Of a stretch of DNA of 41,294 nucleotides, positions 1 through 41,294 are shown one piece after another. The translations under genes were made by a program, and so were the position numbers. A model generated the notes under the pieces. It did no database searches. It was not told the DNA's origin and saw only the letters and a program-made list of their open reading frames with translations. The stretch is from Candidatus Parcubacteria bacterium (GTDB lineage: Bacteria > Patescibacteriota > Minisyncoccia > UBA6257 > 2-01-FULL-56-20): positions 1-41,294 of the forward strand of contig DAIEHA010000008.1 in assembly GCA_027355945.1 (NCBI GenBank), in the 5' to 3' direction. Position 1 is the first letter of the stretch. Each line of letters starts with the position of its first letter.

Positions 1-54
1 CTTGGTATCCGTACTTCGGTACTCGCGGGCCTTCGGCACTATTCGGCCTGGCAC

Positions 55-141
55 GCTGGGATGGCGGAACTGGCAGACGCACTGGCTTCAGGTGCCAGCG
101 ATCGCAAGATCATAGGAGTTCGACTCTCCTTCCCAGCACCA
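55..141 (+). tRNA. tRNA-Leu (anticodon CAG), CCA encoded
   Basis: A complete class II tRNA. The 7-bp acceptor stem is GCTGGGA (55-61) with TCCCAGC (131-137), followed by discriminator A and an encoded CCA (139-141). The anticodon stem is CTGGC/GCCAG around the loop TTCAGGT, so the anticodon is CAG, which reads CUG. A long variable arm and the T arm AGGAG-TTCGACT-CTCCT fit tRNA-Leu. The HIT gene starts 27 nt downstream and may be read through from it. The 54 bases upstream contain only short hairpins such as GTAC-TTCG-GTAC (11-22) and nothing I can name. Confidence 0.97.
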
Positions 142-167
142 ATCAACGTCCTTTCGAATCACAATCC

Positions 168-578
168 ATGCCAGATTGCATTTTTTGCAAGATCGCGGCG
201 CACGAGATCCCTTCCCATATCGTAAGGGAGGACGAGCAGTTCATCGTGATCGCCGACATCAAACCGGTCAATCCGGGCCATCTTTTGATAATCCCCAAAG
301 ACCATGTCGAGGTCGTGTTCGCAATGGATGACGCGCGCTACGCCGAGGCGTTCGCCATCGCAAAGCGGCTCTCCGATCCCCTCCGGCGCGCCACGGACGC
401 CGCGAAGATCGGGATTGCCGTCGAAGGATTCGGGGTGGATCACGCCCATATCCATCTGATCCCCCTTCACGGTCCGCACGAACTGAATCCAGACCGCGCG
501 CAGCCCGCGGACCAGGAAGACCTTGCGGCAATGGTGGAGAAAATAAAGAAAGAAATGACAGTGAAACACGCAGAATAA
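168..578 (+). CDS. HIT-family nucleotide-binding hydrolase (histidine triad protein)
   Basis: A 136-residue protein of usual HIT length. It opens with the family start MPDCIFCKIAAHEIPS and carries the histidine triad near residue 90 (DHAHIHLIPLH, pattern HxHxH). The central His of the triad is the nucleophile in family members, which cleave nucleoside phosphoramidates or dinucleoside polyphosphates. The Cys-x-x-Cys near the N-terminus (CIFC) is common in HIT proteins and may bind zinc. There is no Shine-Dalgarno before the ATG, and the gene lies just behind tRNA-Leu, so it may be read from the tRNA promoter. The substrate cannot be told from sequence. Confidence 0.95.
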   Translation: MPDCIFCKIAAHEIPSHIVREDEQFIVIADIKPVNPGHLLIIPKDHVEVVFAMDDARYAEAFAIAKRLSDPLRRATDAAKIGIAVEGFGVDHAHIHLIPLHGPHELNPDRAQPADQEDLAAMVEKIKKEMTVKHAE

Positions 579-611
579 TCAACAATAAACAAAGAATAAT
601 CAATTACATTC

Positions 612-2543
612 ATGCCAATAAAGAAAAACGAACATCAGACAGGAGACGCGCCGCGAAACGAAGATCGTCCGCGCACGCGTCCCACACCGCCCCCGATCAG
701 GCCCCGTCCCGCACACGCGAACGCGCCTCGGGACGACCGGCGCCGCCATGGCAGTCCGCGCCCCCAGGGGAACGGCGGCCGCGGCGGCATGCCTCCCTCG
801 CGCGACGCGGGGGTCCATTCCCATCGCAACAAGATGGGGCCGCACACAATGGTCGCGCCCGATGCGCGCGCCAAATCGAATCCCGACGCAGTCCGGCTCG
901 TGCCGCTCGGCGGCCTCGAAGAGGTCGGACGCAACTGCTCCTTCTTCGAATACAAGAACGAGATCGTGATCGTCGATGTAGGCCTGCAGTTCCCCGAAGA
1001 GGAGACGCCGGGCATCGACTACATCATCCCGAACACGCAGTACCTCGAGAAGCATAAGGATAAGATCCAAGCGATCATCCTCACTCACGGCCACTATGAC
1101 CACATCGGCGGCCTGCCCCACGTCCTCGGACGGCTGGGCAATCCCCCGATCTACGCGACCTCGATCACGAAGGCGATCATCGAAAAGCGCCAGGAGGATT
1201 TCCCGAATGCGCCCAAGATGAACGTGCAGATCGTGAAGAACGGGATGGAGCTCAAACTCTCCCAGAACTTCACCGCGCTCTTCTTCGGCGTGCCGCACAC
1301 GATCCCGGAGACGACCGGCGTGATGCTCAAGACCCCGATCGGCAACATCGTGCACTTCGCGGATTTCCGCCTCGACTATGACGACGAGGGCAATCCTCAC
1401 GGCCTCGATGAATTCGAGAAGCTCGGCAAGATGGGCGTCCATACGTTCATGGTGGATTCAACCGCCGCCGAACGACCGGGACATTCCGTTTCGGAAAAGA
1501 CCGTCGAAAAGAACCTCGAGGAGATCTTCCGGAAGGCGGAGGGACGCATCGTGGTCGCCACATTCGCATCGCTCATCACGCGCATCGCGGAGATCATGAA
1601 GATCGCGGAAAGGCTCGGACGCAAGGTGGCGCTCAACGGCTACTCCATGAAGACGAACATCCAGATCGCGCAATCGCTCGGGTTCGTCAAGGTGCGTCCC
1701 GATACCATGATCCCCATCGAAGAGGTGAACAAGCTCAAAGATAACAAGGTGATGATCCTTTCGACGGGCGCCCAGGGCGAATCGAACGCGGGGCTCATGA
1801 AGATCATCAACGGCGAACACCGCCACATCAAGATCAAGAAAGGCGATACCTTCGTGCTCTCCTCGTCCGTCATCCCCGGCAACGAGCGCAGCGTGCAGAC
1901 GGTGAAGGACAATCTCGCCCGCCAAGGCGCGATCGTCTTCCATTCCGCACTCGTCGATATCCATTCCTCCGGCCATGCACCGAAGGACGACATCAAGATC
2001 GTGATCGAGCTCCTCAAACCGAAGTTCCTCATGCCCGTGCACGGATATTACTTCATGCGCGCCGCGAACGGCCAGACCGCCCGCGAGGCAGGCGTCCTCC
2101 CGGACAATGTCCGCCTCATGGACAACGGGCAGGTTGCCGAGCTCACTAAGGACGACTTCACCATCACGAAAGAGGAGGTTCCCGCCTACTATGTCATGGT
2201 GGACGGACTCGGCGTGGGCGACGTGGAGGAGATGGTGCTCCGCGACCGCCGCACTCTCGCAGCTGAAGGGATGATCGTGATCATCCTTACGACGGATCGC
2301 GACAAGGGTAGGCTCCTCAAGAACCCGGATATCATCTCGCGTGGGTTCATCTATCTCAAAGAGAACCAGGAGATCCTTGAGGAGATCAGGAAGCGCATCC
2401 GTTCGCTCCTCCAGCGCATCCCGAACTACCGCGAGGTGGAAGCGGATTACATCAAGACGCTCGTGCGCGACCAGGTGGGACAGTACCTCTACACCAAGAC
2501 GAAGCGCCGACCGATGATCCTGCCGGTCATCATCGAGGTATAG
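612..2543 (+). CDS. rnj: Ribonuclease J (metallo-beta-lactamase / beta-CASP)
   Basis: A 643-residue RNase J, the RNA maturation and decay enzyme with 5'-3' exonuclease and endonuclease activity. The metal-binding motif THGHYDHIGG (about residues 160-170) and later HSSGHAP/PVHG motifs mark the metallo-beta-lactamase and beta-CASP core. The first ~90 residues are a Pro/Arg/Gly/His-rich disordered extension before the core begins at VRLVPLGGLEEVGRN. Such basic tails occur in some other RNase J proteins, and an RNA-binding role is inferred. The ATG at 612 follows an A/T-rich spacer without SD. The next gene, trpS, has its own promoter. Confidence 0.96.
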   Translation: MPIKKNEHQTGDAPRNEDRPRTRPTPPPIRPRPAHANAPRDDRRRHGSPRPQGNGGRGGMPPSRDAGVHSHRNKMGPHTMVAPDARAKSNPDAVRLVPLGGLEEVGRNCSFFEYKNEIVIVDVGLQFPEEETPGIDYIIPNTQYLEKHKDKIQAIILTHGHYDHIGGLPHVLGRLGNPPIYATSITKAIIEKRQEDFPNAPKMNVQIVKNGMELKLSQNFTALFFGVPHTIPETTGVMLKTPIGNIVHFADFRLDYDDEGNPHGLDEFEKLGKMGVHTFMVDSTAAERPGHSVSEKTVEKNLEEIFRKAEGRIVVATFASLITRIAEIMKIAERLGRKVALNGYSMKTNIQIAQSLGFVKVRPDTMIPIEEVNKLKDNKVMILSTGAQGESNAGLMKIINGEHRHIKIKKGDTFVLSSSVIPGNERSVQTVKDNLARQGAIVFHSALVDIHSSGHAPKDDIKIVIELLKPKFLMPVHGYYFMRAANGQTAREAGVLPDNVRLMDNGQVAELTKDDFTITKEEVPAYYVMVDGLGVGDVEEMVLRDRRTLAAEGMIVIILTTDRDKGRLLKNPDIISRGFIYLKENQEILEEIRKRIRSLLQRIPNYREVEADYIKTLVRDQVGQYLYTKTKRRPMILPVIIEV

Positions 2544-2621
2544 GTTCACCCAGGGAGAGGCCTTTGAAGGAGCACTATGCGCCGACAGAGACCCCTCCCT
2601 TTCTTTCTTCCCCCGGATCCC

Positions 2622-2638
2622 CCGATCCATGGGATCGG
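2622..2638. promoter_or_regulatory. Inverted repeat over the expected -35 region of trpS
   Basis: CCGATCC-ATG-GGATCGG is a perfect 7-bp inverted repeat with a 3-nt centre. It ends 10 bp before the -10 box of trpS (2649-2654), so it covers where the -35 element would be. It could be a repressor operator or a weak termination hairpin for rnj. No T-run follows it. Confidence 0.4.
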
Positions 2639-2645
2639 ACCGGCA

Positions 2646-2654
2646 TGCTATAAT
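2646..2654 (+). promoter_or_regulatory. Extended -10 promoter of trpS (leaderless)
   Basis: TG-C-TATAAT, a perfect -10 with the TGn extension. Its last base lies exactly 6 nt before the ATG at 2661, so transcription should begin at the start codon. No SD is present. Confidence 0.75.
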
Positions 2655-2660
2655 CGAATC

Positions 2661-3647
2661 ATGAAACCCGTCCTCGTATCCGGCATCCAACCGACCGGAA
2701 AGCTCCATATCGGCAACTATCTCGGCGCGCTCAAGAATTTCGTCGACCTCCAGGATTCCGGCGAATATCGATGCCATTTCTTCATCGCCGATCTCCATTC
2801 GATGACGGAGCCGTTCGATCCCAAAGATAAGCGCCTGCAGGTGCTCGAGCTCTGCGCCGACTATCTCGCCGCGGGCCTCGATCCCGCGCAATCGGTGCTT
2901 TTCGTGCAATCGGAGGTTCCCGCGCACAGCGAGTTCGCATGGATCCTCAATACGATCACGCCCGTGGGTGAGCTCCAGCGCATGACGCAGTTCAAGGATA
3001 AATCGCTCCGCCAGGAGGAGCACATCAATGCGGGGCTCTTCACGTATCCCGTGCTCATGGCAGCCGACATCCTCCTCTATGACGCGCGCACGGTGCCGGT
3101 GGGTGACGATCAGCTCCAGCACCTCGAGCTCACGAGAACGCTCGTACGCAAGTTCAATGCAAAGTTCGGCAACACATTCGTCGAACCGAAAGGCCTGCTT
3201 ACCAGGACCCCGCGCGTCATGTCGCTCAAGGACCCCCTGAAGAAGATGTCGAAGTCGCAGCCTGACGGATGCATCTTCCTCGATGACGAACCCGAGGCGA
3301 TCAAAGCGAAAGTGTCGCGTGCAGTGACGGACTCCGAGACGACCATCGCCTACGATCCCGATCGCCGTCCCGGCCTCGCAAACCTCCTCGAGATCTATTC
3401 CGCACTCACCCACCTCGAACCGAAAGCGGTCGCCGCGGAATTCGCCGGCGAGAGCTATGCCGAACTCAAGCGAGCGCTGACCTCGCTCGTCGCGGAGCAC
3501 TTCGCCGGATTCCGCGCGAAGAAGAAGGAACTGCTCGCATCCCCCGATACGATCGCGAAGATATTCGCCGCAGGATCGAAGACCGCCGCAGCGACCGCCA
3601 ATGCCACCATGGCAGAAATAAAAAGAAAGACCGGCCTTTCGGGCTAG
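2661..3647 (+). CDS. trpS: Tryptophan--tRNA ligase
   Basis: A class I aminoacyl-tRNA synthetase of 328 residues, the normal bacterial TrpRS length. The HIGH-type motif is PTGKLHIGNYLGAL near residue 10 and the KMSKS motif is KKMSKSQPDG near residue 190. It charges tRNA-Trp. The reading frame stays open further upstream to 2577, but conserved TrpRS begins at MKPVLVSGIQPTG. The ATG at 2661 also sits 6 nt after a perfect extended -10, so the upstream 28 codons are rejected. A pyrimidine-rich tract and a GC hairpin terminator follow. Confidence 0.97.
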   Translation: MKPVLVSGIQPTGKLHIGNYLGALKNFVDLQDSGEYRCHFFIADLHSMTEPFDPKDKRLQVLELCADYLAAGLDPAQSVLFVQSEVPAHSEFAWILNTITPVGELQRMTQFKDKSLRQEEHINAGLFTYPVLMAADILLYDARTVPVGDDQLQHLELTRTLVRKFNAKFGNTFVEPKGLLTRTPRVMSLKDPLKKMSKSQPDGCIFLDDEPEAIKAKVSRAVTDSETTIAYDPDRRPGLANLLEIYSALTHLEPKAVAAEFAGESYAELKRALTSLVAEHFAGFRAKKKELLASPDTIAKIFAAGSKTAAATANATMAEIKRKTGLSG

Positions 3648-3700
3648 TCCTTCTTTTTCTTTCTTTTTCTTTCTTTCTCTTTCTTTCCCCTCCCCTCCCC
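3647..3700 (+). repeat. CTTT-type polypyrimidine tract
   Basis: Directly after the trpS stop there are about 50 bases almost entirely of C and T, built from repeated TTCTTTTTC and TTTC units and ending in CCCCTCCCC. It lies between the trpS stop and the terminator hairpin. It may be slippage-generated low-complexity DNA. No function can be assigned. Confidence 0.7.
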
Positions 3701-3725
3701 GACCCCGCTTTGGCGGGGTCTTTCC
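3701..3725. terminator. Hairpin terminator between convergent trpS and ileS
   Basis: GACCCCGC-TTTG-GCGGGGTC is an 8-bp stem with a 4-nt loop, followed on the + strand by TTTCC. It serves trpS. The minus-strand side has no T-run, so its use by ileS is less certain. Confidence 0.75.
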
Positions 3726-6700
3726 TATATCTTGCGAAGCCCTATCCACGTTTCCTGCCCTTCGATCTTCCCGATTTCCTCCGCAATGCATTTTTCCGAA
3801 CGCTTCATCTCCGCACGGGAGGCACCCACCTCCTTGATGAACGCGCGTTCGCTGCGCGCCACGGCTTGCGCTACATCCGGCGGAAGGGCCATCATCGCCA
3901 CGATCCGGTCCTTCGGGGAAAGTCCCGCCTTCTGCCTGAGTTCCTGGAACATGCGTACCACCTCGCGGAAGAGGCCTTCCTCCCGAAGCGCAGGCGTGAT
4001 CGCCGTATCAAGGGAAAGTTTCTTTGCCTTCGGGTTCACGATCACCTTCTTCACATTCACCTCCTCGGCGAGGATCGCCTCGAGGTCCTTCCCGATGCGC
4101 GCGCCCACCGTGACGGATGCGAGCGGTTGACGCACCTTGATCCCTGCTTCCGCCCGTTTTGCGAGACCCGCGGCGGCGAATCCGCGCACCACCTCCATCT
4201 CCTCTATACGCTTCCGCTCCGCAGCGGAAATCGCCTTGGGTGCCTTGGGCCACGCATCGAGATGCACCGATTCCTGCGCGCCTCCGAGCGCACCGTAAAG
4301 TCCCTCTGAGAAGAACGGCGTGAATGGCGCCATCATGGTGACGATGGAAAGGAGTGCGTGGCGCAGCATGGCGGACGCCGCGTTGCGGTCCGCGGCGCTC
4401 TGCGGTTTCTGGAGCCGCCGGCGCGAACGGCGAATGTACCATCGCGAAAGGTCGTCCACGAACGCATCGATCTCGAGCGCCGCTTCGCGGATCTCATAAT
4501 GATCGAGTTTCGCCGTCACGGATGATGCCGTGGCGCGGAGGCGCGCGAGGATCCAGCGATCGAGCGCGGTCGCCGGCTTCGCCTTCCCGGAAAGGATTGC
4601 GGGGGAAAGCGTGGCGGCCCGATCGGCATACGTACGCCAGAAGACGAATGAGTTGTATACGATGAGATGCGTGCGGCGGAACGCCTTTGCGATCTCCCCC
4701 TCGTCGAAGTTCTTCGGTTCGCCAAGCGGGGATCCGGTGAAGAAATACCAGCGAAGCGCGTCCACACCATACTTGTCGATCACCGCGAACGGCTCCACGA
4801 TATTCCCTTTCGATTTCGACATCTTCTGTCCGAACTTATCATTGATGAGCCCGAGCGCCACCACATTCTTATATGGAACGCCGTAGCCCAACGCGGTCGC
4901 GATCGCCATGAGCGTATAGAACCATCCCCGGGTCTGATCCATCCCCTCCGCGATATAATCGGCGGGATACGGGATCCCTTTCGGCAGCATCTTCTTCGTC
5001 CGCGCGCCCCGAGGAGCATCCTTACCTCCCCCTTGAGCAAACGGGAAATGCACCTGCCCGTAGGGCATCGCACCGGAGTCATACCACACATCCGCAACCT
5101 CAGGCACGCGATGCATGGTCCCTTTGGCGCACTGGGCGCAGGGAAACGCGAGATCGTCCGCGAAAGGACGATGAAGGTCCACCTCGCCGGTATCGTTGCG
5201 CGGTATCTTCATCACTCTGAGCGGCATCACTTCCGCAAACCCTATGAATCCCTTCTTTTTCTGCCACACCTGATCGATCTCCTCGATGGCCCGCTTCTCG
5301 CTCCATCCTTCCGCCGCATGGAATAGCATCCATGCGGGATATTCGTGGGTGATGATGAGGATGTTCTTTCCTTCATACTTCGCCTCGCACTCCTCCATGA
5401 ATTTCCAGACGCGGGCGCGCACATCCCGCAGCGACTCCCCTTCCTCCGGACGCCTCTTGAAACGGTCATCGTACGTCGGGAACGCCTTGCCGTAGCTCTC
5501 ATCCCGGAGCCCCCAGAACGAGGGCCCGAGATGGATCTCCTCGATGCGACGGTCCGCGATGCAGTCCTCTTTCGGGATCCCGAGTTCCTTTGCCGCAATC
5601 TCCGCGGTCTGAGAGGTGCGCGTGATGTCCGAATGGATGAGGAGATCGATCTTCTTCCTCTTTTTTGCGAGTGCGGCGGCGAACGCCTTCGCGGAGCGTT
5701 CCGCCTGTCGCTTGCCGCGGGCGGTGAGCTCAAGATACTTCCGCTCCCCGGAATCGATCATGTCGAACACGTTGCTCTCGGCCTCGCCGTGGCGCATCAC
5801 CCAGTACGTGTTCCGCGCGCCCCCTGCATGCCGGTCGAGCTCATCAAGGCTTCCCACGACCTCCGTATGCCCGCACCCGCGGCATTCCCATATGGGAAGC
5901 GGCGCGCCCCAGTATCGCTCGCGCGAAAGATTCCAATCCTTCGCTTCTTTCAGCCATTCGCCGAAGCGCCCGTCCTTCACATGCGACGGCTGCCATCCCA
6001 CCTCGCGGTTGTTCTTCCTGAGCTCGGCGCGGAGCTTCGCCATCGCAATGAACCACGAAGATCGCGCGTAATAGAGGATCGGCGTCCCGCAGCGCCAACA
6101 GAACGGATATTCGTGCACATAGGACTCCGTCCGAAGGAAATTCCCATGCTCGTTGAGATGCGCGAATATCGCCTTCTCGGTCTCCTTCGCTTTCACGTAC
6201 ATTCCCGTAAACCCGGCGACGTCCTTCGTGAATTTCCCCTCCTCGTTCACCGTATGGCGTTCGGGAAGCCCCTCCTTCTTGCCGAGCGCATAATCGTCCT
6301 CGCCGTACATCACGGCGGTGTGTACCACGCCCGTACCGTCGGTCGTCGTCACGAATGATGCAGGATAGATCCGATATGACCGCGGACCGGCGAGCGGCGG
6401 GACCTCGAACAGCGGCTCGTATTCGAGCCCCACGAGATCACGCCCCTTCACGGTCCCCACGATCTCCGGCGCCTCCTCTCCGAACACCGCACCGACGCGT
6501 TCCGTCGCGAGGATATATATCTCTTTGGTGCCTTTCGGACGGACCATCCGATACTCGATTGCTTCGCCGACCGCGAGCGCCACATTGCCCGGCAGCGTCC
6601 ACGGCGTCGTCGTCCACGAAAGGATATAGGTATGCGCATCCGATGCGGGCCCTTCCCCGATCTTCTGTCCCGGCCTCACCCTGAACTTCACATACACCGA

Positions 6701-7351
6701 TTCATCGCTCACCTCCTTGTATCCCTGCGCGAGCTCGTGCGAGGAAAGCGCCGTACCGCAGCGCGTGCACCATGGCACCACTTTGTGTCCTTTATAGAGA
6801 AGGCCGCGCGCCGCGATCTGGGACATCGTCCACCAGATCGATTCGATATACTCCGGGGCGTACGTCACGTACGCGTTTTTGAGATCGAGCCAATAACCGA
6901 TGCGGCGCGTCATCCTCTCCCATTCATCCTTGTAGATCCATACCTGCTCCTTTGCGGCCTCGTTGAACCGCTTCACCCCATACTGCTCGATGTCCTTTTT
7001 CGTCTTGAACCCGAGCGCCTTCTCCGCAGCCATCTCCACGGGGAGCCCGTGCGTGTCCCACCCTGCCCTGCGCGGCACCCGATATCCCTGCATCGTCTTA
7101 TAGCGCAGGATGACGTCCTTCACCACGCGCGAAAGCACGTGATGGATCCCCGGCTTGCCGTTCGCATACGGAGGCCCTTCGTAGAACACGAACTCCTTTG
7201 CCGACCCTTTTTTTACGAGCGAGCGCTCGAACACATGGCGCTCCTCCCAAAACGAAAGCACCTTCTCTTCGGTCCCCGGAAGATCAAACTCCCCTCCTAT
7301 GAAATCAGGCGCTTTGCGGGATGCGCGCCCGCGATGCGATCGTGTGGACAT
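3725..7351 (-). CDS. ileS: Isoleucine--tRNA ligase with an inserted histidine-phosphatase domain
   Basis: A 1208-residue class I synthetase, about 200 residues longer than usual. The signature GKPGIHHVL replaces the usual HIGH motif and is followed by AGWDTHGLPVE. Editing-domain motifs include SWTTTPWTLPGN, and the KMSKS loop is GQKMSKSKGNIVEP. Between GSLDEL and the conserved DLHRPFADD, where ordinary enzymes have a short link, lie about 210 extra residues (roughly 512-722; + strand about 5180-5820). This insert is a complete histidine phosphatase domain: MRHGEAESN, SDITRTSQTA, IEEIHLG and ITHEYPAW. The nucleophile His, both Arg and the second His are present. The reading frame is uninterrupted and synthetase motifs continue on both sides, so this is a true domain insertion. 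The start at 7351 follows TGG-TATTTT by 8 nt, so the transcript is probably leaderless. Confidence 0.96.
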   Translation of the reverse strand: MSTRSHRGRASRKAPDFIGGEFDLPGTEEKVLSFWEERHVFERSLVKKGSAKEFVFYEGPPYANGKPGIHHVLSRVVKDVILRYKTMQGYRVPRRAGWDTHGLPVEMAAEKALGFKTKKDIEQYGVKRFNEAAKEQVWIYKDEWERMTRRIGYWLDLKNAYVTYAPEYIESIWWTMSQIAARGLLYKGHKVVPWCTRCGTALSSHELAQGYKEVSDESVYVKFRVRPGQKIGEGPASDAHTYILSWTTTPWTLPGNVALAVGEAIEYRMVRPKGTKEIYILATERVGAVFGEEAPEIVGTVKGRDLVGLEYEPLFEVPPLAGPRSYRIYPASFVTTTDGTGVVHTAVMYGEDDYALGKKEGLPERHTVNEEGKFTKDVAGFTGMYVKAKETEKAIFAHLNEHGNFLRTESYVHEYPFCWRCGTPILYYARSSWFIAMAKLRAELRKNNREVGWQPSHVKDGRFGEWLKEAKDWNLSRERYWGAPLPIWECRGCGHTEVVGSLDELDRHAGGARNTYWVMRHGEAESNVFDMIDSGERKYLELTARGKRQAERSAKAFAAALAKKRKKIDLLIHSDITRTSQTAEIAAKELGIPKEDCIADRRIEEIHLGPSFWGLRDESYGKAFPTYDDRFKRRPEEGESLRDVRARVWKFMEECEAKYEGKNILIITHEYPAWMLFHAAEGWSEKRAIEEIDQVWQKKKGFIGFAEVMPLRVMKIPRNDTGEVDLHRPFADDLAFPCAQCAKGTMHRVPEVADVWYDSGAMPYGQVHFPFAQGGGKDAPRGARTKKMLPKGIPYPADYIAEGMDQTRGWFYTLMAIATALGYGVPYKNVVALGLINDKFGQKMSKSKGNIVEPFAVIDKYGVDALRWYFFTGSPLGEPKNFDEGEIAKAFRRTHLIVYNSFVFWRTYADRAATLSPAILSGKAKPATALDRWILARLRATASSVTAKLDHYEIREAALEIDAFVDDLSRWYIRRSRRRLQKPQSAADRNAASAMLRHALLSIVTMMAPFTPFFSEGLYGALGGAQESVHLDAWPKAPKAISAAERKRIEEMEVVRGFAAAGLAKRAEAGIKVRQPLASVTVGARIGKDLEAILAEEVNVKKVIVNPKAKKLSLDTAITPALREEGLFREVVRMFQELRQKAGLSPKDRIVAMMALPPDVAQAVARSERAFIKEVGASRAEMKRSEKCIAEEIGKIEGQETWIGLRKI

Positions 7352-7359
7352 TACCCCTA

Positions 7360-7368
7360 AAAATACCA
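7360..7368 (-). promoter_or_regulatory. Extended -10 promoter of ileS
   Basis: Reading the minus strand, TGG-TATTTT ends 8 nt before the ATG at 7351. Together with the terminator just upstream (7400-7433), it shows that ileS is transcribed separately from the genes before it. Confidence 0.6.
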
Positions 7369-7399
7369 GATTTTCCCTTATTTTTCCATATAAACGAAT

Positions 7400-7433
7400 A
7401 AAAAAGCCCTGCACGATGGAACACGTGCAGGGC
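7400..7433 (-). terminator. Rho-independent terminator after the gene at 7456-7797
   Basis: GCCCTGCACG and CGTGCAGGGC form a 10-bp stem around an 8-nt loop (7406-7433). On the minus strand a run of six T follows (7405-7400). A T-run on the + side also exists, but 7 nt away. Confidence 0.9.
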
Positions 7434-7455
7434 ATATCCCTTTTTTGAGGTCCTT

Positions 7456-7797
7456 TCATTCCGGCACGAAGAACGTCCCTTCCCGGGAAAGCACCTTCTC
7501 GATCACCCCGGCAGGGATCGTCGCCGTGTGAACCTTCCCTTCGAGGGTCTTTCCGGTAAGCATCACCGATATTGAGGGCCTCAGCCCGAACGCCTTCCTT
7601 ACGATACGGAAGAAGATCGGCGGACGGACCCTCGCCTTCCATCCTTCGTTCACGATGAGCGATCTCCCGCATTGCGGAAGGAACGCGCTATCGGGTACGG
7701 AGATCCCGGCAATGCAGCAGATCCCCGGCGCCGAACGATCCGGATCCTCGCGAAGGCGGATCTCTTTGGTCGCCATCTCTATCCTTCTCGATGCCAT
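7456..7797 (-). CDS. Hypothetical protein, 113 aa
   Basis: I do not recognise a family. The protein is small and basic, with no membrane segment or signal peptide. It has a hydrophobic core around GICCIAGISVPDSAFLPQCGRSLIVNEGW and a second half that looks like beta strands (LTGKTLEGKVHTATIPAGVIEKVL). A Cys-Cys and one further Cys near residues 35-50 could bind metal, but this is a guess. The start at 7797 is set by GGAGGGG (7807-7801) five bases upstream, one of the clear SD sites in the window. An internal ATG at 7776 is the alternative. It lies 61 nt downstream of argS on the same strand and ends in a strong terminator, so it may be the second gene of an argS operon. Confidence 0.7.
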   Translation of the reverse strand: MASRRIEMATKEIRLREDPDRSAPGICCIAGISVPDSAFLPQCGRSLIVNEGWKARVRPPIFFRIVRKAFGLRPSISVMLTGKTLEGKVHTATIPAGVIEKVLSREGTFFVPE

Positions 7798-7858
7798 ATT
7801 CCCCTCCGCGGTCGCGCATACCGGCAACCGCTGTCTGCAAAGAAGGATATCCGCCTGA

Positions 7859-9688
7859 CTATATTTTTTCAAGCACCCCCATGCCGAGAAGGCCGAGCCC
7901 CGTACGGAGAACCTCCGCCGCATCCGCGGCAAGCCCCAGGCGCGCGGCGCGCCGGACGGCATCCTCATCCTTGAGGACGGGCGTTGTCTCATAGAACTTG
8001 TTCGCCGCAACGGCGAGACGATAGCAATATGCCGCGATGACGCTCGGCGCAAGGCGCTCCGCGGCGCGCGCAACCGCATCGGGGAATTCGGCAAGACGGC
8101 GGATGAGCGCGCGCTCCGCATCATTCCCGAGAAGAGCGACCCCGTCCGCACGTCCCTCGGTTCCGGTTCCATTTCCGGTACCAGTACCCATGCTGCCGCG
8201 CTCCATGGACACGTCCTTTCCGAGCCCCGCCTCGTCGGCCTTGCGGAGGATGCTCCGCAGACGCGCATACGCATAGTGGAGATACGGCCCCGCATCCCCT
8301 TCGAACGAAAGCGATTTCTCGAAATCGAACACGATATCCTGCCCGGGATTCTGCTTGAGGATGGAATACTTTATGGCGCCCACGGCGATCGTCTCCGTCG
8401 CCATCGCGCGCTCGCCATCATCAAGCGCGCTCCGCGCGCTCACTTTCTCTGCAAGACGCTCCTTCACCTGATCGAAAAGGTCCTCGGCCGTAACCACGTC
8501 CCCGGTGCGCGACGACATCTTCCCGGTCGGCAGTCGCAGCATGCCGTGCGGCATATGCCGCGTCCGCGCGGCGACCTCCGGAGGCAAGACCTGCGCCATC
8601 GCCCTCAGAAGCACTTTGAAATATTCCACGATCTCGTTCCCCGTCACCACGACAGAGAGATCGAGCGGATATTCCTCGAACTTCTTCCTGTTGAGCGCAA
8701 GCTCCTTCGCCTCATAGGTGGGGAGGCCCCGCGAGTTCACGAACACGCGTGTGTGAAGCCCGTATTCCTCCCCGGGAAACACGATCGCTCCCTCGCTCTT
8801 CGCGAATATACCCTTCTCAAGCCCCTCTTCCACCGCATCGAGTCCAGGCGCCGCCATCTCGCTTTCAAAATAATAGCGGTCGAACTTCGTCCCAAGGCGT
8901 GCGTAGACCGTCTCGAAATATTCGAGGCTCCATGCGCGCCCCGTGGCATAGAGACGGTTCACATTCGCATCGTCCTTCGCATAGATCCTCTCGTTCAGCA
9001 CGTCGATCTCGCCGCGGGATTGCAGATCATCCTCGTACGCGCGCGCGCCGTACGCATAGGCCTCCCCAAGGAAGGCCATCTTGAGGCCGATACCGTCGTT
9101 CGCCTCCGGCATCACCTTTCCGATCCGCTCCATCCCCCATACCGCCTTCGCCACATGAAGACCCACGTCTCCCTGATAGTTCGCACACACCACCTTTGCG
9201 CCCGTCGCAGCATAGAGCCGCGAGAACGACTCGCCGATCGTGTTGCTCATGAGATGCCCTATGTGGAAAAGTTTGAATGGATTCGGATCGGTGAACTCCA
9301 CCATGACCGTCCTTCCCTCCATTGCGGTATTCGTCCCATACATGCGCCCTCCCGCCGCGCCGCGCCGCACGGCTTCCGCGATCGCCGCATATTCCGCGCG
9401 CCATGCATCCATGCTCGCCCAGAAATTCACGAATCCCGGCGCCGCGGCCTCCACCTTCTCGAAGAATCCTGCAGGCGCCGCGGCGCGGACCTTCTCTGCG
9501 ATCTCCTCCGCAAGGGCCATCGGGGCCATACCGCGTCCTTTTGCGACCCGCATCGCGGCATTCGTCGAAAAATGTCCCTGCACCTCCGGTTCATCGGGCA
9601 CGGATACCTCCACTGGCGCATCCGCTCCCCCGCCGCCGAGGGCGGCGGCCACGAGCGCCGCAATCTTTGCATTCATGGACAACTCCAT
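7859..9688 (-). CDS. argS: Arginine--tRNA ligase
   Basis: A 609-residue class I synthetase of usual ArgRS size. The N-terminal additional domain (about residues 1-110, with GHFSTNAAMRVAK) precedes the HIGH motif in DPNPFKLFHIGHLMSNTIGES. The tRNA-contacting region DGVALL..ERALIRRLAEFP and the C-terminal anticodon-binding helices are all present. A canonical KMSKS is not expected in most ArgRS; here LPTGKMSSRTGDVV occupies that place. The start at 9688 follows a TATATC box by 8 nt with no SD; the second in-frame ATG at 9676 is the alternative. Its -10 overlaps that of a divergent small RNA. Confidence 0.96.
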   Translation of the reverse strand: MELSMNAKIAALVAAALGGGGADAPVEVSVPDEPEVQGHFSTNAAMRVAKGRGMAPMALAEEIAEKVRAAAPAGFFEKVEAAAPGFVNFWASMDAWRAEYAAIAEAVRRGAAGGRMYGTNTAMEGRTVMVEFTDPNPFKLFHIGHLMSNTIGESFSRLYAATGAKVVCANYQGDVGLHVAKAVWGMERIGKVMPEANDGIGLKMAFLGEAYAYGARAYEDDLQSRGEIDVLNERIYAKDDANVNRLYATGRAWSLEYFETVYARLGTKFDRYYFESEMAAPGLDAVEEGLEKGIFAKSEGAIVFPGEEYGLHTRVFVNSRGLPTYEAKELALNRKKFEEYPLDLSVVVTGNEIVEYFKVLLRAMAQVLPPEVAARTRHMPHGMLRLPTGKMSSRTGDVVTAEDLFDQVKERLAEKVSARSALDDGERAMATETIAVGAIKYSILKQNPGQDIVFDFEKSLSFEGDAGPYLHYAYARLRSILRKADEAGLGKDVSMERGSMGTGTGNGTGTEGRADGVALLGNDAERALIRRLAEFPDAVARAAERLAPSVIAAYCYRLAVAANKFYETTPVLKDEDAVRRAARLGLAADAAEVLRTGLGLLGMGVLEKI

Positions 9689-9704
9689 TATTTTTTGATA
9701 TAAC
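9676..9704 (+). promoter_or_regulatory. Sigma-70-like promoter for a small RNA, divergent from argS
   Basis: TGGACA (9676-9681), a 17-bp spacer, then TATAAC (9699-9704) preceded by TGA. The predicted start is about 9711. The box overlaps the minus-strand TATATC of argS (9702-9697), so the two polymerases would compete for the same DNA. Confidence 0.6.
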
Positions 9705-9710
9705 GCAGGC

Positions 9711-9868
9711 AGGGAGCCGGCAGGATGATCTTGCGGAGGCAGCGATCTTCCTCCTCGTCATCCGAGGATGGATGCCTCTTGCGCCTTGCCGCTCCCCTTT
9801 TGTTCCCTTGAGGATACCTTAAAAATGATGGCTTCACAACAATAAAAAGCCCTCCCTCGAGGGCTTTT
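9711..9868 (+). ncRNA. Candidate structured small RNA (rod-like hairpin plus terminator)
   Basis: There is no gene between argS and smpB, but the + strand folds into one long imperfect hairpin. 9712-9717 pairs with 9791-9796, 9719-9724 with 9785-9790, 9733-9735 with 9782-9784, 9736-9741 with 9773-9778, and an apical CCTCG/CGAGG (9753-9757/9763-9767) closes a 5-nt loop. This gives about 26 pairs in 85 nt, with an 8-nt asymmetric bulge (9725-9732). A promoter places the 5' end at the base of the rod, and a terminator closes the transcript at about 9868. It does not match the SRP RNA apical loop, and 6S RNA would need paired ends. Its class is unknown. A regulatory RNA or an alternative ribonucleoprotein partner is possible. 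Confidence 0.5.
9841..9868. terminator. Bidirectional hairpin terminator before smpB
   Basis: GCCCTC-CCTC-GAGGGC (9849-9864) has TTTT after it on the + strand and TTTTT on the minus strand. It ends 4 bp before the -10 box of smpB. Confidence 0.75.
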
Positions 9869-9872
9869 CGTC

Positions 9873-9878
9873 TATAAT
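9873..9878 (+). promoter_or_regulatory. -10 promoter of smpB (leaderless)
   Basis: A perfect TATAAT ends 6 nt before the ATG at 9885. No SD is possible in the 6-nt gap TTACCT. Confidence 0.75.
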
Positions 9879-9884
9879 TTACCT

Positions 9885-10334
9885 ATGGAACATCCTTCGC
9901 CGACCATCGCAGAGAATCGCCGCGCACGTTTCGATTATGAGATACGGGAATCATTCGAGGCGGGCATCGAGCTTGCAGGCTTCGAGGTGAAAAGCGCGAA
10001 GGCGGGTGCGTTCCAGATCGCAGGATCCCATGTGCTCGTGCGCGGCGGCGAAGCGTGGCTCGTGAACGCGCACATCCCTCCGTATCAGCCCGCAAACACG
10101 CCCTCCGATTACGAAGAGGACCACGCCCGCCGCCTGCTCCTTGCGCGCAGCGAGATCATGCGCCTCAACGGTATCCTCAGGGATAAAAGCATGCACGCCA
10201 TCCCGCTCCGCGCCTATCTGAAGCACAACCTCATCAAGCTGGAGCTCGGCGTCGCGCGCGCGCGCCGCAAGTCCGACAAGCGCGAGGCCCTCAAAGAAAA
10301 GACCTCCCGGCGCGAAATGCGGGAGGCCCGGTGA
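9885..10334 (+). CDS. smpB: SsrA-binding protein SmpB
   Basis: A 149-residue SmpB, the partner that delivers tmRNA to stalled ribosomes. Family landmarks are the N-terminal IAENRRARFDYEI, then AGFEVKSAKAG, and the conserved Arg/Lys-rich C-terminal tail that follows HNLIKLELGVARARRKSDKREALKEK. The tail is thought to enter the empty mRNA channel. Its RNA partner ssrA is in the same window at 30421-30734. The stop codon overlaps the terminator hairpin. Confidence 0.97.
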   Translation: MEHPSPTIAENRRARFDYEIRESFEAGIELAGFEVKSAKAGAFQIAGSHVLVRGGEAWLVNAHIPPYQPANTPSDYEEDHARRLLLARSEIMRLNGILRDKSMHAIPLRAYLKHNLIKLELGVARARRKSDKREALKEKTSRREMREAR

Positions 10335-10357
10335 TCTCCAAGGAAAGGAGATCCTTT
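10333..10357 (+). terminator. Weak terminator of smpB
   Basis: GATCTCC and GGAGATC pair around AAGGAAA (10333-10353). Only a short CTTTAT follows, so termination may be partial. Confidence 0.5.
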
Positions 10358-10377
10358 ATCCTTTGCTGCGTATTCCT

Positions 10378-11127
10378 CTATTTCTTCGTTCCCGTGGCGT
10401 TCGCTGATCCCGCAGCGGAAAGTGCCTGGTCGAGCACCGTCTGGAACCCGGCGTAGCTCGTAGGATTCGGTATCTGCTGGAGGTTCACGAAGAACGTCGG
10501 CGTGTGGTTGATGAGCGCCTGGTCGCCGCCTGCGATATCATTCTGGATCTTCGAAGATACCTGCGACGAGCTCATATCGGCATCGAACTGCGTCACATCG
10601 AGGCCGAGCGACTTCGCATATCCATCAAAATACTGCGAAAGCACCTGTGCCGGCGTGAGGGTTGTGTTGAGCGACCACTCCGACTGCTTGGCATACAGGA
10701 GATCGTGCATCGCCCAATATTTCGCCGGACCGCCCAGCATACCTGCGGCCTCCGCTGCCTGCGCGCTCACCATCGCGAACGGATGGATGGAGGTGAGCGG
10801 ATAGTTCCTGAACACGAAGAGTATGCTGCTGCTCATATTCTGTATCACCTGCTGTACGAGCGGCTGATATTCGCCGCATGCGGGACATTCGAAATCGCCG
10901 TATTCGATAAGGGACACTTTGGCATTCGGATTCCCGAGCACGTGATCCGTCGATACGATCGCGGACGCGGTCGAGGACACGAACCCATTGCTGTTCACGG
11001 CTGCGCTCCCGGCACCCGAATTCGCCGACATCGCTCCCGCGATTATCACTCCTATCGTCACGAGTACGATGAACCCCACGATGAACCACGCGGTCGTCCT
11101 ATTGTATCCGGAATTGTTATTGGCCAT
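10378..11127 (-). CDS. Membrane-anchored DsbA-like thiol oxidoreductase
   Basis: A 249-residue protein with a short cytoplasmic N-terminus, one membrane segment (about residues 13-34, AWFIVGFIVLVTIGVIIAG), a Ser/Ala linker and a thioredoxin-fold DsbA-like domain. The active site is CPAC in YGDFECPACGEY near residue 85, and the cis-Pro region is in HTPTFFVN near residue 210. It should form or shuffle disulfides in proteins outside the membrane. No DsbB/VKOR partner is in the window. The start at 11127 follows TATGAT (11139-11134) by exactly 6 nt without SD, so it is probably leaderless. Confidence 0.93.
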   Translation of the reverse strand: MANNNSGYNRTTAWFIVGFIVLVTIGVIIAGAMSANSGAGSAAVNSNGFVSSTASAIVSTDHVLGNPNAKVSLIEYGDFECPACGEYQPLVQQVIQNMSSSILFVFRNYPLTSIHPFAMVSAQAAEAAGMLGGPAKYWAMHDLLYAKQSEWSLNTTLTPAQVLSQYFDGYAKSLGLDVTQFDADMSSSQVSSKIQNDIAGGDQALINHTPTFFVNLQQIPNPTSYAGFQTVLDQALSAAGSANATGTKK

Positions 11128-11133
11128 GCCGTT

Positions 11134-11139
11134 ATCATA
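11134..11139 (-). promoter_or_regulatory. -10 promoter of the DsbA-like gene (leaderless)
   Basis: TATGAT on the minus strand, with a 6-nt gap to the ATG at 11127. No SD is present. Confidence 0.65.
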
Positions 11140-11155
11140 CTACAACCCGCAAATC

Positions 11156-11201
11156 AAAAAAAGACCGTGAAATCCCCTCTAGAATCGGGATTTTCACGGT
11201 C
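11156..11201 (-). terminator. Strong terminator after the PLP-enzyme gene
   Basis: GACCGTGAAAATCCC and its near-complement GGGATTTCACGGTC pair around a 10-nt loop (11163-11201). Seven T follow on the minus strand (11162-11156). Confidence 0.92.
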
Positions 11202-11214
11202 ATGTATGAATCGT

Positions 11215-12237
11215 CTACTTTCCGCCGCCGAAGATCAGCTCCTCGGGAAGGGTCGCCGTAGGCAGATAGAATGCCTCCATCGGGAACTCATCCATCCTAT
11301 CGCCGACGTACTGGCTCGCCTCGTCGTGAATGACGAAGAGGACGCGCCGGTCGTGAAGGAGCTTCGCATCCTTCCTGCGCAGCTGTTCGAGATAGAGGCA
11401 TGTCGCCACGTACGCCGCTCCGCCGCTCGGGGCTGCGTTCGAGTCGATCTCCCAGCTTATCCAAGGGGCGGTAAGGAATGACGGGCTGCGGGAAACCTTG
11501 ATGATGGCATCGGCGGCCTCCCTCCAGGGATGCCGTACGAACGCCATCTTCTTCTCATCCCTCATCCCCGGAACCTCGACGCCATCGGCGCACATCGCGC
11601 CGATGATGTTCGGTTTCTTCTCAAGGCGCGCATGAAGCCCCCGGCGAAGACCGATCATCGTGGAACCCGTCCCCACAGGAACGACGATATCATCGAACTC
11701 GCCGAACTGCTCGACGATATTCTCCGATGCCCATCCTTCGTAGTGGGTATAGGCATAAGGGGTTGCATACTGGTCGGGGTTCACGGTGCTATTGGCACCG
11801 ATGTTCCACCCCTTCCCGTTCCATCCCCCCCCTCCCATGTCGCGCGCAAGCTGGATGGCATTGCTCTTCCTGCCAGGCTCGATCCTGTCCGCGCCGCCGA
11901 ACCGGACGATCCCCTTCTTCGCCCCCGGAACATCGTCCCGGATGAGGAAGGTGAACTGATCCCGGCGGAGGCCCCGCGACTTCGCCCGTGCAAGGTACAT
12001 TTCCGCCATCCGTCCGGAGCTCGCTTCCGCATAGTTCACGTCGCTCCGAAGCAGGCCGTGCGCATCAAGGCCATCCAGGATCCCCTCGGCTGCAGGAAGC
12101 TTGAGCGTGCGCCATGAAAGCGCACATCCCGCCACCGCCGCCATTTCGACCCCGTACTTTGCGAAGAAGTTCACCCGCTCATCCTTTATGGGGATCACGG
12201 GCAAACGCTCTTTTTTCCAATCAGAGATAGGGTACAT
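11215..12237 (-). CDS. Cysteine-synthase-like fold-type II PLP protein
   Basis: A 340-residue protein that fits the cysteine synthase/tryptophan-synthase-beta superfamily. RTLKLPAAEGILDGLDAHGLL lines up with the usual GSxKDR segment and supplies a candidate PLP Lys. YAEASSGRMAEMYLA replaces the SGNTG substrate loop. YATPYAYTHYEGWASENIVEQFG and VPVGTGSTMIGLRRGL match the conserved second half and the phosphate-binding Gly/Thr loop. The altered substrate loop argues against ordinary O-acetylserine sulfhydrylase activity. The start at 12237 has GGAGGA just upstream. An alternative ATG at 12267 lies 7 nt behind a GATAGT box and would be leaderless. The two starts cannot be separated by sequence alone. 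It has its own terminator. Confidence 0.8.
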   Translation of the reverse strand: MYPISDWKKERLPVIPIKDERVNFFAKYGVEMAAVAGCALSWRTLKLPAAEGILDGLDAHGLLRSDVNYAEASSGRMAEMYLARAKSRGLRRDQFTFLIRDDVPGAKKGIVRFGGADRIEPGRKSNAIQLARDMGGGGWNGKGWNIGANSTVNPDQYATPYAYTHYEGWASENIVEQFGEFDDIVVPVGTGSTMIGLRRGLHARLEKKPNIIGAMCADGVEVPGMRDEKKMAFVRHPWREAADAIIKVSRSPSFLTAPWISWEIDSNAAPSGGAAYVATCLYLEQLRRKDAKLLHDRRVLFVIHDEASQYVGDRMDEFPMEAFYLPTATLPEELIFGGGK

Positions 12238-12325
12238 GTTTCCTCCGTCCCGTTCCTTGGTGATCATCACGGGAACTATCCCCAGTGTAGTGCCCTGTCG
12301 TCCGTCAAGTCAAGAAAAACGCCCG

Positions 12326-13369
12326 TCACGCCTTCTTTCTCACGATGCAAAACGGCGTCATCTCGTCCGATTGCCCGAGAGGATTATCCCTGAAGAGCTT
12401 TCCAATGAATTCCTCCGATATGGCGCGCGTGGATTTGCCGAGCGAGAACGCACCGCGATAGTTCGCATCGAGGATCACCGTCTCGCATCCCCCCAGCGCC
12501 TCCCGGATCCGTTTCGCGGCGCGGTCCGTGGCGTTCGGCGCAAGCTTCACGGAATGCGCGTACTCCAGGATGAGGAACGACATCGGACAATCGATCGATT
12601 TCGCCCTCTTGCCGCAGATGCGGTAGAACATGCCCTTGATGCCGAACGGACGGGTCACCGCCGAGATCGCGGCCGCAAAGAGCACGCGCAGATATCCCGC
12701 TTCCTCAATGAACGCCTGCATGGCGATCGCCGTCCCGTGTCCGAAGCCGTGGAAATCCGTGGTGCCGTAATAATTCCCCACACTGCGGCCGAGAAGCTTT
12801 GCGAGGCGCGACGGCACTATCGTCCCCATGTCCACCACGCGACCCTGGGTGATCGTGAGCGCTTTCTCGCTCACGTACACCGTGTCGCCGGGCCTTACGT
12901 ACGGCTTCACGTATTCCTCGATAAGAGGAAGGATATCGGTGTCCTTCGCCGTGATGACGCGCGTCTTCACGGGAAGCCTCTCATAGATCGCGCCATCCAC
13001 ATCGATCTCGATCTGCTTGCCGGGATTCGGTGCGAAGTCCCCGGAGGGCCTCCTCTCTTTGAGCGCGACCGCATCATCCTCGAACGAGACCTTCTCGCCG
13101 CGGAAAAGCGCAAAGAGCTTTTCCGCCGCGGCCCTGATGACCGCGGGATCCTGCTTCATCTTTGCGCGGGAACGGAGGAGCTCCGTTGCTTCCATCCAGA
13201 GGATGTGTGCCTCATCGATGCGTTCGGGCGTGAACGACGCTTCGGCGGCATCGGATGCCCTCACCGTTGCGCCGCCGTCTTCGCGGGGCGCATATTCGAT
13301 CACGAGGCCCGTCTCATTTACAACCTCATCATACTTTTGCGTATCTTCCTTCTTTCCTGATTTTTCCAT
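12326..13369 (-). CDS. CofE-like (F420-0:gamma-glutamyl ligase family) protein
   Basis: A 347-residue protein. From about residue 110 it resembles the CofE fold of F420-0:gamma-glutamyl ligases: LPVKTRVITAKDTDILPLIEEYVKPYVRPGDTVYVSEKALTITQGR, then IVPSRLAKLLGR and a GHGTAIAMQ segment. The family joins glutamate to a carboxyl group through an acyl-phosphate. F420 synthesis is not expected in this kind of organism and no other cof gene is in the window, so the substrate is probably something else. The first 110 residues are an acidic, helical N-terminal extension I do not recognise. The start at 13369 lies 9 nt behind TGG-TATGAT (13384-13379), without SD. Confidence 0.75.
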   Translation of the reverse strand: MEKSGKKEDTQKYDEVVNETGLVIEYAPREDGGATVRASDAAEASFTPERIDEAHILWMEATELLRSRAKMKQDPAVIRAAAEKLFALFRGEKVSFEDDAVALKERRPSGDFAPNPGKQIEIDVDGAIYERLPVKTRVITAKDTDILPLIEEYVKPYVRPGDTVYVSEKALTITQGRVVDMGTIVPSRLAKLLGRSVGNYYGTTDFHGFGHGTAIAMQAFIEEAGYLRVLFAAAISAVTRPFGIKGMFYRICGKRAKSIDCPMSFLILEYAHSVKLAPNATDRAAKRIREALGGCETVILDANYRGAFSLGKSTRAISEEFIGKLFRDNPLGQSDEMTPFCIVRKKA

Positions 13370-13435
13370 GATGGTTGCATCATACCACGCCTCTCCGCTT
13401 TGCGTCCTGCCCCGTGCGATGATCCCAAAAAACAA

Positions 13436-13476
13436 TTGACTTACCTATTATCTTTGTGTATAAATAGCGAAGGAGA
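13436..13476 (+). promoter_or_regulatory. Promoter and Shine-Dalgarno of panD
   Basis: TTGACT (13436-13441), a 17-bp spacer, then TATAAA (13459-13464), followed by AAGGAGA (13470-13476) 10 nt before the ATG. Unlike most neighbours, this gene has a real leader and SD. Confidence 0.8.
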
Positions 13477-13486
13477 TACCACCATC

Positions 13487-13894
13487 ATGTCAAAAATACC
13501 CCCCACCGCGCTGATCGAAGCCTGCATGGCCAAGATCCACCGTGCCACCGTCACCGAGGCCGACCTCAATTATGTCGGATCGATCACCATCGATGAGGAT
13601 ATCATTGATGCCGCAGGGATGCTTCCTTTCCAATACGTGAACATCACGAACGTATCGAATGGCGTCTTCTGGCGGACATACGTGATGCCCGGCAAGCGGG
13701 GCAACGGCGACATCTGCCTCAATGGGCCTCCGGCTCGTCACTTCCAGAAGGGCGACAAGATCATCGTCCTCGCGGAGACCTGGGTCACCCAGGAACAGAT
13801 GAAGGATGTCGAACCAACCGTCGTCTTCGTGGACGACAAGAACAAGATCACGGAGGTCAAACACCACCGCGCCATCCCCCATCCAAGGGCCTAG
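13487..13894 (+). CDS. panD: Aspartate 1-decarboxylase (PanD-type)
   Basis: A 135-residue PanD homologue. It makes beta-alanine and CO2 from aspartate using a pyruvoyl group created by self-cleavage. The cleavage pair Gly-Ser is present (LNYVGSITIDEDIIDAAG, near residue 31) and the upstream Lys (MAKIHRATVTEADL) is kept. WRTYVMPGKRGNGDICLNGPPARHFQKGDKIIVLA matches the central strands; in most PanD proteins NGAAA stands where this has NGPPA. The N-terminus is about 12 residues longer than usual. No other pantothenate or CoA gene is nearby, and the gene stands alone between a strong promoter and a strong terminator. Its beta-alanine may therefore serve scavenging-based CoA synthesis or another use. 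Confidence 0.9.
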   Translation: MSKIPPTALIEACMAKIHRATVTEADLNYVGSITIDEDIIDAAGMLPFQYVNITNVSNGVFWRTYVMPGKRGNGDICLNGPPARHFQKGDKIIVLAETWVTQEQMKDVEPTVVFVDDKNKITEVKHHRAIPHPRA

Positions 13895-13927
13895 AAGACC
13901 CCATCGATCGCGCCTTCGGGAACGCCC

Positions 13928-14974
13928 CTACGCCGCTGCGGAATCCTCCGCAGCGGCATTTATTTTCCCTTTGGCGAGAAGCGGGTAGACATCAAGGAGC
14001 GCAATGAGAAGTCCAAGAGCAAGCGGCCCAAGGAGGACCCCCAGGGGGCCGAACACCGATATGCCGCCTACCACGCTGAAGAGCACGAATAGCGGATGGA
14101 TATCCGCCTTCCGTCCGATGAGCCGCGGACGCAGATAATTCTCCATGAAAAGCCCCACCATGCCGATCCATATGAAAAGTCCCAAAGCCTCGACGTAATG
14201 GCGCCCTGCGGCGAGCGCGATCATGCCGGGTACGACCACGAGATACGTGCCGAACATCGGGATGAATGATGCGAACGCGGTCAGGGATCCCCAGAATACC
14301 CCGTTCGGAAGACCGAACATGAAGAACCCGAGCCCTCCGCCGATGCCGTACAGCACCGCGATGAGGAGCGAGCCGCGGATGATCGAGTCCATGACCCGAT
14401 GGAGACGGGCGATGAACCGCGCGGTCTCGTCCCGGGAAAGCGGACTCCTCTCGAGGACCGCCTCGCGCAACCGGTCGCCATCCCTCAGAAAATAAAACAG
14501 TGCGAAGAACGACAGCAGCATGGCGAAAAGCACCGATGCGATCCCCGAGAACACCGAACCGAGGCTCCCCATCACCCAGCCGAAGAACTGTTGCAGATAT
14601 GCGCTCAGATCGGCGCCGAGCATGGGATTCGCGGCGGCAAGCCGCAAATCGAGGGATCGTATCCCGGGGATCCCCTGTCCCGATGCAAGCGCTCCATAAA
14701 AGGACGATGCCTCATTGAATATCTGCCACCCGATGAACGCGAGCGGCGTGAGCACGACGAGAAGTGTGAGAAGCACGACGAGAAGCGCCGCACCATCCCT
14801 GTCGTTCGGCATCTTCTTCACTATCCTCTCATAAAGCGGCTGGAAAAGGACTGCGAACGTCACGCCAAGCACGATGGCGTTGATCTCCGGGAGGAAGATA
14901 AGCCCCACAAGCAACGCTGCAAGGACGATCGCACCGAGGAATATATAGCTTTCGATCCTCTCGCGTTCCATCAT
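13928..14974 (-). CDS. AI-2E family transporter (YdiK/PerM-type permease)
   Basis: A 348-residue polytopic membrane protein of the AI-2E/PerM family. Two helices lie at the N-terminus (FLGAIVLAALLVGLIFLPEINAIVLGVTFAVLF). The usual long extracellular segment follows, then the conserved C-terminal helices with GLPNGVFWGSLTAFASFIPMFGTYLVVVPG and NYLRPRLIGRKADIHPLFVLFSVVGGISVFGPLGVLLGPL. Members export small molecules or Na+; the substrate is not predictable. Its ATG (14974, or 14971) is 3 nt after the stop of the DUF5652 gene, so the two form an operon. A TACAAT box (14985-14980) also precedes the start and could give an internal leaderless message. Confidence 0.92.
   Translation of the reverse strand: MMERERIESYIFLGAIVLAALLVGLIFLPEINAIVLGVTFAVLFQPLYERIVKKMPNDRDGAALLVVLLTLLVVLTPLAFIGWQIFNEASSFYGALASGQGIPGIRSLDLRLAAANPMLGADLSAYLQQFFGWVMGSLGSVFSGIASVLFAMLLSFFALFYFLRDGDRLREAVLERSPLSRDETARFIARLHRVMDSIIRGSLLIAVLYGIGGGLGFFMFGLPNGVFWGSLTAFASFIPMFGTYLVVVPGMIALAAGRHYVEALGLFIWIGMVGLFMENYLRPRLIGRKADIHPLFVLFSVVGGISVFGPLGVLLGPLALGLLIALLDVYPLLAKGKINAAAEDSAAA
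13932..13966 (+). terminator. Terminator of panD
   Basis: An 11-bp stem GCCGCTGCGGA/TCCGCAGCGGC with loop ATCC (13932-13957), then ATTTATTTTCCC. It lies inside the last codons of the convergent permease gene, where it encodes the Ala-rich C-terminus. Confidence 0.88.
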
Positions 14975-14977
14975 TTT

Positions 14978-15259
14978 TTATTGTACGGCATCCGCACCGT
15001 CCCCTTTGCGTGCGGCATCGGCGCCGCGCGCCGCGCGCGCCCGATCACTGAAGAAGAACAGATAAAGGATCTCGAGGATGCCGAGCGTGTTCATGATCAT
15101 CAGGACCACGAACCACCATTTATGCTCCTCCCGCGCCGCTCTCCAGAGCGCAAGACCCTTCCAGACGAGCGTCCATACGATGACCGCAAGGAACAGAATC
15201 GTCCCTTTGCCCCCGGAAATGCCGAGCTGCCCCGTCCATGCCCCAAGTAATTGATCCAT
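14978..15259 (-). CDS. DUF5652-like small membrane protein
   Basis: A 93-residue protein with two membrane segments (about residues 20-40 and 48-70). It carries the pattern VWTLVWKGLALWRAAREEHKWWFVVLMIMNTLGILEILYLFFFS, which I recognise as the DUF5652 family common in CPR bacteria; the function is unknown. A charged Arg/Ala tail follows. The start at 15259 is fixed by TGC-TACAAT (15274-15266), exactly 6 nt upstream and without SD. It is the first gene of a two-gene unit with the permease. Confidence 0.85.
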   Translation of the reverse strand: MDQLLGAWTGQLGISGGKGTILFLAVIVWTLVWKGLALWRAAREEHKWWFVVLMIMNTLGILEILYLFFFSDRARAARGADAARKGDGADAVQ

Positions 15260-15265
15260 ATTCCC

Positions 15266-15274
15266 ATTGTAGCA
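15266..15274 (-). promoter_or_regulatory. Extended -10 promoter of the DUF5652 gene (leaderless)
   Basis: TGC-TACAAT with a 6-nt gap to the ATG at 15259. It faces the divergent TATACT (15296-15301) of the transporter gene. Confidence 0.7.
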
Positions 15275-15315
15275 TATCGGGACCCCCGCATCTGGTATAC
15301 TGAACCAAACCCCTT

Positions 15316-16599
15316 ATGGCATTCCTCAAGAAGAATACGAAGAAATTGATCGATATTGCGGGCCCCGGCATCATCACCGGAGCGGCCGACGACGATCCGT
15401 CGGGAATCGCCACCTATTCCCAAACGGGCGCGCAGTTCGGATATGGCCAGCTCTGGACCGCGGCGTTCCTGCTCCCCTTCATGACGGCGATCCAGGAGGC
15501 GGTGGCGCGCATCGGAGCGGTGACCGGCAAGGGCATTGCGGCCGTCGTGAAGCAGCGTTATCGGAAAGAGGTGCTCTGGGGCGTGATCGCGCTCGTGCTC
15601 GTCGCGAACACCATCAACATCGGCGCCGACCTCGGGGCAATGGCGGCCGCGGCAAAGCTCGTCGTACCCGTCATCCCCTTCGGAGTCCTCACACTTCTCT
15701 TTACCGCAACCATCCTCACGCTCGAGATCTTCGTATCGTACAAAAAATACGCGCGCGTCCTCAAATGGCTTTCGCTTGCGCTGCTCGCCTATCCCCTCAC
15801 CGCGCTTCTCGTAACAGAACCGTGGGGCGTGCTCCTTCACGCCACCTTCGTGCCGCACATCGAATTCAGCTTCGCATTCCTTTTCATCATCACGGGCGTC
15901 TTTGGCACGACGATATCGCCCTATATGTTCTTCTGGGAAGCCTCCGAGGAGGTCGAGGAGGAGGCGGCGCGGCACATGCTCCGCAAAGACGGCGCCCCCC
16001 GCATCACGCCGGCCTTCCTGCGCAAGATCCGCATCGATAATTTCTTGGGCATGCTCTCATCGGAGATCGCCACATGGTCCATCATCGTGGTGGGTGCCAC
16101 GGTGCTCAATGCCCATGGTCTCACGGATATCCGCACAAGCGCCGATGCGGCGAAGGCGCTCGAACCCCTCGTCCGCACATTCCCTTACGCAGGGTTCTTC
16201 GCCAAACTCCTTTTCTCCATCGGCATCATCGGCCTCGGGCTTCTCGCCGTACCGGTCCTTTCCGCATCAGCCTCCTATGCCATCGCGGAAGCCATGGACT
16301 GGCGCGAAGGGCTCAATCTCAAGTTCAAACGCGCCCACGGATTCTACGGCGTGATCACCGTGGCCACGCTCATCGGCCTCACCATCAATTTCATCGGGAT
16401 CGATCCCGTGAAAGCGCTCGTCTTCACTGCGGTGGCGAACGGGGTCGCCGCCGTGCCGCTCGTCTTCATCATCGCAAAGATCGCGGGCGACGAGCGCATC
16501 ATGGGCGAGCATAAGAGCGGATGGCTTTCGCGCATCTTCGTATGGGCCACATTCGCCGTCATGGCTGCGGCCGCACTCGCGATGTTCGCCACGCTTTGA
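15316..16599 (+). CDS. Nramp-related divalent metal transporter
   Basis: A 427-residue protein with about 11 membrane segments and the Nramp layout. Helix 1 carries AGPGIITGAADDDPSGIATYSQTGAQFGYG, where classical MntH has DPGN. Helix 6 carries FGTTISPYMFFWEASEEVEEE, where classical MntH has MPHN. The Met and His/Asn ligands that select Mn/Fe are therefore absent. This fits the divergent Nramp-related group, some members of which transport Mg2+. A promoter box TATACT (15296-15301) lies 14 nt before the ATG, and no SD is present. No regulator or partner is adjacent. Confidence 0.88.
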   Translation: MAFLKKNTKKLIDIAGPGIITGAADDDPSGIATYSQTGAQFGYGQLWTAAFLLPFMTAIQEAVARIGAVTGKGIAAVVKQRYRKEVLWGVIALVLVANTINIGADLGAMAAAAKLVVPVIPFGVLTLLFTATILTLEIFVSYKKYARVLKWLSLALLAYPLTALLVTEPWGVLLHATFVPHIEFSFAFLFIITGVFGTTISPYMFFWEASEEVEEEAARHMLRKDGAPRITPAFLRKIRIDNFLGMLSSEIATWSIIVVGATVLNAHGLTDIRTSADAAKALEPLVRTFPYAGFFAKLLFSIGIIGLGLLAVPVLSASASYAIAEAMDWREGLNLKFKRAHGFYGVITVATLIGLTINFIGIDPVKALVFTAVANGVAAVPLVFIIAKIAGDERIMGEHKSGWLSRIFVWATFAVMAAAALAMFATL

Positions 16600-16644
16600 C
16601 GCTCCCATTCCCGCCTTGCGAGATACGCCGCCGCCATACAGTTC

Positions 16645-16673
16645 TTGACACTTCTCTGTGAATGCCTTATTTT
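16645..16673 (+). promoter_or_regulatory. Sigma-70-like promoter of the orphan gene at 16732
   Basis: A perfect TTGACA (16645-16650), a 17-bp spacer and TATTTT (16668-16673). The predicted start near 16680 leaves a leader of about 50 nt ending in GGGAGGA (16720-16726). Confidence 0.7.
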
Positions 16674-16731
16674 AAAACGCAGTTTCATCGTAACAGACGT
16701 ATCAAGGCAAATCACTTTCGGGAGGATTCTC

Positions 16732-17076
16732 GTGAACGGAACCCCTAGCAAGCGTGGAAGGCAGATGCTTCCCACGGAAGTATTAACGACCCAACAGATT
16801 TCATTCCTTCTGATCCTTCAGAAGGAAGTCGATTCAGCCGCGAGCAACACGGAAAGGTCGGTTGCACAGAACCGCTATCTTTCCCACTTCACGAATTGCC
16901 TCCGGGCCGCATCAAGCCCTCGAGCGGTGCGCCAGCTCATGGAACTTCCTGCTCCAAGTGAACGCTTGGAGCGGCAGTTGCAGAACAAGCTGCACCAGCT
17001 TACGATCATCACCCCCATCGAATCCGACAGGCAGCAGCTTGGAGGAGGCTCGTCGCCCCTTCCTCAGCTTGCCTGA
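16732..17076 (+). CDS. Hypothetical protein, 114 aa
   Basis: I do not recognise a family. It is a soluble, mostly helical protein: TTQQISFLLILQKEVDSAASN and a second amphipathic stretch SERLERQLQNKLHQLTII could form a small helical bundle. There is no signal peptide and no metal motif. The start is a GTG at 16732, chosen because GGGAGGA lies 5 nt before it and the promoter is downstream of the earlier TTG at 16645. It is a single-gene unit with its own strong promoter and terminator, and it is less GC-rich at its 5' end than its neighbours, which suggests a recent or lineage-specific gene. Confidence 0.65.
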   Translation: MNGTPSKRGRQMLPTEVLTTQQISFLLILQKEVDSAASNTERSVAQNRYLSHFTNCLRAASSPRAVRQLMELPAPSERLERQLQNKLHQLTIITPIESDRQQLGGGSSPLPQLA

Positions 17077-17090
17077 AGGCATATCACAAA

Positions 17091-17115
17091 GGCCGAGTCC
17101 CCCGCTCGGCCTTTT
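17091..17115 (+). terminator. Terminator of the 114-aa orphan gene
   Basis: GGCCGAG and CTCGGCC pair around TCCCCCG (17091-17111). TTTT follows. Confidence 0.88.
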
Positions 17116-17208
17116 GCACGCCCTTTTTTCCTTTGTCCATCCCCTCCATCCCGCTTCCTCGCTGCTATGCATACCCGCGGATGCCTCTCCGCTGCGCCTT
17201 GAGGTGCG

Positions 17209-18243
17209 TCACCATCCGCTAAACGGATTCTCGCGTTCGAACTGGGACGATTCCGCCTGCGCCACGATGCGTACCATCATGCGGAGCGCCTCGAGCGGAT
17301 GTTCACCGCTCGCCGTCTCATCGGAAAGCATCACGGCATCCGTGCCATCCCATACCGCATTCGCCACGTCGCTCACCTCGGCGCGCGTAGGCCGCGCATT
17401 GTGCACCATGGACATGAGCATCTGCGTCGCCGTAATGCTTCCCTTGCCGTGCCATCCCGCATGGCGAATGAGGTTCTTCTGGATGAACGGGAGCCTTTCC
17501 GGCGCGATCTCGATGCCGAGATCGCCGCGCGCGATCATGATCGCATCGGATGCAAGAATGATCTCGTCGATATTCTTGATCCCGAGCGCGGTCTCGATCT
17601 TCGCGATTATCCTCGCTTTCGGTCCCACGATCTTCCGGAGTGCCGCAACGTCCGCGGCGGTCTGTACGAAGGAGATCGCAAAGACCTTCACTCCGTGCTT
17701 GAGCGCGAATCTTACGTCCTTGATATCCTTCGCCGTGAGCCCGGCATTGGAAAGCTTGGTGTCGGGAAGGTTCACACCCTTCCGGGAATACAGCGTGCCG
17801 CCGCGCGCCACGCGGGCGACGATCCTCTGGCCGCTGATGCGCGTCACGACAAGCTCCATATCCCCGTTCGCAAGATAGATGAGCTCTCCCGGCCGCATAT
17901 CCTTATGAAGGAGCGGGCTATCGATGAAAATGATGCGGCCATCGCTCTCGGCGTCGCCCTTCTTCGTGGAGAACGTGATGCTTTCCCCTTCCGTAAGGGT
18001 CCGCCCCTCGGACGGAAGCGCGCCCACCCGGATGCGGGGACCCTGCAGGTCCTGCATGATGGGGATCTTGCGGCCCGCTTTGCGCGCCGCGGCCTCGATC
18101 CTTTTCTTGTATTTGATGAAATTCTCCTCCGTGCAATGGGAGAAATTGACGCGGACGATGTCCATGCCCGCATTCACGAACTCGCGGACCATCTCCTCGG
18201 AATCGGATACCGGACCTATTGTTGCGATTATTTTGGTGCGCAT
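17209..18243 (-). CDS. pyk: Pyruvate kinase, short form without C-terminal domain
   Basis: A 344-residue enzyme that makes ATP and pyruvate from phosphoenolpyruvate. The A domain begins MRTKIIATIGPVSDSEE and has VRVNFSHC and MQDLQGPRIRVG. The B domain follows (residues about 70-165). Active-site motifs include ISFVQTAADV, IIAKIETALGIKNIDEI, MIARGDLGIE and the signature ATQMLMSMVHNARPTRAEVSDVANAVWDGTDAVMLSDETA. It stops right after the barrel (ERENPFSGW), about 120 residues short of the usual length, so the allosteric C-terminal domain is absent. The ATG at 18243 follows TATAAT (18256-18251) by 7 nt and is probably leaderless. It is divergent from eno across 89 bp. Confidence 0.95.
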   Translation of the reverse strand: MRTKIIATIGPVSDSEEMVREFVNAGMDIVRVNFSHCTEENFIKYKKRIEAAARKAGRKIPIMQDLQGPRIRVGALPSEGRTLTEGESITFSTKKGDAESDGRIIFIDSPLLHKDMRPGELIYLANGDMELVVTRISGQRIVARVARGGTLYSRKGVNLPDTKLSNAGLTAKDIKDVRFALKHGVKVFAISFVQTAADVAALRKIVGPKARIIAKIETALGIKNIDEIILASDAIMIARGDLGIEIAPERLPFIQKNLIRHAGWHGKGSITATQMLMSMVHNARPTRAEVSDVANAVWDGTDAVMLSDETASGEHPLEALRMMVRIVAQAESSQFERENPFSGW

Positions 18244-18250
18244 GGCCCTC

Positions 18251-18256
18251 ATTATA
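18251..18256 (-). promoter_or_regulatory. -10 promoter of pyk (leaderless)
   Basis: A perfect TATAAT on the minus strand ends 7 nt before the ATG at 18243. The earlier in-frame ATG at 18252 lies inside the box and is rejected as the start. Confidence 0.7.
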
Positions 18257-18290
18257 CCGTCGTACGCCCGCGCTGTCGAGCACGGCGTAG

Positions 18291-21219
<2,929 letters not shown>

Positions 21220-21278
21220 GCACCTGCGCGGACCCGTTTCTCGCATGCGCCGGAACGAATACTGGAATGCCATAACGC

Positions 21279-21306
21279 ATAAAACCCCGCACATGCGGGG
21301 TTTTAT
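21279..21306. terminator. Bidirectional terminator between gpmI and the convergent exported-protein gene
   Basis: ATAAAACCCCGC-ACAT-GCGGGGTTTTAT is a perfect 12-bp stem with A/T-rich flanks, giving a T-run on either strand. Confidence 0.93.
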
Positions 21307-21327
21307 GAATGCTTCGCTACGCCGATA

Positions 21328-22005
21328 TCAATGCACCGACACGTCGCGGACGATCTGCGCCGCCACCGTACCGTTCGCATCGACTCCGTACACGCGGACG
21401 CTATCGCCGCCCGTAATTCCGGAGAACGGAAGCGTCGCCCACACGCGGTTCACGAGCTCCGTATTCGCAGCCGTGTTCACCGTGTAGACCGTACCGTTCG
21501 CCGTGGTCAGCGTGAAGGAGGAACCGCTCACATTGCTCGCCGTGCCGATATAATCGCGCGGCGCCGCAGAACGGATCCCTTGCGCGGACTGCGCGTTCGC
21601 CTTCTCCTGTGAGGAGAGTGCTGCGCGATAGGTCCAATCCCGGACAAGCGTGGCATTCACGGTCCAGTTGGCATTCGTCGCCACCGAACCCTGGACGCCC
21701 ACGAAATCACCCGTCTTGAACTGATTCGCATAATCCGTCGCCGCCGCGGGGAGGACCGTTGCGGATGCGGGAACGTCCACCGTCCACGTACCGCCCCAGC
21801 TCTCCACCGTGATCGTACCCGCCGAAACGGATGCGATTGTGCCACGGAGAAGGATGTTCCCTTTCGGGCCCACTTGAACGATCTGCGGCTGTACCGTCGA
21901 GGCCACGGGAGCCGGGACCGCCGTCTGAGCTCCTGCAACCATCGCCATCGCGAGGATCGCTGCGCTCGCAGCAATGCCCGCACCTGCCGTCAATTTCCTG
22001 TTCAT
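21328..22005 (-). CDS. Exported protein with two DUF5666-like repeats
   Basis: A 225-residue protein with a signal peptide (MNRKLTAGAGIAASAAILAMAMVAGAQT, cut likely after AGA or AQT). Two similar beta-rich units follow: LRGTIASVSAGTITVESWGGTWTVDVPASATVLP at about residues 52-110 and IGTASNVSGSSFTLTTANGTVYTVNTAANTELV at about 150-225. The pattern matches DUF5666-type small beta-barrel repeats seen in many CPR secretomes, whose function is unknown. It is the last gene of the electron-transfer operon order (FMN protein, reductase, Pro/Ala-rich anchor, this gene). An AATACT box (22019-22014) 8 nt upstream may also give it its own message. Confidence 0.8.
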   Translation of the reverse strand: MNRKLTAGAGIAASAAILAMAMVAGAQTAVPAPVASTVQPQIVQVGPKGNILLRGTIASVSAGTITVESWGGTWTVDVPASATVLPAAATDYANQFKTGDFVGVQGSVATNANWTVNATLVRDWTYRAALSSQEKANAQSAQGIRSAAPRDYIGTASNVSGSSFTLTTANGTVYTVNTAANTELVNRVWATLPFSGITGGDSVRVYGVDANGTVAAQIVRDVSVH

Positions 22006-22047
22006 GGTTATTGAGTATTGTTTTTACGACCTTTCCTTTTTTGCCGA

Positions 22048-22371
22048 TCAATTATCGCCATATCCCTCCCCTCCATCGCCTCCCGCCGGACGCGCCACCG
22101 TATGCGATATCGCAGGCGTCGGTGCGGGTGCGGGTGCGGAAGTTGATGCGGCGGCATTCCCCGACGTACCGGATGCCGGAGCCGCAAGGGCCGCCGCGGG
22201 CGCAGCTGCCGTTGCAGCTGCCGGAGTGCCTGACGCCGCACTCACCGCCCCCGGAGCAGCGGAAGGAAGCACGGACGTACTCCCGGGCTGGAACCACGAT
22301 GCTGCCGCAATAAGCCCTCCCACGAGAAGCGCATTCACGACGAAAAGCCAGTCATCCCCGGGGTCGTTCAT
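22048..22371 (-). CDS. Small membrane-anchored Ala/Pro-rich protein
   Basis: A 107-residue protein. It has a short N-terminus, one membrane segment (about residues 9-27, LFVVNALLVGGLIAAASWF), then an extracytoplasmic low-complexity tail rich in Ala, Pro, Ser and Thr that ends in a Gly/Asp segment. No enzymatic motif is visible. The tail contains an APAPAPTPA block nearly identical, in protein and DNA, to the linker of the FMN-binding protein of the same operon. The start at 22371 is set by TATAAT (22384-22379), 7 nt upstream; the box covers the end of the reductase gene. The gene begins 16 nt after the reductase stop. Confidence 0.7.
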   Translation of the reverse strand: MNDPGDDWLFVVNALLVGGLIAAASWFQPGSTSVLPSAAPGAVSAASGTPAAATAAAPAAALAAPASGTSGNAAASTSAPAPAPTPAISHTVARPAGGDGGEGYGDN

Positions 22372-22387
22372 ATCCTTCATTATATAC

Positions 22388-23914
22388 TTACGCAAAACCC
22401 GGGAAAAAGTCACTCTTGATCCTGAACCGGGAAACGCCCATGTCTGTCAATGTTTTTTCGAAGGCTGCAACCATCGCATGAGGGCCCGAAATATAGAAGG
22501 TACGGCTCCGATAATCCGGTATCTGGCTTTCGATAAGGCCCGCATCGATCTTTCCCGCATAGGTTCCGGCCGCAGAACCCTTCCCGTCGGTCACCGCATA
22601 GATCGTCCGTATCCCGAGCTCCTTCTCCGCCCGATCGAGGATATCCCTGTATGCGATGTCGCCTGCGGTCCTGTTCGAATACAGCATGACGACATCCCTC
22701 CGTTCGCCCTTGTCGAGGAGATAGTGGACCATGCTCCGGAACGGAGTGATGCCGATCCCTCCTGCGATGAACACGAGCTTCTTCCTCGGATCCCGCGGCA
22801 GCACGAACCCTCCTGCAAGATGCGCCACGGAGATCTTGTCCCCCTTCTTCATTGCGGCAAGCGTGCGCTTGAACGTGCTCGGCTGCGGATAGAACTTCAC
22901 CCCGAGCCTCACCACATCCTCCGTGGGCGCCGATGCGAGCGTGAAATACCTCCTGTTGCCGCGATCATCGGGGTCTTTATGCGCGAGCGTCCACTCCATG
23001 TATTGTCCCGGCGCGAACGCGAATCTCCTGTCCGATGAAAAGACGAAATCATACGCGTCCTTCGCCGCCTCTTCGATGCCGATAAGGGTGAGCATGAACC
23101 GCCCCTTGGGGCTTACGAGATAGGAGAACACGTTCCCGAACAGAAGCGCGAGCTCCGGCGAAAGATAGAACGATCCTATATGGATGTTGGGAGCAAACAG
23201 GAATCCGACAATGGCCCCGTAGGCGATGCGCAGCGGACGGTTCGGTGGGGTCGTGAGCGGCTCCGTGAGCATCACGAATGCGAAAAAGAAGAAGGCGGAG
23301 TGGAGGATCGTCTGATCGATGGCGGTCAGCTGGTTCCCTGCCCCCGCCGTCGCAGCAGCCGTCACGAAGAGCGCGGCCGCGAATGCCGCCACGAGGTCCG
23401 TCCGCTGGATCTTCCGCACGACCATGAAGCCGCCCGCAAGCACGAAGGGCAGGAGGGCGAGATTGCCGCCCACCCACCATGTCGCCTCCCTGCCGATGAG
23501 GAGTGCGGACAGCGCCACACCGAACGCAGCGGGATTGAAAAGATGCCGCTTCCCTATCGCAAAAAGATACTTCGAGGCCGTCGCCCATATGGAGATGAAG
23601 ATCAGGAATCCTATGCCGGCGACGTCGTTCGCCGCTACGGGAGAGGCGATGAGCGCGAGGATGAATGCGGTGATATAGACCGATTCGACGTTCGTGACGG
23701 CATCGAACGCTTTTGCGAAAACCCAGTTCGCAGCCATGCTCGTCCCCATGATGACCGCCGCCGAGAACACGAGCGATGCGGGACCGAAGGGAACAAGACC
23801 GAAGAAGCTGAACACGAACGACACCCCGAGAAGGGCCGCAAGATAGTACAGGATGAGACGATACATCGTCGTCCTGTTCAGAATGCCATCGATCCATGCG
23901 AGCATCGCTTCCAT
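22388..23914 (-). CDS. RnfD/NqrB-like membrane domain fused to a ferredoxin-reductase-type flavoprotein
   Basis: A 508-residue fusion. Residues 1 to about 275 hold eight to ten membrane helices and the RnfD/NqrB-type segment GKRHLFNPAAFGVALSALL. Residues about 280-508 form a cytoplasmic FAD/NAD(P)H reductase domain, with GQYMEWTLAHKD, RRYFTLASAPTE (FAD binding), FIAGGIGITPFRSMV (nucleotide binding) and YISGPHAMVAAFEKTL. There is no Cys, so no 2Fe-2S domain as in NqrF, and no SGAT motif for covalent FMN in the membrane part. It should carry electrons from NAD(P)H through flavin into or across the membrane, most simply to the FMN-binding protein encoded 9 nt upstream. The ATG at 23914 has no SD. 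Confidence 0.9.
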   Translation of the reverse strand: MEAMLAWIDGILNRTTMYRLILYYLAALLGVSFVFSFFGLVPFGPASLVFSAAVIMGTSMAANWVFAKAFDAVTNVESVYITAFILALIASPVAANDVAGIGFLIFISIWATASKYLFAIGKRHLFNPAAFGVALSALLIGREATWWVGGNLALLPFVLAGGFMVVRKIQRTDLVAAFAAALFVTAAATAGAGNQLTAIDQTILHSAFFFFAFVMLTEPLTTPPNRPLRIAYGAIVGFLFAPNIHIGSFYLSPELALLFGNVFSYLVSPKGRFMLTLIGIEEAAKDAYDFVFSSDRRFAFAPGQYMEWTLAHKDPDDRGNRRYFTLASAPTEDVVRLGVKFYPQPSTFKRTLAAMKKGDKISVAHLAGGFVLPRDPRKKLVFIAGGIGITPFRSMVHYLLDKGERRDVVMLYSNRTAGDIAYRDILDRAEKELGIRTIYAVTDGKGSAAGTYAGKIDAGLIESQIPDYRSRTFYISGPHAMVAAFEKTLTDMGVSRFRIKSDFFPGFA

Positions 23915-23923
23915 TGCCGTGGA

Positions 23924-24544
23924 CTATGCCTTTGCCTGTGAGAGAGCCGATGCGAGCGACTGCTGGAAGCCTTCGCTCGTGAACGTGGCGCCCGAGATGA
24001 TGTTCACGTTCGCACTCTGGGCCGCCACTGCTTCCTGCGTCAGATACGGCATCGCTTGTTCGTTTATATATACCGACGTGCTATGACTGTTCGGATACTG
24101 AAGGAATTTCACATCGGTCAGTTTGCCGCCCTGCACGATCGCCTCGACCTGTACCATACCGTAATAGGCATCCACTGCGCCTCCGGTGTACGTTCCATCA
24201 TTATACTGTCCCTGAGGTTTGGGCGCAGGCGTCGGTGCGGGCGCGGGTGCGGGAGCCGGTGCGGGCGCTGACTTTTGCGTCTTTGACTGCGTTCCCGTAT
24301 TCGCCTGCTGCGTCGCAGATTGCGATGTGCCGGATGTGCCTGATGATGCTCCCGATCCCCCCGTAGGGGGATTGCTGCCCGAGGATGATGCTCCCGTGAA
24401 TGCAAGGGTTCCCGACGAACCGCCGCTTCCCGCCGCTACGGGAGCTGCCACGGAGGGACCCACCGACGCGGACCCTTGGTTCATGAAGATCATATATGCC
24501 GCCGATGCCGCAATGAGTCCGAGGGAGATCAGGAATTTTTTCAT
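23924..24544 (-). CDS. Membrane-anchored FMN-binding protein (RnfG/NqrC-type domain)
   Basis: A 206-residue protein with an N-terminal signal anchor (MKKFLISLGLIAASAAYMIFM, no lipobox Cys). A long Ser/Gly/Thr- then Ala/Pro-rich linker (about 25-112) leads to a C-terminal FMN-binding domain (about 113-206). NIISGATFTSEGF carries the SGAT motif whose Thr is the covalent FMN site in RnfG, NqrC and related proteins. Attachment would need an ApbE flavin transferase, which is not in the window. It is the first gene of the operon with the RnfD-like reductase and is divergent from an ECF sigma gene. TATAAT lies at 24579-24574, leaving a leader of about 23 nt without a clear SD. Confidence 0.88.
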   Translation of the reverse strand: MKKFLISLGLIAASAAYMIFMNQGSASVGPSVAAPVAAGSGGSSGTLAFTGASSSGSNPPTGGSGASSGTSGTSQSATQQANTGTQSKTQKSAPAPAPAPAPAPTPAPKPQGQYNDGTYTGGAVDAYYGMVQVEAIVQGGKLTDVKFLQYPNSHSTSVYINEQAMPYLTQEAVAAQSANVNIISGATFTSEGFQQSLASALSQAKA

Positions 24545-24573
24545 GAAAAATAGGGTTGCCGTTTTATTACCTA

Positions 24574-24579
24574 ATTATA
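24574..24579 (-). promoter_or_regulatory. -10 promoter of the FMN-protein/reductase operon
   Basis: A perfect TATAAT on the minus strand, about 30 nt before the ATG, with no recognisable -35. A second TATAAT on the + strand (24612-24617) faces the sigma-factor gene. Confidence 0.6.
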
Positions 24580-24657
24580 CGCGCTCCTGCGCGCTTTTCA
24601 TGCACGCGCACTATAATTCCCGGACAAGGCGTATTATCATAGATACTATCGAACGAA

Positions 24658-25278
24658 ATGACGCTCCGCATCGCGCTTATGGCGAACCAACACGATATCA
24701 CCGAGGAATCCCTGGCCGCCGCATCCGATGAGACGCTCGTCCCCCTCGCCATTGCGGACGACCGCCATTTCGAGGTCCTTGTCGAACGGTATGAACCCCG
24801 GTTGCGGCGCTATATCATGCGCTTCATCAACTGCAGCCAGGAGGACGCGAAAGATATCGTACAGGACACCTTCATCAATGCCTACCGCAACCTCAACGAC
24901 TTCGATACCGGGCTCAAGTTCTCATCGTGGATCTACCGCATCGCGCACAACGAAGCAGTGAGCCATTTGCGACGCATCACGGCCCGGCCATCGGCCCCAT
25001 GGGATGACGAGAAGCTCGAGGCGCTCGCCTCCGATGCGGACATCGAACGGGAGCTTCACCGCACGATGGATAACGCGGCGGTCCGCGCCGCCGTGGACCG
25101 GCTCGATGCAAAATATCGGGAGGCGCTCGTGCTCCGCTATTTCGAGGATAAAAGCTATGAGGAGATCTCCGACATCCTCCGCAAACCGAAAGGCAGCGTC
25201 TCCTCGCTCATCACCCGGGCGAAGCGCCTCCTCGTCGATACGGTGAAAGAAACCGGCCGCGCGCACGTACAAGGATAA
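24658..25278 (+). CDS. ECF-type RNA polymerase sigma factor
   Basis: A 206-residue sigma-70 family protein with only regions 2 and 4. Region 2 (about 35-105) has RHFEVLVERYEPRLRRYIMRF, DIVQDTFINAYRNL and FSSWIYRIAHNEAVSHLRR. Region 4 (about 140-195) has LDAKYREALVLRYFEDKSYEEISDIL and a helix-turn-helix KPKGSVSSLITRAKRLL. The first ATG (24658) lies 8 nt behind a TACTAT box preceded by CGGACA at 17 bp; a second ATG at 24679 is possible. Two membrane-protein genes follow at short spacing, and an electron-transfer operon is divergent, so regulation of envelope functions by a membrane-held sigma is plausible. Confidence 0.93.
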   Translation: MTLRIALMANQHDITEESLAAASDETLVPLAIADDRHFEVLVERYEPRLRRYIMRFINCSQEDAKDIVQDTFINAYRNLNDFDTGLKFSSWIYRIAHNEAVSHLRRITARPSAPWDDEKLEALASDADIERELHRTMDNAAVRAAVDRLDAKYREALVLRYFEDKSYEEISDILRKPKGSVSSLITRAKRLLVDTVKETGRAHVQG

Positions 25279-25292
25279 CGATACACCCCATC

Positions 25293-25784
25293 ATGTCGGA
25301 TACCAGCGAAAAGATCATCAAGGAGATCCATGAGCGGCATGTGACCCACCGTCCACGATGGCATTTTTTCATGCGCGATGCATCCGTGTGGACGGCGCTC
25401 GTCGCCGCCATCGCGTTCGGCGCACTTTCCCTCAGCATCGAAGAGGCCGTCATCGAGCGCGGCCTTGCCGTCGGAGGCGCATATGGGCCCCTCCATTTCA
25501 TCCTTCAAGGCACCTCCCTCCTCTGGATCCTCTCCTCCGCGACATTCGTGGTGCTTGCATTCCTCAACCTTCGGCATATAAAGGAAGGGTACCGCTTCCG
25601 CGCATGGTGGATCGCGATCGGCATCGTTGCCATGGTGGTCACCTTCGGCCTGCTCTTCCGCCAGGAAGGGATCGGCGATCGCGCGGAATCGCTGCTCGAG
25701 CATAATGCCTTCTATAAAGGAGCCCTCCACATCCACTATCCCGATGATCGACCCCAACAGCCGTACGGAGCAGGAAATCCATAA
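25293..25784 (+). CDS. Membrane protein downstream of ECF sigma, candidate anti-sigma factor
   Basis: A 163-residue protein with a charged cytoplasmic N-terminus (EKIIKEIHERHVTHRPRWHFFMRD) and three membrane segments (about 31-52, 63-85 and 98-116). A 40-residue tail at the end is Pro/His-rich. It has no zinc-binding anti-sigma motif. Position immediately after an ECF sigma gene (14 nt), and a soluble N-terminus followed by membrane helices, suggest an anti-sigma role. This is inference from context only. Its last 41 nt overlap the next gene. Confidence 0.7.
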   Translation: MSDTSEKIIKEIHERHVTHRPRWHFFMRDASVWTALVAAIAFGALSLSIEEAVIERGLAVGGAYGPLHFILQGTSLLWILSSATFVVLAFLNLRHIKEGYRFRAWWIAIGIVAMVVTFGLLFRQEGIGDRAESLLEHNAFYKGALHIHYPDDRPQQPYGAGNP

Positions 25785-26244
25785 AGTATTCGATTTCACG
25801 CTCCTCCTCAAAGGCGCCCATGCCGCGATCGAAATGCTCGGCGGGGTCCTTCTCTACATCACGGATGCGCGGCATCTCCTCGGCATCGCGGAATTCCTCA
25901 CCGCGGGAGAGATCCGGGAAGATCCCCATGACAGCATCGCAAACTACCTTCTCCATCTTGCGCAGGTATTCGGCGCAACCGACCGCGCGTTCGCCGCATT
26001 CTATCTTCTCACCCACGGCATCGTAAACGGGCTCATCGTCGTCGCGCTCTGGCGGGAGGAGATATGGGCCTACCCCATCTCCTTCGCCGCCCTCGGTGCG
26101 TTCATCGCATATCAATTCTATCTTCTCGCCTTTGGCTTCTCCTGGTGGGTCCTCGCCATCACCGTACTCGACCTTTTTGTCCTCGTCCTCGTAGGCCATG
26201 AGTATGGCGTCCTCAAGAAGCGGCGCGCCGCTGCGCAGAAATAA
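25744..26244 (+). CDS. DUF2127-like membrane protein
   Basis: A 166-residue protein with four membrane segments, starting FDFTLLLKGAHAAIEMLGGVLLYI and ending FGFSWWVLAITVLDLFVLVLVGHEYGVLKKRR. The pattern fits the DUF2127 family, whose function is unknown. The ATG at 25744 lies inside the end of the preceding gene (41-nt overlap), so translation is coupled. It is the third gene of the sigma-factor unit. Confidence 0.8.
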   Translation: MIDPNSRTEQEIHKVFDFTLLLKGAHAAIEMLGGVLLYITDARHLLGIAEFLTAGEIREDPHDSIANYLLHLAQVFGATDRAFAAFYLLTHGIVNGLIVVALWREEIWAYPISFAALGAFIAYQFYLLAFGFSWWVLAITVLDLFVLVLVGHEYGVLKKRRAAAQK

Positions 26245-26276
26245 AAAACCCCGTCCGCAATGCCTGCCGGACGGGG
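26243..26276 (-). terminator. Terminator of the gene at 26300-26809
   Basis: CCCCGTCCG and CGGACGGGG form a 9-bp stem (26249-26276). On the minus strand TTTTTT follows (26248-26243). The + side lacks a T-run. Confidence 0.9.
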
Positions 26277-26299
26277 ACCGCTCCCTCATTCCCCGCTCC

Positions 26300-26809
26300 T
26301 CATCGTATCTCGCACGCCACCCCACGCAACCCTCCGGCGCATAGTTCGAAATTCCTGGAGAGTTTCTTGAAAAGCGGCGCTTCTTTGGGATTCTCAACCT
26401 CATCGAACAATGCGACGATGGAGTAGCTTTCCTTCCCCACCTTCACGATGTCGACGGGATCCTTCGGCTGATCCACCCACCCGAAACGGGAGCTTTTGAG
26501 GCTCTCCGGGAATAGTCCCACAAGGAACAGCGAGTAATCGCCGATATGCTGGCGCATGTTGCGCTCCTCGCCGAACGACACCGCGCTTCCGAGGACCGGG
26601 TCGGCCCTCATGACGAGGTCCTCCATCCTGACGATATGCCTTCCGTCGGCGTCCCGGATGCTCCACAGGTGGTCGCTGGCGCAAAATCCCGCGAGGACCC
26701 CTGCGATATACTCCTGCACCTGTTCGTCGCGCAACTCGATGAACGGACTGAACGCCTGCCGCACGATGGGATTGAAAAATGGTCTCAGATAATCCGCTGC
26801 CTGTTTCAC
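26300..26809 (-). CDS. Hypothetical protein, about 169 aa
   Basis: I do not recognise a family. The product is soluble, with VKQAADYLRPFFNPIVRQAFSPFIELRDEQVQEYIAGVLAGF at the N-terminus and a later part that reads like a folded alpha/beta domain (EERNMRQHIGDYSLFLVGLFPESL, KEAPLFKKLSRNFELCAGGL). The frame is open to 27013, but the upstream part looks like shadow sequence. I choose GTG at 26809 because GGAGGGG lies 3-5 nt before it and a TTGCTT-17-TATTTA promoter ends at 26852. An upstream ATG at 26944 is the alternative and would add about 45 residues. It is divergent from an ATP-grasp gene. Confidence 0.6.
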   Translation of the reverse strand: MKQAADYLRPFFNPIVRQAFSPFIELRDEQVQEYIAGVLAGFCASDHLWSIRDADGRHIVRMEDLVMRADPVLGSAVSFGEERNMRQHIGDYSLFLVGLFPESLKSSRFGWVDQPKDPVDIVKVGKESYSIVALFDEVENPKEAPLFKKLSRNFELCAGGLRGVACEIR

Positions 26810-26851
26810 GATCCCCTCCAAGGACGAAGTTTCGCCCCGTGTCCTCCTTTT

Positions 26852-26880
26852 TAAATACCGAAAAAGCGAAAAGGAAGCAA
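26852..26880 (-). promoter_or_regulatory. Promoter of the gene at 26300-26809
   Basis: TTGCTT (26880-26875), a 17-bp spacer and TATTTA (26857-26852). The same -35 hexamer and spacing occur at the tmRNA promoter. Confidence 0.55.
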
Positions 26881-26972
26881 GCCCAGCCGCATGCGGCGGC
26901 ACGGACTCCGCGGAGCGGCGCGGGCGGGCGGAGAATGTGCACATGGCATACCGTTCCACGCCCTGCGCATGG

Positions 26973-26981
26973 TGATATAGT
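26973..26981 (+). promoter_or_regulatory. Extended -10 promoter of the ATP-grasp gene (leaderless)
   Basis: TGA-TATAGT ends 6 nt before the ATG at 26988. No SD is present. Confidence 0.7.
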
Positions 26982-26987
26982 TGAATC

Positions 26988-27944
26988 ATGCCGCCGCCGA
27001 AGAACATCATCATTTGGATAAAATATTCCCAAAAGGAGATCTTCTCGCTGCACTATCATAAAGGCCCGTCATATCTCGCACTTCTCGAAGCGCTGTACCG
27101 GCGCGGACATCGCGTGTTCCTTACTTTCGGCGCCGCGGACCTTCGGGGGAACGATACCCTCTTCCCCCCGGCGGCGGAATACCGGGACGGCGCCCTGCAG
27201 GCGCCGGGATCCGCAGATCCGATCCGCGCCGATGTCGTTTATAACCTCGGTGATATTCCTTCTATTCATGGGATGTCGCCCATCACCAACACGCCCGCAT
27301 TCAGAAGATTCTTTGCATCAAAATATGCTGCGTATGAACTTCTGCACGAATTCTTCCCGCAGACGATACGCGTGAAACGGGAAGAGGACCTTTCCCCGGC
27401 GCGCGCACGATTCCCCGATGCGCGCGCAGTGTTCAAGCCGGATACGGGCACGAATGGACGCGGCGTGACGGTGATGGAGAAAGGCGATGCGGCACTCAAC
27501 GAGGAGATGCGCGCGATCATCGCCGAACCGGGAGGCGCGATCCTTCAGGAATTCATCGACACAGCGTCGGGCATCTCTCGCATATGCGATTCATATCACG
27601 ATCTGCGTATCGCCGTCATGAACAAGGGGACCATCGCGCTCACGCATGTGCGCATCCCCGAACCGGGCAGCCTTATCGCGAACTATGCACAAGGTGCAAC
27701 CATCCGCGAACTTTCGCCTGCGGATCTTCCCGAAAGCGTCCTGTCGCTCCACCGCGCCGTTTATGGAAGGATCGCCGCACGATTCCCGAACCCGATGTAT
27801 ACGATGGACGTGGGCATCGGTGCGGACGGACGGCCTCTTCTTTTCGAGATCAACGGCACGACAGCATTCCCCTGGCCCGGATTCGCAGGGAAGAACTTCT
27901 TCATGAAAAACCTGGCAGAGCACCTTGAGGGGCAGATGCTATAA
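26988..27944 (+). CDS. ATP-grasp family ligase
   Basis: A 318-residue protein. The middle and C-terminal parts carry ATP-grasp landmarks: ARAVFKPDTGTNGRGVTVME (ATP-binding Lys and Gly-rich loop, about 145-165), GGAILQEFID (about 184) and YTMDVGIGADGRPLLFEINGTTAF (metal-binding Asp/Glu/Asn, about 275-300). The family joins a carboxylate to an amine or thiol through an acyl-phosphate. The N-terminal 110 residues are a Rossmann-like preATP-grasp domain. The closest general type is a glutathione-synthase/RimK-like ligase. The substrate is unknown, and no peptide or cell-wall genes adjoin it. Confidence 0.88.
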   Translation: MPPPKNIIIWIKYSQKEIFSLHYHKGPSYLALLEALYRRGHRVFLTFGAADLRGNDTLFPPAAEYRDGALQAPGSADPIRADVVYNLGDIPSIHGMSPITNTPAFRRFFASKYAAYELLHEFFPQTIRVKREEDLSPARARFPDARAVFKPDTGTNGRGVTVMEKGDAALNEEMRAIIAEPGGAILQEFIDTASGISRICDSYHDLRIAVMNKGTIALTHVRIPEPGSLIANYAQGATIRELSPADLPESVLSLHRAVYGRIAARFPNPMYTMDVGIGADGRPLLFEINGTTAFPWPGFAGKNFFMKNLAEHLEGQML

Positions 27945-28162
27945 GGGGAGGCTGAACCGGAGAGGCGGCAGGCCCCGGTGAAGAAAATATATATCCACCC
28001 CAAATAGGCACGTCGATCGAATGTCGAGTGCGCGGCTTGATGATCTTTTGACCCCGCCCGAGCAGAGTCTTCCTTTATATGGACATTGGATGAAAAAAAC
28101 CGACCATGGCGCACCCATCAACGCCGTCTTCTGCAATATAAAAAATTATCCCGATTCTATAA

Positions 28163-28852
28163 CTACGCTTTTTTAAGTTTGAAAATGATGAAATCCTGAA
28201 CCTTGTTACCCTTCAATTCGTACTCGGGCGTAAAATACTTGTCTACCAGCGTCAGGCCGGCATCTTTATAAACTCCCTCATACCATTCAATCGGACGATG
28301 GTCTTCGATAATCTCATATCCTCCCTCTTTTTTAACTTTTTTATAGCGATGATTGACCTCGTACCCATCCCCTGTCTGAAATCGCAAATCAAGATTGGAT
28401 TCGGGAATGTTGAATATCTTTGGATTACAAAAGCCGATATATGCAGTCCCATCTGTATTTAATGCGGCAGTAATATTGTGAACGATCTCCTTAACCTCGT
28501 CTTCGGATACAATGCAGACGACCAAATTACATATCACGATATCGAAAGTATTTTGGGGGATTTCGCCGATGGAGTGAAAAATGTTTTCTGACCCGATCTT
28601 CTCTCCGGCACTTTTCAGCATGTCCGGGTTGATGTCATACACCACGATGTCGCCACCGAGCCTTTTTATTGCAAGCGCCAAAACACCAGGCCCTGCACCA
28701 TAATCCAAAACTTTCTTGCCCTTTAGATCGCCCAATAGTGGCAGGAGTGTATTGTCATAAGAAGCCAACTTGAGATTTTCGTCCTCAAGCTCTTTCGCCA
28801 CTAAGTGCCACTGTCCTTCCTCTTCGATTAACTTTGCCGAATCGTCAGCCAT
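28163..28852 (-). CDS. Class I SAM-dependent methyltransferase
   Basis: A 229-residue methyltransferase. The SAM-binding motif I is KKVLDYGAGPGVLALAIKRLGG (about 45-65). Motif II is VVYDINPDML and motif IV is FDIVICNLVVCIV (about 105). The C-terminal part (NLDLRFQTGDGYEVNHRYKKV..) is substrate specific. The substrate is not predictable. It begins 17 nt after the stop of the permease gene and should be cotranscribed with it. Base composition is clearly AT-richer than the rest of the window, suggesting acquisition by transfer. The region from 27945 to here contains no gene I can support. Confidence 0.92.
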   Translation of the reverse strand: MADDSAKLIEEEGQWHLVAKELEDENLKLASYDNTLLPLLGDLKGKKVLDYGAGPGVLALAIKRLGGDIVVYDINPDMLKSAGEKIGSENIFHSIGEIPQNTFDIVICNLVVCIVSEDEVKEIVHNITAALNTDGTAYIGFCNPKIFNIPESNLDLRFQTGDGYEVNHRYKKVKKEGGYEIIEDHRPIEWYEGVYKDAGLTLVDKYFTPEYELKGNKVQDFIIFKLKKA

Positions 28853-28869
28853 TGATCCCTTGTTGGAAT

Positions 28870-30165
28870 TTACCTCGACAAGTAGAGGCTGAGCAGAAGT
28901 AATAGTGTGGATGCCACCAAATAACCGTTGACTTGTTTCCATTTCCCCGTCACGAGATAAAGCACCACGAATGCTGCGAAGCCCGCAAACATGGCCTGAT
29001 TCAACCCGAACGTCCAGATAGTGACGACTATCATCAAGAGAACCGAAACAATATCTATCCATGAATACGTCTTGAAATTCCATGGAATAAGCGTCAGGCC
29101 TACGAAGAAAAGCGCCCCCGTCGTCGCTACGATAGGCACCAAATTGACAAGCGGCGTCAACAAAAAGAACAGCGACATGAGGATGGCGACGAACACAGCA
29201 ACAAGGCCGGTCCTTCCCCCTTCCCCGATACCCGCCGCGCTTTCGACAAAAGTAATCAGGTTAGACGTTCCCGTTAACGCCCCAATAACAGTTCCGCCGC
29301 CATCAACGATAAGCCCCTCCTTCAACCTCGGCAGATTGCCTTGTTTATCTACAATGGAAGTGTTGCGTGAGAGGCCTATGAATTTAGCGATGCTTCCGTA
29401 GAAGTCCAGCATAAAGAGCACAATAATGACTGACCAGATTTTTGGATCCAAAATAATGCCCCAGTTCAAGGCAAACAGCCCCGAGAACATATCTTTGGAA
29501 AATGTAATGGGGGCAATCGCTTGATTGACGCCAAGGAAATATGCAGCGATCGAGGCCCCGATAATACTCAATATGATAGCACCCGGTATTTTACGCCATT
29601 TGAAAAGAGCGACCAACGCCAATCCAATATAGAAAATAATCGCTTCTTTCGAGCCGAGAAAACCTATGCCCGTCAAATCAACTCCTTTATAAAGCAGCAC
29701 TCCGCTCACTTTCAATGCTACAAGGAGCAGGAATACGCCCACCGCTGCCGCCAATCCCGATTTCAACTTATCGGGAATCGCTTTTACCACATTCACCCGC
29801 AATGGAGTGAAACTGAAAATGACCGTCAGGATACCAGACCAAAAAACTGCTCCTAACGCTCCCTGCCAAGAAAAGCCCATGATGCCTACGACCACGTAAG
29901 CGATATAGGCGTTCATCTCCAATCCAGGTGCAACAGCAAACGGCAGTTTTGCCCACAGACCCATCAATAGCGTCGTCACCACAGAACCAAGAACTGTGGC
30001 AAAGAAAATAGCGCTCGTACTAAGTCCCATCGCTGACAATATCGCCGGATTAACAACAAAAATGTACGAAAGCGATAAGAACGTCGAAAGGCCCGCTAAA
30101 AGTTCCGTTCGCGTATTGGACCCTTTTTGGGTAATCCCGAAGAAGCTGTCTAATGCTTTGACCAT
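28870..30165 (-). CDS. NCS2-family purine permease (guanine/hypoxanthine type)
   Basis: A 431-residue protein with 12-14 membrane segments and the AzgA-type layout. It has VNPAILSAMGL near residue 37, PFAVAPGLEMNAYIAY near residue 78, FMLDFYGSIAKFIGLSRN near 240 and the conserved GALTGTSNLITFVESAAGIGEGGRTGLVAV near 295. Such permeases import purine bases with H+. This fits an organism that relies on salvage. The start at 30165 has TATGAT (30186-30181) upstream, leaving a leader of about 8 nt. It is the first gene of a pair with the methyltransferase and has unusually low GC for this region. Confidence 0.94.
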   Translation of the reverse strand: MVKALDSFFGITQKGSNTRTELLAGLSTFLSLSYIFVVNPAILSAMGLSTSAIFFATVLGSVVTTLLMGLWAKLPFAVAPGLEMNAYIAYVVVGIMGFSWQGALGAVFWSGILTVIFSFTPLRVNVVKAIPDKLKSGLAAAVGVFLLLVALKVSGVLLYKGVDLTGIGFLGSKEAIIFYIGLALVALFKWRKIPGAIILSIIGASIAAYFLGVNQAIAPITFSKDMFSGLFALNWGIILDPKIWSVIIVLFMLDFYGSIAKFIGLSRNTSIVDKQGNLPRLKEGLIVDGGGTVIGALTGTSNLITFVESAAGIGEGGRTGLVAVFVAILMSLFFLLTPLVNLVPIVATTGALFFVGLTLIPWNFKTYSWIDIVSVLLMIVVTIWTFGLNQAMFAGFAAFVVLYLVTGKWKQVNGYLVASTLLLLLSLYLSR

Positions 30166-30358
30166 TAGCTTAGTACAATCATCATATCAAAAAATTCAGC
30201 TACTGTCTATTTGAGTGATGGGGATAGGCAGGGTTTTTACCCGAACTATATCAGGAGGAATATCGTCCAACCTTTGTGCGTGAATATATTGATTGGGATA
30301 TTCGGAGGGTTACTATAAATGCCACAACCCCAGAAACCTTTTCGGTCCTGATCGGTCA

Positions 30359-30391
30359 TTTTAAAGTGCCTTCGCTGGCATTATCAGGCAC
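30359..30391 (-). terminator. Terminator downstream of tmRNA
   Basis: On the minus strand GTGCCT and AGGCAC pair around a 14-nt loop (30391-30366). TTTAAAA follows. Confidence 0.6.
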
Positions 30392-30420
30392 ATACAAAGT
30401 TCGTAGCAAAACGCTCAAAA

Positions 30421-30734
30421 TGGTGGAGACGGGCGGAGTCGAACCGCCGTGTAATGATGATGCCAGTGAGCCGTCTACGGGCGTAGTCTAAACGAGTTTA
30501 GGCAGAAATGGTCCTAGGTTCTCGCCCTGCGCATAGGGCCGTCTGCGCGGGGCCAGTCTCCTTGTATAAGACCGGTATCAGCTCAAGAGACCCGAACTGG
30601 CCGATCCCGAACTATGCAAACGCGAAGCTCGGAGCTGCAACTCGAGAGTTGGCAGTATAGATTGTGCGGCAATTACGTCGCCGCCATCGGCCCGCAAACT
30701 CACGGAACATCATTATCGAAGCCGGTACGTCCCC
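30421..30734 (-). ncRNA. ssrA: Transfer-messenger RNA (tmRNA)
   Basis: A one-piece tmRNA of 314 nt. The 5' end GGGGACG (30734 downward) pairs with CGTCTCC next to the encoded ACCA at the 3' end (30421), and the T arm GGCGGTTCGACTCCGCC is intact. The family 5' signature GGGGACGTACCGGCTTCGA is present. The tag frame ending in TAG (30612-30614) reads ANSRVAAPSFAFA if the resume codon is GCC at 30653. It ends in a hydrophobic AFA in place of the common ALAA. With smpB in the same window it forms the ribosome-rescue system. A promoter about 50 nt upstream implies a processed 5' leader. Confidence 0.97.
30612..30653 (-). other. tmRNA proteolysis-tag reading frame
   Basis: Thirteen codons and TAG within ssrA encode ANSRVAAPSFAFA. 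The start is inferred from the usual Ala resume codon; one or more codons upstream are possible, since the frame stays open. Confidence 0.65.
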
Positions 30735-30792
30735 ATATTGAAATGCGTTCCGGATGACAAAGGACATCCTGAATTCCCGGAATCGCAACGAT

Positions 30793-30821
30793 ATTATACT
30801 ATAATTTTCCTTTGCAAGCAA
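30793..30821 (-). promoter_or_regulatory. Promoter of ssrA with processed leader
   Basis: TTGCTT (30821-30816), a 17-bp spacer, TATAAT (30798-30793). The start near 30786 leaves about 52 nt before the mature 5' end. The leader folds (GGATG/CATCC and TTCC/GGAA) just ahead of the likely RNase P cut. Confidence 0.7.
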
Positions 30822-30907
30822 TTCCTCCCCGAGTGCCGCTCCCCTGGCGGAGGGTGGTATACTTACTATATATAAAGGTCGTACCATAGTCTTCCCATCT
30901 CTTTAAT

Positions 30908-31177
30908 ATGGACGCTTCCACGCAGGAACACCCGGAAGAGCACGGGGTGCAGAATACGGCATCGTCACGCGGACAGGACGCGGGGTGCCATTGCTCCCAC
31001 CGCCGCACCATCCCGGTACTTGCGATCATCGTCGGCCTCGAATTCTTCCTCGCGGAGATCGGCATATTCACGTGGGGGTTTGTGAACGTCACCTGGCCGC
31101 TCCTCGTCGTCATCGCGGGCATCGCGGGTCTCAGGGACCACCGCTGCCGCTGCCACGGCCATTGCCAAGGAAAGTGA
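30908..31177 (+). CDS. Small membrane protein with Cys/His-rich ends
   Basis: An 89-residue protein with two membrane segments (about 35-51 and 56-74). A Cys/His cluster lies on either side: GCHCSHRR just before the first helix and HRCRCHGHC at the C-terminus. Both clusters fall on the same side of the membrane. Together they offer five Cys and five His, suggesting metal binding, possibly at a dimer interface; this is inference. I know no named family. A CATAGT box at 30885-30890 leaves an 11-nt leader without SD. A strong terminator follows. Confidence 0.72.
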   Translation: MDASTQEHPEEHGVQNTASSRGQDAGCHCSHRRTIPVLAIIVGLEFFLAEIGIFTWGFVNVTWPLLVVIAGIAGLRDHRCRCHGHCQGK

Positions 31178-31210
31178 CCATGCGATCCGGTGCGGACAAG
31201 GATCGAAAAA

Positions 31211-31238
31211 GACCGCCGAACGAAGGCGGTCTTTTTTT
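31211..31238 (+). terminator. Terminator after the small Cys/His membrane protein
   Basis: GACCGCC-GAACGAA-GGCGGTC followed by seven T. Confidence 0.95.
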
Positions 31239-31251
31239 CAGGGTCGTGCCG

Positions 31252-31836
31252 TTACCGCGAGGGCTCTTCCGTCACCTTCTGGATATTGGCCCTACGTAGC
31301 AGCTCCTGTTGAAGCCATGCAGCGAGATCCTTATCGAGCGCGGGAAGGATGCCCTCGCTATCGTCCCCTCCCTGTTTCCCCACGTCCTCATGGCCCGCAG
31401 TAAGGATGAGGATCCTGCTCAGACCCATCATCTGGAACGAGATGTCCCGTTCGATATCCACGTCCTGGATCTGCCGATACGGGATCGCCACCTCTTCCTT
31501 CTCAAGAATGCCCCGCTTGATCTTCAGTGAATCCTCCCCCAGCGCGAATTTATAGTTCGAATAGATGAGCCATGCCACGAGGAATGTGACGCCGAACACG
31601 ACGATGAAAAGGATCGCGGACGCGGCGGCGCCGAGCATCGCATATGCAGCAACATTCCCGAAAGGCGTCGCTGCAAGCGATTTCTGCCCACCCGCCACAA
31701 GAAGCACGATCGCGAGCAGGAAAAAGAGCAGCGTGGCGTTCATCCGCTCGAACACGAACAACCAGAGCGTCTTCCGCCCCAGCGTACGGTACTCCTCTTC
31801 CGGGATCCCTGGGTTATTGACCTGTTTTTCTTCCAT
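31252..31836 (-). CDS. Bacterial PH-domain membrane protein (YdbS/YdbT-like)
   Basis: A 194-residue protein with a short N-terminus, two membrane segments (about 26-47 and 62-85) and a C-terminal bPH2 domain: YKFALGEDSLKIKRGILEKEEVAIPYRQIQDVDIERDISFQMMGLSRILILTAG. The domain is cytoplasmic and its role is unknown. The C-terminus has a further acidic helix. The start at 31836 follows TGG-TAAAAT (31852-31844) by 7 nt without SD; longer starts were rejected because of this box. Confidence 0.87.
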   Translation of the reverse strand: MEEKQVNNPGIPEEEYRTLGRKTLWLFVFERMNATLLFFLLAIVLLVAGGQKSLAATPFGNVAAYAMLGAAASAILFIVVFGVTFLVAWLIYSNYKFALGEDSLKIKRGILEKEEVAIPYRQIQDVDIERDISFQMMGLSRILILTAGHEDVGKQGGDDSEGILPALDKDLAAWLQQELLRRANIQKVTEEPSR

Positions 31837-31860
31837 TTTGATTATTTTACCATACTTCGC

Positions 31861-31866
31861 TACAAT
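31861..31866 (+). promoter_or_regulatory. -10 promoter of infC
   Basis: TACAAT with a predicted start near 31873, leaving a leader of about 32 nt before the AUU start. It faces the minus-strand -10 of the PH-domain gene. Confidence 0.5.
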
Positions 31867-31904
31867 GGAATCAAGCATATCTGTTCGCGTAAGATCCCAC
31901 TCCC

Positions 31905-32411
31905 ATTCCAAAGCCCCGTATCAACAGCCAAATAACCGCCCCTGAGCTCCGCGTCATCGGAGAGGATGGGGCCAACCTCGGCGTCATGCCCCGCGGCGAG
32001 GCGCTTAAACTCGCCCGCCCCGACGAGGGTCTCGATCTCATCGAGATATCCGCACACGCCACTCCCCCGGTCGTACGCCTCATGAGCTACGACAAATTCC
32101 GCTACGAAGAGGATAAGCGCCTCAAAAAGGAGCGGCTTGCGCAAAAAGGAACTGCCATGAAAACGGTGCAAATCAGCGCCCGCGCCGCAGAGAATGACCT
32201 CATGGTCCGCGTCCGCCAGGTGGAAAAATTCTTCGCCCAAGGGCATCCCGTGGAGGTGACGATGCGTCTTCGTGGCCGCGAGAAGCGCAATAAAGACTGG
32301 GCGATGCAAAAACTCCTTGAATTCCTCAAGCTCCTCCCCATGGAATATAAAAAGCTCAGCGAGCCTCGTTTCCTCGGCAACGGCCCCGCCGTACAGATCG
32401 CCAAAAAGTAG
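31905..32411 (+). CDS. infC: Translation initiation factor IF-3, AUU start codon
   Basis: A 168-residue IF-3. The conserved N-terminus RINSQITAPELRVIGEDGANLGVM lies upstream of the first ATG (31986) in an open frame that begins after a TAA at 31890. No ATG, GTG or TTG is available in between. ATT at 31905, giving PKPRINSQIT after the start, is the best candidate, like the AUU start of Escherichia coli infC, where IF-3 represses its own non-AUG start. The C-terminal domain has KTVQISARAAENDL and KFFAQGHPVEVTMRLRGRE. An ATC at 31920 would cut into the family core and is less likely. rpmI and rplT follow, but a small gene lies in between. Confidence 0.9.
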   Translation: MPKPRINSQITAPELRVIGEDGANLGVMPRGEALKLARPDEGLDLIEISAHATPPVVRLMSYDKFRYEEDKRLKKERLAQKGTAMKTVQISARAAENDLMVRVRQVEKFFAQGHPVEVTMRLRGREKRNKDWAMQKLLEFLKLLPMEYKKLSEPRFLGNGPAVQIAKK

Positions 32412-32427
32412 CGTTCCGGAGGGCTAC

Positions 32428-32457
32428 TTGACAAAATAGTTATTTGTGTGTTATTAT
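32428..32457 (+). promoter_or_regulatory. Promoter of the 55-aa membrane protein gene
   Basis: TTGACA (32428-32433), an 18-bp spacer, TGT-TATTAT (32449-32457). AAAGGAGGGG (32472-32481) then lies close before the ATG. Confidence 0.75.
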
Positions 32458-32483
32458 TATACGGTCATCCCAAAGGAGGGGTC

Positions 32484-32651
32484 ATGACTAGCATCGGTTG
32501 TCTTCTGATTCTCATGGCGGTCGCCTACTGGCGCCCGCGAGTGCTTGCGACCTGCCCCGCGGCAGCCGGGGCAGCGATCTTCGGGGTTATGCTGTACGGC
32601 ATAACCCACACGCCGCAAATCGCGGAGCGCATCCTCCTGCTCATTCGTTAG
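32484..32651 (+). CDS. Small membrane protein, 55 aa, inside the infC-rpmI interval
   Basis: A 55-residue protein with two hydrophobic stretches (SIGCLLILMAVAYW and AAAGAAIFGVMLYGI) and a short polar loop. No family is recognised. It has a near-consensus promoter, one of the strongest SD sites in the window (AAGGAGGGG) and an 11-bp terminator stem, so it is an independent unit placed between infC and rpmI. The strong SD fixes the ATG at 32484; an upstream in-frame ATG at 32448 overlaps the promoter. Confidence 0.7.
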   Translation: MTSIGCLLILMAVAYWRPRVLATCPAAAGAAIFGVMLYGITHTPQIAERILLLIR

Positions 32652-32667
32652 GGGACGCGCTTCGATC

Positions 32668-32696
32668 GGGGCAGGAACCATCGCCGTTCCTGCCCC
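32668..32696 (+). terminator. Hairpin terminator after the 55-aa gene
   Basis: GGGGCAGGAAC-CATCGCC-GTTCCTGCCCC, an 11-bp perfect stem. Only TTCCC follows, so it may also act as a transcript-end stabiliser. Confidence 0.65.
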
Positions 32697-32714
32697 TTCC
32701 CATATCCTCACGAC

Positions 32715-32876
32715 CCGCGATGGCGCCATCGCGGACCCCCTCGCCGCATGGAACCATGATGGTGCGGGGCCCTTCAGGGGTAGTTGCAATGTTTTCCACA
32801 ATATGATACCCTCTTACCTATTGAGTAGGAGATACCCCTCGCTAGGGGATTTTTCAAGAAAACCCATACGAATCCG
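32715..32876 (+). promoter_or_regulatory. Structured leader upstream of rpmI
   Basis: A 10-bp perfect palindrome CCGCGATGGC/GCCATCGCGG lies at 32715-32734, then CCGCA/TGCGG (32744-32767). A TATGAT box (32802-32807) may start a transcript. Next come CTCTTAC/GTAGGAG (32811-32831) and CCCCT-CGCT-AGGGG (32835-32848) followed by TTTTT (32850-32854). The last element looks like a short attenuator 22 nt before rpmI. L20-type autoregulation is possible but I see no copy of a known L20 leader. Confidence 0.45.
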
Positions 32877-33047
32877 ATGCCTTCAAAAAGCCTTTCAAAA
32901 CGGATAAAGATCACGAAGAACGGGAAGATCGTGCGCCGCCCCATGGGCATCGATCATTTCAAGACGCGCAAGAGCACGAAGACGAACCGCAATTCCCGGA
33001 AGAATGTTTCGCTCAACTTCCCGTTGAAGAAGCTCCTCAACTATTAA
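32877..33047 (+). CDS. rpmI: 50S ribosomal protein bL35
   Basis: A 56-residue basic protein. LSKRIKITKNGKIVRRPMG and the HFKTRKSTKTNRNSRKN segment match bL35. It is shorter than usual (about 65) and lacks the N-terminal MPKMKTHKGA-type segment, starting instead MPSKSLSKRI. The position between infC and rplT is the standard one. No SD is present; a folded leader lies upstream. It is 18 nt from rplT. Confidence 0.9.
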   Translation: MPSKSLSKRIKITKNGKIVRRPMGIDHFKTRKSTKTNRNSRKNVSLNFPLKKLLNY

Positions 33048-33065
33048 TCTAACCGTCACACTGCC

Positions 33066-33413
33066 ATGCCGAGAGTCAAAAGGGGCACCATCGCCAATAA
33101 GCGCCGCGCCAAGGTTCTCAAGAGGACCAAGGGATTCAGCTGGGGTCGCAAATCCAAGGAGCGCTATGCGAAAGAAGCGCTTCTCCATGCAGGAGCCCAC
33201 GCATTCCGCGGCCGCAAGGAAAAGAAGCGCACCTATCGCCAACTCTGGAACGTGAAGATCAATGCGGTGATCCGCGAGGAAGGCATGAGCTACAGCAAAT
33301 TCATCGCCGCCCTCAAGAAGGCGAACATCGCCCTCGATCGCAAGATCCTCGCCGATCTCGCCGAGCACGAGCCCGATGCATTCAAGAAGGTGGTGGCTGC
33401 AGCCAAGAAATAG
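33066..33413 (+). CDS. rplT: 50S ribosomal protein bL20
   Basis: A 115-residue bL20, an early 50S assembly protein that binds 23S rRNA domain I. It has MPRVKRGTIANKRRAKVLKRTKGF, then RKSKERYAKEALLHAGAHAFRGRKEKKRTYRQLWNVKINAVIREEGMSYSKFI. It ends with a Lys/Ala helix. Standard gene order with rpmI. A terminator follows. Confidence 0.98.
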   Translation: MPRVKRGTIANKRRAKVLKRTKGFSWGRKSKERYAKEALLHAGAHAFRGRKEKKRTYRQLWNVKINAVIREEGMSYSKFIAALKKANIALDRKILADLAEHEPDAFKKVVAAAKK

Positions 33414-33420
33414 AAAACAA

Positions 33421-33443
33421 AAAAAGGCCTTAGGGCCTTTTTT
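33421..33443. terminator. Bidirectional terminator between rplT and the Nudix gene
   Basis: AAAAAGGCC-TTAG-GGCCTTTTT, with TTTTTT on the + strand and TTTTTTTG on the minus strand. Confidence 0.92.
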
Positions 33444-33453
33444 CTTCGATCTC

Positions 33454-34035
33454 TTATTTCCTTGCAGGGCCCTCCTTCTGGGTCTCGCGATGCGAGGATG
33501 CGGGCGTTCCCTGACGGCGCTCGGTGGCGCGATGCTGCGGCAGCTGCGGTGCTTGTGACTTCCGGCGCGGTCGCAGAAAATCGTTCGCCTGCTTCAACAC
33601 GTTTTTCGTATCCACATACTTCTTCCCTATCACGTTCATCGCATCGTGGTAAAGGAACCATCCATATCCGCTATGCTCCCTGGGACGGATGACGATCTCC
33701 GCTTTGTGCGTCTCAGCAAGGAAGAGAATGACGGTATCGTAGATGCCCTGCGCGCCGATCTTGAAATAGAAACGCTCATATGCGCGGAAATTCGGGGCGA
33801 TCTTCAGCTCGCTTTTCTTGATACCGGTCTCCTCCTCGAGCTCCCGCAGGGCGGTATCGATGCTCCGCTCGCCAGGTTCGAAATGCCCTTTCGGAAAGTT
33901 CCAATAATTCCCCCGACGATAGAGGAGAAGGAATTTCACCCCGTCGCTCGTCTTACGATATACGACGAAACCCGCAACGACCTGCTTCTTCGTGGGGATC
34001 CTCCTCGGTTCACCGGTATCTTTGGGCGATGCCAT
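33454..34035 (-). CDS. Nudix hydrolase
   Basis: A 193-residue Nudix protein. The Nudix box is GHFEPGERSIDTALRELEEETGI (about 49-71), which fits GX5EX7REUXEEXGU fully. It begins TKKQVVAGFVVYRK and the domain ends near residue 150; about 40 basic, Gln/Pro-rich residues form a disordered tail. It may cleave Ap4A-like dinucleotides or other nucleoside diphosphate derivatives, which fits the short YDTVILFLAETHKAEIVI strand layout; the substrate is not certain. The ATG at 34035 follows TGG-TAGAAT by exactly 6 nt. Confidence 0.94.
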   Translation of the reverse strand: MASPKDTGEPRRIPTKKQVVAGFVVYRKTSDGVKFLLLYRRGNYWNFPKGHFEPGERSIDTALRELEEETGIKKSELKIAPNFRAYERFYFKIGAQGIYDTVILFLAETHKAEIVIRPREHSGYGWFLYHDAMNVIGKKYVDTKNVLKQANDFLRPRRKSQAPQLPQHRATERRQGTPASSHRETQKEGPARK

Positions 34036-34041
34036 GGGGTA

Positions 34042-34050
34042 ATTCTACCA
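34042..34050 (-). promoter_or_regulatory. Extended -10 promoter of the Nudix gene (leaderless)
   Basis: TGG-TAGAAT with a 6-nt gap (TACCCC) to the ATG at 34035. Confidence 0.7.
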
Positions 34051-34093
34051 CACACCCCTCCCCTCGCGGCACCCTTCTCATTTTCTATATATA

Positions 34094-34116
34094 TGGTATA
34101 ATCATTCCCAGGAGGG
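34094..34116 (+). promoter_or_regulatory. Extended -10 and Shine-Dalgarno of the gene at 34121
   Basis: TGG-TATAAT (34094-34102) and, 7 nt on, AGGAGGG (34110-34116). The transcript would start near 34109, almost at the SD itself. Confidence 0.65.
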
Positions 34117-34120
34117 TTCA

Positions 34121-34588
34121 ATGATTCAAGCTTTTGGAATAGTCGTTGCGTTTGGCCTTCTGGCGATATTGATCGAATTGGCGCCAGCCTCGCTTGATGA
34201 AATCAAACTAGCGGCGGCGACCGCAGAAGGATTCCAGGTCTTCCAAGTGCCTACCGCGCCAGGAGATCCCCGAGCCATATTCCGGATCACAGGAATTTCG
34301 TCTCGAGGTATTTATCATTGCACTTATGCAATGATGATGTTCTCCACCCCGGACGGATGCGTGGTCTCCGAGGAGATCGCGGCGAATATCGGGTTCTTCA
34401 AGACCCAGACCTTTCGGGGCGACTTCCTGAATGACCGCCTCATGCGGTGGGGCCGTCATAAGGGATACAAGAATCTCCCGCTGCAGCACGACGAGGAGGT
34501 CATGCTGCTCCTCAAGAATATCCTTGTCATGACAAGGATCGTCATCTCCCGCAGCCCGGCGGCGATCGCCGTCATCATCCCATCATAG
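34121..34588 (+). CDS. Hypothetical protein with N-terminal membrane segment, 155 aa
   Basis: I do not recognise a family. An N-terminal hydrophobic stretch (IQAFGIVVAFGLLAILIELA) suggests a signal anchor or signal peptide. The rest is a soluble domain with FQVFQVPTAPGDPRAIFRITGIS, a two-Cys region (YHCTYAMMMFSTPDGCVVSEEIAANIGFF) and basic RWGRHKGYKNLPLQHDEEVMLLL. The GC content is lower than that of its neighbours. It forms a single-gene unit with strong SD and terminator, like other orphan genes of the window. Confidence 0.65.
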   Translation: MIQAFGIVVAFGLLAILIELAPASLDEIKLAAATAEGFQVFQVPTAPGDPRAIFRITGISSRGIYHCTYAMMMFSTPDGCVVSEEIAANIGFFKTQTFRGDFLNDRLMRWGRHKGYKNLPLQHDEEVMLLLKNILVMTRIVISRSPAAIAVIIPS

Positions 34589-34615
34589 GTTCGCCTGTGA
34601 TGGGCTTTTTTATTC
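34579..34615 (+). terminator. Terminator of the gene at 34121
   Basis: CCCATCA and TGATGGG close an inner AGG-TTCG-CCT stem (34579-34604). CTTTTTTATT follows. The stop codon lies in the stem. Confidence 0.93.
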
Positions 34616-34641
34616 CCGCTCCTTGATCGCTCCTCGGGTTC

Positions 34642-36408
34642 TCACGAGTGCCGATTCTTCTTAAGGCGCGCCCTCATCTTTTCGAGCGGTTGTGCATTCA
34701 CGATATCATCCTTCGATGCCCATCCCCGCCGCGCCTGCGCGATGCCGTATTCGAGATATGGGAAATGTGCCGGTGCATGCGCATCGGAATCGATGGAAAG
34801 CGGCACGCCGGCATCCACGCACTTTCGGATGTATTCATCCTTGAGATCCGTACGGTCGGGATAGGCGTCTATCTCGAGCACCGTGCCGGTCCGTTTTGCG
34901 GCCATGATCACGGCATCCATATCGAGATCGATGGGGGGACGCCGATCGATGATGCGGCATGTGGGATGGAAAAGGATGTCCACGTGAGGATTTTCCATCG
35001 CGCGAATGACCCTCGCCGTCTGGTCCTTGCGGGAAAGTCCGAAGAACGAGTGCACCGATACCCCTACGACATCGAGCCTCGCAAGCACATCATCGGGAAG
35101 ATCAAGGGACCCATCTTTCAAAATATCGCATTCCGTCCCCTTGAGGACCGTCATCCTCCCCCCAAGCCGCGCGTTCACCGCATCGATCTCCCTCCATTGC
35201 TTCCGTATCCTCGTCTCATCGAGGCCGTGCGTCATCGCAAGGCGCTTCGTGTGATCGGTGATCGCGATATAGCGAAGTCCCTGGGATGCCGCCGCGTTCG
35301 CCATCGCCTCGATGGATGCCGTACCATCGGTCCAGTCCGTCTGTACCTGAAGGTCCCCCGCAAGGTCCCCGTACCCGATGAGCTTCGGAAGCGCGTGCGC
35401 GAGCGCCGCCTGAACCTCTCCCGCATCTTCCCTTAACTCGGGTTCGGGCCAATCCATGCCAAGATGGGCGTAGATCTCCCGTTCATCATCCCCAGCGATG
35501 CGAACCTCCTTTCCCCCGGCAGCCATCCTGAAAAGCCCGTATTCGTTGAGCTTCAATCCTTTCTTTGCCGCGATCTGGCGTATCGCCACATTGTGATCCT
35601 TCGACCCCGTAAAATAATCGAGCGCGGCACCATAGGATTCCCGGGGAACCACCCGGAGATCGACATTGATGCCAGGACGTATCTTTATCGATGATTTCGT
35701 TGCGCCATGCGCAATGACGGACATCGTCCCCGGCATCGCCACGAACGCATCCATGACGGCATGCGGATCGGACGAAATGGCGAGAATATCGATATCGCCG
35801 ACGGTTTCCTTGCGTCGGCGCGCCGAACCTGCGGCGATCGCGCGCTCCACGCCAGGCACGGCGCCGAGCATCGCCTCGATCTCCCGCACCTTCGGCATGA
35901 TATGCCCCAGCACGAACCTATGGCCGCTCCCTTTCGCAAACCCGACCCCCTTCAGGATCTTCTCCTCGCTCTTCTTTCCGAACCCCGGCAATGCCGCGAT
36001 CTTCCCTGCCTTCGCCGCCGCCTCGAGGTCCTTCAGGTTGCGGATGCCAAGCTCTCGATAGAGGCGCTCCACGGATTTCGGCCCGAGTCCCTCCACGCGG
36101 GAAAGTTCGTCAAGCCGCACCGGCATCTCCTTTTTGAGCGTCTCATGATATGCAAGCCGTCCCGTGCGCAGCAGCTCCTCGATATGGTCTGCGATCGATG
36201 CACCCACTCCGGGGATCTCCCGCAACGCCTTTATGCCCCCTTCGGCATAACGCTGGGCCGCCTCCGTCTCAAGTCCCTCAACGGCCTCTGCGGCCTTCTC
36301 ATAGGCGCGCGGCTTGAAGGGGACCTGCTGCATAGCGAGGTATTCCCCGACCTCGCGAAGCACCTTTGCGATATCCTGATTCGTACGCGCCGCCTGCCGT
36401 GGAGCCAT
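34642..36408 (-). CDS. polX: DNA polymerase/3'-5' exonuclease PolX
   Basis: A 588-residue PolX with all parts. The helix-hairpin-helix region (about 45-150) has LREIPGVGASIADHIEELL and LSRVEGLGPKSVERLYREL. The polymerase palm has GSARRRKETVGDIDIL, with the catalytic Asp pair. The C-terminal PHP domain (about 340-588) has ITDHTKRLAM, GTECDIL, SVHSFF, LFHPT and SIDSDAHA. In the first PHP motif, where PolX usually has DLQxH, this protein reads DLQVQTDWTDG, so one more metal-binding His is Gln. Exonuclease activity may be weakened. The ATG at 36408 follows TAGAAT (36420-36415) by 6 nt, leaderless. Confidence 0.95.
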   Translation of the reverse strand: MAPRQAARTNQDIAKVLREVGEYLAMQQVPFKPRAYEKAAEAVEGLETEAAQRYAEGGIKALREIPGVGASIADHIEELLRTGRLAYHETLKKEMPVRLDELSRVEGLGPKSVERLYRELGIRNLKDLEAAAKAGKIAALPGFGKKSEEKILKGVGFAKGSGHRFVLGHIMPKVREIEAMLGAVPGVERAIAAGSARRRKETVGDIDILAISSDPHAVMDAFVAMPGTMSVIAHGATKSSIKIRPGINVDLRVVPRESYGAALDYFTGSKDHNVAIRQIAAKKGLKLNEYGLFRMAAGGKEVRIAGDDEREIYAHLGMDWPEPELREDAGEVQAALAHALPKLIGYGDLAGDLQVQTDWTDGTASIEAMANAAASQGLRYIAITDHTKRLAMTHGLDETRIRKQWREIDAVNARLGGRMTVLKGTECDILKDGSLDLPDDVLARLDVVGVSVHSFFGLSRKDQTARVIRAMENPHVDILFHPTCRIIDRRPPIDLDMDAVIMAAKRTGTVLEIDAYPDRTDLKDEYIRKCVDAGVPLSIDSDAHAPAHFPYLEYGIAQARRGWASKDDIVNAQPLEKMRARLKKNRHS

Positions 36409-36414
36409 ATCTCC

Positions 36415-36420
36415 ATTCTA
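36415..36420 (-). promoter_or_regulatory. -10 promoter of polX (leaderless)
   Basis: TAGAAT with a 6-nt gap (GGAGAT) to the ATG at 36408. The gap resembles an SD but is far too close to the start to act as one. Confidence 0.65.
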
Positions 36421-36444
36421 CCGCATCACGCCGTTTTTCCGCAC

Positions 36445-38964
36445 TCATTCCTGCTCGGGTACGAAATCGAACACGCCATTCACATATACGAGTTTCACGC
36501 GATTCCCTTTGAGCACGTTCCTGCCGAGGATCGCCCGAGAAAGCGGCGCACGCACCTTCTCATCGATCACCCTGCGAAGCGGCCGCGCGCCGTATGCGGG
36601 ATCGTACCCGAGCTTCGCGATCTCCCGGAGTGCGTCCGGATCGAAGTCGAGATAGATCCCCTTTTCCTTCATGGTATCCACGAGCTCCGCGAGGTTCATG
36701 ACCACGATCTTCATAAGGTCCTCCGGTCCGAGATTCTTGAAGACGATGATCTTCGAAAAGCGGTTCAGAAGCTCCGGTTTATATACGTCCGTCAGGCGCG
36801 CCTTCACGTATTCGGAGATCTGGTCCATCGATTCACCCTGGGAAAGCGCCTGGTTCACGATATCCGAATGGGCGTTCGAGGTCGCAATGACGATCGTGTT
36901 CGTGAAATCCACGACGCGGTTCAAACTGTCAGTGAGGCGCCCGTCGTCGAACACCTGTAAAAAGAGATCGAGGATATCCGGGTACGCCTTCTCGAACTCG
37001 TCGAGAAGGATGATGCTGTACGGCTTCGCGAGGACCGCATCGGTGAGCGCGCCGCGCATCGCACCATCAGGCGATCCGATGAAGCGCGCATAGCTCGCTT
37101 TATCCTGATATTCCGTCATATCGAAACGCACCATCATCTTTTCCGAACCGAACTGGATATCGGCAAGGATCTTTGCGAGCTCCGTCTTGCCGACGCCCGT
37201 CGGCCCCACGAAGAGGAAGCTTGCGATCGGACCTCCTTTGCGCGCGAGTCCGGACCGATATTCACGGATCGCGTCCGCGACGGCTTTCACCGCCTCCTCC
37301 TGGTCCACGAGCCGCTCATGGACGATCTCCTCCATGCGAAGGAGCTTCTCCGCCTCGTCCTCGTCCGCCTCGTGCATCGGCACGTTCACCATCCCTTCCG
37401 CGACCGCCGTGATCCGCTCCGGACCGAGCACCTTCTCCCCCCGCCGTTCCGCATCCACGAGGGCGCTCTTCATGAGCTCCTCGGCGCTCGAGGGGAGGAA
37501 CTTGTCGCGAAGATATCTCTTTGCGAGCACGACCGCCCGCTTGATCGCCCCGAAGCTTATTTCGATATCCGTCTCGTTCTCGAAAAGCACGCTTTGATAG
37601 GTGAGGACCCGCTCGGCCTCCTCCTCCGTGATCTCCGCAACGGGGATCTTCTCGAATATGGCGACGAAATCGCTGCGGGGTTCGATAAGCTGCTTGAACT
37701 CGCGCGGATAGGTCGACCCGATCACCGGGAACCGGTTCTCCATGATGACGGGCATGAGCGCATCGGCCGCCGAAAGATAGGAGGTCCCCGAGGTACGCAC
37801 AAGGTTGTGAAGGTCCGGGATATGGAGGATGACATTGCCCGCATCCTCGATCTCCTCCACGATCGCCTTGATCCGCGCCTCAAGCTCCTCCGGAGGGGCG
37901 CCAGCCGCAAGGCTCGCAAGATGGAGTTCCACCAGGCGGCGGTCGAAGAGCCCGGTCGGCACGTTGTCGTTCACGAGCGCAAGCGCGAGATGGTGCACGA
38001 TCGATTCTTTGCCGATGCCCGGCTCACCGATGAGGATCGCATTAGGATTGAGCGGACGCGCGAGCGTCTCAATGAGGCGTCCGTATTCCGCGCCGTGCCC
38101 CACAAGGAATCCCGTCGATCCGCCCCGGGCCATATCCGTGAGATCGACGGCGTACCGGTCGAGGATGGGCGTCGGACGCGCGGTCCATGCCCTGTTCATG
38201 ATCCTATGCTTCGCCACCCGGTGCGTACCGATACCGAACCCGCCGAGCACCCGCGGAAGACGCCTGAGCCATCCCCGTTTTACGAGAGATCCGAAAAGGA
38301 GCGCCCGCTCGAGGTCGCCCGGTTCGACCGAGAATTCCCTGAAGAGCATCTCCATCGCATCACCCCCCGTCTTGGCGAGCGCGGAAAACAGGTCCGTGGG
38401 CAATATGAACTCATGGCCCGCCCTGACCGCCTGCGCGAACGCCGCGGCAAGGATCGTCTCGGCGGTCCGTTCGATGCTCCCGCTCTCCCCTTGCGCGCTC
38501 CTCTCGAGAATCTTCTCGAGCTTCTCCTTGAAGTCGCGAATCTTCACATCGAGACGGCGCAGTCCTTCCACGATCACCGGCGATTCAAGGAGGCGATGCG
38601 CGAGCTCCGCAGGAAAATCCTTCCGCGTGATGATGCTCCGATCGAGGGCCCGCTCGAGCGCAGCGAACGCCGCAGGGGATGCGACCTTCGCAAGATTGAT
38701 CCTCCCTTCTCCGAACGATATCTCCGATATGGGCACATCGCCCTGTCCCCGGTGCATGAAAAGGTCTGCGGCGAAGATCAGGAGAAACACGCCGATCCAT
38801 ACCAGGAAATGGATCTTTGAAAAAATGAACGTGAAGATGGCAGCCGCAAGCACGAGGTATGCCACCCGGTCCACTATGCGCACGATCATGCGTCCGCCCA
38901 CCGTCATCCTGAGGCGGGGATCGTCAAGATAGAGCGATGAAGGGTCAAAAGGTCTTTGCTGCAT
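36445..38964 (-). CDS. Membrane-anchored ClpC/ClpB-like AAA+ ATPase with degenerate first ATPase domain
   Basis: An 839-residue protein. Two membrane segments lie near residues 30-65 (YLVLAAAIFTFIFSKIHFLVWIGVFLLIFAADLF), followed by a Clp-N-like helical region. D1 (about 300-430) reads GEPGIGKES where a Walker A Thr is expected and VILHIPDLHNL where Walker B is normally FIDE, so it probably does not hydrolyse ATP. D2 (about 575-760) is canonical: VGPTGVGKTEL, IILLDEFEKA, IVIATSNA, and the C-terminal YDPAYGARPLRRVID. It probably unfolds or remodels membrane-near proteins. ClpP binding is not certain. The start at 38964 overlaps the preceding small gene by 20 nt. Confidence 0.92.
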   Translation of the reverse strand: MQQRPFDPSSLYLDDPRLRMTVGGRMIVRIVDRVAYLVLAAAIFTFIFSKIHFLVWIGVFLLIFAADLFMHRGQGDVPISEISFGEGRINLAKVASPAAFAALERALDRSIITRKDFPAELAHRLLESPVIVEGLRRLDVKIRDFKEKLEKILERSAQGESGSIERTAETILAAAFAQAVRAGHEFILPTDLFSALAKTGGDAMEMLFREFSVEPGDLERALLFGSLVKRGWLRRLPRVLGGFGIGTHRVAKHRIMNRAWTARPTPILDRYAVDLTDMARGGSTGFLVGHGAEYGRLIETLARPLNPNAILIGEPGIGKESIVHHLALALVNDNVPTGLFDRRLVELHLASLAAGAPPEELEARIKAIVEEIEDAGNVILHIPDLHNLVRTSGTSYLSAADALMPVIMENRFPVIGSTYPREFKQLIEPRSDFVAIFEKIPVAEITEEEAERVLTYQSVLFENETDIEISFGAIKRAVVLAKRYLRDKFLPSSAEELMKSALVDAERRGEKVLGPERITAVAEGMVNVPMHEADEDEAEKLLRMEEIVHERLVDQEEAVKAVADAIREYRSGLARKGGPIASFLFVGPTGVGKTELAKILADIQFGSEKMMVRFDMTEYQDKASYARFIGSPDGAMRGALTDAVLAKPYSIILLDEFEKAYPDILDLFLQVFDDGRLTDSLNRVVDFTNTIVIATSNAHSDIVNQALSQGESMDQISEYVKARLTDVYKPELLNRFSKIIVFKNLGPEDLMKIVVMNLAELVDTMKEKGIYLDFDPDALREIAKLGYDPAYGARPLRRVIDEKVRAPLSRAILGRNVLKGNRVKLVYVNGVFDFVPEQE

Positions 38965-39292
38965 AATAAAGAGTGAGAAATGGGACTGCAAGCCAGAGGG
39001 CATAGGCGAGAATGAAACATCCGGCGATCGCGAAATCGGCGATCGCGCCGATCGCAAGACGACCGGTCCTGAAGATGACCCCCAATATGCGTCCGACGAT
39101 CGTGTAATCCTTGTAAAGAGGCTCGAAGAAGTGCCGTATCGTCACCCGAAGGGCGAATAGACGATCCGCAGCCGCAAGCGATGCCATGAGCCTCCTCCCG
39201 AAGGCCGCCGATCCGTCGATGTACCAATGGTGGAAGAACGCGTAGATCCGATACACAAATCGCACCAAAAGATACGTTACGCTGAAATCCAT
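38945..39292 (-). CDS. Small membrane protein coupled to the ClpC-like gene
   Basis: A 115-residue protein without a known family. The N-terminal half is amphipathic and basic (FSVTYLLVRFVYRIYAFFHHWYIDGSAAFGRRLMASL and RVTIRHFFEPLYKDY). The C-terminal half is one or two membrane segments (AIADFAIAGCFILAYALWLAVPFLTLYYA). It overlaps the start of the ClpC-like gene by 20 nt, so the two products are made together and may be partners. The ATG at 39292 follows TGA-TATTAT (39307-39299) by 6 nt. Confidence 0.75.
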   Translation of the reverse strand: MDFSVTYLLVRFVYRIYAFFHHWYIDGSAAFGRRLMASLAAADRLFALRVTIRHFFEPLYKDYTIVGRILGVIFRTGRLAIGAIADFAIAGCFILAYALWLAVPFLTLYYAAKTF

Positions 39293-39298
39293 ATCATA

Positions 39299-39307
39299 AT
39301 AATATCA
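39299..39307 (-). promoter_or_regulatory. Extended -10 promoter of the small membrane/ClpC-like operon (leaderless)
   Basis: TGA-TATTAT with a 6-nt gap to the ATG at 39292. It overlaps the last codons of the uracil-DNA glycosylase gene upstream on the same strand. Confidence 0.65.
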
Positions 39308-39967
39308 GAAAAATCCTGGCCCGGCTTTGGCGGGTCCCTTGCCATCCTGGTTCCGCGTCCGCCTCCCGGAAGGCGCCTCCGCCTTCGTTGCGGCGGCGGG
39401 AGGCAGCTCCGCAGCCATCCTTCCTGCAAGCACGTCGGGGATCTTTCCAAAGTCGCCCTTCAAGACCCTCATCATCTCCTTCGAACGCAATGCCGCCGCA
39501 GGATGATAGACGGGGAACACCGTCCTCCCTCCGATGAGGAACGCCTTACCACGGTCCCTCGTCATCTTCGCCTCGGGGAAAAAATAATTCATGGAAAAAC
39601 GGCCGAGCGTGACGATGAGCTTCGGCCCGATGATATCGATCTGCCTTGCGAGATAGGGCCTGTATGCCGCGATCTCCCCGGGAAGCGGATCGCGATTCTC
39701 CGGGGGCCGGCGTTTCACTATGTTCGTGATATAGACGTCTTCGCGCCTCCAGCCAAGCCCGCGGATCAATTCGTCGAGGAGCTGTCCTCCGCGTCCGACG
39801 AATGGGCGCTTGAGGCGATCCTCGTGCGCACCCGGAGCCTCCCCGATGAACATCACTGCGCAATCCTCATTCCCCTCGCCGAAGACGAGGTTTGCGGGAC
39901 GGAGCGGAAGCGCCGCGTCAATCTCCATCTCCCGTTCGATCTCCGCAAGCGCCGCATGTTTGTCCAT
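39305..39967 (-). CDS. Family-4-type uracil-DNA glycosylase lacking Fe-S cysteines
   Basis: A 220-residue protein of the family 4/5 uracil-DNA glycosylase fold, which removes uracil from DNA. Motifs are MFIGEAPGAHEDRLKRPFVGRGGQLLDELI, YITNIVKRRPPENRDPLPGEI and VYHPAAALRSKEM. The four Cys that hold a 4Fe-4S cluster in family 4 are missing: the N-terminal CxxC is replaced by aliphatic residues, the KC before RPP is KR and the later Cys is Tyr (AAYRPYL). Only one Cys remains. The last 40 residues are a disordered Ala/Lys/Gly tail. The ATG at 39967 follows a perfect TATAAT by 6 nt. Confidence 0.9.
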   Translation of the reverse strand: MDKHAALAEIEREMEIDAALPLRPANLVFGEGNEDCAVMFIGEAPGAHEDRLKRPFVGRGGQLLDELIRGLGWRREDVYITNIVKRRPPENRDPLPGEIAAYRPYLARQIDIIGPKLIVTLGRFSMNYFFPEAKMTRDRGKAFLIGGRTVFPVYHPAAALRSKEMMRVLKGDFGKIPDVLAGRMAAELPPAAATKAEAPSGRRTRNQDGKGPAKAGPGFF

Positions 39968-39973
39968 GCACCT

Positions 39974-39979
39974 ATTATA
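39974..39979 (-). promoter_or_regulatory. -10 promoter of the uracil-DNA glycosylase gene (leaderless)
   Basis: A perfect TATAAT with a 6-nt gap (AGGTGC) to the ATG at 39967. Confidence 0.75.
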
Positions 39980-40011
39980 TAAAGTAGCGGGACCGCCCGC
40001 GAGGCATGCCG

Positions 40012-40677
40012 CTAGCGAGGCCTTTTGATCACCTCGATGACCTTGCCGTTCACGAAGAAATCGTCGTGATCGCCGACATAGATGGGCGCGAAGTCCTCCG
40101 TGGAATCGGAGGTGAGCACCACCTGATTATGAGCGGCATCCCTATGGAACCGCTTCACGTTCGCCGCGCCATCGATCACGGAGAGTATGACATCGCCCTC
40201 CTCCGGAGTGCAGTCCCCGCCATCCACGATGAGATAATCGCCGTTATCGATGGTCTCTCCGCGGACCTTCGCCTGATTCATGGAAAATCCGTCCGCGCGC
40301 ACGGCAAAGAGCCCCTTGTTGCTCGCGCGATGCACGAGCGAATTCGATACCCGCAGATACCCGGCCACATTCTCTTCGGCAAGCACTTCCGCAGGACCGC
40401 AATTCGCCACGCCCACGATGGGAATCTGAAGGAGGCGCTTCCCGTGCTCGAGGAATCCGTCGATCCATCCTTCCTTTGGTTTCTCGATGGTTCCCTTCAC
40501 CCTATCGATCCGCAGCAATCCCCTTTTCTCGAGCTGCTGCAGATGATGCTTTATCTTTTGGGCGGAACGATCCCCCACGAGATCGCCGAGCTCCCGCAGC
40601 GAAAGGTTCGAAATGTTCCTGTTCTTTGCAAGACGAAGGATCTTCTCCTGTAGCGGATGCAGTCGTTGTGTTTCCAT
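40012..40677 (-). CDS. LexA-like transcriptional repressor (S24 peptidase)
   Basis: A 221-residue LexA-type protein. The N-terminal winged helix (about 1-65) reads LHPLQEKILRLAKNRNISNLSLRELGDLV..AQKIKHHLQQLEKRGLL. The C-terminal S24 domain has a self-cleavage region PIVGVANCGPAEVLAEE, where Cys-Gly takes the place of Ala-Gly. The catalytic Ser is in RADGFSMNQA and the Lys in AANVKRFHR. It should repress DNA-damage or stress genes and be inactivated by self-cleavage. Whether RecA triggers it cannot be judged. It reads away from a divergent small peptide gene. TGG-TATACT lies 18 nt upstream, so the leader is about 11 nt without SD. Confidence 0.88.
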   Translation of the reverse strand: METQRLHPLQEKILRLAKNRNISNLSLRELGDLVGDRSAQKIKHHLQQLEKRGLLRIDRVKGTIEKPKEGWIDGFLEHGKRLLQIPIVGVANCGPAEVLAEENVAGYLRVSNSLVHRASNKGLFAVRADGFSMNQAKVRGETIDNGDYLIVDGGDCTPEEGDVILSVIDGAANVKRFHRDAAHNQVVLTSDSTEDFAPIYVGDHDDFFVNGKVIEVIKRPR

Positions 40678-40695
40678 TTTTTTGGATATGCCCTT

Positions 40696-40726
40696 AGTAT
40701 ACCACAGGATACTGGACAGATGTCAA
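40696..40726 (-). promoter_or_regulatory. Promoter and candidate operator of the lexA-like gene
   Basis: TTGACA (40726-40721), a 19-bp spacer and TGG-TATACT (40704-40696). An inverted repeat AGTAT-N8-ATACT (40696-40713) covers the -10 and is a candidate self-regulatory operator. It differs from known SOS boxes. Confidence 0.5.
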
Positions 40727-40739
40727 TTTCCCTTGACAC

Positions 40740-40768
40740 TTGACAATCCCCTGCCATGGGCGTATCCT
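40740..40768 (+). promoter_or_regulatory. Promoter of the small peptide gene divergent from lexA
   Basis: TTGACA (40740-40745), a 17-bp spacer, TATCCT (40763-40768). An overlapping second TTGACA lies at 40733-40738. Confidence 0.55.
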
Positions 40769-40834
40769 GGAAGAGGAAACGATCACAGGGCACTTCCTCG
40801 CGAAAGGTCGCATAACCATCACTTACCTACCACC

Positions 40835-40933
40835 ATGAAGACCATCCGTGTGGGCAACAATTTCATCACCTTTTTATCATTCAAGAAGACCTCTTCACGT
40901 ACGCGGCGGGGATTCGGCTTCTTCTTCCTCTAA
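40835..40933 (+). CDS. Predicted 32-aa basic/aromatic peptide divergent from lexA-like gene
   Basis: ATG to TAA encodes 32 residues: MKTIRVGNNFITF at the start, a Lys/Ser/Arg-rich middle (SFKKTSSRTRRG) and FGFFFL at the end. It has its own TTGACA promoter and a terminator hairpin, and it lies back to back with the lexA-like repressor. The ~60-nt leader has no SD and ends in a run of ACC/ACT triplets. No homologue is known to me. It could be a damage-induced peptide, a leader peptide or a toxin. The reading frame is short, so coding status needs proof. Confidence 0.45.
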   Translation: MKTIRVGNNFITFLSFKKTSSRTRRGFGFFFL

Positions 40934-40961
40934 TCCCGTCATGCCATCCGTTCCGCGATAG

Positions 40962-40990
40962 ATCCCGCCGCAATGCCGGCGGGATTTCAT
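40962..40990 (+). terminator. Terminator after the 32-aa peptide
   Basis: ATCCCGCCG and CGGCGGGAT form a 9-bp stem around CAATGC (40962-40985). TTCATTC follows. Confidence 0.75.
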
Positions 40991-41016
40991 TCTCCGCACC
41001 CCCGCTGCACGGTGAA

Positions 41017-41044
41017 TTGCATTATTTCTTATATATGATATAAT
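41017..41044 (+). promoter_or_regulatory. Promoter of the gene at the window end
   Basis: TTGCAT (41017-41022), a 16-bp spacer, TGA-TATAAT (41036-41044). Start expected near 41051. Confidence 0.65.
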
Positions 41045-41050
41045 ATGCCC

Positions 41051-41118
41051 AGTGCATCGATCCGTCCCTCAGAGGAGGGTCGGAAGATTGTCCCTCATCG
41101 ATGCAAGAAAGGAGGAGT
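41051..41118 (+). promoter_or_regulatory. Folded 5' leader with exposed or sequestered SD
   Basis: TGCATCGAT (41053-41061) and ATCGATGCA (41097-41105) form a 9-bp stem. Inside, CCCTC-AGAG-GAGGG (41066-41079) is a hairpin, and a second CCCTC (41092-41096) can compete for GAGGG or pair with the GGAGG SD (41111-41115). AAAGGAGGAG (41108-41117) precedes the ATG. The alternatives resemble a regulatory switch. Confidence 0.5.
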
Positions 41119-41294
41119 ATGGGTTCGCACTCATATTCACCGATGGCGTACGTCCGGAGGGCGTTCGTTATCGCATACGGCGGGGTCCGCAGGATCCGCA
41201 GAGAGATACCTCTCCGGATACACTGGAAGCTGCGGATGGGGACGCCGTTCCCTACCTGCCGCAAGGAACGAAGGACGGCATTCCTGTACGCCAC
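41119..41294 (+). CDS. Partial gene at window end, unknown product
   Basis: An open frame from ATG at 41119, with a strong SD, to the end of the window (at least 58 codons). The product starts MGSHSYSPMAYVRRAF and is basic, with many Arg residues. No family can be given from the fragment. Confidence 0.55.
   Translation, partial: MGSHSYSPMAYVRRAFVIAYGGVRRIRREIPLRIHWKLRMGTPFPTCRKERRTAFLYA

Follow-up and report, generated by a model that had tools for sequence, protein, structure and literature searches.

According to the prevailing view, Patescibacteria have no electron transport chains. A row of genes for flavin-binding redox proteins in such a genome raises the question of where electrons would enter this system and where they would leave it. 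The row lies in a stretch of 41,294 nucleotides (the window), which is contig 26 of a 0.73-Mb genome that is 92% complete and has its relatives among the Patescibacteria (Parcubacteria/Kaiserbacteria-type MAGs). The first-pass annotation had grouped the four genes into a single minimal electron path from NAD(P)H to the outside, related to Rnf and Nqr, with possible outer scaffold or acceptor roles for the last two proteins. The electron path is the reading with the best support and corresponds to a class of systems already published, while the four-gene unit with its additional roles did not hold up. We consider it likely, with a probability of roughly 0.8, that the first two genes encode an Nqr/Rnf-like exporter that passes electrons from NAD(P)H to the outside; its direction and cofactors are those that we infer below.

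Gene content of the cluster

The four genes are consecutive on the minus strand, from 24544 to 21328. All are predicted by a codon-usage gene caller, and Pfam domains in the first, second, and fourth bear out the domains assigned to them earlier. The first gene (23924..24544) encodes an anchored, NqrC/RnfG-like FMN_bind protein of 206 amino acids (PF04205, E = 9e-8), with a long Ser/Gly and Pro/Ala linker and the flavinylation motif SGATFT. The second (22388..23914) encodes a fusion of 508 amino acids, in which an N-terminal NqrB/RnfD-like membrane domain (PF03116, NQR2_RnfD_RnfE, E = 4.5e-8) is joined to a C-terminal cytosolic FAD/NAD(P)H reductase (FNR) domain (PF00175, NAD_binding_1, E = 4e-15). 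The third (22048..22380, with the longest ORF extending to 22413) encodes a small one-helix anchored protein with a Pro/Ala-rich tail and a Gly/Asp end; it matches no Pfam family and has the lowest gene-caller score of the four, yet it is conserved in eight aligned loci. The fourth (21328..22005) encodes an exported DUF5666 protein (PF18914, E = 3e-6), and gpmI and enolase genes follow downstream.

None of the four proteins contains a cysteine, which extends to the last two what had been said of the first two. Related fusions carry 0 to 4 cysteines each, mostly one or none, and no conserved cysteine was found among the invariant or nearly invariant columns of their alignment. The inference that the system has no Fe-S step thus stands across the fusion family.

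The fold of the fusion was predicted for its two halves with AlphaFold. The membrane half alone (pLDDT 87.5) matched 15 PDB chains at E < 0.001, every one of them RnfD or NqrB, with TM-scores to the query of at most 0.72. The reductase half has an FNR fold, nearest to flavohemoglobin reductase domains, GcoB, and NqrF; its residues 476-477, Cys-Gly in many FNRs, are an invariant Ser-Gly. The membrane half is compact: its NPA motif is followed by the next basic motif after 41 residues, versus 116 in Escherichia coli RsxD. The 75-residue loop that is absent from the fusion includes the position of Thr187 of RsxD, which we take to be the flavinylated residue, and no SGAT was found in the membrane half of any of 78 relatives. 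Because both the loop and the motif are missing, the fusion appears to lack the covalent flavin of RnfD and NqrB.

Conservation of the FMN protein and the fusion

Of the 80 public-genome loci closest to this one, 77 have an FMN gene next to the fusion gene, often with a gene for the flavin transferase ApbE in between. In a family of 38 genomes, 17 have ApbE and 15 have FMN_bind; each genome with FMN_bind also has ApbE and the fusion. Across the phylum, the fusion was detected in 48 of 287 Patescibacteria genomes and in 64 of 380 genomes of a further sample that overlaps the first, or about 17% of the genomes sampled. When 44 loci from the sample of 287 genomes were read, FMN_bind and ApbE were each nearby in 27, and the remaining 17 had no recognizable FMN neighbor. 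The first-pass annotation had named a genome without ApbE and without any flavin incorporation, or fusions always found without the FMN protein, as arguing against the path. The genome does encode ApbE, and the FMN gene accompanies most fusions in both the nearest and the phylum-wide loci.

The other two genes are kept less widely. The third gene is present in 8 of 8 aligned loci of the window's type (type B, see below), whereas among the loci compared, a DUF5666 gene follows the fusion only in the window species and a 92%-identical sister. The four genes are therefore not one unit, and conservation of their order, a check suggested by the first-pass annotation, extends to the first two genes and, within type B, to the third. 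The DUF5666 protein is best regarded as a local neighbor. An outer scaffold or acceptor role for the last two proteins is not supported, as neither has a recognizable redox site.

A second operon and the source of ApbE

The window cluster contains no apbE gene. The first-pass annotation had suggested looking for ApbE elsewhere in the genome, and it was found on contig 3, in a paralogous operon with the order FMN_bind-ApbE-fusion (L007:4594-7543). We refer to this copy with ApbE as type A and to the window copy without it as type B. The two fusions are about 55% identical and occupy clearly separate positions in the tree, suggesting that they are either old paralogues or separate acquisitions.

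Flavinylation of the window's FMN protein would depend on this transferase acting in trans. The motif SGA[TS] is present in nearly all of the 77 FMN proteins that adjoin related fusions. The residue three positions before the motif serine is Asp in 49 of 74 relatives, Ser in 12, and Asn in 11; it is Asn in the window protein, which makes it uncertain whether the one ApbE found would flavinylate it. Extra stand-alone short FMN_bind proteins are encoded near the type-B cluster in two relatives (L041:9806-10207 and L068:4759-5187).

Proposed electron path

The exporter reading is supported by the genes, their folds and motifs, the conserved pairing of FMN protein and fusion, and the presence of ApbE in the genome. 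In the path that we propose, the cytosolic FNR domain would transfer hydride from NAD(P)H onto FAD, after which electrons would traverse the membrane by way of the compact RnfD/NqrB-like domain. Their carrier there is probably a flavin bound non-covalently, given the loss of the covalent site. From it they would pass to FMN on the threonine of the anchored FMN_bind protein, presumably attached there by ApbE of the type-A operon. With its long Pro/Ala linker, this protein may be able to contact first the membrane domain and then an acceptor on the outside, for which Fe(III), oxygen, a cytochrome b, and the surface of a host cell are candidates. Flow would be one-way and outward, with neither ferredoxin nor an Fe-S step involved.

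Two other readings were weighed against this exporter. The pair could instead feed a short respiratory chain as its entry complex: NAD(P)H would reduce the fusion, the fusion the FMN protein, and the latter a membrane cytochrome b, from which electrons would continue to a terminal oxidase instead of leaving for a diffusible or extracellular acceptor. A b6-like cytochrome b is encoded 7 kb from the type-A operon (L007:12507-13916), and related genes occur in two relatives, directly before an FMN-ApbE-fusion operon in L143 (2024-3295) and near the type-B cluster (L083; L042:11197-12576). In addition, COX1 is present in six family genomes (L062-L067; G014, G017, G029, G036, G018, and G021), all of which have the fusion, and in most of them it is surrounded by bo3-like subunit genes. 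The cytochrome b genes in this genome and beside the L143 operon, together with the bo3-like oxidase of some relatives, keep this a live rival. We nevertheless regard it as unlikely: COX1 was not found in the window genome (92% complete), only two of the scanned loci have cytochrome b close to the operon, and the co-occurrence of COX1 and fusion is a count that ignores relatedness.

The homology of the membrane half to RnfD and NqrB could also mean that the pair is the remnant of a full Rnf/Nqr ion pump that needs subunits encoded elsewhere. This is very improbable: membrane subunit and reductase form a single fused protein, every relative checked has lost the covalent flavin loop, and FMN(-ApbE)-fusion units recur across phyla with no RnfA/E or NqrD/E-type gene noticed alongside. 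A complete Rnf or Nqr complex was likewise rejected for the window cluster, which has no genes for the other subunits and lacks the flavinylation loop. The exporter shares with Rnf and Nqr the RnfD/NqrB fold, an NqrF-like reductase, and an NqrC/RnfG-like FMN protein, but differs from them in its two-protein layout, its unflavinylated membrane subunit, and the absence of Fe-S subunits among the genes seen. It would not be expected to pump ions or to return electrons to the cytosol.

Relation to known flavin-based systems

In Méheust et al. (2021, eLife, PMC8238504), "NQR/RNF-like systems" are defined by the same fusion in a flavinylation cluster. A total of 127 such clusters are described there, mainly from Actinobacteria and CPR, and one-way flow from NAD(P)H to the outside is proposed for them. 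A 2024 preprint (PMC10979944) models the Nqr/Rnf-like complex and reports that the covalent flavin site is absent from the membrane subunit. The window pair is one of these systems. It has the PF03116-PF00175 fusion with the NqrB/RnfD flavinylation site lost, an adjacent PF04205 gene for the NqrC/RnfG-like protein, and ApbE available in the genome, and it occurs in CPR. The NAD(P)H-to-outside reading is therefore not new. In contrast to the published systems, ApbE is encoded outside the cluster, in the second operon, and the cluster has a conserved Pro/Ala-rich third gene and a divergent ECF sigma/anti-sigma-like gene pair. The literature passages on Nqr/Rnf-like systems available to us mention neither the link to an ECF sigma gene nor the third gene with its Pro/Ala-rich product, nor the Mesorhizobium clade described below. 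The newer points are the sigma/anti-sigma-like pair, its homologs next to the operon of further lineages, and the Hyphomicrobiales clade nested among the Patescibacteria.

Kinship with flavin-based extracellular electron transfer (EetA/EetB/FmnB/PplA) is an analogy only: both have an ApbE-type transferase (FmnB) and a flavinylated surface protein, but here the membrane protein is of the RnfD/NqrB type, with no obvious quinone step. According to a study of acid-mine CPR genomes (PMC12153355), FmnB was found in 54% of genomes, with EetA, EetB, FmnA, and PplA typically missing. ApbE serving an Nqr/Rnf-like system, as in the window genome, could explain part of these FmnB matches, which offers an alternative for genes counted as incomplete flavin-based electron transfer. 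As about one in six sampled genomes has the fusion, host-dependent, fermenting Patescibacteria may commonly use such export of NAD(P)H electrons as a redox valve.

A divergent ECF sigma factor and a putative anti-sigma factor

Upstream of the operon and divergent from it, on the plus strand, are genes for an ECF-type sigma factor (24658..25278; Pfam matches Sigma70_r2 and r4_2) and for a membrane protein that is a putative anti-sigma factor (25293..25784), in a group that also includes a DUF2127 gene. The membrane protein has strong relatives in exactly eight family genomes, which are also the eight with type B; in type-B loci with intact flanks its homologs adjoin the ECF sigma and FMN genes. 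A genome of the same genus with type A only has no relative of it. Further lineages have, directly before the FMN gene, a sigma gene and a gene for a membrane protein of 232-239 amino acids with an outer domain; these longer proteins are homologous to the short one (hhalign 97%). Judged from gene order, the pair looks like the regulator of the exporter operon, which would provide a testable handle on when such a valve opens.

An ECF sigma gene lies beside the operon in 18 of the about 52 Patescibacteria among the 80 nearest loci, and the link recurs in several parts of the fusion tree. Phylum-wide, the count was 6 of 44 versus about 4 expected (p = 0.15), which is not above chance, so that a general coupling was rejected and the link was retained as a lineage feature only. 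In the divergent gap, GCGTATWAT-like elements point both ways; they were rejected as a shared promoter motif, as they may be ordinary -10 boxes. Identity of the anti-sigma outer domain with DUF5666 was likewise rejected, the match being below threshold. In the outer domain of the longer proteins (L090, L104, L106, L107, L115, L138, L140, and L156), a D-x-D-x-D-x-D stretch is conserved that is perhaps a metal-binding loop.

Fusions with other candidate partners

Beside fusions that lack an FMN neighbor, cupredoxin genes were found in 6 of 17 loci, versus 0 of 27 loci with FMN (Fisher p = 0.0018; several families): L182:7870-8310, L187:3444-3953, L188:4533-5045, L191:6523-6930, L196:4633-5058, and L197:6721-7206. 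In a second, hold-out sample, none of 9 FMN-less fusions had a cupredoxin gene beside it. Pooled over both samples, the association has p = 0.004, a value that includes the sample on which the hypothesis was formed and ignores kinship. Replacement of the FMN protein by cupredoxin in these relatives is thus a lead only. At L244 (6602-7788), DsbA-like and VKOR-like genes follow an FMN-less fusion, possibly as a further partner type.

A broader scheme, which we put forward tentatively and think doubtful as a whole, would join these features. Type B would be a second module that can be switched, a duplicate of the exporter that lacks an ApbE of its own, has the Pro/Ala-rich protein as its dedicated surface protein, and is controlled by the ECF sigma factor. 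The membrane anti-sigma factor, short here and longer elsewhere, would sense the state of the cell surface, and the RnfD-FNR fusion would be an exchangeable export core for different anchored carriers (FMN, cupredoxin, and perhaps thiol proteins).

A Hyphomicrobiales clade within the Patescibacteria fusions

A single clade inside the Patescibacteria diversity (99% SH-aLRT) unites the fusions of Mesorhizobium, Bauldia, and Devosia. This nesting implies gene transfer between phyla, in either direction given a tree rooted only at the midpoint, and some MAG bins may be misassigned. The fusions of this clade (L117-L158 from Mesorhizobium, Bauldia, and others; L105 and L113 from Devosia) are 57-60% identical to the window protein and are encoded in an FMN-ApbE-fusion operon.
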